Source: Phanerochaete sordida
Taxonomy: Eukaryota > Basidiomycota > Agaricomycetes > Polyporales > Phanerochaetaceae
DNA length: 64,000 bases
Direction of reading: 5' to 3'
NCBI GenBank assembly: GCA_019973155.2
Contig: BPQB01000042.1
Location: forward strand, 62,001 to 126,000
In this document: positions 1-64,000 of the stretch, one piece after another
Position numbering within the stretch: position 1 is the stretch's first letter
Layout of the letters: the number at the start of each line of letters is the position of its first letter
Notes under the pieces: generated by a model
The model's input: the letters and a program-made list of their open reading frames with translations, nothing else
What the model was told of the DNA's origin: nothing
Databases searched by the model: none
Program-made: the position numbers and the translations under genes

Positions 1-373
1 TCTGTATGTCATGTTCATTTCTGGAGGTTGATACACGGTCTGCATCCGCCTCGGTCATAATTTGAACAGCTGAGCGGGCATTCGATATTTCGGCCTCCGA
101 AGCCTTTGTGGCGTCCACGTGGGTTGCATCCTGGCCTCAGCGCAGCGCGGTTGGTCACATATGCTAGGCTGTTGTGCTGCTAGATTTCTCTGAGTTATGT
201 TGCTGTAGAGTATATTTTAGGGATTATATGTCGGCCAATGAAGCGACGGAGGCAAATGACAGATCACGTGGGGCCACGCTCTCCGTTTACGGGCAAATAG
301 ACGCCTTCGTATTTGAACCCAACCGCTTGCACTCGAACATCCTTTACTCGACGTTCTCAATGCCCCGTATATC
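1..373. other. Upstream region, no gene seen
   Basis: No supported coding exon. It contains the promoter and 5' leader of the Sld7-like gene that starts at 374. Short open frames here lack introns, homology or signal sequence. Confidence 0.5.
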
Positions 374-1741
374 ATGACAACAACGACGATGACAGAGAGT
401 GCCCTCGTAGCCTCGTCCAGCAAGTCAAGCATCGGCAGTGTCGGCTCTAGCCACCGTCTGCTCTACCGCGGCGCGCTCGCCCTGCCCGACTCCCACCTCC
501 TGCTCGATGGACTCAGCTTTGTTGCTGACACTAGCTCCAGCTCTGAAGATCTTTTCGAAAACCCCCTTGCACTGGCGCTGGAATCCATGCGCGGCCGTCC
601 AAGCCTGGCTTTTCTAGGAACGGAAAACCTGAAGGACGTCTGGTTGGACGCGTCTTGCGAGATCAACGTGTATGTGACGCGACTTCGCTTAATGAGCGTG
701 TCTTACTCAAGTCTATGACGCGTTTCAGGTACATACATCCCTACTCCACACTCAGCCAAGTGTATTTCGACAACATCCTCTGTCTGGAACCAATCACCTC
801 CTCCAACAAACGCACTAATGTCGGGATACGCTGTGGGCTCGGGGACGGAAGTACGTGCTGCGTGTAGCCATCCCCATATATATGCTCATCCCCGTATAGG
901 CGACCCAGCCACGACCGACTTCCTCATCTACGGCCAACTGATGCCAACGACCGAGCACGACGCCCCACTCCCCTCCACATCCGACGCACCCCCCTCGACC
1001 CTGCACATCCTCGCGGCGCGCATCCTCCCCCACCCGCCCCCACCCGCCTCCCGCGCGCCGCGCCCAGATGACCCCACACCACGCCGCCCGCCCGCGCTGG
1101 GCAGCGCGCCGAAGCGCAAGGCCTCGGAGCCCGACGCGCAGCGCGCGCCGCCGAAGCGTTCGAAGGCGGACGAGGACGAGCAGGTGCGCCGCGCGCGCGA
1201 GGTGATGCTGCACGGCCCGCGGGGCGCGGCGGCCGGGCTCGCGCGCACGAAGAGCAGCCGCGGCGCGGACTTCAAGGTGCCGTCGCTGCCGGCGCGCGCT
1301 GGCTCGCTCGACAGCGCGTCGTTCGAGCTTCGCGATGCGGGCACGGCGGATGTGGGGAAGGGGAAGGGGAGGGAGGCGGAGCCGCCGGGGTCGAGTGAGC
1401 TTGAGAAGGCGAACAAGACGGTGAGCGGCGTGTGTATGCACTACTGGGCCGCGCTGAGAGGTGTCTACAGGTCATCAAGCAGGCGACAATCGCGGCATTG
1501 TCGAAGTACGGGATCACTAAGGCTCATGCTGATTTTACGGAACTGTATCAGACAACGTACCGCGGAACGTGCTTTGCTTTGGTGAGCCCTTTGTTGCCTA
1601 CTCGGAATCGTAGTGCTCACACACGTTCGGCAGAGGTCCGTCATTCGCATACAAGCAATGAACATGAAGACAGTCGATAGGCTCGTTCAAGATCACCTGC
1701 GCATGTACCTCCGCGGCAACGGCGAGAACCACCCAAAGTGA
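374..1741 (+). CDS. SLD7: Probable Sld7-type DNA replication initiation factor
   Basis: Five exons are inferred: 374-669, 729 to about 852, about 895-1420, about 1473-1581 and 1634-1741, all with GT-AG introns. The N-terminal part (HRLLYRGALALPDSHLLLDG onward) looks like a folded domain. The middle is a low-complexity, Pro/Arg/Lys-rich linker with nuclear-localisation-like KRK and PKRSK patches. The C-terminal block, with ATIAALSKYGITKAHADF followed by a YRGTCFALR-like stretch and a final helix, resembles the Sld7 C-terminal domain. Sld7 binds Sld3 and helps load Cdc45 at replication origins in the nucleus. The family call rests on remembered similarity of the C-terminal block; the exon structure is visible directly. 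The N-terminal domain is too divergent to name alone, so a lineage-specific nuclear protein remains possible. Confidence 0.5.
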
Positions 1742-2179
1742 CCCCACTTCCTGTGTCGCAACCCCTGTTGTGGCGTGGCCTCTATGTATTGTACTTATGT
1801 ATCATTCTTACTCTGTGTTCACGGACGGAATCTTGCTGGCATGCTCATAGTCGACCGCAGACCAAGTTGGAACACCGGGTCTTACCCTCGTCCGCGGGCC
1901 CAGAGTGCACTTGCATGTTGTACGATAATATTGAACACACCAAGTAGCGGACTGATTTTAGCGCTTTGCGGCTAGCACGCGAAGACATCAAGAGCAAATA
2001 TTCTGACATCCAGATTCAGGGGACATATCAGGCAGCGCGCGCGATGATGATATTAGAGATATATTGAGAGACAAGCTGCTACAGACGCTCCGAGTAAGCC
2101 GCTGCTACCGTGTCGCATTGGACGTGCTACTACTGAGCAGGTCGACGTCGAACATGATCTCACCTGTAGGTCTACCGAG
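1742..2179. other. Intergenic, no gene seen
   Basis: 3' flank of the Sld7-like gene. Nothing recognisable; no ORF with coding character on either strand. Confidence 0.5.
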
Positions 2180-3490
2180 CAGTGTCAGCCGAGTATAATA
2201 ACACTTACGGCGCGTCGTTGCATTTGGTGCGGAGTGCAACGCCGTCAGCGTCGGGGACGTCTTCGAGGGCGAGCGCGGCAAGGCCCTGCAAAGGTCGCGT
2301 CAGCCACTGTCGTCCAGCGTCTGAGATTGAAACTCACCGGCTAGTCGAACCATTACACGGGGTCCGGTACTATCGACAGGCCTGTATGGGAATCCCGCCG
2401 GCGACCTAGGCTCAACTCAGCGGTGCCGAGGTTCCCGGGTCGCCGGATGGGTTAGCGAGATCTGCCAGCCCGTACAGCTCCTGCTGTCGATGCCCGGCTT
2501 GGGAAGAAGGCTCGTCGGAGCGGTGTGTGGGTGTCCTTCAGGTGCTTCGACCCTTGTGGGCAGAGGCATGGTGCACCGCAGTGTCGCTGGTAGGAAAGGT
2601 AGTCAATAGATGCGCGGCGTCGATGGCAAGGGGAACTCACCGGATGTGCTTCTTCTCCTGCGGGTCCGGTGCCACCGACAGGCCTGCATGGGAACCCCGC
2701 CGACTACTAGGCTCGACTCAGCGGGGCCGAGGTGCCGTTCGTCGACGAGGCTAGCGTGATTTGCCTACCAGCATGCAAGTCCTTCTGTCGGGCCCGGCCC
2801 AAGTGGTGAGGCGGGGCTCGGCGCCCTGCGATGACGCTGTTGAGGGAGGCGTTTAGTAGGTGCGAGGCAGCGAAGACGGTGAGCGGGACTCACCAGGCAC
2901 GTTGCCCTCGCCCGCCGTCCGATGCCACCGACAAGCCTGCACGGGAACCCCGCCGACTACTAGGCTCGACCCAGCGGTGCCGAGGTGCCGTTCGTCGGCG
3001 AGGCTAGCGGTATCTGCCAGCCGCGTGCAGCTCCTGCTGTCGGGCTCGGCCTGGGTAGAGGAGCTCCGAGGAGCGGTTTATGGTTGTGCTTCAGGTTCTT
3101 CGGCCCTGTGGGCGTGGGCATGGCGCGCCGCGAAGTCGCTGTCGAGGACGGCGCTCAGAAGGTGCGCAGCAGCGAAGGCGACGAGTGCGACTCACCAGGC
3201 ATGTTGCGCTCGCCCGCGGGTCCGGTGCCACCGACAGGCCTGCATGGGAACCTCGCCGACTACTAGGCTCGACTCAGCGGGGCCGAGGTGCCGTTCGTCG
3301 ACGAGGCTAGCGTGATTTGCCTACCAGCATGCAAGTCCTTCTGTCGGGCCCGGCCCAAGTGGTGAGAAGAACTCGACGACCATCGCGCCCCATGGTAAGG
3401 GTGAGTAGAGTAGGGTATGTGGGGGGATGGTCGTGGTTGGGTTGAGAGTTCGATGGGCTGGAAGGGCGACGGGGGCGGCCTATTTATACG
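2180..3490 (-). repeat. Tandem array (about 4 units) of an intron-containing element
   Basis: Four related units have landmark sequences near 2380, 2682, 2935 and 3236, so spacing alternates about 302, 253 and 301 bp. About 150 bp at 2661-2816 and 3219-3368 differ at a single base, showing a very recent duplication. On the minus strand there is a TATA-like box (plus-strand ctatttatac, about 3479-3488). Each unit has a strong donor, for example CCTG|GTGAGTC (plus strand about 3190-3200). In at least one unit an acceptor lies just before a GCCGAAGAACCTGAAG stretch. A homologous single copy sits at 56006-56430. Open frames are short and not kept between units, so a spliced non-coding transcript is as likely as a protein. 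Confidence 0.6.
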
Positions 3491-5277
3491 TCTCTGGAGG
3501 GGAGGCTGGCACGGCGATCACGTTATTTGCTTGTTGACAGGATTTCGGCGGCGGACGGCCAGAGTCGCCGAGCTGCAAGCCACCCTCCCGGCGCTGCTAC
3601 CGCCTCCCCGCCCCTTCTTGAGTGAATTTTGCTGCCAGCTTGAGTGAACATTACCTACCCATTCCTCCGCGGTCAGATTTTGAGCGCGTGCCGTGGAGGG
3701 ATGGCGTCCAGGAACTGTCCTAAAGCATAAGGCCCTCCGGCATGCCCGCGATTTACGGGCGAGCCGGCGCCGGGATGGATCGAAGAGCTCGCGAAGCCCC
3801 GCCGCCCTCGTCCCAAACCAGCACACCTTCCTAATTCGTACACGCACAGACTAGACGCCTTGAGGTTGACCACGAACCACGACGACGACGAGCCGGGGTG
3901 CATCCTTCCCCCACTTCAGACGACGCCAGCGACCCAGGGTGCTGGCCGAGAGAGGTCCGAAGTGCTGGCCAGAAGTTGCTGTGCTGAGCCGTGGTCGCTA
4001 GCAGACAGAGGGAGAGGAGCGCGGGTCTTGGACTGGACGCGTTCGATGGAGTGCTAGTACACCTAGTGAGCCCACCTCTCAAGGCTCGACGTCTCAGACT
4101 CGGCTCACCTATCCTTGTGTTCCAGCGGGATGCAGCTGAATCTCAGTTTATCTCGCGAATGACGGTCTACCCTTGACTGATCGCAGCGCACCAGCATACG
4201 AGTTCGGAGCAGTTTCGTTGTACGAAGCCGTCTTCCCCCCGACTTTCTGATCTCTCGTGCAGGACCCTCCCTGAGCGGTCTCTTCTCAGCGAGGTGTGTC
4301 GTTGAAATTCGTTTGGGACGAATCGTGGAGAAGCGTTCCCGGCAAGAGAGGCTGTCTTTACTACACAGGTGTACGCTGTGCAAGTCTTCTGCCGCTGACT
4401 CTTGTGTACGAGATGCCGACTGTCCCTGGCGGAAGCGTGGTATAATTCGCTTGGGAGCCTCAGCCAAGGTTCAATGGCCCATCCTCCGTCTGCTTTTCTG
4501 TGTTCGTACGCCGGCAGGGTGATGCGGCCTCCAGGGCCCAGCTTTGGCGAGCGAACGTATGGGGAGGGGACTGGCAGAGGCTGCTGAAGGGCGTAAGTCA
4601 AGGAAGACGGTCGCATTTCGACATTAGATAGTGGTCTGTGATCTTCGAGTTGTACGGACATACCACGGCCACTACGTCCTTCAAGTGACATCCCAGAGCT
4701 GTCAAGGAGCAGCTATTTTTGCCCGCGACGGCATCTTGATGTATGCTTTATTGTGCCGAACGAGCCACTGATCCACTGCGCCTGTCTGTCACCAGGTCTT
4801 GATGATGGAATGGAATCACCGCCCAAAACATAACTTACCAGTAGTGCCGTGAAGAAGGCGGTGCTTCTGCAGTCAGGGTGTTGTTGAACATGTTGTTGAC
4901 CAGATGACTAAGTAGGGAATGGTCTTGTTACGAGCAGCTCTCGACCGGTGCGCTGTTGTGGCATGCAGCAGGCGGTACGTGGTCTGACAATGATTCTGCG
5001 CCGTCACCGAAAGGCTCAGAGGCATTCCAGGACGCGTTTGACGACGCTTTCAACAAAATTGCTGCGATAGGCCTCACTCGCCGGGCGTGTGAATTGTCTG
5101 CCAGTATGCAGGGAGGAGATGAACGTTAACGAACGGAAGCCGCGATACTAGCCAGTCACCGTCGGTGCCTGGCGGTGCTGGCACGCACGTCCATCTATCG
5201 CCTCCCGGCGCGTACGCGGCGGCCGAGCACGAGGTGCAGGTGGGCCGTGCTGGGTCGTCCGCGCAGGTGGTCGAGCC
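3491..5277. other. Intergenic with part of a duplicated block, no gene seen
   Basis: No supported exon. The right part (from about 4590) is the first copy of a block repeated at about 6130-6815 upstream of CRP2. Similarity is at DNA level, and open frames differ between the copies. Confidence 0.5.
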
Positions 5278-5286
5278 CATAAATAC
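5278..5286 (+). promoter_or_regulatory. TATA-like box of CRP1
   Basis: cataaatac lies 79 bp before the CRP1 ATG. The surrounding agcccataaatacgagctgg is identical in the CRP2 promoter. Confidence 0.6.
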
Positions 5287-5356
5287 GAGCTGGGGGGGAC
5301 AACGATGTCTTCAGCTTCCCAGCTACAGATCGCACCGCACCAGCAGAACACTCACG

Positions 5357-5622
5357 ATGCGCGTCACCCTCGCCGCCGTCCTCGCCGTCCTCTGCGGCAT
5401 CCAGTCTGCGTCGGCCGTGTGCTGCTACTACGGCTCCGTCGGCACCTGCCGCCGTGCGGTGGAGGACCCGCTGCTTCGCAGGTCTGAATCTCCTGGGCTC
5501 CGTGCTCGGGAGGTGTGCTGCTGCAGTGCAGGCAGCTCTGACCTGTGCGAGACACACTGCGTAAGCGTCGCCTTCTCTCTTACCGGAACGCGCTTAATCG
5601 TGTCTCGCCTGGCTAGGCATGA
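5357..5622 (+). CDS. CRP1: small secreted eight-cysteine protein
   Basis: Exons 5357-5560 and 5617-5622 give 69 residues. Residues 1-20 are a signal peptide (MRVTLAAVLAVLCGIQSASA). The mature part begins VCCYYGSVGTCRR and has the pattern CC-C-CCC-C-C, eight cysteines that could form four disulfides. A dibasic RR follows PLL, so Kex2-type cleavage between the two cysteine clusters is possible. The intron lies directly after the last cysteine codon, and exon 2 adds one residue (Ala) and the stop. Compared with CRP3 the cag acceptor is lost and the next tag is used. It is the first of four paralogs in this window. I recognise no known family: the spacing is not the hydrophobin pattern. It may be an effector, antimicrobial or structural protein. 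Confidence 0.8.
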
Positions 5623-6814
5623 GTCGGATGCAAAGGCTGAGACGGGGAGAGGGAGGTTGGACTGGGGGGGAATCATCAAGGGAGCTAGCATCTTGAATAT
5701 ACAGAAGAGAATGGTGCAACGATGGGACGTTTCAGGGCTGGAGAACAAGTGCTTCGGCCCAAAGGGTTCCTGGGGTTGGTAAAGCTCAGATAGCGGCAAT
5801 AGGTCCTGAGGGATTCGGCCACAGGGATCATGAGCGCAGCGAGACAGCGAGACAGCGATTGGGGCCGTTCTTTGCCTCTGCACCGCGTACAGTGACAGCA
5901 GTTTCAATAAGCCCTGCAAAGCTTTGTGCAGGATGAGCTACAAAATGGAGCAACGCTACGAACTGAGGCTGACCGTACATTGTGGCGCAGAGGTCGCGCA
6001 AGTTACGTCGGAACATCTGGCATTGCGTTCCCCGATGTGAATCTGCTCTTTCGGCTTCGGACGCCAGGAGTATTGCCCAACATTAGATTTTGTCGAGCGA
6101 CAGTGAGGACTGACGAAGGCCTATGAAAGGCATAACGCGAGGTTGATGACGGCCGCATCTTGACATCAGGAGGTGGTGTGTGATTTCCGAGTCGAGCGGA
6201 CATACCATGGCCGCTGTACATCATTCGAGCGACATCCGCGTTGTTGAGGGACAGCTATTTTGGTCTGCGACATGTTGATGGATGTTGTGCTGTGCCGAAC
6301 AAGCACGATGCCGCGGATCCACTTCTATTTGTGCTAGCCTCTCATCAGGTTAGGAGAGCTACCGCCCGAGAAGTGACTTGCCTGAAATGCCGTGCAGAGG
6401 GTGGTGCTTCTGCAATCAACGCGTCCTTGAGCGCGGTCTTGACCAGAAGGCTAGCAAGGCGGGACGGCCTTGTTATACCAAGCTCTGAGCGGGTGCATCG
6501 TCGTGTTTTGCAGCAGGCGGTACGCGATCTGGTCGTAGTGATTCTTTGTCGCCACCGAAGGACTCGTCGGCATTGTAGAACGCGTTTGAGGACGTTCAAC
6601 AAGATTCCCGTGATAGGCCTCGCTCGCCGGGCGTGAGAAGTGCGCAGGGAGGGAATGAACGGAAGCCGCGTGCGATCAATATTGGCCAGTCGCCGTTGCT
6701 GCTGGCAAGCACGAGCCGTTCATCCATCGCTGCACGGCGCCTATCCGGCGGCCGGGCACGAGCGCGCGTTGTTGCTGCTGGGTTATGCTGGGACGTCTGC
6801 AGAGGCATCGAGCC
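5623..6814. other. Intergenic between CRP1 and CRP2, no gene seen
   Basis: Contains the 3' flank of CRP1 (5770-5990), which is related to 9050-9265, and the second copy of the upstream block (from about 6130). No additional exon is supported. Confidence 0.5.
5770..5990 (+). repeat. CRP 3'-flank repeat, copy 1
   Basis: The stretch from ggtaaagctcagatag to the caacgctacgaactgagg region aligns with about 9050-9265, downstream of CRP3. The duplication unit of the CRP array therefore includes 3' flanks as well as promoters. Confidence 0.65.
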
Positions 6815-6823
6815 CATAAATAC
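6815..6823 (+). promoter_or_regulatory. TATA-like box of CRP2
   Basis: cataaatac, 78 bp before the CRP2 ATG; same context as in CRP1. Confidence 0.6.
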
Positions 6824-6892
6824 GAGCTGGGGCGACGGCGGTATCCTCAGCTCCTCAGCTACAAGCCGTACAACCCCAGCAGAACACTCACG

Positions 6893-7165
6893 ATGCGCGT
6901 CACCCTCGCCACCGCCCTCGCCGTCCTCTGCGGCGTCCAGTCCGCGACGGCCCTCTGCTGCTACTACGGTTCCGCCGGTGCCTGCCGCCGTGCTGAGGGC
7001 GACCTTGTCCTGCGCAGCGACCTCGCGAAGCGCGCAGAGATCGAGTCGCGCGACGTCTGCTGCTGTGGCGCGTGGAACCAGGACATGTGCGCGTCGAGCT
7101 GCGTAAGTCCCGCCGGCTTCATCGTTGGAGGGCTCATGCTGACAATGACTATGCAGGGCGTCTAG
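6893..7165 (+). CDS. CRP2: small secreted eight-cysteine protein
   Basis: Exons 6893-7102 and 7157-7165 give 72 residues. The signal peptide is residues 1-20 (MRVTLATALAVLCGVQSATA). The mature part starts LCCYYGSAGACRR and keeps CC-C-CCC-C-C, ending SSC-Gly-Val. The intron (54 nt) is a multiple of three and stop-free, so the unspliced frame also reads to the same stop; splicing is inferred from the conserved position after the final cysteine in all four paralogs. Instead of the RR seen in CRP1, the middle has a Lys-Arg (AKRAEIESRD), again a Kex2-like site. It is the closest neighbour and likely recent duplicate of CRP1 but the most divergent in its middle and C-terminus. Function unknown. Confidence 0.8.
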   Translation: MRVTLATALAVLCGVQSATALCCYYGSAGACRRAEGDLVLRSDLAKRAEIESRDVCCCGAWNQDMCASSCVSPAGFIVGGLMLTMTMQGV

Positions 7166-8357
7166 CTTCGAGGAAAGGTTCTCCGCGTGTCGATATAAAT
7201 GCGCTTGACGAAGGCGGATGTAGGGGAGGGGTGGTAATAGGTTGGAGAGGAGTGCGGAAAGGCAGTATTTATTGACCAGGCGGACATGATAACGGGTCGG
7301 CTGCACATAACGCAATATGTCGTGACCTACAGTCTAGTGAACATCGATGTTTTGCCCAGGGTTATACACGTACCCTGCCGATAAGAGTCCCAGCGTTGCT
7401 CTTCCAATCGGCCGCAGTCCCCGACGAGTGCTTGCTATGCTTGTCAGAGAGCTTCAGAGGTACCTCGACCGGCGCAGAGCGTGCTAGCCGCTGAGCCTTC
7501 GTTCCGACCGTTGGAAGGTGATGATGAACATAAGTCGCCTCTTTGGCGTCTACGAAGTAGATGGCGCTGTGATGCTTGCGAGGGTTAGCTATGCAGCAGG
7601 AGATACTGTACGTTCGTAAGGCGAACTAACCTCAGCCTATCTAACGCCTCCCAAACTAATAGCTTTCTCACGAAGCTCCGATGCTGCCAGGAATCGTTCG
7701 CCGGGCGTAGGGAAACACCCGCTGGGGAACGAAAGCTAAGCCAAGGCACCCGGAATGTACGGCAGTGGGCGAGTCGCTCAGCCATGCGCTGGCGCGCTGA
7801 TGAGTACTAGACAAGCTTATCATGTTGAGCAGCATTATCTGGCCTCGCGAAAGAAGTAAGCTCACGTTTATCGGAGACGCCGCTTGAGCTAGGACGACGC
7901 GTTGAGGACGCCCTCGTTGATGTGGTGATGCGCCCCGCATATCACTGTTTGCCTTCGAAGGGTATGCACAGCCGTCGGATTTAGCTGAGCGAGCGGTGAT
8001 GCTCACGAGACCCCGCCGCCGAACAGAACTATCGCCAGTAGGTGCTCCGACATCGTGGCAGCGGTGTCGGCGGTGATGGCCACCTTCGGTGACAATGCAT
8101 TTGCGACCATGGATGGGAGCTAGAAAACATATCAGTGGTCATTAGCGCGCCCTCTGGCATTTAGAGGGCCCAACTGAGAGCTAGGGTGTGCGAGACTCGG
8201 ACGGTCCATACCATCGGAGGTGGATGCGATGCGATATCCCGCGTGAACAATGACAGTCGGCGGCCCGTCACTGTTATTCTTGATGAGCTTCCTGGAAGCT
8301 ACCTCCCGAACACGACAGTGGGCGGCCTCCACAAGCGGCGAACGAGTACCGCAAAAC
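7166..8357. other. Intergenic between CRP2 and CRP3, no gene seen
   Basis: No supported coding exon. The minus-strand frames at 7585-8006 lack any recognisable domain or intron pattern. Confidence 0.5.
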
Positions 8358-8366
8358 CTATAAGTA
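8358..8366 (+). promoter_or_regulatory. TATA-like box of CRP3
   Basis: ctataagta, 60 bp before the CRP3 ATG. Confidence 0.45.
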
Positions 8367-8417
8367 GGAGTGTTCATGTTCAGGACTCTCAAGGGAAATA
8401 TCCAACGACCTACACCG

Positions 8418-8706
8418 ATGCGCCTCACCTTCTTGTCCATCCTTGCCTTCCTCTGCGGTCTGCAGATGGTGTCGGCCGTCTGCTGTTACTACGGCTCTGT
8501 CGGTGGATGCCGTCGCGCGGTGGAGAACCCGCTACTTCGCAGGCAGTCCGAAGACATCAGGTCCGAATCCCCTGGGATTCACGCCAGGGAGGTTTGCTGC
8601 TGCACTGCAGGCACCACCGACCTCTGCGAGACACACTGCGTAAGCGTCGTCTTCTGTCTTGCCAGAACATCCTTACTCAGTTTCGGTTGTCATCTCGCAG
8701 GGCTAG
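8418..8706 (+). CDS. CRP3: small secreted eight-cysteine protein
   Basis: Exons 8418-8639 and 8701-8706 give 75 residues. The signal peptide is residues 1-20 (MRLTFLSILAFLCGLQMVSA). The mature part starts VCCYYGSVGGCRRAVENP, has RR after PLL and a second cluster VCCCTAGTTDLCETHC, then a single Gly from exon 2. The intron begins right after the last cysteine codon and ends in a good acceptor (catctcgcag). It is longer than CRP1 by a few residues inserted between RR and the CCC cluster, which is the variable region of the family. Exon 1 is much closer to CRP1 and CRP4 than to CRP2 in the second cysteine cluster. Function unknown. Confidence 0.8.
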
Positions 8707-9446
8707 GCATGAGTTGAATGCTGAAGCTGGGACGGGTGAAGGAGGCTGGATTGTGGAGGAATCGTCAAGAGAGCTTGCGTCTTGGATCTACAGAAGGATC
8801 TACGGAAGAGGGGTCGTGCGACGGCGTATACGTTTTGGTGGTCCGAGAACGAGTGTTTCAGCGAATGGATAAGGCACTGTGCGCTCATAGCTGGCTTGAG
8901 AAGGTCGGCTTGTCCTTCGAGATCAGACAAGAAGTTTTACAGCAAGCTGCCGGATTAGCGGATTGTCGTCCTAGACTGACCATGGGGATCCACGAAGAAT
9001 CCTCTGCCGTGGCTCACCGGACTGGACTGTCGCGAAGAGTCGCTGGAAGTTGGGAAAGCTCAGATAGTGGTGATAAGCCCTGAGGAACTCGGGGACATCG
9101 GCGTGGACGCAGCGATTCAGCGAGACACCGGCAGTGATTGAAGTCGGCCCTTGCTTCTGCTCTGCGCACAATGACAGTTGTTTCAGTGAACCCTGCAAGT
9201 CGTGAGCGGGATGGCCTGCGGAGTGAAGGGACGCTACGAACGGAGGGTAACCTGTCCGTCCTGGGACACAGACCGCTTAAGTTCAGTGGGAAGGTCTCAC
9301 TTGACAATGAAGGATAGGTACGCAATCCCGCGGGTAGCATGACAGGCGGCGGTCCGCAGCACCCATCGCTGAACAGCCCTGCACCACTCGCGCTCGACAC
9401 ACCGTTTCGTGCGGTCATCGAAGGCCGCAGGCAGCACGCTCTCCAG
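8707..9446. other. Intergenic between CRP3 and CRP4, no gene seen
   Basis: Includes the 3'-flank repeat at 9050-9265 and the CRP4 promoter. No further exon supported. Confidence 0.5.
9050..9265 (+). repeat. CRP 3'-flank repeat, copy 2
   Basis: Related to 5770-5990; see that entry. Shared words include gctcagatag and cgctacgaac in the same order. Confidence 0.65.
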
Positions 9447-9455
9447 CATAAGTAC
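9447..9455 (+). promoter_or_regulatory. TATA-like box of CRP4
   Basis: cataagtac, 77 bp before the CRP4 ATG. Confidence 0.45.
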
Positions 9456-9523
9456 CGTTCCCCACTGCAAAAGCCCCCGTCAGCACCGCCTAACCAGCCA
9501 ACGCACTCGCACAACACTCACCA

Positions 9524-9801
9524 ATGCGCTTCTCTCTGATCTTCGTCCTCGCCACCTTCTGCGGAGTGCAGACGGTGACCGCCATCTGCTGCTACTACGG
9601 CTCCGTCGGGGGCTGCCGTCGCGCCGTCGACAACCCGCTGTACCGTAGACAGCTCCAGGACCGGGCCCCCCAGATGGAGTCCCGGGCGGCCTGCTGCTGC
9701 GCTGCGGGGACCGTGGACTTGTGCGAGACGCACTGCGTAAGTGTTGTTACCAGCATCCCCAACCTTTCTTTGCCTGACCCGAACATCACTTGCAGGACTG
9801 A
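9524..9801 (+). CDS. CRP4: small secreted eight-cysteine protein
   Basis: Exons 9524-9736 and 9796-9801 give 72 residues. The signal peptide is residues 1-20 (MRFSLIFVLATFCGVQTVTA). The mature part starts ICCYYGSVGGCRRAVDNP, followed by LYRR, a short acidic/Gln linker and ACCCAAGTVDLCETHC, with one Asp from exon 2. The intron follows the last cysteine codon and ends acttgcag. The 3' end lies 257 bp from the end of the convergent SulP gene. Its conserved cysteine frame and variable middle show that it belongs to the same family as CRP1-3; no function can be assigned. Confidence 0.8.
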
Positions 9802-10057
9802 GTCTGGCCCGTAGCTGAGGGGGCGAGACGCTGGAGGGGTGAGGAACAGTGGCGAGGCCCAAATGCTGCAGTGTAATAGCTAGCGTCGCGCGAATGTGAT
9901 AACCAGTTCTTCCATTTCCCGTCCTATAGCGTACTCAAATACACCGAAAACTGCTTCTGTCATTAGCACCAACGAGACCGCCACTATCACGATCGTACTC
10001 ACCTATATAACAAAAACCCTTGAAAAGCAACGAATGGCCCGCCGCTCTCCGCCCCAT

Positions 10058-12882
10058 TCACCGGCGCGCCGGACCCTGCTCAATGAGCGCCATCGCGGAC
10101 AGCACGTCCTTGCAGAACGCCTCCTCGCCGAGGAGCGCCACCAGTCCTGCCTGCTCGAACTTGTCGCGCGCCGTGCGGTGCAGGTGCGTAATGTAGATCG
10201 CGACGCCGCGCGCCTTGTACGTCTCGACGAGCTCGTAGAAGATCTGGATGGCCCTGTGGGGGCGTCAGACATTGGCTTCCGAAGAGACCCAGCATACTCA
10301 CGAGGCGTCGATGCTGTCCACATCGGCAAGGTGGAAGACCAACGTGTGTGCGTGCGGCCGGTGCGGCTCCTCCGAGGGGTGGTGGCGGTCGTGGCCGTAC
10401 AGCTCCATGCGCCTGAGGCGCTCTGGACAGGGTTGTCAGCGACGTCACTGCACGCACGAACGTGCGAGCGTACCTTTCATCTGTGCGGTGTTGGCTGAGG
10501 TGGCATTTAGGTTAGCAAGGCGCGACGGATAATACTTCGCCCAACGTACCGAAGTCGAGATTCTCCCTTATACGGATGATGAGCACGCCAGGGGTATCCT
10601 CCATAGCCTCAGACTCCTCGCCTATAGGCTTCCATCTGTCCGTACCAGGCACCCTGCCCTGAATTATCCGTCAATTTTTAAACCACCCGCGACCTCACGG
10701 AGTACGCACTAGGATGGTCATGCGCGTCTTCGACGAGCGATGCACGACAAGGAGCAGCGAGATGACCAGGCTGACGGCGATGCCGACCTCGACGTCCCAG
10801 ATGATCGTGAGGAAGAACGTCAAAGCCATGAGCGAGAGGTCGACCCAGGCGTGCATCCTGGAAGTAACAGAGATGTTCAACATCGCATACATGCATGGGG
10901 AACGACTGTTGAGACTTACTTCCAGAAGAAATGAAGGTCCTCCGGAGCTTCCGCTAGTAGGCTGAACACGATGAGACAGATACTAGGAAATATTTAGCAA
11001 AGGGTTCATTAGTGGTCCACAGAAAACTTACATGGCAGCCAGCACACATTTCGGCAGGTAATACAACCAAGGTAGCAGGAAGAAGGTCGCCAGCAAGACG
11101 ATGGCTGAGCAGACAAGAGACGCCATCTGGGTGCGCGCGCCGACATCGCCATTGACGCGTGACCTATACGAGCATTTAATATGGTAAGTGCGACGCGTAC
11201 GTTGATAACTATACCTCGTGATGGACCCGTATGCGGGGATTGTACCAGGGATGAACGACCCAGCAATGTTCCCGGCACCGAGGGCGACCAGCTCCCTGTT
11301 CGGGCTGATACTGTGCCCGAAGCGAGCAGCGTTCTGCTTCGCCGCTACTATACTGTCCAGGAATCCGATGACAGAGATCAACCTGACAAGACGTCAGCGA
11401 AAGGGTCCGAGGTGAAGGCAGCAGGGAGGCTTACACTGCCGTGGAAGTGGTCTTGCGGAGGTAGCGGAGGGTACCATGGCGGACAGGGAACTGGATGAAC
11501 GAGCCACCAGTGTGTATCGGGACGTCTCCCAGAATTTCGATACCGTCTTCGTCCCATCCAAACTTGTCGCTGAGCACTGGCTGATAGTCAGGGCGCAATT
11601 CGTGGGTTGACCACAGGATAGAGACGTACTTGTGGAGACTACAACAACGATGAACACCTCAGGCAGCCGGTATATGAACCAGTACTTGGGGAAGAACTGC
11701 TTGAACTTCCTGAAGAGAACGAGAATAGCGAGCGCGGTAAAGCTGACGATCGTCGTCAAGTGGTGGGCATGCCCATATGCGTTCTCGATGAGGAAGATAA
11801 ACTTTTCCAGAGTTGTATGCGGGTTGAGGGAATGCTGTAGGGACGTTAATCCTAGCATGGGTATCAGCTGTTCACTAAGTGGCTGTTCAGCCATGTTCTG
11901 GAGACAGATGCACGACCGGTACGTACATCATAATAACGACAGCAACAGCAGTCACGAACCCGCGCAACAGCGCGCGACTGAGCACGACGTCGAGGAATCC
12001 TAACCGGAAGATCCCAAGCATGAAGCTGATAATCCCGACCTCCACGTACGATAAGCCAGATAACCACCGCACACGACCCAATCGACGCACCTGGAACGTA
12101 ATCATCGTAGACACCGCCAGCCCAACGGAATCCGGGTCGACCGGATGCGAATGCGGGTCGGAGTGGAGCACGTCGCTGACGGCCTGGCCGACGAGAAGCG
12201 ACAGCGACGCCTCGGGTGCGACGTTCAGCTGGCGCGACGTCCCGAGGAACGCGTACACGATGCCAGGGATAGCCGCGGAGAACTAGATCCGGGGTCAGCA
12301 GGGCGAGACGCGGCTGGGGCACGGAACAAACGCACGAGGCCGGTCACAGGGCTCAGCTTCGCGAGCGACGAGGCGTAGGACACGGACTGGGGTATGAGCA
12401 TCGACGCGACGGTGAGGCCGCCGAGGATGTCGCCGCCTAGGCTGCGCGGGGCGTCAGGGCACGAAGGCACATGTGCTGCGGCGATGCGCGACGTACAGTG
12501 GAAGCGAGTATTCGGGTATCCAGGCCGTGGAGGGGACGTAGTAGCGTACTTTCTGCCATTGCGAGGCTTGTCTTCGTGGCTGGGGCCGTCCTATCCACAT
12601 GCAAAACAAACGCAGGCTGTCAGGACGTCAGCATGACTGCGCGGGGCGCATACACTCACCAGGTGCAGGGTCCTTCGGTCCTCCTCGCTCCAAGTCCTCT
12701 GGCGTGCTCGTGCCCGCGAGGAGAGACGTGCGCTCATCGATCGTGCCAGGCGTATGCGCGCCGCTGCCTTGGTGCTCCATGAACACGCGGCGCAGCGACG
12801 ACGTCGCGGATGGCTGGTTCGTCACGGACTGGTATGTGCGGGTGTGTGTGTTTGGCTCAGCGCTGCTGCTGTCAGGCTCCAT
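10058..12882 (-). CDS. SulP-family sulfate/anion permease with STAS domain
   Basis: A multi-exon gene read right to left. The N-terminus (MEPDSSSAEP, then a hydrophilic tail with DERTSLLAG) leads into VRYYVPSTAWIPEYSLPLY and GGLTVASMLIPQSVSYASSL, the first transmembrane signature of fungal SulP transporters. Further membrane helices include VEVGIISFMLGIFRLGFLD and the core ISVIGFLDSIVAAKQNA. The last exons encode the cytosolic STAS domain (TPGVLIIRIRENLDFANTAQ, then HLADVDSIDASAIQIFYELV), ending in EQGPARR. SulP proteins move sulfate or related anions across the plasma or organelle membrane. Fungal SulP members include sulfate and molybdate permeases, and substrate cannot be read from sequence. 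Exon borders are approximate. Confidence 0.88.
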
Positions 12883-13741
12883 TTTTCTGCGATGTTCTGT
12901 ACAGGAATGTCGTAATATGTGAGTGTGCGGTGTATGTTTGCCCTTGGGTATCGTCTGCGAGGTATGTCTCGGTCCGTGTGCTTGCTAGAGATTACGATGG
13001 TCGTGAAACGTTCTGTACGCCGCACACCGTCGTCAGCGTCGTCCTCAACGCATAGGGCAGCACGCACGTCGTCTACGTGTCCGTTCGTGGGGTAAGTGTC
13101 GCCGTGAGGTCTATGTGGAGGGCAGCGAGAGCATGGAGAGTGCCAGCAGGTGAATGAGCCTGCGCAGGACCAAAGTCATTGAAGACCGATAGTAATTCAT
13201 GCCGCTTTGATTGCCGATCACCTTTCCTCCGGTCCTTATTGGCTAGCGGCTGCCGACGTCATTGGCCAATGTGCGTCTATGCGAATATCCTGAGCATTTC
13301 CAGCCTATTTTTCTGAGTGTCTGTGCGGGCGGTGGGCAGACAGAAGACAACAGGGCACATAGATTTATTAATAGATACTGTACAGGTATTGAGACGATGA
13401 TTATGCAGCGATGCTGTAAGGTGGAATGGTTCTGTACACCAGTTTCGGCGGTGACACCTCGACGAGCACCCAGAGTCCGAGACAGAGAAAAGACATGTCA
13501 ACGAAGGAAATCTATCACGTTCAATCAAGCAGAGACTCCGCCACAGGCGAGCGAAAACGATTTATGGGTAGAAAACAAGCTGATAAAGAGGGGAAATGAT
13601 AATGTATACGAACGAATGAGATGGATGGTGTACACACAACACTGGGATATGCGGGGTAGAATGACACACAGCGAGATGAAAGGTCGTAGATGCAAGGAGG
13701 GAGACAGGTGGAAATCATCGCAGGCATGAAGGCGTGCGGGC
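12883..13741. other. Intergenic region upstream of the SulP gene
   Basis: No coding exon. It holds a palindromic CCAAT pair (attggccaat, 13261-13270) and another attgg near 13238, possible CCAAT-factor sites about 0.4 kb upstream of the SulP start. Confidence 0.5.
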
Positions 13742-15095
13742 CTAGCTGATGTTGAGCGAGCGCAGGAGCATGCCGCGCATGTTCCCAAAGCTCATCTCGG
13801 ACCGCTGTGGCTGCGGCCGCTCGCGCACCGGGAAGCTGTTCACGGAGTTCTGGACCTTGACCGGCGCGGGCGTGTGCAGGAACAGCGACGCGACCTCGGT
13901 CAGGGGGTCCGGGGCGGCCTGCGAACAAAGCGCGGTCAGGCGCGCACTGGACGGAGCGCAAGGCGCCACTCACAAAGCGTATGTGCTTCCCCTGCTGACC
14001 ATGCGGCTGCGCGAGCTCCTCGCGCGAGAGCGCCAACGGCGACGCGCTCCGGGGCATGCGGAGGGCGTCAGACCGGGGGTCGTACACGAGCGGCGGGACG
14101 ACGGTGTCCGCGGGGCTCGCGGGGCCCGAGGGCGGCTGCGTGGGCGAGCGGAGCGCCTCGTCGTCGTCGTCGGAGCTCTCGTCGGTGAGCACGCTCGAGT
14201 GCGCCATGCTTGGCACGGGGGGTGGTGAGAACGGGCGTGACACGGGCGGCGCGCCGTCGCCGCGCACGGCGTCTGCGTAGCACACCTCCGCGAAGGCCGC
14301 GAAGGGCTTCAGCAGGAGCTCCACGTCGAGCGCGGCGAGGATGCGGGCGAGCTCTGTGTAGGGGTCTGCTGCGCCCTTGTCCATGAGGTGCTGCAGGTGC
14401 AGGAGGTGGTACGCTGGTGGGGGGATGTGTGGGACGGGCGGCAGGGGTCTTGACCGATAGCTCCGGTTGTCATCGTCTGGCGGCGTGGGCGTCGATGTGG
14501 AGGTAGAAGGGACGGAGGGGAACTCCCGCAGGGGCATGCGATACAACGTAGACTGACCGTCCGAGTCTGCCTTGGTCTCCCCCCTCTCTGACCGCGCCCG
14601 CTCGCTGCTCCCGCTGCTGCCCTCGACGTCTTCAGTGCCATCATCCTCATCATCGGCATCCGCCGAGCAGTCGTCAACGTCCTCCCCGTCCTCATCCTCC
14701 TCCCAGATGCTTTCCCCCATGAGCGAGACTCGCCGCGCCGAGGGTGTACTGGGCCCTGCACTCGTGCTTGCTGCCACAGGGCCGCGTGAATGATCATAGG
14801 CTGGGGGATCGTGGTGAAACGCATAGTCGTCGAACGCCTGCTGCAGGGACGCCACGAGATAAGACGGGGGCTTGAGCACCTCGTCAAAGTCTTCTACCAG
14901 CCAACTTGGGACCCGCTGTTTGAGAGATGAGCCCAATCATAGCGGAAGATATCGTGAAGAGAACGCGGTGTAGGGATCAGTTGAGATGTCAGAGCAAATG
15001 AACGGAGAGAAGTGAGTAATAGGCCGTGGGAGGCGCAGCGAAGCACGTACGTCGTGAGGGAGGTCGGGGTACGACAGTCTTGAAGAGGAGGCCAT
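13742..15095 (-). CDS. Hypothetical Ser/Pro/Asp-rich protein
   Basis: Three exons on the minus strand. Exon 1 is 15051-15095 (MASSSRLSYPDLPHD). Exon 2 runs from 14915 to near 13980 and starts RVPSWLVEDFDEVLKPPSYL. The last exon ends at 13742 with GMLLRSLNIS. Residues near the start (SYLVASLQQAFDDYAFHHD) and a central helical block (YHLLHLQHLMDKGAADPYTE to FAAFAEVCYADA) look folded; the rest is disordered, with a long Asp/Glu run and Ser-Pro sites that could be phosphorylated. I recognise no domain. The start was chosen because exon 1 splices in frame to the conserved-looking VPSWLVEDFDEVL block, though an unspliced alternative beginning MGSSLKQRVPSW exists. Confidence 0.6.
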
Positions 15096-18060
15096 CTTGC
15101 AGCTCCGGAGCGACGGAGACGGTGGGCAAGAGGTAACGAGGCGACGACGACAGTCGAAGTTTTGGTGGAGGCTAAGGGAGGCCCGAGATGAACCCTAACG
15201 TGCGGCCTGTCAGTCACATTCCCCATCAGCGCTGAACCGGCTTCCCGGGTTGGCAGTGCAGCGTGCTCCAGCGCGAGGCGGGATCACCGCCAGCAGCGCG
15301 TGGAGACGGACGCGCCAGCGACAAACCGATGCAGCGCGCACTGGCACGGAGCCAGGCTGAGACCTCGGGGACATGCGCTCACCTTTATCACCGCCCTTGA
15401 GGCGCGATCGCCGCTCGTAATCCGTGGTCGTGGGCGCCGGTAACCCTGCCAGAGGGACAATGGTCGTGGTCGAGGGCAAAAGCACACACAGGAGGCCGAG
15501 AGGGGTGTGTGTGGTCATGTCTGGGCAGCAGAGCGAGCCTTATTGTATGCTGTCTCGGTAACGCGTGCACTGCTAATTGTGAGCTAGCGTCTCGGCGCGG
15601 GAAGAAATGCGATCACCTGATCTTGGCGCCAGCGCTCACAGCTGTCCCTGGCCGCCGCGTCGACGACATGGCGGGGGCCCGCCAGACAACAAGCACAGCG
15701 TCGGCACGGTCGACGGGGCCGGCAGCCTGCACTGCGATGTCAGGCCGGTGCAAAATGCAGAGAAAATGGGCTTGGAAACGCACCCCGAGGCCCATGATGG
15801 CATCAGCGACGCGCGACGACTCGGAAAGTAAAACGAACCCTCGGAGCCACTGCACTATGTCTGCAGGGTCAGCGTCTCATGCAATGACGAACGAATGCCG
15901 CGTTGTACGCAAAGTGCACGAAGGGGTATGTGCTGCACGACGCCGAGGCCTTCACTTCGGTACGTATCTTGATGCTTCGCCAGCCTCCTATGAGAGCCAG
16001 GAACGTAAGATTGAGTGCATTGTGGGCATGTAAGCTGCATGTAGACTTACAACGCGATGATTCCGAGTACAGCCTGCCGCGTTGCCGATCCTGGAGCGAC
16101 TCCGTCCGGAGGCGTGGCTACCGCTGCGAGCGTCCTCCGCCCGTCCCACATGGCTGTTACGGGGCTATGTTCGCCACCATGGCCTGCGCCTCCTTCGGCT
16201 CTGTGAGCGGCGAGCCGAGAACAATGCCTCAAAGCGTGTCGGACGCGTCCCTACGTTGTCACAAAATTTAGCCTTGCAGCTCCCGGCGGTAAAGGGAACG
16301 CTGAGCACTCACCTCCGATCATTGATACACCCGCTGAGGGCCGAGTGTCGCCAGAGTTCAACAACGGGTCGGTCGGAAAGGCTACACAGCCATATCGGAG
16401 GAGATTCGATCCGCGGCGTGCCCGAGTGTGTTCGTGGCTGAAAGCGCGTAAGCGACACGGTGTGTCGCACGCCCGTAGACTTAAGGCGTCAGCCTACACA
16501 TGCGCGTCCAGACAGGGTATCGAGATTGCCAGAGGGCGAGCTAGGTGCATCTCCACGAAGGCGGGTTCTGCTAGACACTGTTCAGTGGCTTTTCTCCGTC
16601 CAGAGGGCTCAGGTACCATACCAAGGAAGGTGCTCGCGCGTTTACTATGTGACTGCATGGGGTTGCGCAGCTGTCGCTCCTAGGATATTCCCACAAGCAT
16701 TCGGCCATCACAGGTCGACTGCTTCAGATGAACAAATCATTCCAAGGACTGTCGGTCTCGATTTGAGAGGAAGAGCCGGAGGGAGCATACTTGGAGGGAG
16801 CAGACTGCATGGTACGTGGCAAGAAGAGGGTTGCGAGGGTGTGAGGGTGGTACAGGGTCGCTGTATGCGCGTTGGGAACGGCGTCGCGAAGCGTCAAAGT
16901 ACAAACGATGAGACGAAACCGACATTGCGCGCTTACGGCACCTACAGGACCTACCGGATTTGGGCAAGACCCCGCTCCTGATGGCGGAGCCCGGAAAGTC
17001 GAGCCCGCCGCGCGTCGGGGCCGTCGGGGCTGCGGAGCGCTTCATCGTCGACCACGACGACGGCGGCGCACACCGCCAGCTTTCCCCCCGCGAGCCCACG
17101 ACCGCTGCTCTGAGGACCAGACAACCCGCCCAAGTTAACTTAATCCAACATGGTCCTCAGTGACGGCACACAATCTCGCAAGATTTGCGGTCGTGCTGGT
17201 CAATCTTGCTGCCGTGGCTGAGCCGGGGCTGTTGGCCAGGCAGCGTATGTAGCTCAAGAGCAATCTGACACCTGCGGTCGCAGGTCCCCGGGGTCTCGGG
17301 CCGTCCCAAGAACATAGCGTCTGACCAGATAGGGCTACGTACGTTCAACCTGTCAACCATGTGCACGATGTACGTCGTTGTTCATAAATCAGAAATATGA
17401 ATCAAGCTCACAAATACCTTAGATAGATGCAGAGGACGTGCGTGATATACTTCTGCCTGCAGCATAGATGTCGATTTACGCATGATTCTCGCGGACACCG
17501 GGCCCTTGTACACTCAGATGCCGAATATTCAGGAACACCGTGTTCAATTGACTTCGACAGTCCTTGGCGAGCCAGCCGTCGTCGGCATCTGCAAAGCAAC
17601 ACTGCCCTAGTTCCTCCAGGCCAGGCTGCCATCAAAGATAACAACGCATTTCTCCGGCCCGTATGCTCCCAGCTGCCCTGGTGCCCTTCAGCTTCAAGCC
17701 CAACCCTCCTTAACGAAGCATCACTCTATGGAGCGCATACGATCTCAGTTGTGCTTGTCGGTGAGTGCCACCTCGCACTGGCAGTCCTGCGTGGTTCTCC
17801 TGGCTGACGAGCCTGCCTCACCAGGCCTCGGAGCCGGTCGCCCAAGGCCGCGGGCGTGATCATCTGCCGTCGAAGCGTTCATTCTAACCGACGGAGGCCC
17901 ACACGGGCCTCGTGTGCTTCTCCACTCTACGAAGCGTACACTCACATCAGCTGCAATATCGCTGATCAGCGCAGGACCGTGCCTGGCTCACCGCCGACGA
18001 GGCTAGGGTCAGCTCATAAGGGACGGTGCCCGTCAATCCGGTCTGCTAGGACCCGCCACT
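15096..18060. other. Long gene-poor stretch
   Basis: Nearly 3 kb with many short overlapping frames on both strands but no domain, signal peptide, or consistent exon set. I see no repeat or transposon signature. It may contain decayed or non-coding sequence. Confidence 0.4.
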
Positions 18061-19647
18061 ATGTCGCAGTCGCCCGAGGCTGAGCAGATTTTGCGATGTA
18101 CGCGCGCCACGCTGCCTGTGCGTTTCGCTCGAGGTCTGACTTGTCCTTCCAGCCTTGCGTACCTGCAGGAACAGAGCTGGGCGAGCGTGGCAGCCAACGG
18201 TCCGTTTGCCCCCAGACGCCATCTTCTCCGCTCACCGATGTGCAGCGATGGTCGTGTACGAGCTCCTGCTCACCGTCAACGACGAGCTCTCTGTCGTATG
18301 GCGACAAAAGCTCAACATCACGTCATTGGTCTATCTCGTTCTACGGATGACGCTCGTGCTTCAAGTGGTGTACGGCCTGCTTCCTGCGTGGATAATTCCA
18401 GCGACCACTGATGTAGTAAGTCATGGTATTTTCAAGGCCTGTGCTACGTGCTGAACCATCTGTTCAGAGCTGTTGGGGCGTTCAAGTGACAGGCACGATT
18501 CTCCAGTTCTGGGCATACTTCTTGACCTCCGGTGAGCGACATTTTATATTGGACCTCCGAGGCTTCACCTTGAGTCGTGTGCTCGAATAGTTCTATTTAC
18601 ACACCCTATCATATAGCCTTCTCCGCCCTGCGCACCTGGGCCATATCGGATCGGAGTTACGTACTAGCTACGATAGTGCTTTTGCTTGGCATTGTGCCGA
18701 TCCCCACGAACGTAGTGAGTCTGCGCCACAATCTACAGCTATCACCCTCAACTGATCGTGCCATCGCTAGTACGGCTACGCTGTGTCTACGAACATCCCT
18801 TCGCCCCTCAGCTATTGCAACCTGGTGCCGATGATTTCGGCGCGAATGAGTCTGACGTGAGTGCAGCATCTCGAGCGCAGCCTCTACACATACTTAGCTG
18901 CTCGCAGTTGTACGTCCCAGGCGCTCGACAGAGACGCTGCAAATTTAAATAATTAGTAGTGCTCCTGATAACTCGCATCTCGGTCATCGTTTCGGACGCG
19001 GTTGTGCTCCTGGTCACCCTCGTGAAGGCCTATCGCGGTGCGCTCGAGGCCCGACGCGTACACTCCGAGGGCTCGCCGCAGTCGCTTTTCGAGTGCATCA
19101 TCCAAAACGGTGAGCCCGCCCGTGCCGTACATATGTACCGAATCTGACGCTGGATAGGTGCCCTGTACTTCATGTGCGTTGGGACTCCTTGGCTCAGCCG
19201 CATACGTTGACAAGCAGCGCACGACGCAGCGCGCTCCTCGGGGCGAACGTCCTCCGAATCGCCTTCGAGTTCACGCAGGTATGCGCTGGACAGAGCGTGC
19301 AGTGGCTGCGCTGTCGACATGTCATTGACGATCTGCGCAGGGTTGGGGCTCCGTGGCAAACGGGATGCTGGATTATTTGGTGTGTCTAGTGGGCTTCGGT
19401 TCGAAGACGGGAGCTGACCCTGGTGTCCTAGCCTCTGATCCTGGCCTGCCGCTTCATCGTCAATCTGCGACGCGTCGCCACAGTGCGCAACGACACCTCA
19501 GAAGACCGCTACTCGTCCATACAGTTCGCCGTCCCGGCAAGCCGGCTTGGAAACATCGGCGAGATTCTGAGCACCAGCGAAGACGCGGAAATTCCAGACG
19601 AATCCTCGTCCGAGCATCTACCGATAGATGGTGTTATGGGCAGCTGA
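18061..19647 (+). CDS. DUF6533-type multi-pass membrane protein (copy 1)
   Basis: About eight exons. MSQSPEAEQILR splices (donor cgat|gtacgc) to an exon ending AMVVYELLLTVNDELSVVWR, the DUF6533 signature seen in large Agaricomycete families. Later exons carry membrane segments: AFSALRTWAISDRSYVLATI, then a SYCNLVPMISARMSL loop, LLITRISVIVSDAVVLLVTL and ALLGANVLRIAFEFTQ. The last exon begins after tcctag with PLILACRFIVNLRRVA and ends with a cytosolic tail containing SRLGNIGEILSTSEDAE. The architecture suggests about seven membrane helices. The role of this family is unknown; the seven-helix form invites comparison with receptors, but no ligand or G-protein motif can be named. It sits head-to-tail with copy 2 at 20075. 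Confidence 0.75.
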
Positions 19648-20074
19648 TGTTGCCGGGAGCGCCCAGCCAGCGCGAGAATCACTGGCTTGCCTCGATGTCA
19701 GCATAGCCTCATCATGATGAATACGATGATATCTTTTATTTTCAGTGGCAGAGTACTCGCTCGATTGAGTCGGGTACTCTGTTGGTGTGCGCCCTTCTCG
19801 CCAGCTCCTGTTCATCGACAACTTGCTCAGCATTCCATCTTTCTGCGAGTCAGGACACACTCGAGGACGACACTGTTTATCAGATACTTGCAGACCTCGC
19901 AATGCCTCAGACGGTTTTTTTATCGATGCATCCATGCAAAAGAAGGAGCAATCAGCGTATGTGCATGTAAGGAAGTTCATCAATCAACCTTTTTCATCTG
20001 CCGGCACTGGCTATCTCAAACAATCATAAGGCTTCCACCTCCCCCGCGAGCTCTCACATTTCCTCACTACACCC
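19648..20074. other. Intergenic between DUF6533 copies 1 and 2
   Basis: 427 bp holding the 3' flank of copy 1 and the promoter of copy 2. Nothing else recognised. Confidence 0.5.
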
Positions 20075-21704
20075 ATGTCGACTCACCTTCAGCCGGAGTC
20101 CGCAGGGCTCGCGATAACGTGAGCTTTTCCGCCGATTGTGTCGTCTGCCGCTGTCTCACAACCTCTCAGAGTGCGCGTGGAAGACTGTATTACCTGTGCA
20201 TGTTTCGGTGCGCCCATTCTATCAGTGCAGATTCAGCAACTCCACGCTGAAAATTGCGGCTCACGGTTTTTAGCACTCGCCGTATACGAGCTATGCATCA
20301 CACTAGCAGACGATCTCAGAATCATATGGCGAAGCAAGAGAACTGCCGCTAGCATTCTCTACGCGGTAAACCGTTGGACGCTCCTGGCTTATGTCGTAGA
20401 CGCCCTATCGAGTGTATTCAACAAATCGCCGTGGGATTCTCTGGGTATACTTACGGTATGCTCCGCTTACTTCGCACCTTGATTAAATTCAGACGAGATC
20501 CTGAATAAACAGGGGTAAGCTAGCACTTGATAAGCGGCCGCCCTTCCTGCTCATGCAGATCTTGCAGCTGTAAAATCAACACGATTATCATGCAGACAAT
20601 GATCCTGCTTTCTTTACTGGTTGCTGCCTGTAAGCCCTACCGTGCGCAATCGAGGAGCGAGTCATTCACAGTCCCGCCATTTGCAGCGTTTACCGCCCTT
20701 CGAGTGTCGGCCATCTGGAATTTCAACAAATTCCTGTTTGCGGTCCTCCTTATCTTGGGTCTGACACCGGTAGTCACAAATATTGTATGTTTCGCTTCTA
20801 CTGACCTCGGGAGATGACGCTACATTATTGCAGTATGGAAATGCGAACGGAGAATGGCTCCTCTACGCCATGCCGGACACGGACGCTGTAAACTGCGTCT
20901 TTTCATACAGTATATCGCCTAGGATCAGCTTTGCGTAAGTCACGACAGTGTTCTTGACTTATTACTGAAACGAGATATATCACGAACAGCAGTGCGTACA
21001 GCGATTTCTATTACAGACTACAGAGGGGTTTCGTTACTCAATCTCACTCTCCGCCCTTAGTGCTCATGCTTAGCCGTTTATCGGCTATTCTAGCTGAGCT
21101 CATCGCAGTGATATTCACGCTGCTCAGGACCATGAGGCAGGCACGTGATGCGCGAAGGCTGACTTCAAACCAATCATTTTCTGGTTGTATCGCAAGAGAT
21201 GGTGAGGGACGTCGTTATCTGTCTCAGATGACGTCTGCTGATCATAGACAGGGACGATCTACTTCGTGTGAGTCGCTACGTCCATATCGCGGTTTTATAT
21301 CTATAACTTAACGGCGACTGCGTCCCAGGGTGCTTCTCACTCTCGATGTGCTCCGGCTCATTATCACGGGGGCACCGGTAAGTCTTGACTGTCTGAGTAC
21401 TTACCCCTACGGAAACGAGTGTTGTACAGATACTAGTCAATTTATCCCCAGTCGTACCATTGCTGGAGACCTTGGTAAGACCTTCTCTGAGGCCCCACGG
21501 ATGCAGCTCACTATCTTGGCATTGTAGCCCCAAATTCTCATCGGTCGCTTCATGATCAACCTGCGCCATGTCACCGACGCTTCCGCCGGATCCTTTGAGG
21601 ATCTGGACACCTTCACTTCGAGTTTGCGCTTTAGGGTTCCTACGGGTGCATTGGGAAACTTTGGGGAGTCGCTCGAGGTGCTCGATGAAGAATTCGAAGG
21701 ATAG
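20075..21704 (+). CDS. DUF6533-type multi-pass membrane protein (copy 2)
   Basis: Starts MSTHLQPESAGLAIT, with a donor after it (ataac|gtgagc). The DUF6533 block follows: FLALAVYELCITLADDLRII, then SILYAVNRWTLLAYVVDALS. Further exons give FTALRVSAIWNFNKFLFAVL, LMLSRLSAILAELIAVIFTL and the final exon ILIGRFMINLRHVTDASAG, which ends with VPTGALGNFGESLEVLDEEFE and a stop at 21702-21704. The C-terminal GN(I/F)GE motif is shared with copies 1, 3 and 4, although the whole protein is clearly diverged from copy 1. Same orientation as copy 1 with 427 bp between, which suggests an old tandem duplication. Function unknown; likely surface or endomembrane located. Confidence 0.72.
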
Positions 21705-22669
21705 ACCTTGGAGAAAATATGACCGCCGGGTATATTTATGTGAGACCGGACCCACTGTGCATCTATCTTGGATTCGAGCCGCATCTGCACTCATCCATAG
21801 CACATACGCCCGAGTGCCATGATGACAAGCACATACAGTACTTCTGCGCAGACGGTGGAAGCTCTCTGCAGGCACTGCAGCAGCGACGTGCCAGTGGCGG
21901 AAGCGGCTCGCCATGCCCCTGGATTGGGTCTCCTCCGGAAGTCCAGCGGACGCGCAGTGCTCCGAACGGATTGGCTCGTGAGGAAGCATTTGCCAAGAAT
22001 GGCCCAACGCTTCGCCGCCAATAGAATGGGAGGAGCTTATGGCAGTCATGCTGCGGCATGAAGTCTTGTGAAACAGAGCCTAGGCCTAAGCAGGCGCAGC
22101 CGTGTCGTGGCCAGTCCGTTCGCAATCGTCATCTGATCATGAGTGGACTCCTGCCTGCAGAGAAGCCGCATCGCCGCGTCAGAGACGCATATGCCCTTGG
22201 CGCAGTCGATTATGACGGGCATGGAGGAGCGGTGCCACGGGTGGACCATCCCTGAGCTGCGCCGTCTACCAGGAAACACGGTTCATGGGACACGACTCCA
22301 CGATCCAGGGGCTCCGGATGTAACACGGGGCCCAGAGGAAGGCGTTCAATCTCGACAAACAAAGACTCAAGCATCCTGAGAGGTCCTTAGAAAATTTTGA
22401 GTGCAGGACCTGGTGGCAGCAGAGAACAAAGCTGAGAGCATGTGCGACAGCCGAGGCTGGGAGCGCGCTGATGGCGGGTTGTGTCCAGAAAAGGGAAGCG
22501 TCGGGCGGGGTGATCGACGACGGTGGAGTATGGAATAGACGCCCTGGCCTGGACTTGGCTGTGGACTCGTCATGAGTGCCGCCAGAAATCCCAGCTGCCA
22601 TATAAGAACGGTCTTCTCCCCATCCCCTGCGGGCATGCGACCGTCGCCCACACATCCACGAAGCCAGGC
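21705..22669. other. Intergenic, no gene seen
   Basis: 965 bp between the DUF6533 gene and the permease. Short minus-strand frames have no recognisable content. Confidence 0.5.
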
Positions 22670-24870
22670 ATGACAGTCCTCGTCGTTCGCGATGCCGACA
22701 CCGAGACCGTTGACGCGGCTGTGCGAGCCAGCTCGGCCTCGGAGTCTGGCGGAAACGTAGGAAACTGGGCTGCGATCCTGGTCATGGTCATGTTTGTCTT
22801 GTCCAGTACGTCTCCTTACATCCTCGACTCTTCTGCCGCGCTGACTCTGTGAAGATATCGCCGTCATTTTCCCTCTGCGCATTCCTATCCCCTTCCTACT
22901 AACGAATCCTGTTATCAACCTCCTCGTAAAGCACAGGATCATTCCTCCTCGAATGCGAGGACCGCGGAGATTCCAAATACACCTCAACTTCATCACGGTT
23001 CCTCTGACCTGCGTGCTTATCCTGCTCGCATGCAAGGCTATCGACGGGGAGGTCCTGAAGCGTGGCATCCTCGGAGCAGACGGCGTCAAGCCAATTAATA
23101 TCATGGCTCTGTTCATCTCTCTTGTAAGCTTCAACTCACTGGACGTTCTGACCTCGTTCATAAGCTTGTTCGTGCCAGGCTTACATGGCGATCTCCCTAG
23201 ATTTCATGGGTCTCTTGCGCTTCTCTGCCTTTTGGGTAGCCCGCAAAGGAGGCTCGTCTGGGAAGCGGCTATACTTATACCTGTACCTCTTCTTCCTGGT
23301 ATGCGGGGTCATTGTAGGCAATGTGAGTGCATGGAGTACTTCTTTGAAGACGTTTACTAATATCCCCGCAGGATCCAGTGATTCTGTCCGGCACAGCGTT
23401 CTTGGCATACTTTACCAGGGTCACCGGGTAAGCCATAGTGTGGATGATATATGCGCATGCGCCTGCTCATTGTGCATCATAGTATTGCTCCTCCGACAGC
23501 ATGGATTTTCTCGCAGTTTGCAGCCGCAAATATGGGTACGCTTTATGCGCATATAGTCACCCAACTATGCCGACTCATCATCTGCGCAGCGTCTGTCGTC
23601 CTCGTCTCGTCGAATCCAACCAACCTCGTCCTCTCCGGTGCATTCGGCCTCTCCTTCGTGAAGTACACAGCACACGTCATTCTTCCCTTCCTCGCAGCCG
23701 CCGTCCTCGTCTACCCTGTCCTGCTCTTCGCGCTCTTCCGCAAGCGCGGACTCATCCCGACAACACTCGGCCTTGAACTCGACGAGCGCGACAGCAGCGC
23801 CGCGGCGTCCGGGACGCTCGTCGACAAGCACGGCGCGATCTTCGGCAGCATCCTCCTCGCAACGACGCTCGCGGTGCTCGTCGGCACGAGCACGATCGGC
23901 GTCTCCGTCTGGCAGGTCACCGTCCCGCCCGCGCTCGTGATGCTCCTGCGCGACGGCGTGCACGACTGGATGGCGCGCCACAGGGACACCCCCGCGCGTC
24001 CGCACGCGCCGCGCACCGAGAGCCTCGCGAGCCAGCGCGCGCGCGCCGCCGGCGAGTTCCCGCTCACCGAGCTCTCGCGCAACGACGCCAGCTCGCAGAC
24101 CGTCGTCGAGGGCGAGGACATCACCGAGGTCCCGCGCACGCCGCCGTCGCCCGCGCCGCCCGCCACGCCGTCGCCGCCCACGAGCGCGGAGAGCACCGCG
24201 GTGAGCACGCGCGCGTCGAGCCCGGCGCCGCGCGCGACGCTCGCGGAGCGTTGCGGCGCGCGGCTGCAGGCGCTCTGCGCGGCGTTCCCGACGGTGACGA
24301 CGATCGCGTCGCGGCTGCCGCTCGCGCTGCTGCCGTTCGCATTCCTGATGTTCGTGCTCGTCCAGGCGCTCTCGAGCCAGGGCTGGGTGCAGGTCTTCGC
24401 GCGCTGGTGGGCCGCGTGGGTCGCGCGCACGGGCACGCTCGGCGCCATCGGCGGCATGGGCTTCCTCGCATGCGTCTTCTGCAACGTCAGTTTTTCTCTC
24501 CCTGTGACGCTTCGTCTGCTGACCGGCGTCCTAGATCTGCGGCACAAACATCGGCGCGACGATCCTGCTCGCGCGCGTGCTGCAGGACTGGCTCGCGTCG
24601 GGTGCCGCGGGCGCGGGCGACGCGCGCACGCGCGACGGCGCGATCTTCGCGCTCGCGGTCGGCAGCAACTACGGCGCGTTCACGCTCACGTTCAGCGCGT
24701 CGCTCGCGGGCCTGCTCTGGCGCCAGATCCTGCGCGACAAGGGCATCCACGTGCGCGCGGCGCAGTTCCTGCTGCTCAACGCGCCGATCGCGCTCGTCGC
24801 GATGCTCGCGAGCTCGGCCGTCCTCGTCGGGCAGGTGTACATCACGCACCGGAACGACAAGAGCGTATAG
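22670..24870 (+). CDS. ArsB/NhaD-type ion permease (citrate-transporter-like fold)
   Basis: Starts MTVLVVRDADTETVDA. The first membrane helix WAAILVMVMFVLS is split by an intron and followed by IAVIFPLRIPIPFLLTNPVI. Exons continue through AYMAISLDFMGLLRFSAFWV, DPVILSGTAFLAYFTRVTG, and SSNPTNLVLSGAFGLSFV, the conserved re-entrant motif of this superfamily. A long cytosolic Ser/Pro/Thr-rich loop follows, then the second half with the matching motif ICGTNIGATILLARVLQDW after the last intron, ending HRNDKSV. One intron (23536-23589) is 54 nt and stop-free, so it hides in the open frame. Members export arsenite or exchange Na+/H+ or carry organic anions; the substrate here cannot be decided. Its 3' end lies about 200 bp from the convergent SWR1 gene. 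Confidence 0.8.
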
Positions 24871-25075
24871 CTGCTCGAGGCAACTTCGAATGAAAACCCC
24901 TACTCATGCGGGTCGCCCAGGCGGACTGTGCCGACCTGTTCCCCTCGTATATGAAGTATATTGAATGGTGGTCATCCGATCTGCGGCCATGTACATATAT
25001 CTCGTGTAATATAGCAGCATAACGTACAGCACGAAAGCATTACTGCATGAGCCAAGAAATACCAAGAAATATACT

Positions 25076-28000
25076 CTAGATCCGCCACTCGCCGAAGAAC
25101 TCCATGTCGGCCTGTACAAACCCAAGCATGTAGTCCACCGTCGTGCCGCCGTCCTCTTCCTCGTCCTCATCATCCTCCGCGCCATCGGCATCCTGAGCAT
25201 CGCCCCCGCGGTCCTCGTCCGCGTCCGGCTCCTGCTCCTCCGTCTCGATGCGCACCCTGCGCACACCCGCGGCGCTGTCCCCAAAGTCCGCCTCGTCGGC
25301 GCCGGTGATCTCGACCTCCTCCCGCGCGGCGACCTCCCGCGCGACACGGTCCTCCGAGTCCTCGACGTCGCCGAGCGCGCGCTCGAGCGCCGCGACGCTG
25401 AGCCCGCCCGCGCCGCCGACGGTGCCGACGCCGAGCCCGCTGCCCGCGCCGTCGTCGCCGAAGAGCACGCGCCAGTCGAACTCGCCCTTCTGGATGACGA
25501 GGTCGTCGAGCGAGCGCTTCTGGTTCGCCTTCCGCAGGAGCGCCTCCTCGACGGTGTGTCGCGCGATCAGGCGGTAGATGTGCACGTCGCGGATCTGGCC
25601 GATGCGGTGCGCGCGGTCCTCGCATTGCCGGTCCATCTGAGGGTTGAAGTCGCTGTCGTAGAAGATGACTGTGTCTGCACCAGTCAAGCTGAAGAGTACG
25701 GCATGGCTGTCAGAGAAATGTCAAGAATAAGAGTGACAGACTTACTTTATTCCAACACCTCCTGATCTTGAAGAGGAGATGAAGCAGAATATGCGAGGGT
25801 CGGTGTTAAACCTTTCGGTGATATACTGACGGTCCTCAATCTTGGTCGCGCCGTCAAGCCGAAGGTAGAGGTATCCGTGAAGGTTGAGGAAGATCTCGAG
25901 AATATCAAGAATGCGGGTCATCTGCGTGAAGATGAGCACACGATGTCCGCCAGCCTTGCGCTCGCGGAGAAGACGGGCGAGCTCTTGCAGCTTCCCGCAG
26001 TCGTACTGCAAGAGCGAAGGGTCGGGAAAGGCGATTTGGAGCTTAACTGTTGCCCGGTGTAAGGCGGCATCGAACTCGGTGTCGAAGGCGTAGCGAGAAA
26101 CCGGTTCTTCCTGGCCAGAGAGAGCGATGTTCGGCAGGTCCCGGGCCACCACGGATGGTGTAACGAACGCAAAGCGGTCTACAACGTCCGCCATCTCCTC
26201 TGACCGCGCCGCGTATGATTTGACGAGGAGGTTCACTCTGTCGCAGTTGGTCAGGTGTCCGATCCGCTTGTCTAAAGCGGAATAGGGAAGAAGGGGTTTA
26301 TAGCAGCGTTGGACGATACTCAAGGTCTCCTCCGAGAAGATCAGCTCGTTCGAGTTGCACCGTTTCCAGTTGATGTAGCGCATCTGGGCCCAGCGCGCGG
26401 CTGTGTTGACCTTCTCCAGGTAACGTGTGTACCGCTTATATCCAGAGATAGTCCGAGTGTCCTCTGGAGGCCGCTCGGGGAGTTCGGTGATCAATGGAAG
26501 ACAACGGGTCCCGTCCAACCGCTGACGCTCCTCTTGAGCGAGCTGCGAGGTATTCTGACGGTCGATGAAGCGAAGGCCAAGGAAGTCCAGGTTGACCTTC
26601 GCAGCGTCGTCCTCCTGGAGGAGCTGTCTTCTGACAAGGAGTTCCTTGATCTCGTAGTCCGCGATGGCCGACCTCGACATGGCGAACGACGTCCGGATGG
26701 GCCGCACCTCAAACAGATCCGGGTGGTTGACGACCTTGCGCAGCTGCATAAGGATGTTCGCGATCTTCTGGTACACGCCCGACTGCAAGTCGTGGCGGGT
26801 GTCGGCGCGGGACATGAACTCGTCGTACAGGAACCGCTGGCGTTTCGAGAGTGGGCACATCACCAGGTGCTCGAACTTGCTGGGGAGCTCCTTCTCGACG
26901 TCGCGCTTGAGCCGGCGAAGCAGATAGGGACGAAGGACGCTATGGAGCTTCCCTACGCGCTCCTGCACCTCGTCGTCGAGCACGGTTCCCATCTCGATCG
27001 CCTTCTCGAGTGGGTTGGCGAACCAGTCCGCAAACTCCTTGAGGTTGGCGAAATTTGTGCCCGACATGAGGAACTGGAGCAGAGCCCAAAGTTCCGTCAG
27101 GTTGTTCTGGAGCGGCGTGCCCGTGAGCAGGAGGCGGCGGAAAGACCGGAACATGAGCAAGATGTTCCAGCGCTGAGACTTGAAGTTCTTGATCATGTGT
27201 GCCTCGTCAAGGATCATGTAGTACCATGCCTTGCGCTTGAAGACGTGGGAATCTCGGCTGGCGAGCGTATAAGACGTCACGCAGACGTTAAAGTGGTACT
27301 TGTTGTTCCAGCCCTGACGCAGCTCCTTGCGACGTTTGGTGTTGCCGTGGTAGCTGAGCACCTTGAAGCCAGGCAGGAACTTCTTGAACTCCATCTCCCA
27401 GTTCAGCAGCACGCTGGTAGGCACGATGATCAAGTGCGGGCCCCAGATGCCGCGGTCGCAGGCAAGGTGCGCGAGAAGTGCGATAGTCTGGATGGTTTTC
27501 CTGTAATCGACATGTCAGCTTCGCGCTCAATTGGCTCATGAGCATAATGGTACATACCCAAGTCCCATCTCGTCAGCGAGGATGCCATTGACGTTGTTCG
27601 TATGGAGACTGGCCAGCCATTCCAGACCCGAATGCTGGTATGGTCGAAGGTTTCCTCGAAGGAGAAGCGGAGGCTTGATCTTCTCCTCGGGATCCCACTC
27701 TAAGGGCGCTACAGCATAGGGACGCAGATAGTTGGGTATCGAGGACTGAGTCCCAACTTCTTCTTCGACCAGATCCTGCTCATCGTCTACTGGCGTCGCC
27801 GTGGCTGTCCCGTCGGCAGCATCGTGGTCGGGTATTACGCTATTCTTCAAGTCCAGCGGTTCGACGTCGACCCGTAACTGGTCTGGTACCGCTTGGGGCT
27901 CCTCTACGGGAGGTCGCTGGTAGCCGTTAGCTGTTCGCTGCGGGATCTCTTCCGCCTGAGGCGGAAGTTGGGGTACCTGGTCTTGCGGAGGGAATGGGGA

Positions 28001-29772
28001 CGAGCGCCCAGAGGATAGGCCCGAATCCTGGTCGATCAAGAGAGACTTGACCGACATGCGTCCATTCGATTCAGAGAGTGGTTTCACGTGCTGTCGTACA
28101 GGGCTCTTTTCACTCGAGACTGGTCTGCCCTTGCCTGGTGACTGCACAGCCCCTCCGGTGCCAGCCAACGCATCGAGAGACCCGATAGGGACGTCAAACG
28201 CAGGACTCTGCGGGCGCGTCGCATTTGGTTCCGACGGTATCGAGTGGAAGCCCTCGTCGCCGTCATCGCCGTCGTGGAATGTCGGAGAGGGTGACAGTGG
28301 CGGATCCGTGCCCTCATCTACTTCACTGAATGATTTCGACCGTGAAATGAGCGATCCAGTGTCGTGCGCCTCCACAGTCTCGTCGTCGGAGTCTGAGTCC
28401 TGCTCCTGGCCGCGTTCGTCGTCATCGTTCCCGTCAACATCCGAACCTAGGTCTTCTTCTGGTGCCGGCGAGGCAGAGGCCCATCGCGACAGAGTGTCAG
28501 CGAGGCTGCTGGATCGACTCCGGGAGCGAGACAAGTCGCCCTTCGTCATGTCAACTTGCTGCGCCTCGAGTAGCTGGCCTGACTGGTCCAGAATGGCATC
28601 GAGGTGTTCATGGCCTCTCCGTCGCTCTTCGGCTTCGCGTCTAAGACGTTCCTGCTCGCGTATATGCTATACAGAAAATCAGTGATATTTCGTGTGAAAG
28701 TACCAGCGATACTCACGAAGACAGCCTTCTTCCACTCCGATGTCACCATCCTAATCGTCGCCTTTGCCAGCGCCTTCAGCCGCTTCTCCTCTTGGACCCT
28801 CGCCTTGTCGTCACGAACAGCCCGCAGGCCCCAGTACACCTTCACCTGACTCGCGACCTGCGCCGCCACCTCGGGACCCTTGGGCAGCTGTACCTCCGCG
28901 CGTGCCTGGACGGCGTCGATGACGGCATCCCACGCGTCGGGCTTCCTATGCGTCTCCGGCCATCGTTCTCCAGCACCGTCGTCGTCTGGCGGGCGGTAGA
29001 GCATCCGCCCCTGCCGACGGAGCCCGTCGATCTTCCGCCACACCGCAAGGTCGTCGCGGTACAGCGCCCGCAGTGCCGCGCTGTCGAGGTCTTTGCCTGT
29101 CGGCGCAGAATAGGACATGAGAAAGTCGGTGACGGAGGCATACTTTTTCGCCGGCGGGCGCTGCAGCGGATGCGTGAGGGTTGGTTCCCGCGGACCTACG
29201 ATCAACTTGATACGCTTCACGGTTGGGGAGGTTGGCTCAGGTGGTAGGTCGACAATGCTTTCGGCTAGTGACTTCTCGACGCGGGAAGACGCCCGAGTGC
29301 TGCGTTGTGCAGGCGATTGTGCACGAGGGCTCGATGGGTCCACGTTCACAGCCTCGGATGTTCGCAGTTTCCGCTTCTTGTAGGTAGGTGGCGGAGCAGG
29401 TGGTGGCTCCATGGCAGATCGCCGGCGCGAGTACGCACTGACTGAAGTATGCGGGATGTTAGAGGAGGAGATGGACATCGAATCGTCGTCTGGTGGCGCA
29501 ACCGCTCTTGCCTTCCCCTTGCGGCCGCGGGTGGGCGTGGCGCTGATGGAATGCAAAACGGTCTCCTCAAGAGCTCTTTGTTTTCCCTTGCCTTTGGACT
29601 TGACTTGGTCAAGAAGTTTCCAGACGACCTTGTCATCCGTAGCAGGCTTGTTCGAGAGGCCTGGTGGCGCAGATGCACTGGGAGTCTGTAGCGCTTGCAT
29701 GCGCTCGTTGCGCGCCCGGCGTGTTTTCCTTGAGGGACCGGCATCGTTGGACCCTAGCAAGTCATATTTCAT
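25076..29772 (-). CDS. SWR1: SWR1 chromatin-remodelling ATPase
   Basis: Exons 29772-28717, 28666-27558, 27500-25746 and 25688-25076 give 1510 residues. Order: a basic disordered N-terminus; an HSA domain (WKKAVF joined by splicing to [20 protein letters not shown], then [15 protein letters not shown]); an acidic Ser-rich stretch; the SNF2 ATPase with [19 protein letters not shown] (Walker A, split by an intron), [16 protein letters not shown] (DEAH) and [16 protein letters not shown]; then the INO80/SWR1-type insertion; and the helicase C lobe with [17 protein letters not shown] and [11 protein letters not shown]1 exchanges H2A for H2A.Z at promoters. Length matches the family. The HSA domain, long insertion and [18 protein letters not shown] favour SWR1 over other SNF2 groups. 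Confidence 0.92.
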
Positions 29773-30220
29773 TTTGAACTAAAAGCGATGTCTGTTAGAA
29801 TGCGCCGTTCTGCGTAGACGCGACAGCGCACCTGTTGAAAGACGTCTGAATTATCGGTCTTGGCCTCCTATGTTCAGACAGTCGCGTCAGATTTTGAAAA
29901 CAACACTATTGAGAGGAACAGAAATGCAGCTATGAAGCACTACACGAGGTATAAACGCGCTTTCCGATACAGCAATGGCACTCTGAAGCTGGAGCTCAGG
30001 GCGTCTGAATCAGCCGGACGCAACGACGGCAAACAATTTCGCGTTTCAACTTCGCGCTTGATGATCCTTGGAACATAGCGAAGGGGTGGAGGCACGAGCT
30101 GTGAAAGATGTGGGCGCGGACATACCTCCGGGTCGTACGAAGTCAAGAGAACGAATTTCTGTAGGTGGAAACGTTCTCGCACCTGGCAAATGCAGGTGAG
30201 CGGATGGTCACGGCTAGAGA
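29773..30220. other. SWR1 upstream region
   Basis: 448 bp containing the SWR1 promoter and leader. A further non-coding 5' exon is possible because a donor-like cag|gtgcgc lies about 60 bp upstream of the ATG on the minus strand. Confidence 0.45.
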
Positions 30221-30886
30221 TTACAATACTCGCACCAGGTTGTCATGCGTGTCCAAGACGCGTGCAGCCTCACTCTGCTTCTCATTTATCAACCTCTGAC
30301 GCTCCTCCTGCAGCAGTTGGTCGGTCCATTCGGCAGGCCCGGTGCCGCTGGAAGTGCCGCGAGCAGTTACTGAGGCCTCCGGGTGGTCATGGCTGTTGCG
30401 CGAAGGATGCCTGCGCGTTGCAGAAGTCATATTGCTACGCCCAGTTCATGGGTTCGCCCGTGAGAGGAGGTAGCCGACCGCTTCGAGTGATCTCCTCTGA
30501 TCCTGCACGGTTCGGCGAGGTCTTTGAACAAGCAGGTGTGTGACGATGAGGAGACGTAAATTGCTGCCAGAAAGGAGGCTTTGCGGGTCTCCGTCGTCGG
30601 CGTCGAGGACAGGTTGTTGCTGCTTGTACATTTCGAGACACACGGAGGAAGAGTGTTTGGTCCGCGCAAACACGTCGTCCGCTCGCCATAAGCGCCCATA
30701 ACCTCGACTTCGCCAATTCGTCCTCGAGCTTTTCGCTTGCCTGCATGTCTAAAATGCCCATGAAAACCTCCTTACACCTGCTCTGCCTGACCCAATCTCT
30801 TCTCTGAGCGTGCTACCCGACGTTCCTAGCTTTGCAGACACGACAGCTCCGCAAATCCCACCACTGACCAATCCGAGGCCATGCAT
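30221..30886 (-). CDS. Possible small hypothetical protein
   Basis: A candidate gene read right to left. A first exon begins MHGLGLVSGGICGAVVSAKL, with a short hydrophobic stretch. A donor gcag|gtgtaag joins to QASEKLEDELAKSR. A distal open frame ends PAEWTDQLLQEERQRLINEK through DTHDNLVRVL, a likely coiled coil, with its stop at 30221. The middle exon borders are uncertain and could not be joined convincingly. An upstream ATG at 30970 would overlap the divergent acylphosphatase start. No family recognised. Confidence 0.3.
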
Positions 30887-30963
30887 GATGTCACTTCCCC
30901 GCCATCGACCGCTGCTGCTCGGGACGAGCACTTTACCACACCCTCCAACTTCCAATTGACAGG

Positions 30964-31361
30964 ATGGCACTGAAATCCATCGAGTTCTCCGTGCATGGGG
31001 TTGTTCAGGGCGTAGGTTTCAGGTACTTCGTCAAGGGGATCGCCAGATCCGAGGGGCTTGTCGGTTGGGTTAAGAACAGTCCAGTGCGTACAGCTCCGAC
31101 CTCGCTGAGTTCACGCTACTGACTGTCACGCGTCTGAACAGGACGGGCACGTAGAGGGTATGGCACAAGGCGACGCAGCTGCAATAGAGAAAATGTGAGC
31201 TGAGCTGACGTTGTCGTCTGTATTTGTTTGCTTACCTGCTCGACCCCAGGAAGAAGGAACTGGCACTCGGACCTCCCCACGCGAGAGTATCCAAGTTTAA
31301 AATCAAGTCAGAGACCACCGTAGAGCGGGCTCAGTTCTCGTCTTTTGACATTGTGCATTAA
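30964..31361 (+). CDS. Acylphosphatase
   Basis: Three exons: 30964-31083, about 31142-31195 and 31251-31361. The protein begins MALKSIEFSVHGVVQGVGFR. The family signature GVVQGVGFRYF holds the phosphate-binding loop and catalytic Arg, and GLVGWVKNS holds the catalytic Asn. The third exon gives ALGPPHARVSKFKIKSE, the family's C-terminal beta hairpin. Total length is close to the usual 90-100 residues. Acylphosphatase hydrolyses the carboxyl-phosphate bond of small acyl phosphates such as acetyl or 1,3-bisphosphoglycerate in the cytosol. It is divergent from the uncertain gene to its left. Confidence 0.93.
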
Positions 31362-31825
31362 TTGTGCGCGGGATGATCGTTTCTCATATCCACATGTCGC
31401 TGACGATCCCAGACATGTACTTGTATGATTTAATCTCACGACCTGCATGCTGCTTCGACGATACAAGTCGGGAAACGTATCAGTTGGCGGCAGTCGTGTG
31501 AAATGTCATGCAATTTCTACCCAGCCGTTCCTGGTGCTCCGGTGCTTGGTGCAAAGTCGCCAGCCATCCGAATGTGCTATATGCGAAAGCTGAACTTCAA
31601 CCGAGACCTTCAGCTATATAGGTCTACTACAAGCTATCTACGACGTCCGAACACCGTGGAGGATTGCCCAGGTGCGCTCATCGCTGCGTTTCATGCTTCC
31701 TTGCTCAGCATCGTCATTGCGCAGAGGCCGACCCGCTGCACTGTGGCGTCCGGTCATGAAGTCCTATCAGGCTGCGTACCCTCGCCAAATCTGTACGATG
31801 AGCCCGTCGAGCGCACGAAGCTCTG
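31362..31825. other. Intergenic before the secreted-peptide locus
   Basis: Acylphosphatase 3' flank and SSP-A promoter; no other feature seen. Confidence 0.5.
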
Positions 31826-31833
31826 TATAAAAT
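31826..31833 (+). promoter_or_regulatory. TATA box of SSP-A
   Basis: tataaaat, 57 bp before the ATG at 31883. Confidence 0.6.
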
Positions 31834-31882
31834 GGGGCACGATGTCTTCTCCCCAGCCTAAGACATCGAACAGTCCTACACA

Positions 31883-32082
31883 ATGCGCTTCTCATCCTCT
31901 ATCGTTTATCTCCTGGCTCTTGGGGCCACCTTTTCCATGGCAGCTCCTGCGCCTGTTGCGATACCCGTAGCTCAAACGTACAAGACTCCCGCTCTCGTCA
32001 ACTCTACTCATTCTGACGTTCCTTCCCATCCAGCACCACGCCCCAGCCTGACTGCATTTTTGGAGCTTGCCCGCCGGACTGA
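31883..32082 (+). CDS. SSP-A: tiny secreted peptide precursor (X-Pro/X-Ala pro-region, Cys pair)
   Basis: Exons 31883-31977 and 32034-32082 give 47 residues. The signal peptide is about residues 1-20 (MRFSSSIVYLLALGATFSMA). Next come the dipeptides AP-AP-VA-IP-VA, a pattern that dipeptidyl aminopeptidases of the Ste13/DPP-IV type remove stepwise. The remainder would be QTTTPQPDCIFGACPPD, with two cysteines four residues apart that could close a small disulfide loop. The single intron is phase 2 and separates precursor leader from peptide. The unspliced frame gives a longer unrelated tail. The splice was chosen because it yields the CxxG(A/S/T)CPP-like ending shared with SSP-B. Final peptide and role are inferred; no known family. 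Confidence 0.62.
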
Positions 32083-32824
32083 AATATCGTCGCTTGTCAG
32101 TTCTATCCATCCTGTTGAACCTCATCGCACCCTAATGGATATCTACAGGATGCTAGTTGGCCTTTGTCCATGTTCGCGAATGGCTAGAAATATACTCGTC
32201 CGCATATGTTCCCTATTTTGCGATTCGGCATCAGCACGTACACATTTTCGTGCAATGTCTAAGTGCCGCCAGACAGTATATCTCAAAAGAAAAGGCATTC
32301 ACAACTGGTCTTTGCGGTATGCATTCTGCTGACTCAGATCGAAGCCCACTCCCCTGTGAGTCGCCAGATAACACATGTCCGTGAAAGGTCCGCGACATCT
32401 GGACCACCCTGCAGCGCACAGCCGCGCCTCAGGGGCCTAACACCTCAGCCCCAGGATTAGACGTCGGGTACTTGACTCCCACGTATCGTACCGTACCAGC
32501 ACCTTGAGCGAGTACGTGGTTCATCGCTGGCTGTCAGGCACCCTCCACTTATCGCACCCCCACAGGGACAGAACTCAATCACTCGAATACAGTGGCACGC
32601 AGCCCATGTGTTCAGCCCCATTCGCTGGTCAGGCGGCCAGATAGCAGGTGGCGGCGTTCGACGATGCCCGAACACCGTGCACCATCCAAATTTAGTGCGA
32701 CGCAACAATCGTGCCTCGCCGCTGACCGTTCGCGGTACCTGTACGGGGCATTGACTGGACGCTGAGCCGCGGTCGAACGGGAGGTTCGTCAGGTCGGCAC
32801 GCCCGTCATCCACGCCCATTGACG
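32083..32824. other. Intergenic, no gene seen
   Basis: SSP-A 3' flank to SSP-B promoter. No coding exon supported. Confidence 0.5.
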
Positions 32825-32832
32825 TATAAATT
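32825..32832 (+). promoter_or_regulatory. TATA box of SSP-B
   Basis: tataaatt, 86 bp before the ATG at 32911. Confidence 0.6.
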
Positions 32833-32910
32833 CCGCGCAGACACGGGGCGCGCAAACTACTCTTCTTGATCCACGTCCCCAACTCTCAGCCCGACGACGC
32901 ATTGTCTGCC

Positions 32911-33111
32911 ATGCGCTGCTCCGCGGTCTTCGCATGCATTTTGGCTTTGGGTGCCGTCCTCGTCGGGGCTGCGCCTGTGCCAATTCCCGAACCTGTCGCA
33001 GAGCCGTGCGTCGATATCCTTTTACCCACTGTTCGGATGCTGATCATTTTCTCACGTAGGAAAGGACCAGTAGAAGACAACTGCGTCATGGGCTCTTGCC
33101 CTCCGTGGTAG
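32911..33111 (+). CDS. SSP-B: tiny secreted peptide precursor
   Basis: Exons 32911-33005 and 33060-33111 give 48 residues. The signal peptide is about residues 1-20 (MRCSAVFACILALGAVLVGA). A six-dipeptide run follows, AP-VP-IP-EP-VA-EP, and then KGPVEDNCVMGSCPPW, the expected product after X-Pro/X-Ala trimming. The cysteines are four residues apart, and the ending CVMGSCPPW parallels SSP-A's CIFGACPPD. The intron is phase 2 and lies at the same place as in the other SSP genes. The end has the length of a CaaX box (C plus three), but Pro-Pro is not aliphatic and a signal peptide is present, so prenylation is unlikely. Confidence 0.65.
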   Translation: MRCSAVFACILALGAVLVGAAPVPIPEPVAEPCVDILLPTVRMLIIFSRRKGPVEDNCVMGSCPPW

Positions 33112-33415
33112 AGCGGGAGATGTCTGTGCGTGTACATGCTTTCACTGCGCCTTGATGATACTCATGTCTAGGGACTGTAGAGCTATCAGCAGGGGCGTAG
33201 GACGTGCTTGTGACGAAGCCGATGCCGGACGCTGCCGGACGCTGCCACATAAGCTACGAATCGCATTTGGGATGGGGCAGATATCTACCTACGCGTATTT
33301 GTCTCCTTAGGCATGTCAAACGCAAACCCTTCGTGCTGTGATTTCCTCTGCCCGAACACCGCGAGCGTGCGACTTCGCTTAGCCTCGACGGTGCGCCCGC
33401 CGCCCCTCGCTACAG
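33112..33415. other. Intergenic, no gene seen
   Basis: About 300 bp between SSP-B and the SSP-C promoter; includes a short direct repeat (gccggacgct twice near 33225-33245). Confidence 0.5.
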
Positions 33416-33424
33416 TACAAAAGG
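33416..33424 (+). promoter_or_regulatory. TATA-like box of SSP-C
   Basis: tacaaaagg, 78 bp before the ATG at 33494. Confidence 0.4.
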
Positions 33425-33493
33425 GCCGGCCGTCCTGTCTGTGCATCACAACTCGAGCCCGTACAACCTTTACCACAAGCTTCTTCTTCTGCA

Positions 33494-33685
33494 ATGCGCT
33501 TCATCTCCATCCTTGCCTCGATCCTCGCCGCTGCTATCGCCGGAGCCGTGGCTTCGCCAGGCCCTACTGCAGAGCCGGACCATGTGCAAGCGCGGTGAGT
33601 CTAACGGAGCCAGGCTCTGCATGTCCGTGGTCTCTGACAGAGTGGCAGCGAACCCCATGCGACCGTGTGTACGCCTCCGTGCTAG
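33494..33685 (+). CDS. SSP-C: tiny secreted peptide precursor
   Basis: Exons 33494-33594 and, preferably, 33649-33685 give 45 residues. The signal peptide is about residues 1-20 (MRFISILASILAAAIAGAVA). The dipeptides SP-GP-TA-EP follow, then DHVQAREPHATVCTPPC, with cysteines three residues apart at the very end. Several acceptors are possible: cag at 33640 would give a longer basic tail ending at 33703, while gag at 33642 or cag at 33648 both keep the VCTPPC ending. I favour 33648 (tggcag) because it matches the other SSP genes in intron length (54 nt) and in having a paired-cysteine tail. The intron is phase 2. Confidence 0.5.
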
Positions 33686-34375
33686 TCCGAAGATGCGGAT
33701 ATGATTCGGTACGTTTCTCTGCAGAAACTGCTGCTCGGGTTGGACGCTGACAGAACTACAGAGACCGGCGACTGGGCTTTTGAATGTCGGTTAGGCGACA
33801 TGTTTGTAGGATACATGACAGGCGTCATGTTGCTTGCTAGCAACTTGACGAAAGTATCGTCCGTTCGGCATTGATCTCGCTGCGGAGAGCGGTATACCCC
33901 GCCACATACGGATGAGCAAGTACGCTGCAATGTCGGAGCCGGGCACGGCAGTTGGTTCGAGACTCGGCCATAATCAACGCCCCTCAGTAGCGTGCACATA
34001 CAGCCGTGGCTACGGTGATCGCACCACTGTGAGCACCGTTGCACACAGCATCGTGTTCGGCAGCTCGCTTGGAGCCCAGGTGCTGATGGGCAGGCATATG
34101 ACTACCGACGCCGACGTACAGCATTCACCTTTATATCTAGTGACGCATACACGCCGGCCTGTTTCCGTGGGTATACCTGCCTCCCATCACGCACCCCCGT
34201 GCATGCGGAGTACCGGGGCAAGCGTGGCCGAGGGCGAGCAGATGTAGCAGCCGACTGCACATCAACGTTAGTTTTCGCTGGCGTGTCCTATCAGCCCGTC
34301 TCATTTCGCCTATGCCACCCTGCGGTATCCGGTCCCCGTATGTCGAAATCGGAAGACTTCTCTTTTCCGGTCGTG
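33686..34375. other. Intergenic, no gene seen
   Basis: About 690 bp between SSP-C and the SSP-D promoter; nothing recognised. Confidence 0.5.
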
Positions 34376-34384
34376 CATATATAC
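34376..34384 (+). promoter_or_regulatory. TATA-like box of SSP-D
   Basis: catatatac, 76 bp before the ATG at 34452. Confidence 0.5.
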
Positions 34385-34451
34385 GCTACAGACGTAGGTA
34401 TCGTTTGCCACCAGCTTCAGCTTCAACAAGAGCCCTCATCGAGCATCCGCC

Positions 34452-34648
34452 ATGCGTTTTACCGCCGTCGCTGCCTCTATCCTCGCCTTCGCCGCCGCCA
34501 GCGTTATGGCGTCGCCCAACCCCGCCCCCAACCCCGTCGCAGAGCCGTGAGTCCATTATATTGCCGTACCTCTGCTCTAATTTAACGGCCCCTCTGCAGT
34601 GCGCCCCATCAGACTGTATGCGAGCCTGGCACATGTGGAAGGAAGTAA
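34452..34648 (+). CDS. SSP-D: tiny secreted peptide precursor
   Basis: Exons 34452-34546 and 34600-34648 give 47 residues. The signal peptide is about residues 1-20 (MRFTAVAASILAFAAASVMA). The longest dipeptide run of the set follows, SP-NP-AP-NP-VA-EP-AP, leaving HQTVCEPGTCGRK with cysteines four residues apart and a basic end. The intron is phase 2, with donor agagcc|gtgagt and acceptor ctctgcag. The ending CEPGTC fits the C-x-x-G-(A/S/T)-C pattern of SSP-A and SSP-B, and VAEP before the core is shared with SSP-B and SSP-E. Precursor design is seen in the sequence; processing and function are inferred. Confidence 0.65.
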
Positions 34649-36140
34649 AGGATGTGTGACAGGTAGTACACGTCTCCTGCGTGTTGTCTCCCTCGTGATG
34701 ACTGATATCGTTCGACGCAGGCCTCATTCTAGCAGTACAGTCGATCGCACATTGCATATTACATGCCTTTTTGTGAACTGTATATCCATGCGTTAGGCCA
34801 TGACAGAAAGTAAAGCTGTATATGCATGTAGCGTGCCGTGAACGGTCACGGGCTTTTGTGAGCTTGAACCACAGCCCTTTCCATTCTCAGCGAGAAGTCT
34901 GATGGCAGACAAATGATCCGCCAAGGTCGGAGTCGCCCGCCGCGCCATGAGCCTGCTTGCGCTCTTCCACCGTCGCGGATGCGCTTTCTGAGCGATATTC
35001 TCGAGACTCTGCCTCACAATTTCTGCTGTATTATGATAAAAAGGCGTAGGCGTATAGGCCTCAAGATATCGGCATCATGTATGGGCGGCGTGGACAGTGT
35101 ACGCGGTCCTCTACGCCATAGCCCAGCCTGAGTTCGGGCTGCTTCCTGTCCTCGAGTCGTAGCTGGGGGCGGCATGCCCCCAGAACGGTATGCAACGTGC
35201 GTTTTCTGTTCATGCACTGCATCAGCCTCGGCCCACGCTTATGCAGACATGTCCAGTGCGAGCTCCTCAGTGGCTACCGCGCGTCCGCGATCTGGTGCTT
35301 CGAGGGAGATACGCCCGACACCTACGTGAGCGGATCGCCGCAGGATTGGCCTCACACATGGGCGCTCATGAATCATCAGGATTCCCGACCTCGCAGCCCT
35401 CCGCGCGGACCGCCGCGGGATCGTGTTATGTCCGTACAGACGCACTACGCGCCCTGTGAGCGCGCCCGCGACGACGAACCTGCGCACGGGAAGACGTTTC
35501 GAGTAGGGATCCCGTAACGTTCAGCTGCTGTTGTGCCTGAGCGACACGCCCCGAGACGCTTCTTGTCCTCCCGCGGGAGCCGGCCCTGGGCGCGAGCACC
35601 GTGCATCCCTGAGCGTGCACGCCACCACGGCCGCCCGGCATCTTTGGGCAGGGACTGCCTCTGCTTGCCCTGATCCTTCCTTCAGTCATATCTTGGGCCA
35701 TCAACGTCCGATATCGGCTTCGACTGTGTGGTGCTGCCGTATGGGCTGGGGAGAGCGCCGCGGGTGTTGCATAGTCGCTCGCTCCGAAGGTACGTCAAGG
35801 CTTCGTTTTTCATCATAGTGGTGCTCACTGCTGATTTCGAGTATTTTGCTACTGTAGCTGCTGTCCGTCGCTCCGGACCACTCATCCGACGCATACGGAG
35901 ATGCACGCATCTGCTCCGTACTGGAGCCTGAGGGACCACTGCGCCTCCAGTCAGAGGCCACTCACCTCGTGCAAGGTGCTATGCTCGAGGGTGTACAGCG
36001 GACGCGCCCACTGCGTCAAGCTCTGGGCTGCAGCCGTGGAAATCTCTCCTACCCTGGCCCTCTCGTGCTTCCTGGCGTGAAAGTGTTGGATTGCAATATC
36101 CTGTAACACAGGGACCTCAATGTCCCTTCCCGGCCTCCAG
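34649..36140. other. Intergenic with a duplicated upstream block, no gene seen
   Basis: From about 35240 to the KEP1 promoter the DNA matches about 38240-39190 upstream of KEP2. Frames that are open in one copy are broken in the other, so this is likely non-coding or a decayed gene. Confidence 0.5.
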
Positions 36141-36148
36141 TATAAAGG
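36141..36148 (+). promoter_or_regulatory. TATA box of KEP1
   Basis: tataaagg within ctccagtataaagg, 68 bp before the ATG; same context as KEP2. Confidence 0.65.
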
Positions 36149-36208
36149 ACCTCGCAGCTACGACGGTTTCCTCAGCTCCTAGCAAAGCCCTTTCAACCCA
36201 AACACAAG

Positions 36209-36715
36209 ATGCGCTCCTCCATTCTCTTCTCCGCCGTCCTCGCCCTTCTCGCCACCGGCGCAGCAGCCCAGGGCCTTGCCGAGTCGTCCGTCGGGCCCAT
36301 CGAGGACGGCACCCCCCTTTTCCCCGCCAAACGCTGCACGTACGTCCGCCCGCCAGGCTGCACCGCGCCGTGCGCCCCCTCTGACAGCGTCCCCCATGCA
36401 GTGCGGGCGGGCTGTTCCCTGCGAAGCGCTGCGAGTGCGTCTGCCTCGCTGCATGCGTGTTCCCGAGGGGCTGACGCGTGCTGTTGAGTAGCGTAGACGA
36501 GGAGTTGTATCCGGCCAAGCGTTGCACGTGAGTCTTCGCGCCACGAGCGATGGTTCTGAGACGCTTATGATAGACTGCGTCCGGTGCTCACAGAGCCTCG
36601 TACCCGCCGTCCAAACGCTGCTAGTGAGTACTATGTTCAAGGCTCTTTCGACGAAGCTGACAGCCCTTCGTGCAGCGCGGAGGAGGACGGAGGCTTCCCG
36701 CCCAGGTCTGAGTAG
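36209..36715 (+). CDS. KEP1: secreted Lys-Arg repeat peptide precursor
   Basis: Five exons: 36209-36339, 36402-36434, 36492-36527, 36594-36623 and 36676-36715, giving 89 residues. The signal peptide is about residues 1-20 (MRSSILFSAVLALLATGAAA). A leader ending GTPLFPAKR follows. Each tiny exon then adds one unit ending in Lys-Arg: C-T-AGGLFPA-KR, C-D-VDEELYPA-KR, C-T-ASYPPS-KR, and a last C-Y-AEEDGGFPPRSE. Kex2 in the Golgi would cut after each KR, releasing peptides of 8-14 residues that start with Cys and contain an aromatic-Pro (FP or YP/YPP). All introns are phase 2, so exons can be gained or lost in frame. The longer unspliced frame is not preferred because it breaks the repeat. Paralog of KEP2. 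Fungal precursors of this type include alpha-type pheromones and some cyclic-peptide precursors; which applies is unknown. Confidence 0.75.
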
Positions 36716-37288
36716 GCTCTTCGGGAGCGAAGGAATCCCTTGTGAGCCTCGGTGAGTGTGCTGAAGGACCAGCAGCATTTTGAGCGTCGCTGAATGGTCT
36801 GCAACAGCCATGCGCTTAGACTTGTAGAGGGCATTGTAGTGGTCCTCTGACTGCGAAATACACTGCCGAAAGTTGTCCGTGCGTTCTGTGAGATCGCGAG
36901 GAGCTGATAGCTGTGCTGAGGACCACAGTGATGTCCACGCTCTGCAAAGCTTCGTGGTCGACGCGATTCGCTCTGATGATCGTCGGGCTGACCACCGCCC
37001 CAAGACCCGGGAGCGGCGTCGGCCTCCCGTGTCGGACAACGACCTCATGCAGAACCTTCACCGTGGTCAAAGCGGAAGGGTCGTCAGAGCAATGGCCCGA
37101 TGGCATGCCTGTCATCTGACGGCCTGCATATTGATGGTTGAGCAAGCACATCAGCCGGCCGCGTCGCCGCCTAGTATCCCGCCGTTCCAGCGGCGGATCC
37201 GATCAATGTCTCCACACCCTCGTCGGGGGTCCGAGGTCGACATATGGCGGCGGAGCAGTGCTCGACATGCCAAGAGATTCATTGAAGG
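36716..37288. other. Intergenic, no gene seen
   Basis: KEP1 3' flank to SSP-E promoter; nothing recognised. Confidence 0.5.
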
Positions 37289-37296
37289 TATAAAAG
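37289..37296 (+). promoter_or_regulatory. TATA box of SSP-E
   Basis: tataaaag, 83 bp before the ATG at 37372. Confidence 0.65.
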
Positions 37297-37371
37297 CTGG
37301 ATTGGCCCTGCTGCTGGCTACTCAGCTCCGAGCACCTAAATTTGCTAAACACCTCCAAACCGCGTCCAGTA

Positions 37372-37571
37372 ATGCGTTTCGTTGCTATCTTTGCCTCCGC
37401 TCTTGCTGTTGCTGTGACTAGCGCTATGGCTGCTCCTGTCGCGTACGTCCTAAACGGCTGTGGTGCTTCCAACTCCATCCATAATGACCTGACCGCTGCG
37501 TCTCCTCTAGTGAGCCTGTCAACTGCGTCCCTATCACACACTGTGTCCTCCCGGAGACGTCTGAGGCTTGA
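37372..37571 (+). CDS. SSP-E: tiny secreted peptide precursor
   Basis: Exons 37372-37442 and 37511-37571 give 43 residues. The signal peptide is about residues 1-20 (MRFVAIFASALAVAVTSAMA). A short dipeptide run AP-VA-EP follows, leaving VNCVPITHCVLPETSEA with cysteines five residues apart. The donor gtcgc|gtacgt and acceptor cctctag give a phase-2 intron as in the other SSP genes. It lies between KEP1 and KEP2 and outside the visible duplication, so the SSP and KEP genes are interleaved. An upstream in-frame ATG at 37342 is ignored because the signal peptide starts at 37372, the distance from the TATA box fits, and the other genes start MRF. Confidence 0.62.
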
Positions 37572-39192
37572 TGATTGGTACGCAGCGCACTATCTCGAGG
37601 TGGAACGTAGGTCCCATTCTGATTTCACAGAAGTTCAATATTCAATGCTGTCAGCACATAGCGGTCTACGTGGCAGTACTTGACTACTTATTTGGAGCAG
37701 CCGGTGGGGAGTCCGGCGCAGCATGGATTACTTTAACAGCTTCGCGTTCGGAGCATTCGATGTCCCTAATTGTGTGCTATAGTACAAATTGGTGCTGCAA
37801 TAAGGGGGCACATTGTTATCCACGCAGACTGTTAGTCTCGTCCCCATCCGCACTCGGCGTCGTTCGGGCGGTGCCGAGCGGAGAAGTGCATCGGACATCG
37901 AACAAGCGACTCTGGAGTCTGGACCTCTGGTGCTGAGTTACTACCGTCCCGCCGCGATGGCTTCTGTCATGATCCTGGTGACTACGCTCTCTTAGTTTTA
38001 TTGCGACATTTTCTCAGCTCTGCATCGCATAAATATTTCGATAATATTGAAATAGATGCTTATAGGCTTAAAGCCTCAGAATGTCCGCGTCTCGGATCGC
38101 ACACGGTGTACGACCTCGACGCTGGAGAGCAGTACGGACGACTTGCAACTGTCTTCGTAGGGGACCGCAAGACGAGGGGCGCGCAGCGCGCATTCTTTGC
38201 CCGTAAACCGCTACCACCTATCAATGAACGCCTGTACAGGTATGTCAAAGGCCGGCCCTCCTCGATGGCTGCCGTACAACGCGTCAGCGATCTGGTGTTC
38301 GAGGGAGATACGCCACACATCTACGTGGGCGGATCGTCGCAGAATTAGCCCCACAATGAACCGCTTATGACTCACCAATCACCAGGATCCCGACCTCGCA
38401 GCTCTCCCCGCGGACCGCCCGCGGGATCGTGCTATTCTCGTACAGGCGCACTACGCGTCCTGCTAGTGCATTCGCGTCCACGAACGAGCTGCGCATAGAG
38501 AGACGTTTCGAGCAGGGATCACGTAACATTCAGCTGTGACCGTCTTTGGGCGACGCGCCCTCCGACGCTCCTTGTCCTCCCGCGGGTTTAGGCCCTGGGC
38601 GCGGGCGACCTGCATCCCTGGGTGTGCACACCACCACGGCGGCCCGACATCTATGGGCATGCGCTGCCTCCGGGTGCCGTGATTGTTCCCCTGGCGGTGC
38701 CCTGTGTCATCTTCTTCCGACACCGGCTTCGTCTCCTGGAGAGTGGCGCGATGCTGCGGTATGATCTTGCGAAGCCGTCACCAGTGTAGCCTCGTTGCTG
38801 CAGTTCACCGTACGTTTTAGGGTTAACGGTCGTCTGCAGAAATACTGACTCGAATTAGAAGCTTTCAGCGCGATCCGTATTGCGATCTCCCTTGCTCGCC
38901 GTAGACTATCCATCCGACGCATACGGGGATGCAATCGCATTCTCCATACTGGGGCCTGAGGACTCACTGTGCCCCTAACTAGAGGTCACTCACGATTCAC
39001 CTCGCGTAAAGTGCTATGCTCGAGCGTCCACAGCGAGCGCGTCCCTTGCGTCAAGCTCTGAACTGCTGCGGTGGAGATCTCTCCTACCCTGGCCCTCTCG
39101 CGCGTCCTCATGTGTCCTCGTGCGTCCAGGCGCGAAAGCGTTGAACTGCATCACTGTAACACAGGGTCCTCAACGCCCTTCTCGCTCTCCAG
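37572..39192. other. Intergenic with a duplicated upstream block, no gene seen
   Basis: The right part (from about 38240) is copy 2 of the KEP upstream block. The frame at 38001-38348 is not kept in copy 1. Confidence 0.5.
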
Positions 39193-39201
39193 TATAAAAG
39201 G
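39193..39201 (+). promoter_or_regulatory. TATA box of KEP2
   Basis: tataaaagg within ctccagtataaaagg, 87 bp before the ATG. Confidence 0.65.
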
Positions 39202-39279
39202 CCTTACAGCTGCAGCGGCTACCTCAGCTCCCAGCAAAGCCTTCTCCAGCTCGCAAAGCCCCCTCGACACAAACACAAG

Positions 39280-39694
39280 ATGCGCTTCTCCACCATCTTC
39301 GCCTCCATCCTCGCCCTCGCCGTCACCGGCGCAGTGGCCCAGGGCTCCGCCAAGTTATCCGTCGGGTCCAGCGAGGACGGTCTGTTCCCCGCCAAGCGCT
39401 GCTCGTACGTCCGCCCGCCAGGCTGCGCCGTGCAGCGCACCGTCTCTGACAGTGTCCTCCACGCAGTGACGACGGGCTGTTCCCCGCCAAACGCTGCGCG
39501 TACGTCCGCTCATCAGGCTGCGTCGTGCCATGCACCTTCTCTGATAACGTCCCCCATGCAGTGACGACGGGCTGTTCCCTGCCAAGCGCGGCCTGTACGT
39601 CTACCTGCGCGCATGCACCTTTCAGAGGCACTGACATGTTACGTCTCGCAGCGCCGAGGATGACGGCGGGCTGTTCCCTGCCAGGTCCGAGTGA
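39280..39694 (+). CDS. KEP2: secreted Lys-Arg repeat peptide precursor
   Basis: Four exons: 39280-39404, 39467-39499, 39562-39594 and 39652-39694, giving 77 residues. The signal peptide is about residues 1-20 (MRFSTIFASILALAVTGAVA). A leader ending SSEDGLFPAKR follows. Exon units then give CS-DDGLFPA-KR, CA-DDGLFPA-KR and GL-AEDDGGLFPARSE. Kex2 cleavage after KR would release near-identical nonapeptides CSDDGLFPA and CADDGLFPA plus a longer C-terminal peptide. The units are direct repeats of exon plus intron with a 95 bp period, and all introns are phase 2. The final RSE and stop match KEP1. Repeats here are much more uniform than in KEP1, indicating recent expansion or gene conversion. Confidence 0.78.
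39376..39660 (+). repeat. 95 bp exon-plus-intron tandem repeat
   Basis: The landmark gacgg(t/g)ctgttccc occurs at about 39376, 39471 and 39566, with a fourth diverged copy near 39664. Each period holds a 33 nt exon and a 62 nt intron beginning gtacgtc; the third intron is 57 nt. Confidence 0.8.
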
Positions 39695-41576
39695 GTATCT
39701 CAAGAGCGACATAGGCTATTGCGAATGCCGGTGAGCGCACCGTATTTGCGGTTTTTTGAGCCTTGCTAAATATATGTCATAGCTATGTTCTTGGATTTGT
39801 GGAAGCGGTCACATCACGGTATTTCTCCGAGTGGGAAATATATCAGGATTTCTGTCAGATCGATTGGACTAAAGCGTGCGTGTGTTGAGCATTGAGCGAG
39901 ACGGCGAACTCGTGCATGAGCGTCGCCCGAACCAGCTACAGTAGTAGCTTTCGACTTCTAGGTAGGTTCTTCGTCATGCGAGTAGCGTCGGCAACCGCTA
40001 TTCTTCGTGAGCCGCCGATCTCTTGGCCAAACATGACAGCGACCTGCTTCTCGAAGACGCGCCACCTTCGATTATGATAAATTTCCAAAATATTCATCTG
40101 CGGTCGTATTGGGGCAGCCAAGTCTCTCGCAGCCTAGCTCTTCTTCAAGTTCGAACTTCAGGGCCTTGTCCAATTGCTCCGCGGCCTCAATGGCTTGAAT
40201 TTTCGTCCAGGGTATGCGCTTTTGCCATTTAAATGGATTCATTGTCGTCCTTGTGGATCGTATGCGCCTGATGTAGGTGTGCTTGCGGATGCCAGCGGAA
40301 GGATGTAAACACTAGAGTTTCCATTTGTAGAGGTTCCCGACGCTATCCAGATATGGGTGATGCGCCGTCATGGCCGTAGGCGCGCGTTCAGCTTTTGGCT
40401 GGCGCGCCATCTTTACACTCGTCTCCTTCCATCTTTCGGCACAGCCCTTCGCAGGAGAGAAGATGGAAGCTCTTGCTTGTCTCTGTGCTCGCAAAATTGC
40501 CGACAGATAACACGAGCGATAAAATGCAAACATATTGAGTTTGTAGGTCGCTGACAGCGGTGCGAGCGAGCATAGGACATGCAGTGGGACCTGGAACCTT
40601 GGCAACGCTCGATGGTGTCGTGCTGGGATGCGAAGCATGCAGATCGTGTACCACTCTGCGGGTCAGATATGTCGGAGGGCCCTCCGCTGACACACAGCCC
40701 ATTTGGTTATCACCCGTCGCCTGTGAGTTCTGTCAACTTCTCCAAGGAACCCTCCTGTTGACCTTGCGAGGGTACGACGGTCAGATGAAGCCGTCGTGGA
40801 GAAGAACGCTTGAAGATACCTGGCCCACAGCTATGGTAGCAGGGTGGCGCTGTCATACATGTCTTGTGGTATGCTCGCTCCGTCTTGAGCGGTTCGGTCT
40901 TTACCACACGATAGCGCCAATCCGCCAGTAGACGGGAGAACTCCAAATATCTCGTGTTCGCCATTGGCCACGGAGCTTCCGTACGGCCACGGGCACTCCA
41001 GGATGACGTAGAAGCGTCGACAGTGAGCCTCCATGAAGGCAAATGCTGAACTGCCATCGGATGCCTTCTGTCGTCCGACTCCGGCTGTCCATCGCAGCCG
41101 CAGCGATGGGGGCTGTCTGCGCCTCGAGGTCGGCCACATCTGCCCAGCATCATGATAGCGCAGTGTGCTCAACGAGATTGTGCTGTTGCTCCCAGGTTCG
41201 TTGATGTCTGTTCGCTGCCTGCCTCGCGAGGCAAAGAGCAGAGGCTGGTGCGCCGACGGGCCAAGCATTCGACGTGGCACCGACGGCGCTGTGTGCTCGG
41301 CTGTCGGCTGCTTTACACAGGCTTGGAGGGCGACAGGCACAGCTGCAGATCCGGCGGCGCGCTCCCGGGCTGGAGACGCCGGCGTGTGTGGCGGTGTGTG
41401 GGTTCTCTATCACCATCACCACTAACATGAACGAGTACTTAAGGACCCTAACTCTATTCCGCCCATCCTTCATCTTCCCCCTCCACCACCGCGTTCCTTT
41501 GTCCGCACGTGCCTTTAGAACATCCCGAGACTCGAGAACTCGCAACAAATAGCCTATTTTGTGCCCATTGGTCGCC
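39695..41576. other. Intergenic, no gene seen
   Basis: About 1.9 kb. The longest frames (minus strand 40312-41340) have no domain or credible intron pattern. It includes the promoter of the gene at 41577. Confidence 0.45.
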
Positions 41577-44274
41577 ATGTCGTCTGTGCGTTCTGCAGAC
41601 ACCGAAACTCTTGCAGATGCCACCACAATCGGCGAAAAGGACTACGATGATTCCCAGGATGACGCCTCCACGATAGTCGGCTTTGACAGGAAATCGATCA
41701 AGTCCAAGGACGACTCCGAGGCGAGCTCGCTCATGCTCGCGAAAGCCGACGCGCTCGCCCGCTACGCGACGTTCTCCGGCGAGTCGTCGAGGACACCGCG
41801 GCCGGCCTTATTCCGCGTGATCGGCGGCATCGTCTCGCTGCCCTCGCGTGCAGTCAACTCTATGAGCTCGCTCGCGCACCGCATGCTCGCGCTGTGCAAC
41901 ACGGAGATGCAGGTGCGCGGCGCCGTCCTCGCGAACGCGGCCGTCATCCAGCGGCGTGCGGTGCAGCGCGGGAAGCTCGCAAGGTCGGTGCTTTGTCTGC
42001 GCCGCCGCCACTCTGTGCTGATGCTGTGGCCCTGCAGCACGTCGCGGGGCCTGCTGGCGGACATCGGATCCAAGCAGCGTGCTGCGCGGGACAAGCTCCG
42101 CAGCGTACGAAACACCCTGCAAGACGTCAAGTCGCGGAGGGCGTCTGCACCGGTTGCTACGTATGTCGACCTTCTGTTGTTGCTATGGTCAGTACTTCTT
42201 TGCCCCTCGTGACACATTGGACTGACAGCGACGTCGGTTTTTGCGATACTCGATTGGTCTTTCGCTCTCATAGTGTCGTTCTCCGAGCGCCAGGGGGCAC
42301 GTACAGCGAGACGCTCGTCTGGCGCGTATGGGAGACCCTCACGGAAGAGCTGCTTGGGCGGGACGTGCACCTTATCGCCGAGGCAATGTCCGCAGACGAC
42401 TGTCTGGACGAAGATATTGGTACACTTCTGCGGCATCTAGCTTTGTCCCGTCTCAGCGGATGGTGTGTATATTTTTCTGCTACTCGCTGTCGAGCTCATC
42501 CTCTCATTCCTGGTAGGAAAAAGCAAAGTGCACCGAACTCTTTGGACGCTGGCTCTGTTATGGGTATCGCTCGCTCGGTGGCATTTTCTTCGGAGACATA
42601 CGACGACTACCTTTCATTGAACGAGGCCTTCTTCACCGTTCTCCTCGCGGTCATCGATCGGAGACCAGACGCTGTCCAAGAGGCTTTCAGAGACTACATC
42701 CATCTCGTGTGGTTCAAGTATGTCGCCACGTCAAACTCTTCAGCCTCAGAGATCAGGTTCAATTACGTTCTCGACAACATTGCATATGCGCTGAGCCAAT
42801 CCAACAAACGCCTCGACCCCTCGTTACCACGAGAACCAAGCAGCTTCATCCACTTCCTCACATCTTCTGTGGCATATCACACACACTCAGAGCCATCGGC
42901 AGCTCAAACGTACCTCGACCAGGCAATCGCACACGCTCGGAAGACGCTGTCATGCATCGCAAATGCCTCACGATCTTTGCCAACATGTCCTCCACAAGAC
43001 AACACCGAGCCTGATGCCGAATGCTTCAACACCGACGCCATGTTCGAGCTCCTCCGTGACCACCCTGCGTTTGCACTGAGCGGGCTCGCCCACCCCGCGC
43101 TCCCCGTCCTGCTCTTCGTGGCGGAGCTCGTCGGGCACTCGCCGCGCGCCTGTGCGGCGCTCCTCGACCCCGCGGACGACCGGGGCCCGCGCGGCTTCCT
43201 CGAGTCGCTGCGCATCCTGTGGCTGCGCGGCTTCCTGCTGCCCTGGGACCACGCCTTCGACGCGTGGCGGGGCACCGGCAGCGGGCCGGGGCGCTGGGTG
43301 CCGAAGGAGAAGCGCACGTACGAGCTGCGCCTCGCGACGTGCCTCCTCCTCGCGGGCCTCGCGAAGGCTGCGCACGGCCCCATGCGCGACGGCGACCGCG
43401 AGCCGATGCGCGCGCTCGCCGAGGGCATCTGCGCGCGGCGCAAGGTCGAGGCGTGGTTCTGGGACGCCGCCGCCGCGACGCTGTACTTCGACGCACACTT
43501 CTCCGGGCTCTACCTCCGGAACCAGCGCGCGGTCGTCAAGCCGTCCAGAGAGAAGCAGGCGGAGACAGAGCTCTATGGCCTGTACTCTGTCTCGCTCCAG
43601 CACATGCGGCCCCTGGTCGTGCACCTGGCGCAGCTCGACAGGGTGCCGCCGGCGCTGTGTCCTAGTATGGACGAGGTGCCGTCGGAGCACCTCGTATGGC
43701 TCCTGGAAAACGTGTACGTGCAACAGCATCCCACCGCTTCTGCATAGACTGAACCACTTTGCTCAGCCCTGCTGCGCTCGGCTGCAAGGCGCTCTCCTCG
43801 GTGCTCACCCACTCGCCCGCGTCCGCGGACTGGTCGGTCGCGCTCGAGATCCTCGGGGCGGTCGACTCGCCGAACCAGGCGTACTTCTGCGCCGCGCTGA
43901 GCGAGTTCATGCTGAGCCTGCACTTCGCCGCGGCGCGGGGCGCGCGCGCGCGCACGCCGCGGGCGGCGGCGGCCGTGCGCCCGTACGACGCGGACGCGCC
44001 GCCCGAGGCGCCGCCGCTCTTCATGCCGCACCCCGCGGACCGCCTGCTGATGCTGCTCGCGTCGGCCGTGCGCCGGAACGCGCACATCGGGCTCGCGCTG
44101 CAGCGCGACGCGAACACGCGGCGCCTGCTCGGCCAGCTCCTCGCGGACGTCGAGGCGGGTCGCTTCGACCGGGAGCGCGGCGTCGACGGGCGCAAGCCGC
44201 CGCCGCTCGACACGGAGCAGAAGGAGTGGCGCAGTCGGACGTGTCAGGCGTTGCGGAGGGTCTTGGATAGCTGA
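41577..44274 (+). CDS. Hypothetical large helical protein
   Basis: Exon 1 runs 41577-41983 (MSSVRSADTETLADATTIGE, then a helical region ending RRAVQRGKLA). It is followed by an exon with IGSKQRAARDKLRSVRNTLQ and a long exon carrying TLTEELLGRDVHLIAEAMSA. An intron at about 42464-42519 joins W to KKQSAPNSLDAGSVMG. The main open frame continues to WLLENV, and a final exon begins PAALGCKALSSVLTHSPAS and ends RRVLDS at 44274. Many amphipathic helices (for example SVAYHTHSEPSAAQTYLDQA) suggest an alpha-helical repeat fold, but no named domain is recognised. It could be two genes joined, since the splice connection around 42169-42230 is the weakest link. An alternative start six codons upstream (41559) exists. 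Confidence 0.6.
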
Positions 44275-45055
44275 GGACGCGGAAGATAGACATGCTACGG
44301 CCACTATCCTAGGATTCGCACATCCGCACGGACATCACTTGTACCATGAACACTGCAGTTATACATAATTTATCATTATTGCTCAGAATATGCGCTGCTT
44401 CTATGTTATCACCTCGATGTATGACGCCATGGAACGATTTTGCTGTCTGGGCCTCCAATGTGAGTCTACGAAAGAGGTCGAGATTTGGGTAGGCCCAAGG
44501 AGAAGGGCAAGCACCGCCAGCGGTAGGAGCGCATCCGTCCTCTGCTTCGCCGTCTACGCCGAAACCTGTAACCGCCCTCGCAAACTTCGTGCCGTTTAGG
44601 CGTTGTATTTCTAGCATGTATTTCTTTCACTATACTCTGTTGTGGCCCCTATGTCGTTTGCCTCCTCCGTCCTGGAACGCGCCTCGCGTGTACTCACGTC
44701 TCTCTCCCTCTGGGCTCTCCTTGTCTCGTTACGCGGATGTTTGTCGTTAAACCCCTCCTGTATATTACGGTTGTCTAACCTTATCCGAGCTTGTGCTTCA
44801 AGAGAACCCCTTGCGGACTGACATCATGTACAGTATTATCAGTAGTTTACACGTCCACCATAGGGCCATGCCCTCGAGGACGTAATACAAGGAGTCCAAG
44901 AAAAAACCCTATCCGAAGCACGTACTACATACAATAAATATCATGCAGTTTCCTCCATGTGCAGTGCCCAGCGTCCTAGCCGCCCGCCTTGCTGGCCTTC
45001 CAGTCGTCGAAGTCGTCGGTGTAGGCCGCGCCGTCGTGGTCGGGGCGCCCGGGCG
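44275..45055. other. Intergenic between convergent genes
   Basis: About 780 bp holding two 3' flanks. No gene seen. Confidence 0.5.
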
Positions 45056-46743
45056 TCACGTCGCTCGACGTCGACTCGCGCCCGTCGTCGTGCACGTCGT
45101 GCTCCGCGCGCGCTCGAGGTCGTCTGAGGACTCGTCTTGTGGACTGTCTGCGAGGTAGTCCCCAATGTTGCCTATCCTACTTGTGGATATGGCGAAACGC
45201 GTAGCCGACTGCGTGCCAACTTCAGCCTCGATGCTTGACGTCAAACCGACAGGGCAATCTATGTGGCGTAAGTTGATGAGGAAGCGCTGTATGAGGATTT
45301 GCGGCTGAGGGCTTGGATTAGGAAATGAGTCAATCACGGTCGAAGGGACCAGGTATGGCACCACGTTAAAGATCAGCGCGTTGATGGCTGATACTCCGAG
45401 CTGCGAAGGGTTCCTGAGCTATGCAAGGCAGCTTCAGCCTCTGAGCGTGGCGTACCATGACATTCGTAGAGATGAAAAGACGTAGAATGTTTACAATCAA
45501 AATCACCCTGGACGCCCGTCAGTCTGTATCCGAACGGGGACATAGTAGCAGAGCTACACTTACACGAAGTAGATAGTCCCTGTCGTTCATATCATTAGCC
45601 GGGTTTCGTGTCGCAGGTGGCGGCCGACAAACTTACCATCTCGAAATAGACATGCGCTCAGCGATAGGGAGATGTGTAATCGCCTCGCTTCCCGTAGCTG
45701 CCGATACGTTTTCATCCAGGTGAACACCAAGACGACGAAGTCGGACACGATAACGGGGATGCGCGTAATGTACAGCACTGTACATCACCTGAGTCAGCCT
45801 ACCCCTTGGCGACTGGAAGAGGCACGATGCTCACTTCTGTAACTGTCATCAGAATTATGTACGCTATAGAGGATGGACTGGCGTACAAGAGGTTTAGACG
45901 ATCGGAGACGTTGTATACCTCGAAGCACTGAGGGAAACCCGTCACAGAATCTGTGCCCGAGATGAGTTTCGAGCGAAAGATGCCGTACTGTACAAGCAAG
46001 CGGTAAGCGTAACTGCTACTGACTGCTGCTGCGTAAGTCGGCGCAATGCTCACTATATTCGTAGCAAAAGGCATGGACCCTAGGGCAAATACTGCGACGA
46101 AGAGCAGGATGTTGAAGTCCCACAGCGCGGAGACACGTAAGGCAGAGAACACTAGTCAAAGTGAGGTCATTGAGACGATTATGATACCTGATCTCGCATT
46201 CAAGTGCTGTGCCACGCACAAGCTACGAACAAGAATGTTGAAAGCGAGCATATATAGGATAAGGCGATATTGGCTTTACAGCTAAATCTGCGTTAATCGT
46301 GTTTCGTAAGGGTTGAAGCACAATTGAAACTCACCTCTACAATCGTCAATCGTTAGCGATGCCCGACGATAGGAACGAAGACTTACAGCCAGGGTCACAG
46401 GCAAGAACTCCGGCGCAAAGCCGATTATGATTGGCGCGGTCAGCAGCCACCGGTTGACCAGGGAAATGACCGACGTGACAGTCCACCTCTTCTGCCAGAC
46501 GAGAGAGACTTCGTAGTCGATGGTAATGATATATTCGTACACGACCAAGGCTGTAAGCTATCAGCACCGGCGTGCGTAGATCGCGAAAACACTGTACGAT
46601 ACCGCTGCACGCGCTGTAGACCGTAACCACTAGCCGCCTGGATGAGGAAACGTCGGCCGCTATACAAGAAGCACCTGAGCGGGACGTACTCCTGCGAAAA
46701 AAAACCCGGCGAGGTCTGACGATGAAGCCATCGGCGCAGACAT
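45056..46743 (-). CDS. DUF6533-type multi-pass membrane protein (copy 3)
   Basis: Minus strand. Starts MSAPMASSSDLAG. After introns comes the DUF6533 block LVVYEYIITIDYEVSLVWQK and VISLVNRWLLTAPIIIGFAP. Later exons give MFSALRVSALWDFNILLFVA, LYITRIPVIVSDFVVLVFTW with MKTYRQLREARRLHISLSLS, and a final exon ILIQRFLINLRHIDCPVGLT with the tail SRIGNIGDYLADSPQDESSD, ending at 45056. It is much closer to copy 4 than to copies 1 and 2: KTYRQLREARRLH(I/M)SLSLS is nearly identical in both. The exact exon between the start and VVYEY is uncertain. Function unknown. Confidence 0.72.
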
Positions 46744-47531
46744 AGCAACGGTCTGGTGGGGGGAAGTCAAGCTCCAAGGTTCACCGGGGCATAAACCCGA
46801 GCCACCTCTACTTACTTAAGGACGAAGACCGACCAGGGCAGCGAGCTGATAGTGTATGATGCAAAGGCCGGGTTGCGCCGCGAATTCCTCGAACGACCAC
46901 TGCACATCGTTCGGCCCGGGATTCTGAACCTGAGATAGTCTGTGCGGTGTCCAAAAGCTGATTATAAATCACCGCACCATCATATGCGGCTGTGCGCACT
47001 GCCGATACGAGTAACCTACCGGAGATGCAATATCACCATCGCTCAGGGTGGCAGATGCACAGATTGGAGCCACGGCTGTCGATCTGCGGTCCTGGTGCGC
47101 CCGGACAAGTGCCGCTGCCGGGCCTCAGAGGGATTGGGGGAACGCAGCAGAAAATGCCGTACCTGCCTACGCATCCGAAACGGTCCGCTGCGATAGGCAT
47201 ATGCCTCTCCAGAGCATTGAGGCCGCGAGAGACCCCTCGTCTAGTTTGGCTCCATTGAGATGTCGAAGATCTGTAAATCAAGAGCACTAGTGTGGACGAG
47301 CAAGAGCCGACGCGGCTTGGCGCATCGCAGAAGGAGCGCGGTTGGGGGCAATTAATAGGCCTTGTGGGAGACCCTAAAAAGCTGAGAACGCGAGACGTAG
47401 GTGAGAATGATCTGATAATTACCCACACGGGAGTCCAGCCTGCGCAGTCAAGACGTCTATTATCATTGCTGCAATGTACGCCAGGGCACAACAGGTTTAT
47501 ACGCTATCTTCACGGTGAAGCGACTGGTCTC
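46744..47531. other. Intergenic between DUF6533 copies 3 and 4
   Basis: 788 bp: promoter of copy 3 and 3' flank of copy 4. No other gene seen. Confidence 0.5.
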
Positions 47532-49253
47532 TCAAGAGTGGCGAGGCTTGCGCAGCACCGTCTTGCGCTGGCGAGTCGTCGTTTTCTGTCCATCGAATCG
47601 TTCAGATGAAGGACGAGGAAGTGGCTCAGCGGGCGTACCTGTGTCGTCCATATATTCTTCAGACCAGTCATCACGCGGGCTGTCCGCAAGACACTCCCCA
47701 ATGTTGCCAATTCTGTTTGAGGGGACACCAAAACGCACGAACGAAGGCATATCGGCGCCGGCGCCGGAACTCGATACGAGCTCGACAGGCTGGCTGATAT
47801 GGCGTAGGTTCATGAGGAAGCGCTGAATGAGGATCTGCGGCTGAAAGCTGCGTCAGGAGCGAATGAAATAGCCTACGCAGCATTTAATCCCGCACCAGAG
47901 TGAGTATAAGGGTGTTGATGGCCGAGGATCCCGTCTCCACGTGTATACTTCAGCCAACTGCAGGCACATGGAAATATGAAGCTTACCATGGCTGTCATCG
48001 AAAAGAAAAGTCGTAATATCTGCAGGATCAGAATGGCTCTGTATACTCGCGAGTCAATACCCAATTCGAGGCGTCGTGAAGCGGGGCCTACAAAAAGTAA
48101 ATCGTCCCTAGGAAACTCAAATTGTCAGTGCAGCATTGCGATCTGCTCCTGGCGATCTCACCATCCCGGAAAAGGCATGTACTCAACGATAGAGACATGT
48201 GCAGTCGCCTCGCTTCTCGCAGCTGCCGATATGTCTTCATCCATGTGAACATCAAGACCAGAAGATCCGACGCGACGACTGATATGCGTGTGACATATAC
48301 CACTTTTTAAAAAACATTCGGATCAACCCAGACGTCCACGACCGAGGTACATGATGCTTACGACTGACGCAGATGTCAGACTGTGAACACTAGAAAGCGA
48401 CAGGTGGGCGTACATGGTATTCTGGCGTTCGGAGATATTGACCACTTGGATGCACTCGAGACTGTTCCGCACGGGATCTTGATTCAACAGCAATGTGGAA
48501 TGAGTCGCGCCGTACTACAGTAGCCAGAAGAAGAGGTGAGCATGACACGATTCAGTCACTGAGGGCAGGCGGAGCAGGGCGTACCAAATTGGTGGCAAAA
48601 GGTGTGCAACCGAGGGCAAGAATAGCCACAAACAGTGATAGATTGAAGTCCCAGAGCGCACACGCGCGTAGGGCAGAAAAGACTGGATAGTGTAAATGTC
48701 ACCAAGAAATCAGTGATTCTATCTCCTCCCCACTGTCATGATACGTACGGGCGACTTGTAAGATTGTTGAAAGCGAGAAGAACCAGCCGGATATGACTGT
48801 GGACCTGCAACTATGAAAAGCCTCAGCATCTGACGTTGCGGAGTCGAAACAAGCGTCGCACCTCTATCCTCAAATTGTCAGATACGTCATCAGCAGGGGT
48901 ATACAGACTTACAGCCAAGGATACGGGGTAGTATGGAGTCGCAAAGCCGACCAAAGGAGGCACCACCAACAAGTACCGGTTGACCAGAAACATCACTGAC
49001 GTGACCGTCCACTTCTGCTGCCAGACATGGGAGACCTCGAAGTCGATGGTGATTATATACTCGTATACGGCCAGTGCTGTGAAAGATCAAGGATGTGTAT
49101 TGACTAAGGGCGGTATATACATACCTGCACACGCATCCCATACTGTAGCGTCAAGTTGCCTAAACGCAAGATGTATCAGCGACTGCGCCAAAAACGCCGG
49201 AACAGCGCATACAATTGAGAAACCAGCGCAACCGTGGCCTGGTACGAGGCCAT
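47532..49253 (-). CDS. DUF6533-type multi-pass membrane protein (copy 4)
   Basis: Minus strand. Starts MASYQATVALVSQLYAL. The spliced block DATVWDACA joins ALAVYEYIITIDFEVSHVWQ and VMFLVNRYLLVVPPLVGFAT, the DUF6533 signature. Further exons include FSALRACALWDFNLSLFVAI-like sequence, VYVTRISVVASDLLVLMFTW and MKTYRQLREARRLHMSLSLS. The last exon has FLMNLRHISQPVEL and the tail SNRIGNIGECLADSPRDDWS, ending in a basic stretch at 47532. Tandem with copy 3 in the same orientation, and the pair most likely arose by duplication. The pair faces the other way from copies 1 and 2, about 25 kb distant. Function unknown. Confidence 0.72.
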
Positions 49254-51394
49254 TGGTACAACAGCAAGTGATGGAAAGATTCAAGAATATCAGGGCTCAC
49301 CGCGGAACTCGAGCGTGAGGCCACTTCCACTTAAGTAGGAGCGAGAACGAGCCAGCGCTGCGCGCCGACACCCATCTCTAGCTTTGTGCCTGTGCGCTCT
49401 CTGTGGAACGTCCTGTGGTGAGCGCATCACAAGCTGAACCGGACGATCTCCGCGTCGGCGCTGTGCCTGCCGCCCATCATTGCGCGCATCGCGCAGGACT
49501 TGGACCAGGAGCGGAGGCCGATGGTTTCCGGGCGAAGACTATCGTTGTGCGCGTTGTATTCCAGTGTGTGGGTGTAGCAGAACCACGCAGTACGCGTGGA
49601 CGACGCGCTTTGACTCAGAATGATTCGACGAGCATCTTGTCTAATCAATCTGCGCCGTCTGTGGCGCCATACCACACGAGCATGCCAGAAATCAGCAGTC
49701 CGAACACACCGCGCATACACGCACCTCGGTCGATCGTCGCGCGCTGCTCTGTCCGCATATCCCTGCCCGACCCATCCTCGGCGTAGTCTTCGCTGCCTCC
49801 GTTACGGCTCCCCATCCAGGTCAAGTCTGCAATCAGGCGTACAGCGGTGGTGCGTCCCACACGAGCGTCGTTTTCTGGCTTCCACATGAGCGTTGAATAC
49901 GCATCGCTGCGGGTGGCTATACCGTCAGGCCGAACAAGAGCGAGAGTGCAGGAGTGAAGAGATGTCTGAAAAAAGAAGCCATTTCAGCATGTCTTCGTGG
50001 CAGCATAACATAGCACACTCGCCTATCCTTCGTCTTGATGATCCGTACTCGTCATGCCTGAATTTTTCTGTACTTAAGACATGAGCTGGTTGTCAGTGTG
50101 TACTCGCTGATGCTAGGGAGCAACTGCACGCGAAGCGTTACAGAGCATGATATTCCGCAGAATACAGCGGGACATAACGTTTGGAATCGTAGCTGCCGAC
50201 TGCATAACTCATAACAGAGCTGATGGGTGCAAGGACGGTGTTTGTTAACGTTGACTGCGACGCGTGTCGACCGGGAAGGGCTGCCGCTCAGGCGCTGGCA
50301 CGCCATTCTAGGCCATTCTTGTCCTTCGGGAACAGTGAAATGGGCAAAAATATGCATTCGAGAGCCGGAGCATGTGTACACGGTGTGCAGCGGAAAGGTC
50401 GGTGTGAGAGTGAGGGTGAAAGGCGAGTCGAGACACGGATCTGGGGGAGGAGCAGACGCGTTCATGTGATTTTGGCCAGTCAAATTCGCGGGTCGGGTTC
50501 GGATGATATTCAAAATCGGGCTGGGCGACGGAGTGAGGCGGGGGACGCTCTGTCACTCGCGCGGAACAGTGAGCGCATATATGCGTGCGGAGCCCCGTGT
50601 TGGAGAGGTAGATGGATGGATCATTCTGGCCCGGTCATGCGGCGGAGTCAGGTGCGCGATGAACGCTGTTCAATCCGGCTGAAGGGCACACCTATGTATA
50701 AGCGAGCTCGAGCGTAATACACCCGCAGAAGCCGTCGCTGGGGTATGCGCAACGTTTGTCGCAGAAGGAGTGCCTGCGTAGGCCCGGGTGGTGGTCGTCG
50801 TCGAAGACGAAGACGCGGCGGGAGAGGGCACGTTAAACACAGCGCGATTCACGAGTGGGCGCTTGCCAGCTTGTTCTCCGACCTCCATGTCGCACCCCGC
50901 CCTAGCGCTGTAAATCCGACACCGCCCTTGTTTCTGCGACGCTCAGGGGCCCCGCTAGGGTATATAACCGGCGAACGACCTGTCCTGCTTGGTTGGCCAG
51001 CCGACGCACTCGTCCGTGGGTAGCAATGCAGGCGACGTCTGTGCCAATCGGAGCAAGAGCGGATGCAACCGAGCCTGGTCCAGGACACGGAACCATCGGC
51101 TACACGGAGTGGCGCCCACGGCCGAAGAGGCTCGCAGTGCAGGACACCCGGGGGCCCCTCTCCAGTGCGGGGTAATCCCCTATTCACATGCCTAAAGCCG
51201 CAACTTCACCCTTGGCCTCGTCCTTAGGACCGATCGTCATGACTCCATCCGTGGTTCAAAAAGACCTCCGGCTCGCTCATCCGCTCTGTTTCTGACCTCG
51301 CACATACCCTCACGCTCCAGGCGATACCCGTCCCACTGTCCCCCGCCAGACTTCACCACTGGATCTCTTCACTCTCTGCCGATAACACTGCGCC
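49254..51394. other. Intergenic, no confident gene
   Basis: About 2.1 kb. A minus-strand frame at 49645-49887 (MWKPENDARVGRTTAVRL) could be a fragment of a small gene but no full model was found. A TATA-like gggtatataacc lies near 50957-50968, about 430 bp upstream of the carrier gene. Confidence 0.4.
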
Positions 51395-52517
51395 ATGTCT
51401 CGTAACGCAAACGGCAAGAAGCCCGTCGGTTTCGCGACACAGCTGACGGCGGGTGGTATTGCGGGAGCCATGGAAGCAGTACGTGCCACAGAGCGTCTCC
51501 CATTCAGCAAAGCCTAACCGGCATCCTCCAACAACAGCTATGCTGCCAACCACTAGACACCATCAAAGTTCGAATGCAACTCTCGCGGTCAGGCCGCGCG
51601 CCCGGTGTACGTTCTCTCTATGCATTCTGTGCGGATGGGGGCTGACCCGTCCTTGCAGACGAAACCCCGCGGCTTCATCGCGACCGGTGTCATGATCGCG
51701 CGGCGTGAAACCCCTCTCGCACTATACAAGGGTCTCGGCGCCGTGCTCTCTGGAATCGTTCCCAAAATGGCCGTCCGCTTTGCATCTTTCGAGGCGTACA
51801 AGGGCTGGCTTGCGGACAAAGATACAGGCAAGACGTCCGTTGGAGGTGTCTTCGTCGGTGCGTAATCTCTCCGTGCTCCACACGCATTGCACTGATATGC
51901 CTTGCATAGCCGGTCTCGGTGCTGGCACTACAGAAGCTGTCGTCGTCGTCACGCCCATGGAAGTCGTCAAAATCCGTCTGCAAGCCCAGCAGCACTCGCT
52001 TGCCGACCCACTCGAAACACCGCGGTACCGCAACGCAGGGCACGCTGTCTACACGATTGTCCGCGAAGAGGGCCCCGCGACGCTATACCGCGGCGTGTCG
52101 CTGACGGCGCTGCGTCAGGCGACGAACCAGGGCGCGAACTTCACCGCGTACCAGGAGCTGAAGAAGCTCGCACACAAGTATCAGCCAGAGCTCGTGGACC
52201 TCCCGAGCTACCAGCACATGGTGATCGGCCTCATCTCGGGCGCGATGGGCCCCTTCTCGAACGCACCCATCGACACGATCAAGACGCGCCTGCAGAAGGC
52301 GCAGGCGGAGCCCGGCAAGAGCGCGTTCCAGCGCATCCTCGCGATCGCGCAGGACATGTGGCGCCAGGAGGGCGTCAAGTCGTTCTACAAGGGCATCACG
52401 CCGCGCGTGCTGCGCGTCGCGCCGGGCCAGGCGATCGTGTTCGCCGTGTACGAGCGCGTGCGCAAGGTCATCGAGACGATCCAGGGCACGGACGAGGACG
52501 ACGTGTTCAGCGAGTAG
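51395..52517 (+). CDS. SFC1: Mitochondrial succinate/fumarate carrier
   Basis: Starts MSRNANGKKPVGFATQLTAG. Four exons. The three carrier repeats are marked by PLDTIKVRMQ, TPMEVVKIRLQ and APIDTIKTRLQ, the Px(D/E)xx(K/R)x(K/R) motifs of the mitochondrial carrier family. Stretches such as YKGLGAVLSGIVPKMAVRFA, ALRQATNQGANFTAYQELKK and FYKGITPRVLRVAPGQAIVF match the succinate/fumarate (Sfc1/Acr1) subgroup closely. Located in the inner mitochondrial membrane, it exchanges cytosolic succinate for matrix fumarate, which feeds gluconeogenesis during growth on C2 compounds. Introns follow GAMEA, RAPG and VFV. Length (about 300) is normal. Tail-to-tail with the PKA gene. Confidence 0.93.
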
Positions 52518-53089
52518 CTTCCGTTCTGTTTCTGTTGTACTCTACCTCACTTGTATAGCACCACTTGGATTAATGGACTTTGCACATTCTACCCGAGCTT
52601 GCTCTTGGCGTGTGGGCGCGGTCCTCCTGACCAGGCACCCGGCAAGGGCGGCGACGCGTCTCCCGCACAGCTGTCCGCGTCATGCTACTCCTGATTACCC
52701 TCTAGCGCGAGCGGGGCGATCGCACAGCCAGGGCCCGGACGACGCTCTGAAACCGCCGCAGGGATCGCCGCGCTGATCGCCCGCGTCACGACCGCGGACA
52801 GGGCTCGCGCAGGGCGGTAAACGGAGCCTGTGCTCCATCCAGATGTATTCCTTGTCCAGAACGAAAGAAATGAGTACAGACAACACGAGCGTGACAACAG
52901 CAGGCAGCATACAACAGACAGCGACAACAAGTACAGGCGAAGACGTGACGAGGGGCGGGCGGTCTTAATACCGACAATATGAGGGGCAGCCGGCGGGATC
53001 CAGATAGATAGCGGGAGAGGCGGGAGAAAGTGTCCAGAGGATGATGGCGGTTTGTCGTGACAACGCAGTGGGGGTTGGAGGTATCGCGG
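52518..53089. other. Intergenic between convergent genes
   Basis: 572 bp of two 3' flanks; no gene seen. Confidence 0.5.
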
Positions 53090-54615
53090 TCAGTGGCTGG
53101 TATACTCGAAGTCGGGGAACATCGTGCCGAACTCGTCTTTGACGGGCTGTCCGTAGCCCGCAGCGACGTTGTCCTCGGGATACCGCTCGAACCTGCGTGG
53201 GCGTCAGTCGTCGTGTCCGCGCGGCAGCGGAGACGGGAGGCAACGCACGCAGATGCGTCGCCGGCGCTGGCGATCTTGGGCAGGTACGGCGCGGTGATCT
53301 CGCGGTTCTTGAGCTTGGCCCAGTCGACCTCGCGGAACCAGGGGTGCGCGAAGACGTCGCCGGCGCCGTGCTTGAGGTTGCCGTAGCGTTTCGTGGGGTC
53401 GTGCTCGAGGAACTTGAGGATGAGGTCCGTCGCGTTGCGGTCGAACGCCGGCCAGCGGATCGCGAGCGGGCCCGCGCAGATCTTCTCGTAGAGCACGACG
53501 TGGCTCGCCTCCGGCTCGTGGAACGGCGGGAGCCCCGAGAGCATCTCGAAGATGAGCACGCCGAGCGCGTACCAGTCCACGGACTTGTTGTACCGCTCGT
53601 TGCGGATGATCTGCGGGCGTGAGCGCGCGGGTGCAGTGGGAATTGAAAGGTACCGTACCTCTGGTGCCAGGTAGTCAGGCGTGCCGCAGAGCGTCCATGC
53701 GTTCATGCTGCAGTGCTTCGCGAAGCCGAAATCTGCAATCTTAATGTGGCCGTCAAAGTTCAGCAGTATGTTCTCAGGCTTGAGGTCACGGTAGATGATG
53801 TCAAGCTCGTGCATGTAGTTCAGGGCGAGTGCGACCTCGGCGGCATAGAACTTCGCGACGGGATCAGGGAAGCGCTAACGTGGAGTTAGCAAGTGTGGGA
53901 AGTCACTATGGAGGCGACCCACGTTTGACCGCCTGAGCAGCGTGAAGAGCTCCCCGCCTGGTACAAAGTCCATGACCATGTACAAGTTCGCGGAGTCTTG
54001 GAAAGAGCCCCAGAGGTTGATGATGAAGGGGTGCTGGACCGCCATGAGCATTCGCTGCTCGTTCTGGGTGTGGGAGACCTGCTTCATGCGAACGATCTTC
54101 TCCTTGCTAAGGACCTTGATCGCATAGAACCGCAGGTTGTGTTTACTTCGCACTGCAGAGGTAATCGTCAGTCCCAAAGCGCAGCATCTCAGGGGAAGCG
54201 TACCAAGATGGACGCGTCCAAAGCTGCCCGTGCCCAGTGTCCGTTGGATGATGAAGTCAGAGAGCCGATAGGTCCCCGTCGGCCGTCGCACTTGCAGGGG
54301 GGCAGAGGGCTCTGGCTGCACATCCACGTCCATCTGCTCGTGCTTGTCCTCCCTGCGGTTGATGCTCTTCCGTTCGCTGAGGGAGGTGCGCTCAGTTGAA
54401 GCTGATGGGCGTTGCCCGGTCGAGGACAATGCGGTTGATTGATTTGAGGACATGGAAGCTGCCGGGGAGGGCAGGGCGTGGTCGTACGCGCTGTGTACCT
54501 GGTGGTGCATGTGTGCGGGGTGGGGGGCGGAAGGGGAAGAGGGGGAAGTCGCTCCGGCAGATGCAGGTCTCGGACTGGTTATGTGACCGAGCTTGTCGGC
54601 CATTTTGCGCATCAT
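53090..54615 (-). CDS. cAMP-dependent protein kinase catalytic subunit
   Basis: Minus strand. The N-terminus [20 protein letters not shown] begins a low-complexity Ser/His/Pro-rich extension. The kinase domain starts [20 protein letters not shown] (glycine loop) and continues after an intron with [20 protein letters not shown] (VAIK-type Lys), [39 protein letters not shown] (catalytic loop YRDLKPEN) and [12 protein letters not shown] (DFG). The activation and P+1 segment is [12 protein letters not shown]. The tail [14 protein letters not shown] to [10 protein letters not shown] is the AGC C-terminal extension with its hydrophobic FxxF-like motif, joined by an intron after GDASA. This is the PKA effector kinase of cAMP signalling in nutrient sensing and development. 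It is divergent from the small protein at 54979. Several introns; the start could also be the Met four residues in. Confidence 0.93.
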
Positions 54616-54978
54616 CGTGGCTGTCGTTTCTGCGTGATGGGTGGGCTGACGCGTAATTTACTGGGGGCGCGATGCCTGTAGCCTGCTGCGTGTCGAACAG
54701 AGGCCCGTGGTGGTTGCGAAGAGCGAGGGCATCCTAGCTCTCCAACAAGGTCGTTAGGCCTGCCTCTTTGTTCACAGAGAATCTAAGCGCCCTGCTAGGC
54801 GGGGGCGCGCGAACCGACGTCATCCTGAGAAGTACCTTCCTCTTTCGCCTTTCCCTCTCGAAACCTCTCGACAAAGCCCTCACCTACGCTCGGAATATAA
54901 CATGGATTCAGTCACTTTGGTCGTCGACTACACCCATCTACGCAGCTCCTTCAAGTAGCGCATCTTCGCAGAAACACC
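54616..54978. promoter_or_regulatory. Shared divergent promoter region
   Basis: 363 bp between the PKA start and the small gene on the other strand. No single box stands out. Confidence 0.4.
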
Positions 54979-55384
54979 ATGAGCACAGCGGAAAGCGCGT
55001 CTCAATCGTCAGAGACACCGCTCGCGCTGCCTCCTCCAACACCGGCTGAGGAGCCTGCTCCCAAGCTTGGGGTTGGTTCACAGGTCAAGTTGGACGAGTT
55101 AGGTCCTCTAGTAGTTAACAGCGACGGTGTGAGTATTTCACTTGACCCGAATGCATTCTCTTGTGCTTAATCGTCGTCACAGACCCTCTCCCGCATCGCA
55201 AACTGGCAAAATATGACACCGCAAGAAAGGGAGCGAACTGTCCGGGTGCTAGCAGCCCGTAATCAGTATGCTTGTGCTTCTAGGGACCCCTGAATTCCGA
55301 AAGCTGACGTGCTGCACTTGTAGAATTCGCCTTGCAGACCAGAAAGCGAAACTTGGAATTCAAGGAGAGCAGCACGGCTCCTAG
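54979..55384 (+). CDS. Small conserved fungal protein of unknown function
   Basis: Three exons: 54979-55128, about 55184-55264 and about 55323-55384. Starts MSTAESASQSSETPLALPPP, a disordered Pro-rich leader. Then LDELGPLVVNSDG is joined by splicing to TLSRIANWQNMTPQERERTV, and RVLAARNQ to IRLADQKAKLGIQG, ending HGS. The block GP(L/I/M)VVN-DGTLSRI-NW---T--ERERT-RVL--RN is one I recall from many short fungal proteins with no assigned function. The predicted helix after NW may bind a partner. About 95 residues, no signal peptide or membrane segment. All introns are GT-AG and keep the frame, so the gene looks intact. Confidence 0.75.
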
Positions 55385-57642
55385 GCCTCAGAGGAATGGA
55401 AGCATAGCTAGCGGTCAGGTCGAAGAGCACGTCTGCGTTCTACGATCCCAAGTGTAGCATAACCACGATACTCGGAAAAGACACCGCAGAACCGAACACA
55501 GGATCTGTCCCGCGCGTTTCATACGAAGTAAAGAAGTGCGTATGCCGACCTATGTTATCACTGAAGATTAGACAGCACGTTGGAGGCTATATATTCACGG
55601 CCGGCAGCAAAGCGCGAGAGGTGGACGTGTCTGAGCACGACGGCCCTTCTGGTCTGGAAGATACTTCGCAAGCTGTCCGATCCACCGAAGTCGCCAGCCG
55701 CGATCGCGCAGCTGAGCCGATCTGCGCTAAGTCTATCGCTGCGAGTACCCTGACGACTATCGCTGCTACTCGCTGGCTTTGGACTGAAAGCTGTCTATCC
55801 AAGGGTGCAGCCGTCTGCGCTGTCTTCAGACGACACGAATGACGGCGCGGAACCATCCACCGGAGGCTCTCCTTGTCGGCCGTCTGCGCGTCGACCACCA
55901 CCCTTCGGCTTCCCGATCGCCCGCCGGTCGCGATCTGGCTTTCTGTCAACATGCAAGTAACGTGATGGATGCCGTGCCAGCCACCGCCAGCCACCTTTTC
56001 GAACCACATAAATAGCCCACACCCGTCACATCTACGTTCGGACGAACTTTCCCCCCAACCACGACGACCTCAACGCCCTCCTCCCCTTCCCCCTCCTGGA
56101 CTTTACTCTGCCTTGCCACGCGACGCGGCTACCATCGAACTTCCAGCAAGCCGGACACCGACAGCAGGAGTCGCGCGGTTCTGGTAGGGCTCGCTAGCCT
56201 CGACGACTGGGATTCCTGGCGTCGCTGAACTGCGCCGGACACGTGGGAAGGTGCAACATACATGGTGAGTCCCATGCCTCGTCTTCGCTACCGCGCACCT
56301 ACTAAACAACCCCTCAACAGCGACGTCGTGACGCATCGAGCCCTCGCCTATAGATCCGAAGAACCTGAAGCTCACGGACATAGCTTTGCATTGAGCCCGA
56401 CGAACTAGCAGCACTGCATCGTTCGCCGGAGGCGTCTCCTGGAAGCCCTGGCGATGATCGATACCGGACTCTAGGCTCCACGATGGCGTGTGTCAGCAAC
56501 GGCGAGTCCCCGCTGCCCTAGATGAGGCTAGGTCCAGCTGGCAGCAACTTCGCGCTCTCACTGTATCCCGTTCACTGGTGCGAAGAACAAGACGTCGATG
56601 CGGACCACTCGTTGAGCTCGCTCAGAACGACCCGGATGCCAACCTCGAAGCCTTGCGATTCGCGACAGCTGGCGGCCTTTTGGGAAGGTCGACCGCGAGC
56701 TGCCTGGCTTACTTGCTGCCGCTGGGTCTGACAGACTTGAATTTCAACATGTCTAGGTCACACGGGTCTCCAATGGGCCCCGTTCAGCGCAGAGTCAGTT
56801 CATGCAAGTATGTTTGACCTCCCTCTACTCCTGGCCAATATCCAATACTCAATCGCACCAGGCAGTGCCGTCGTCTTCTGATGCCGCTCCGCACCTGAGC
56901 CATCGTCCCCACCATCGACTTCTCCTATCTTTCTAACCTGGCAGCAATCCTCGACTTCGAGCCCCTGGACACCAATCGAAGTCATCGTAGACGTCTCGCG
57001 CGTTACATCTCTTATGAATCGATGTCAATCAAGGTTTATATGCGGCCCACTGGGCGACCCAGACTCCCTGGGTCAAAGGACTGTCGCACCTGTCAGGAAG
57101 ATTGCGTTCGAAGCAGAGAGATTTCCAGGCTTCTTCGCCACGTATCCCCTTCACACTGGACTGCGGCCATCTCAGCGGCCATGCGGCGGTCAAACAGATG
57201 ACAACCGAAGACCACAGTCGCCCCCGAACATTACATACTCATTTGTGCATAACTGCTTGCGAGCAGCCCTGGCCCATAGACGACGTCTTGCCAGGTGGAG
57301 CAGAACGCCTATCCATTCCGAGTACCCATTCGCCTGGTCACCGAACAACACCATTTGGGCGGAGATACGCAGGGACCAGTGATTGAGGACGTAAGAACAC
57401 CGGCGGATCGCCCATTCCAAGTGCTCTCACCTGCCACCAATGTCAACGTGTTCAGCAGCGTGCACAAAGTGCAGCCATTCGCGGCGACCGAGACTGTCCT
57501 ATTGTGGTTGACTTTTGCTCACGAACAACGAGGATCACACGTGTAGATTCCCGCGTCCCGAAAAAGTTGGACCCTGCAGCGCTATATTATCGGCCGGTTC
57601 GACTTGATCTCGTCCTCCACCCCCATCTCTCCCTCCCAAGCC
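55385..57642. other. Intergenic containing a repeat-like element, no protein gene seen
   Basis: About 2.3 kb. It includes the element at 56006-56430. The rest has only short frames, plus the BTB gene promoter with gctatattat at 57580-57589. Confidence 0.5.
56006..56430 (+). ncRNA. Single copy of the intron-containing element found at 2.2-3.5 kb
   Basis: A TATA-like acataaatag at 56006-56015 precedes a leader with no ATG until acatacATG, which touches the donor ATG|gtgagtccc near 56264. The putative intron (about 56265-56319 or to 56350) holds a good branch-like ctactaaac and ends cctatag. It is followed by atccgaagaacctgaagc, the same word as in the minus-strand array. The conserved parts are the ccgacagcaggag block, the gcgccggac...caacat end of the first exon, the donor and the start of exon 2. 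The spliced frame gives only a five-codon ORF. It may be a non-coding RNA or a mobile element remnant. Confidence 0.4.
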
Positions 57643-60600
57643 ATGGCCTACGCCTACAACTCTTTTGCTCTCGCTCCGGGCAGCGAATCTACGGCTATCG
57701 TGTCGCCAGCGGCGGAGAAGGTGCGGAGGCATCCAAAATACTACCTCAATGGAGGCGACGTCCACTTCCTCGTAAGTTCATCATCCATCGTCTGCGATAT
57801 CCATGATGCTGACCACAACGGGTTGCCCACCCTCCAGGTTGAGAACTACATCTTCCGCGTACATCGATACTTTTTCGAGCGGGAGTCGCAGTTCTTCCGT
57901 GAGAAGCTCGGTGCGCCGCCCCCGCCTGGTCAGCCGCCGAAGGGGTCATCAGATGTCAACCCGTTCCCGCTTGACGATGTCCACGAAGAGGACTTTTCGC
58001 GGTTCCTCTGGGTATTCTACAACCCGTACGTGGATGCTTTTACTATTTCGGTCACATGTTGTGCTGACCGCTCTGTAGGAAATACTCGATATACGACGCG
58101 AACGCCGAGGAGTGGATATCGATCTTGAAGCTGTCTTCTCTATGGGAGTTCGCCGAGATCAAGCAGATGTCGTGTCGATATCTCGAAGGCTTCGAGCTCG
58201 ACCCCATCCGGAAGATCGAGCTCTACCAAGCGTTCAAAATCGACAAGAGGCTACTCATCCCGGCATACACCGCGCTCGTCAATCGGCTGGAACCGCTCAC
58301 GCTCGAAGAAGGTCGTCGCCTCACGCTCGAGACCGCGCTGCTCATCGCGACGGCTCGCGAGTGCGCGCGGGGGAAGTTGCAGGCCGGTCGGCATACACCC
58401 GTCAGCGCGACGGTGAAGCCGGACGCGATGATAGACATCATCAAAGAGGTATTTATCCTCGACGACCGTACGCCAAACTCGCCTTCATTAGAGCCTATCG
58501 CGGAAGGCCGAGGGCCTTCTGCCTTCACAGCGACGCCTATGAGCCCCTCGCGGATCGTAACGGCGCCGCTCAGGGACGGCGCGAAGTCTCCGACGCCCAT
58601 GACCACCGTGAACACCCAGCCCCTCATCCTTACGAATGCAGATCAGCCTACCGTTCCTATACCCCCCACTCCTTCGAAATCAAACCCTTCAACGACCTAC
58701 CCCGCGCTACTGTCGTCAAGGCCCTCAGAGTCGAAAGCCCTCGCTCCGGAGGTGCCTACGTATCTGCAGACCTCCTTCTCGCAAAGTTCGTTTGGAACAG
58801 GACCCAACACTCCACTCAAGTCCGCGGTCTCTCCCAACCCGGCCAACGGGTTCGACCCGTTCGCTACACCGGCTGAGCCTCCCGCCAGCTCCAACGGTTC
58901 TGCAAAGCCGGAGGCTGACAAGTCCAAACCAGGTCAGTCCTCGGTGGTGAGACCGTCCCCTTCGTCCTGCGATGCGATCGCTGACGCCGTCTCGCAGGCG
59001 CAGAAGCCGGAGCAGACAACAAGCAAGGCGGTGCAGGCAACGGCAAAGACGGGAAGCAAGCCGGCAAAGGCGCAGCCGACGCCAACGGCAAAAACGACTC
59101 GCGCCCAGGCACCCCCGCCTCCGCCAACGGTGGAACCAGCGGCAGGCTCCAAGACCTCTTCAAAGGCGGCGAAGGAGCGAACGGAAAAGGCAACAACGCC
59201 AACAAATCCAAGGGCCAAGGCCACACGAGGAACGGCAGCACCAGAGGATGAGGGTGTGACGACGGAGCCTGCGTCGACTGGATCGTCTGGCTATACCACT
59301 GATGTTACGAGCTCTGCCGACCACGCCGGCGTAGTTGGCAATGAAATCCACGATGTTGTTACGAGTACAAAGACGGCTGGCACGAAGAATCAGGAGAGTA
59401 AGAGTCAGAGCAAGAACGGCAAGGGTGCGAGTAGCAAGGGTGAGCACCGTCCGTTGAGCATCAGCACCGCACGCACCGACGCAGCGACCTCTAGCGCAAG
59501 GCTCAGCGGGCGACACAGCCCCGGGCAGGGTGGCTAAGATGGCGTCGCGGTCGTCCACGCCGCGCCCGAAGGACATGTCCCGTTCCTCCACACCGCGCCC
59601 CGAGGTCACCATCACCATCCCCACCGTCCCCTCGGCTTCCTCTGCGGCCGCCGAGGCTGTCGCAGGGGTCCTGCCGCAGCTTCTTGCGTCGAGCACCGCG
59701 TCCGCAGGCGCCGCCGCACCGAGCGGTGGCGCTCCGCTTGTGGCTGCACCGGATCCCAAGGTTCCTACCGGGGATGCTCTCAAGCCCGAACAGCAAGAGG
59801 CGCTTCCAGCTGCTGTCGGCCAGGACAAGAAGGCCGAAGGCTCCGGTGAATCAACCGCTGAGGGCGCGAACAAGCCTGCAGCGGTTGAAGGGGCGCCGGC
59901 CCTAGAGGCCGTAGATGCGCCCAAGGAGGCCGGGGAGAAGGCAACGGATGTCGTGCCCGCGAGCGTGCCGCCTGCCGCAGAAGCCTCTCCTAGCGAAGAT
60001 GCTGGGGGTGAGACGAAGCCGGAGGGTCAGGCGACAGAGCCAGCGGCTCCTGCTGCCACGCCGTCTGCGGACCCGGAGGCGGAGAAGACGGTCGAGGTCC
60101 CACCAGAGAAGCCTGTAGAGCAGGAAGTCGCCAGAGCTGGCGCTGGCGAAGACACGGTGAAGGACGCGCCCAAGGAGGCGGAGCCTGGTACCAAGACGGA
60201 GAGCATCTCGAAGGCAGAGGAAGAGCTCTCGAAGGACACTGTTACTGCTGGCGAGGCGCCGCAGCCCGAGGCCGTGTCGACTGACGGCAAATCCTCCGAG
60301 CCCACCACTCCCACAGCGCATCCCACTCCTGCCTTCACTTACAACCTCGGTAACTTCCCGAAGCCTCCGGCTCCTCCCTCCGAGACCTACACCAGCGACG
60401 CGTGGGACGACTACCTCGACGCCCATGAGCACCCCGAAGAGCACGACCTCTCTGGCGAACCTATCATCGTCACGCATGAGGACGCCGTCGGCGCGGGGGC
60501 ACTCACGCCGACTGTCGAGGCGGAGCAGAAAGACGCTATTGGCGCGGACGCCGTCCTCGTTCAGCCGGAAGATGCTGTAAAGACGCCAGTTACGCCGCAG

Positions 60601-62433
60601 AACGACGGTGCGGATATTCAGGCGGCTTCCGTCGTGGAGGGCAACACCTCTTCGTCTCTGTCCGAGAAGAAGGAGTCCACAAGCACGGAGAATCTGGCAG
60701 AGAACCCATCGGTGACCGGGGATGCTGCGACGGTGCCTGTCGCGGTAGATCAGCCTTCTAGCGAGACGAAGGAGACTGAGGCGAAGGTCGAGACGACACC
60801 AGCAGCGGCACCAACTTCGAAGGAGCCGGAGACAGGGACCGTGCCAGAGGCTCCCGCGACCAAGACGGACGAGTCGAAGCCGGAGCCCGCAGTCGCTGAG
60901 GAAGCTTCCGCGAGTAAGCCAGGCGAAGCGAAGGAGGAGGCGGAGCAAGAGGCGGAGTCGACCGAACCCAAGACGAGCGAAGCAGCATCGACCGCTTCGA
61001 CCGCTCAGCCTTCCGTAGACGACAAGACGAAAGTCGCCGAGTCGCAGAGCGAGACTGCCAAGGACAAGGCTCTTCCTGAGGCACTGGCTGAGATCGCAGC
61101 GGCGGATGCAGACATAGGACCGGCCCCGATCACCACGCCCCCACCCGTCGCTGTCACTTCGCCCGCTGCGAAGCCTGACGACGCCCAGAAGCCGAAGTCG
61201 GGCACCGCTACCACACTTACGACTGACTCACCGTCGTCCGGACCGAGGAGCGCGGTCCCTCCGCCCACGCCGTCGAAGGCCATGAATGCGACGGCGTCGA
61301 CATTCGTGCCACAGTCACCATCGAGGCGTCTCGATGCGTCTGCACCATCGCTTCCTTCGCCCGGAGGGGCACCCTTCGCTTCGCAGCAGCCCGTTCGGAT
61401 GCCGCCGACGCCGATGGAGATGCCAGGTTCGCCCGCATCGAGCCGCCCTTCGAGCGTACACTCGGTCGAATACAAGCCTTCCCAGCGGGGCGCCAGAACG
61501 CCAGCAGGTATGAGCCCTCGGGTCGAGCAGCCGCCGACTCCGAAGTCAAGCTCCAGCTGGTGGGGTGGCCTGGTGAAGAAGGCTCAGACTTTCATCGACC
61601 CGGTATCCGAGGACGAACACAACGAGCACCGAGGGCAGGCGTACGGGCACGCGCGCCAGCCGTCTGGTGCGCAACAGCACTTCGGTGCACAACAGCAGTA
61701 CGGTGCACAACAGCACTTCGGTGCGCAGCAGCAGTTTGGTAGGCCGATGGCGCAGACGCCACCGCCTCCTCTTCACAAGCCTCAGGCCCATGATCAGCTG
61801 GGGCCTCCGCGACGGGAAGCTCAGAGACCCGCCTCTGTACCGCCCTCTCCCGCACCAGCGATCCCGCCAGCTCCGGCGACAGTCGCCGATGCGCCGCCGC
61901 CTGCTGCCCCAGCGACGCCTGCTACGCCTTCGGCCGCGCTCGCACCTACTGCAGTGACGTCCCCTGCTCCAACCGAGCAGAAGAAGGTCGATGCCCCAGC
62001 GTCCTCTCCGCCAGATGACAAACAGCCGGAGAAGGAGGAGGAGCAAGTGCAGGAAGTGCAAGCGCCACCCCAGGAAGAACTCGCGAAGCCACCGCATCAG
62101 CCGGAAAAGGAGCAGAAGGAGTCGCCAGTGACGCAAGAGGCGAAAGCAGACGAGCAGCCTTCGAAACCCTCGCTACCACCCCTCGACACGAGTGGAGGTG
62201 CGGGGCCGGCTGCAGAAGCGCAAGACGATGACGACGACAACGTACCGCTGGCCACCAAAGTCGCGAGCAGCGTGCCGAAGCGTCTACAGGAAGGTGACGA
62301 CACCGAGGGAACGTCGGAGGCTGAGCCTGCGAGTAGCAGGCCGACCAGTCCTGAAGTCGACAAGGCCCAAGGCGGGCTCACCAAGAACCAGAAGAAGAAT
62401 CAGAGGAAGAAAGGCAAGAAGGGTGGAAAGTAA
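57643..62433 (+). CDS. BTB/POZ-domain protein with a very long disordered tail
   Basis: Exon 1 is 57643-57771 (MAYAYNSFALAPGSESTAIV, ending NGGDVHFL). Exon 2 from 57838 starts VENYIFRVHRYFFERESQFF, and the next gives KYSIYDANAEEWISILKLSS and GFELDPIRKIELYQAFKIDK. Together these form the BTB domain and helical follow-on typical of Agaricomycete BTB proteins. The open frame then changes at about 59.5 kb. A 55 nt intron at 59440-59494 (donor aagg|gtgagc, acceptor cctctag) joins ASSKA to QGSAGDTAPGRVAKMASRSS and opens a further 2.9 kb frame ending KKNQRKKGKKGGK at 62433. The tail is rich in Pro, Glu, Ala, Lys, Thr and Ser. A PPTPKSSSSWWGGLVKKAQT patch near 61530-61590 and the QQ repeat stand out. 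If the splice is wrong there are two genes. Confidence 0.7.
59440..59494 (+). other. Intron joining the two halves of the BTB gene
   Basis: 55 nt with a strong gtgagc donor and ctctag acceptor. It is the acceptor I found that links the upstream frame to the downstream 2.9 kb frame without a stop. Confidence 0.55.
61671..61740 (+). repeat. 18 bp in-frame repeat coding GAQQ(H/Q)(F/Y)
   Basis: Four units GAQQHF-GAQQQY-GAQQHF-GAQQQF in the tail of the BTB protein. It is a short coding minisatellite. Confidence 0.8.
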
Positions 62434-64000
62434 CCAATCTCTGGCCTCGTACTGGTCGCCGTGTCACCCTCCAATGACGTCTCGTCCGCAAGATCTTCGG
62501 AGGTCCTCCATCCAACGACTGTACCATAATCATTCTTGCGATTCTGCACTCACCCAGACCAAAGCTCGACCGTTCCATCTCGTGTCTCGATACTTTTTGC
62601 CGATTTTTGTTTCATCGTCGTGCCCGTCGCCTTGCCGCCTCCGCACCATTATTCCACTCCGATTCCGCTGACTTTGCACACACGCTTTCCACCGTAGCTT
62701 TCGTACCGCCACACCACATGTACACTGTACTGTGCACGCTGTAGCATCATTTCTCGCTTCACTGTAGCCTCTCGCCCCGTTTATCGAGCATCACGACCGC
62801 AGTGCAGCTTCGCGCCAGCCGAGCTGCAAAATTGACATGTCTTCTGCCATCAATGTGCTCCACGGCCGTCGGCCGCGGTGCAGGCGAGTACAGAACACCC
62901 GGCGGTTGCCCTCGCACTGCGACAGAACGCCGCGTGCGCGAAGCCCGCGACAAAAGGGCGGGCGTGTGGGCGCGGGGGCTGTTGCGCGGGGTGAGCGGTA
63001 TTGGCGGGCGCACGCGAGCGTCGCTGGTGACGCGCGTGACAGCGTCGGCCGCTCTCGAGGGCTCGAGGCGCAGCGCGCGAGTCTCGCACAGGCCTATCAC
63101 AATCCAAAATTTCGGGGGTGGCCGCGCAGAAGAACAAGCTAAGGTGCGAAGATGGGCACGGGCGGCGACTGGAAGCGCATGCAGAACGCGGATTGGATGC
63201 GGGTCGTGTGCGCGCTGGAGCAAACCGGATGGCCTCTTTGTCGTCCATGGCGTCCGTGGGGCCTCTGCGTCCGATAAGATCTCCTTGTTTACTTTCTCGC
63301 TGCCCTTCGCCTCCGCGTCGCTTGTGCCCGGTGCAGCGAGTGCTTTGTTGGGAATGTACACGTACACATGGGTCGGTGCGTGTGAGGCTCCGGTCTCTTC
63401 GCTGGAAAAGCTGGTCGAACTTCGTCATCGCACAACCATCGCGGGCGTACCCGAGCAATGTAGGTCGCCGCAGGTGTGCCTGGGATGCCAATTGGGCCGG
63501 CAGTTCCCTGTCCGCATGCACCCTCGTGGCGTCCCCCCAACTGTGCCGGCCCCGTATCGTGAAGGGGACATCCACGCAAGGCAGCACTACCGCCTCGTAC
63601 CTGCCGCACTCGTGGTGCAGCGTGATATATTGCACGAAATGCCCTGAAATGCCGTGCGCTCCCACCGTGCCCAGCGCAGGGCTTTCCGCCCTAGGGCCGC
63701 GGCTCCCACGCCGTTCTGCAGGCTCGCGCGCGAGGTCATGCGGGCGCCGTGGCCCAATTGTCGCTGTCCGCTGCAAGAATGCAGGCGGACGTACTTCGGT
63801 GGGAGACTATTCCAGTCAGAAAAGCCCGTGGGAGGTACGCACCTCTTCAGCGAACGGATAGCTTGAAGTGCAGCCCAAGGGAGACCTCGGACACCCCATA
63901 TCGCTGCGGCGAGGCTATCGTACGTCATGCAGAGGAAAGACACAGGCGGAGGACCATGGTAAGCGCATATAGCCATGACGATATATGCAGAGAGCCGCAA
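62434..64000. other. Window end, no gene seen
   Basis: 1.57 kb after the BTB gene. Overlapping frames up to about 300 codons exist on both strands, but none has a domain and they conflict with one another; GC-rich non-coding DNA is the simplest reading. Confidence 0.45.

Follow-up and report, generated by a model that had tools for sequence, protein, structure and literature searches.

The window analysed here, a 64,000-nucleotide stretch of the genome of the wood-rotting fungus Phanerochaete sordida (Polyporales), carries on its forward strand five two-exon gene models, SSP-A to SSP-E, encoding 43 to 48 amino acids each, and two further genes of the same array, K1 and K2 (Table 1). The SSPs share one design, in which a signal peptide (found in all five by hydropathy and A-x-A motif scans) is followed by an in-register run of X-Pro/X-Ala dipeptides and a short two-cysteine tail. 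The initial annotation had described five such precursors; all could be read on this strand where it had placed them, and the three to five residues that it claimed between the cysteines are found in the spliced models. Given as signal, leader and remainder, these models are MRFSSSIVYLLALGATFSMA, APAPVAIPVA and the core QTTTPQPDCIFGACPPD for SSP-A; MRCSAVFACILALGAVLVGA, APVPIPEPVAEP and the core KGPVEDNCVMGSCPPW for SSP-B; MRFISILASILAAAIAGAVA, SPGPTAEP and DHVQAREPHATVCTPPC for SSP-C; MRFTAVAASILAFAAASVMA, SPNPAPNPVAEPAP and HQTVCEPGTCGRK for SSP-D; and MRFVAIFASALAVAVTSAMA, APVAEP and VNCVPITHCVLPETSEA for SSP-E. Their C-termini read PPD, PPW, PPC, GRK and SEA.

Table 1. Positions of the array genes and associated elements within the window.
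Feature	Position	Strand	Content
CCGAACACCG element	31647..31656	+	upstream of SSP-A
SSP-A exon 1	31883..31977	+	signal peptide and APAPVAIPVA leader
SSP-A exon 2	32034..32082	+	core ...PDCIFGACPPD; intron 56 nt, phase 2
CCGAACACCG element	32668..32677	+	upstream of SSP-B
SSP-B exon 1	32911..33005	+	signal and APVPIPEPVAEP
SSP-B exon 2	33060..33111	+	core KGPVEDNCVMGSCPPW; intron 54 nt, phase 2
CCGAACACCG element	33352..33361	+	upstream of SSP-C
SSP-C exon 1	33494..33594	+	signal, SPGPTAEP and DHVQA
SSP-C exon 2	33649..33685	+	REPHATVCTPPC; intron 54 nt, phase 2
SSP-D exon 1	34452..34546	+	signal and SPNPAPNPVAEP
SSP-D exon 2	34600..34648	+	APHQTVCEPGTCGRK; intron 53 nt, phase 2
Duplicated segment, copy 1	35263..36444	+	first K1 exons and upstream DNA
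K1	36209..36715	+	five exons, four phase-2 introns, 89 aa; public PsYK624_108460
SSP-E exon 1	37372..37442	+	signal and APVA
SSP-E exon 2	37511..37571	+	EPVNCVPITHCVLPETSEA; intron 68 nt, phase 2
Duplicated segment, copy 2	38258..39509	+	first K2 exons
K2	39280..39694	+	four exons, three phase-2 introns, 77 aa; public PsYK624_108480

The five predicted SSP introns are 53 to 68 nt long and bounded by GT..YAG, and phase 2 is common to all 12 introns of the seven array genes. A CTRAY branch-like motif lies 15-23 nt 5' of the acceptor in each SSP intron and in 11 of 12 introns array-wide. The SSP-B intron keeps the reading frame and contains no stop, so that splicing is not forced there. For SSP-C, alternative splice sites leading to GSEPHATVC variants or to an NCCSGWTL frame (the latter seen by eye) were set aside in favour of the YAG acceptor that gives an SSP-D-like product. 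Signal-like frames at 32135-32180 (+), 36931 (+) and 40573 (-) within the array were discarded, as they lack a leader.

K1 and K2 encode repeat precursors of the KEX2 type, in which each phase-2 exon contributes one LFPAKRC-like core: the cores of K1 end in LFPAKRC, LYPAKRC or YPPSKRC, and those of K2 read (C)xDDGLFPAKR. Both have a signal peptide and three or more similar repeats with KR, RR or KK between them, K1 containing four KR sites and K2 three, and they were thereby classed as KEX2-processed repeat proteins (KEPs) by inspection rather than by the published pipelines. Our models of the two genes were made before the public proteins had been seen and are identical to them letter for letter. 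While all members of the initially proposed five-gene set were confirmed, K1, which lies within the span then described, and K2, which lies outside it, had been missed; the accompanying statement that such genes are too short and too split by introns for gene finders fails at least for these two, both being present in the public annotation. The first exons of K1 and K2 are part of a duplicated segment, the two copies of which are 72% identical over 1272 columns.

A BLASTN comparison within the window aligned exon 1 of K2 with exon 1 of SSP-C (76% DNA identity over 59 nt, E 2.5e-5). When the first 66 nt of exon 1 were compared among the seven genes, 14 of the 21 pairs reached z >= 3 against codon shuffles, led by K2-K1 (53/66), K2-C (46/66), C-D and K2-D (45/66 each) and C-E (42/66); the control, an unrelated signal exon of contig C7, gave 25-35/66 (z 0.6-2.6). 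SSP-A matches the other SSPs and K2 at 34-38/66 (z 2.9-4.2), little above this control, and K1 against the five SSPs gives 30-35/66 (z 1.8-3.0), which does not improve on the control, so that its link to the SSPs runs via K2 alone. As the signal exon of K2 resembles that of SSP-C, the seven array genes probably represent one family with two maturation routes, as judged from their sequences. The second exons were compared with the first cysteine as anchor, which favours likeness; under this alignment A-B matched at 20/39 nt (reached by a fraction of 0.0015 of 2000 codon shuffles), A-D at 18/39 (0.005) and C-D at 14/27 (0.0065), and six of the ten pairs were at chance level (fraction above 0.09). 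Upstream of the ATG, a TATA[AT][AT] motif is present at 45-95 nt in six of the seven genes (all except SSP-C), as compared to at most two of seven in 400 shuffles.

The leaders of the five SSPs comprise 25 dipeptides, all of them in the X-Pro/X-Ala register ahead of the core that marks a STE13-signature precursor: proline is the second residue in 19, which accounts for every proline, and alanine is last in the other six. The permutation product for the proline position, 2e-8, is overstated, since the genes are related and the end of the leader is defined by the register itself. At none of the 25 dipeptides does proline follow directly; a following proline would block a DPPIV-type enzyme. In all five SSPs the run follows the signal peptide rather than a Kex2 site, and SSP-C alone has a single arginine ahead of a further EP. 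A pattern finder, composed after the genes had been seen, returned five matches in the window (SSP-A passing its strict filter only via a non-preferred donor) versus none in 20 dinucleotide shuffles; it likewise found none in eight other 10-kb stretches and none in 32 non-window loci of the genome (167,107 bases with overlaps). A looser scan recovered the five SSPs and one spurious place, the three nested ATGs at 32135-32180.

Could these be small secreted proteins of an ordinary kind, effector-like or antimicrobial in nature, whose Pro/Ala run is an unremoved generic leader or spacer and whose product is the whole chain after the signal? A Gly-rich secreted protein encoded on contig C7 carries the same kind of leader, APAPVPAPVAVP, directly after its signal; the leader is thus not peptide-specific, and the X-Pro/X-Ala run may be a general secretion leader. 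This alternative also agrees with the lack of any dibasic pair in SSP-A, B, C and E on inspection (SSP-D has only its C-terminal RK) and with the Pfam searches, in which none of the seven array proteins scored over the cut-off for any family; the sole contact with MF_alpha_N was made by SSP-E, at 12.5 bits (cut-off 22) and with its signal part only. However, the register is strict, Pro-Pro is absent and the run breaks just ahead of the core in five genes, and the array itself includes KEX2-type precursors whose signal exon is related, so that we regard an unprocessed secreted protein as rather unlikely.

Searches for relatives bear on a second alternative, namely that a KEX2-type gene was duplicated in tandem and the SSPs are its non-functional or neutral remains, with the signal exons surviving and arbitrary downstream exons being read. 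A profile of the five SSPs gave 73 candidates among 5.8 billion proteins, none at E <= 10; with 56 columns it is hardly able to reach significance, and as even public SSP copies might escape it, the result does not imply their absence. Searches of the whole genome (SSP-A, C, D, E and K2 minus its last exon at E <= 10, SSP-B at E <= 0.001) returned the array only, apart from two weak places for SSP-D. One of them is the C7 Gly-rich protein (E 0.057), which has the leader without the core; the other, on contig C1 (E 0.19), is a SLAEPAQQHTVCYAG stretch in which no signal peptide was seen and which is directly followed by a stop, and was judged to be chance. With no relative found outside the array, cross-species conservation cannot be invoked. 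The leftover explanation draws on this lack of relatives, for which the profile search is a weak test, and on the strong differences between the cores, including the six exon-2 pairs no more alike than shuffles. It is nevertheless improbable, as start, signal, register, splice sites, both cysteines and stop are intact in all five SSPs, TATA boxes are in place in four of the five and in both K genes, and the A-B and C-D cores look related.

Genes for both processing enzymes are present in the genome. Contig C35 carries a DPPIV_N gene (5.1e-62) that also matches solved DPP4 chains (1.1e-29), and contig C5 a Kex2 P-domain gene. By eye, the C35 frames contain an N-terminal tail, one hydrophobic stretch and an intron-split GW/SYGG active-site motif, a layout that we take to be that of Ste13/Dap2. 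Together with the register, this Ste13/DPPIV-type gene supports the earlier reading of the SSPs as peptide precursors with a dipeptidyl-aminopeptidase-type leader. A genome search for Ste2 (PF02116), run without a positive control, gave no match; the same kind of search for the STE3 family gave five loci on four contigs (C11, C4, C50 and C137), none of them on C42, the contig of the array. As the SSP C-termini also lack the CaaX box of basidiomycete a-type mating pheromones, the idea of a mating locus was rejected. A third alternative, in which UstYa-type enzymes cyclise the products into further-modified ribosomal peptides resembling dikaritins, would suit the repeat architecture of K1/K2 and the at least 15 UstYa family matches in the genome, but is very improbable, as none of the 15 matches listed (the best candidates scored) is on contig C42, no UstYa match emerged when 20 long ORFs of the window were scanned with Pfam, and the available part of PMC7329392 reports a UstYa-type neighbour for just 103 of 1680 basidiomycete KEPs (6.1%).

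On balance we favour the reading of the locus as seven rapidly diverging genes for secreted peptides, arranged in tandem, in which the SSPs are matured in the manner of Ste13 and K1/K2 in that of Kex2. Exon 1 would supply the ER signal peptide and, in the SSPs, most or all of the leader, and the downstream phase-2 exon or exons the core. We infer that, after splicing, signal peptidase would cut the SSPs after A-x-A and a Golgi type II DPPIV/Ste13-like enzyme would then strip three to seven dipeptides, stopping once it reaches two residues that resist it (QT, KG, DH, HQ or VN); the cysteine pair would form a small disulfide loop before secretion. Among the initially predicted products that of SSP-C is open to doubt, since the VQAR preceding EP is a loose match to a relaxed Kex2 motif; an extra Kex2-like cut after VQAR and removal of EP would probably yield HATVCTPPC, the counterpart of HQTVC... 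in SSP-D. The monoisotopic masses calculated for the disulfide-closed products are 1787.749 for SSP-A (or its pyro-Glu form), 1715.711 for SSP-B, 925.379 for SSP-C (1857.825 if the cut at Arg does not occur), 1412.629 for SSP-D (1128.433 if RK is lost) and 1808.844 for SSP-E. K1 and K2 would undergo classical Kex2 cutting after KR between the repeated cores.

The site of action of the products is probably extracellular, with a role either as species-specific alpha-pheromone-like signals or as peptides aimed at other organisms, and the gene sequences point to a hitherto undescribed family of peptides that serve fungi as messages or weapons. To our knowledge, Basidiomycota are not a phylum known for mating by alpha-pheromones. 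A bolder and tentative proposal is that the array retains an alpha-factor-like secretory route and makes signalling peptides closed by a disulfide, a family perhaps confined to Phanerochaete or Polyporales, from single-core precursors trimmed by dipeptidyl aminopeptidase alone. Exchange or diversification of symmetric phase-2 core exons downstream of a common signal exon would then allow one array to yield both Ste13-type and Kex2-type peptides. If release of the SSP cores does take place, short genes that are unannotated or called hypothetical may conceal many more peptide signals of fungi. The array offers a direct test bed for the questions whether Ste13-type processing without Kex2 occurs in a basidiomycete and how one gene family switches its maturation route via phase-matched exons.

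Melittin-type and yeast alpha-factor precursors lose X-Pro/X-Ala dipeptides step by step from a pro-segment; melittin, like the SSPs, has no repeats, and the likeness is one of design, with no sequence kinship claimed. Ascomycete alpha-pheromones have their cores after Kex2 sites and act through the Ste2 receptor, and the CxxGxC of SSP-A, B and D is reminiscent of the C...G..C of Sordariomycetes alpha-pheromones. STE13 dipeptides and a two-cysteine core are shared by the SSPs and the ascomycete two-cysteine precursors described in the available part of PMC6339444. Within largely open-access literature, KEP papers were the only close matter for the SSP design. The initial claim that no family of this design had been described was too strong, as STE13-signature precursors have been published for Basidiomycota (Le Marquer et al., 2019, PMC6339444; Vogt et al., 2022, PMC9769878; both available in part), and these KEPs resemble the SSPs in signal, X-Pro/X-Ala run and short core. 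Those of PMC9769878 come from Agaricomycetes, the class of P. sordida, and some cores in the two papers end in Trp, as does SSP-B; in PMC9769878, loss of the dipeptides is reported for KEP 490115 of Coprinopsis upon expression in Pichia and is considered likely for mushroom peptides. In contrast to these KEPs, which have several similar cores between dibasic sites, each SSP has one core without KR, RR or KK on inspection, two cysteines and a dipeptide run directly after the signal peptide. The C-terminal RK of SSP-D, a pair also counted as a cleavage site in PMC9769878, separates no repeats. Because the criteria of the two surveys, as far as available, need repeats between dibasic sites (at least three similar ones separated by KR, RR or KK in PMC6339444), single-core precursors of the SSP type would be missed. 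K1 and K2 fit the KEPs of PMC7329392 in signal peptide and similar cores between KR, and differ from KEPs in general in having one core per symmetric phase-2 exon; in the available text the word "intron" is absent from PMC7329392 and occurs once, for cDNA cloning, in PMC9769878. What is apparently new is a precursor that has a single core and a cysteine pair, lacks a dibasic Kex2 site and stands beside KEX2-type paralogs.

Between 31.3 and 41.5 kb of the window, the only genes recognised encode short secreted peptides, all on the + strand, flanked on the left by an acylphosphatase-like frame that ends at about 31.3 kb (read by eye) and on the right by a frame starting near 41.56 kb. The five genes proposed in the initial annotation, SSP-A to SSP-E, predicted to encode a signal peptide, an X-Pro/X-Ala leader and a two-cysteine core, can indeed be read there as spliced models, each with a single phase 2 intron of 53-68 nt that places the signal and most or all of the leader on exon 1 and the core on exon 2. 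The intron lies at the end of ...VAEP in SSP-B and in SSP-D, which has one further leader dipeptide, AP, past it; it falls inside the dipeptide run in SSP-E, directly after the run in SSP-A and a few residues further on in SSP-C. The 54-nt intron of SSP-B is stop-free and in frame, and its retention would give ...FSRR-KGPVEDNCVMGSCPPW, with a Kex2-type RR exactly ahead of the same core. Signal-like frames at 32180 (+), 36931 (+) and 40573 (-) were set aside as being without a leader. Close to the array lie frames of an SWR1-type SNF2 helicase, whose top relatives in the database are proteins of environmental or agaricomycete origin.

The same array contains two KEX2-type repeat precursor genes, K1 and K2, which had been overlooked in the first reading of the window. 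Both encode repeated cores (for example LFPAKRC, LYPAKRC and YPPSKRC), one per exon, and all their introns are in phase 2. A 95-nt repeat detected by Tandem Repeats Finder corresponds to the exon-plus-intron unit of K2, and a duplicated segment of about 1.2 kb, 72% identical between its copies, comprises upstream DNA and the first exons of the two genes. Of 383 candidates from a protein search with spliced K2, two had E <= 10: PsYK624_108480, identical to the K2 model, and PsYK624_108460, identical to that of K1, both from Phanerochaete sordida (Polyporales, Agaricomycetes). The intron architecture is thus supported, at the level of annotation, by an independent public gene set, and the presence of K1 and K2 in it speaks against the earlier claim that such genes escape ordinary gene finders. 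Since the exons are symmetric phase-2 exons, an inner one could be skipped or duplicated with the frame kept.

Positions in the window of array genes and associated features
Feature	Position	Strand	Remarks
SSP-B	32911-33111	+	
K1	36209-36715	+	89 residues
K2	39280-39694	+	77 residues
Duplicated segment, K1 copy	35263-36444		
Duplicated segment, K2 copy	38258-39509		
Upstream element, SSP-A	31647		10 bases
Upstream element, SSP-B	32668		10 bases
Upstream element, SSP-C	33352		10 bases
SWR1-type helicase frames	25742-29772	-	

The SSP design was assessed with a finder pattern fitted to these genes after the fact (ATG, hydrophobic stretch, A-x-A-like cleavage, X-P/X-A run, intron, C-x2-6-C tail), which accepts SSP-A via a second-choice donor. 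It gave five matches in the window and none in 20 dinucleotide shuffles of it, in eight 10-kb pieces of the genome (L010-L017) or in 32 non-window loci (167,107 bases, overlaps included). A scan for the unspliced leader only, over 231 kb of window and outside loci (overlaps included), matched SSP-A to SSP-D alone; SSP-E was missed because the intron interrupts its dipeptides, and a Gly-rich secreted protein on contig C7 (ATG 461281; L016:4281) because its cleavage site begins with T. This protein carries an X-Pro/X-Ala leader, APAPVPAPVAVP, directly after the signal. Such leaders are therefore found on larger secreted proteins too, and the leader alone is no proof of a peptide hormone.

Comparison of exon 1 over its first 66 nt against codon shuffles gave z >= 3 in 14 of the 21 pairs of the seven genes, the strongest being K2-K1 (53/66), K2-C (46/66), C-D and K2-D (45/66 each) and C-E (42/66), whereas the signal exon of the C7 protein, used as a control, reached 25-35/66 (z 0.6-2.6). 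BLASTN inside the window likewise aligned exon 1 of K2 with that of SSP-C (76% over 59 nt, E 2.5e-5). SSP-A matches the other SSPs and K2 slightly above the control (34-38/66, z 2.9-4.2). K1, at 30-35/66 and z 1.8-3.0 with the five SSPs, does no better than the control, so its link to the family is via K2. Aligned on the first cysteine, the cores of A-B (CxxGxCPP) and C-D (H[AQ]TVC) are related; the fraction of codon shuffles reaching the observed likeness is also low for A-D (0.005) and marginal for E-B (0.061), and six of the ten pairs are at chance level. Whole-genome searches placed these cores nowhere but in the array among the best candidates scored. A weak match to SSP-D at C1:2509449-2509565 (L017 about 4449-4565; E 0.19), without a visible signal peptide, was taken as chance; it reads SPSPDPSLAEPAQQHTVCYAG and then a stop, reminiscent of SSP-D across its intron.

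Upstream of SSP-A, SSP-B and SSP-C lies the 10-base element CCGAACACCG, a possible shared control element; a 10-mer common to three upstream regions arose in 1 of 400 shuffled sets, and the 9-mer CGAACACCG has no other occurrence on either strand of the window. TATA boxes stand at the expected distance in six of the seven array genes, the exception being SSP-C.

As to the most likely course of maturation, signal peptidase would cut the SSP precursors after A-x-A, and a DPP enzyme would then move through 3 to 7 dipeptides, with expected stopping points at QT, KG, DH, HQ and VN. A proline after a dipeptide would block DPP-type enzymes, and no leader dipeptide has one directly after it. That the cores have paired cysteines and would pass through the secretory route suggests that they are disulfide-closed. 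In SSP-D, the C-terminal GRK may be trimmed by a carboxypeptidase. SSP-C, reading VQAR-EP-HATVCTPPC, has the aliphatic P4 and Arg P1 of the relaxed Kex2 preference (PMC8528282), a loose fit because Ala at P2 is outside the five best alternatives named there. A cut after VQAR and loss of EP would yield HATVCTPPC, which aligns with HQTVCEPGTC of SSP-D.

The DPPIV_N family is represented by one locus among the best candidates scored, on contig C35 (5.1e-62). Its frames comprise an acidic N-terminal tail followed by a hydrophobic stretch, LRWLVICLTALVATAALIGVFAAF, and GIWGW and SYGG flanking an intron (both read by eye), the layout of Ste13/Dap2; the propeller part is akin to solved DPP4 chains (1.1e-29). 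One gene, on contig C5, has a Kex2-type P-domain (2.4e-26), its frame running on into a C-terminal hydrophobic stretch. For STE3-type receptors, five matching loci are spread over four contigs (two on C11, one each on C4, C50 and C137), none of them the window's contig, on which there was likewise no UstYa among the 15 matches listed for the genome. A STE2 search of the genome gave no match, but the control genomes were equally silent, so the result is no evidence of absence.

Precursors of the STE13 type are of a known kind in basidiomycetes. A published survey, in which KEX2-processed repeat proteins (KEPs) are those that combine a signal peptide with repeats set apart by dibasic sites (PMC6339444, section 24), includes basidiomycete members with clear STE13 signatures and one from Trichosporon oleaginosus with a two-cysteine core resembling ascomycete alpha-pheromones (PMC6339444, sections 8, 9, 15). 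A Coprinopsis KEP is reported to lose its dipeptides in Pichia; KEP peptides are also reported for fruiting bodies of Lentinula and Pleurotus, and kep knockouts had no detectable phenotype (PMC9769878). The initial proposal that no family of this design had been described is too strong as regards STE13-signature precursors (PMC6339444, PMC9769878). The single-core, cysteine-paired form without a dibasic Kex2 site did not appear in the accessible portions of the literature searched; nor did an array mixing single-core SSP-type and KEX2-type genes. While the KEPs described in these papers carry repeats between dibasic sites, SSP-A to SSP-E each have a single core with paired cysteines and no dibasic Kex2 site.
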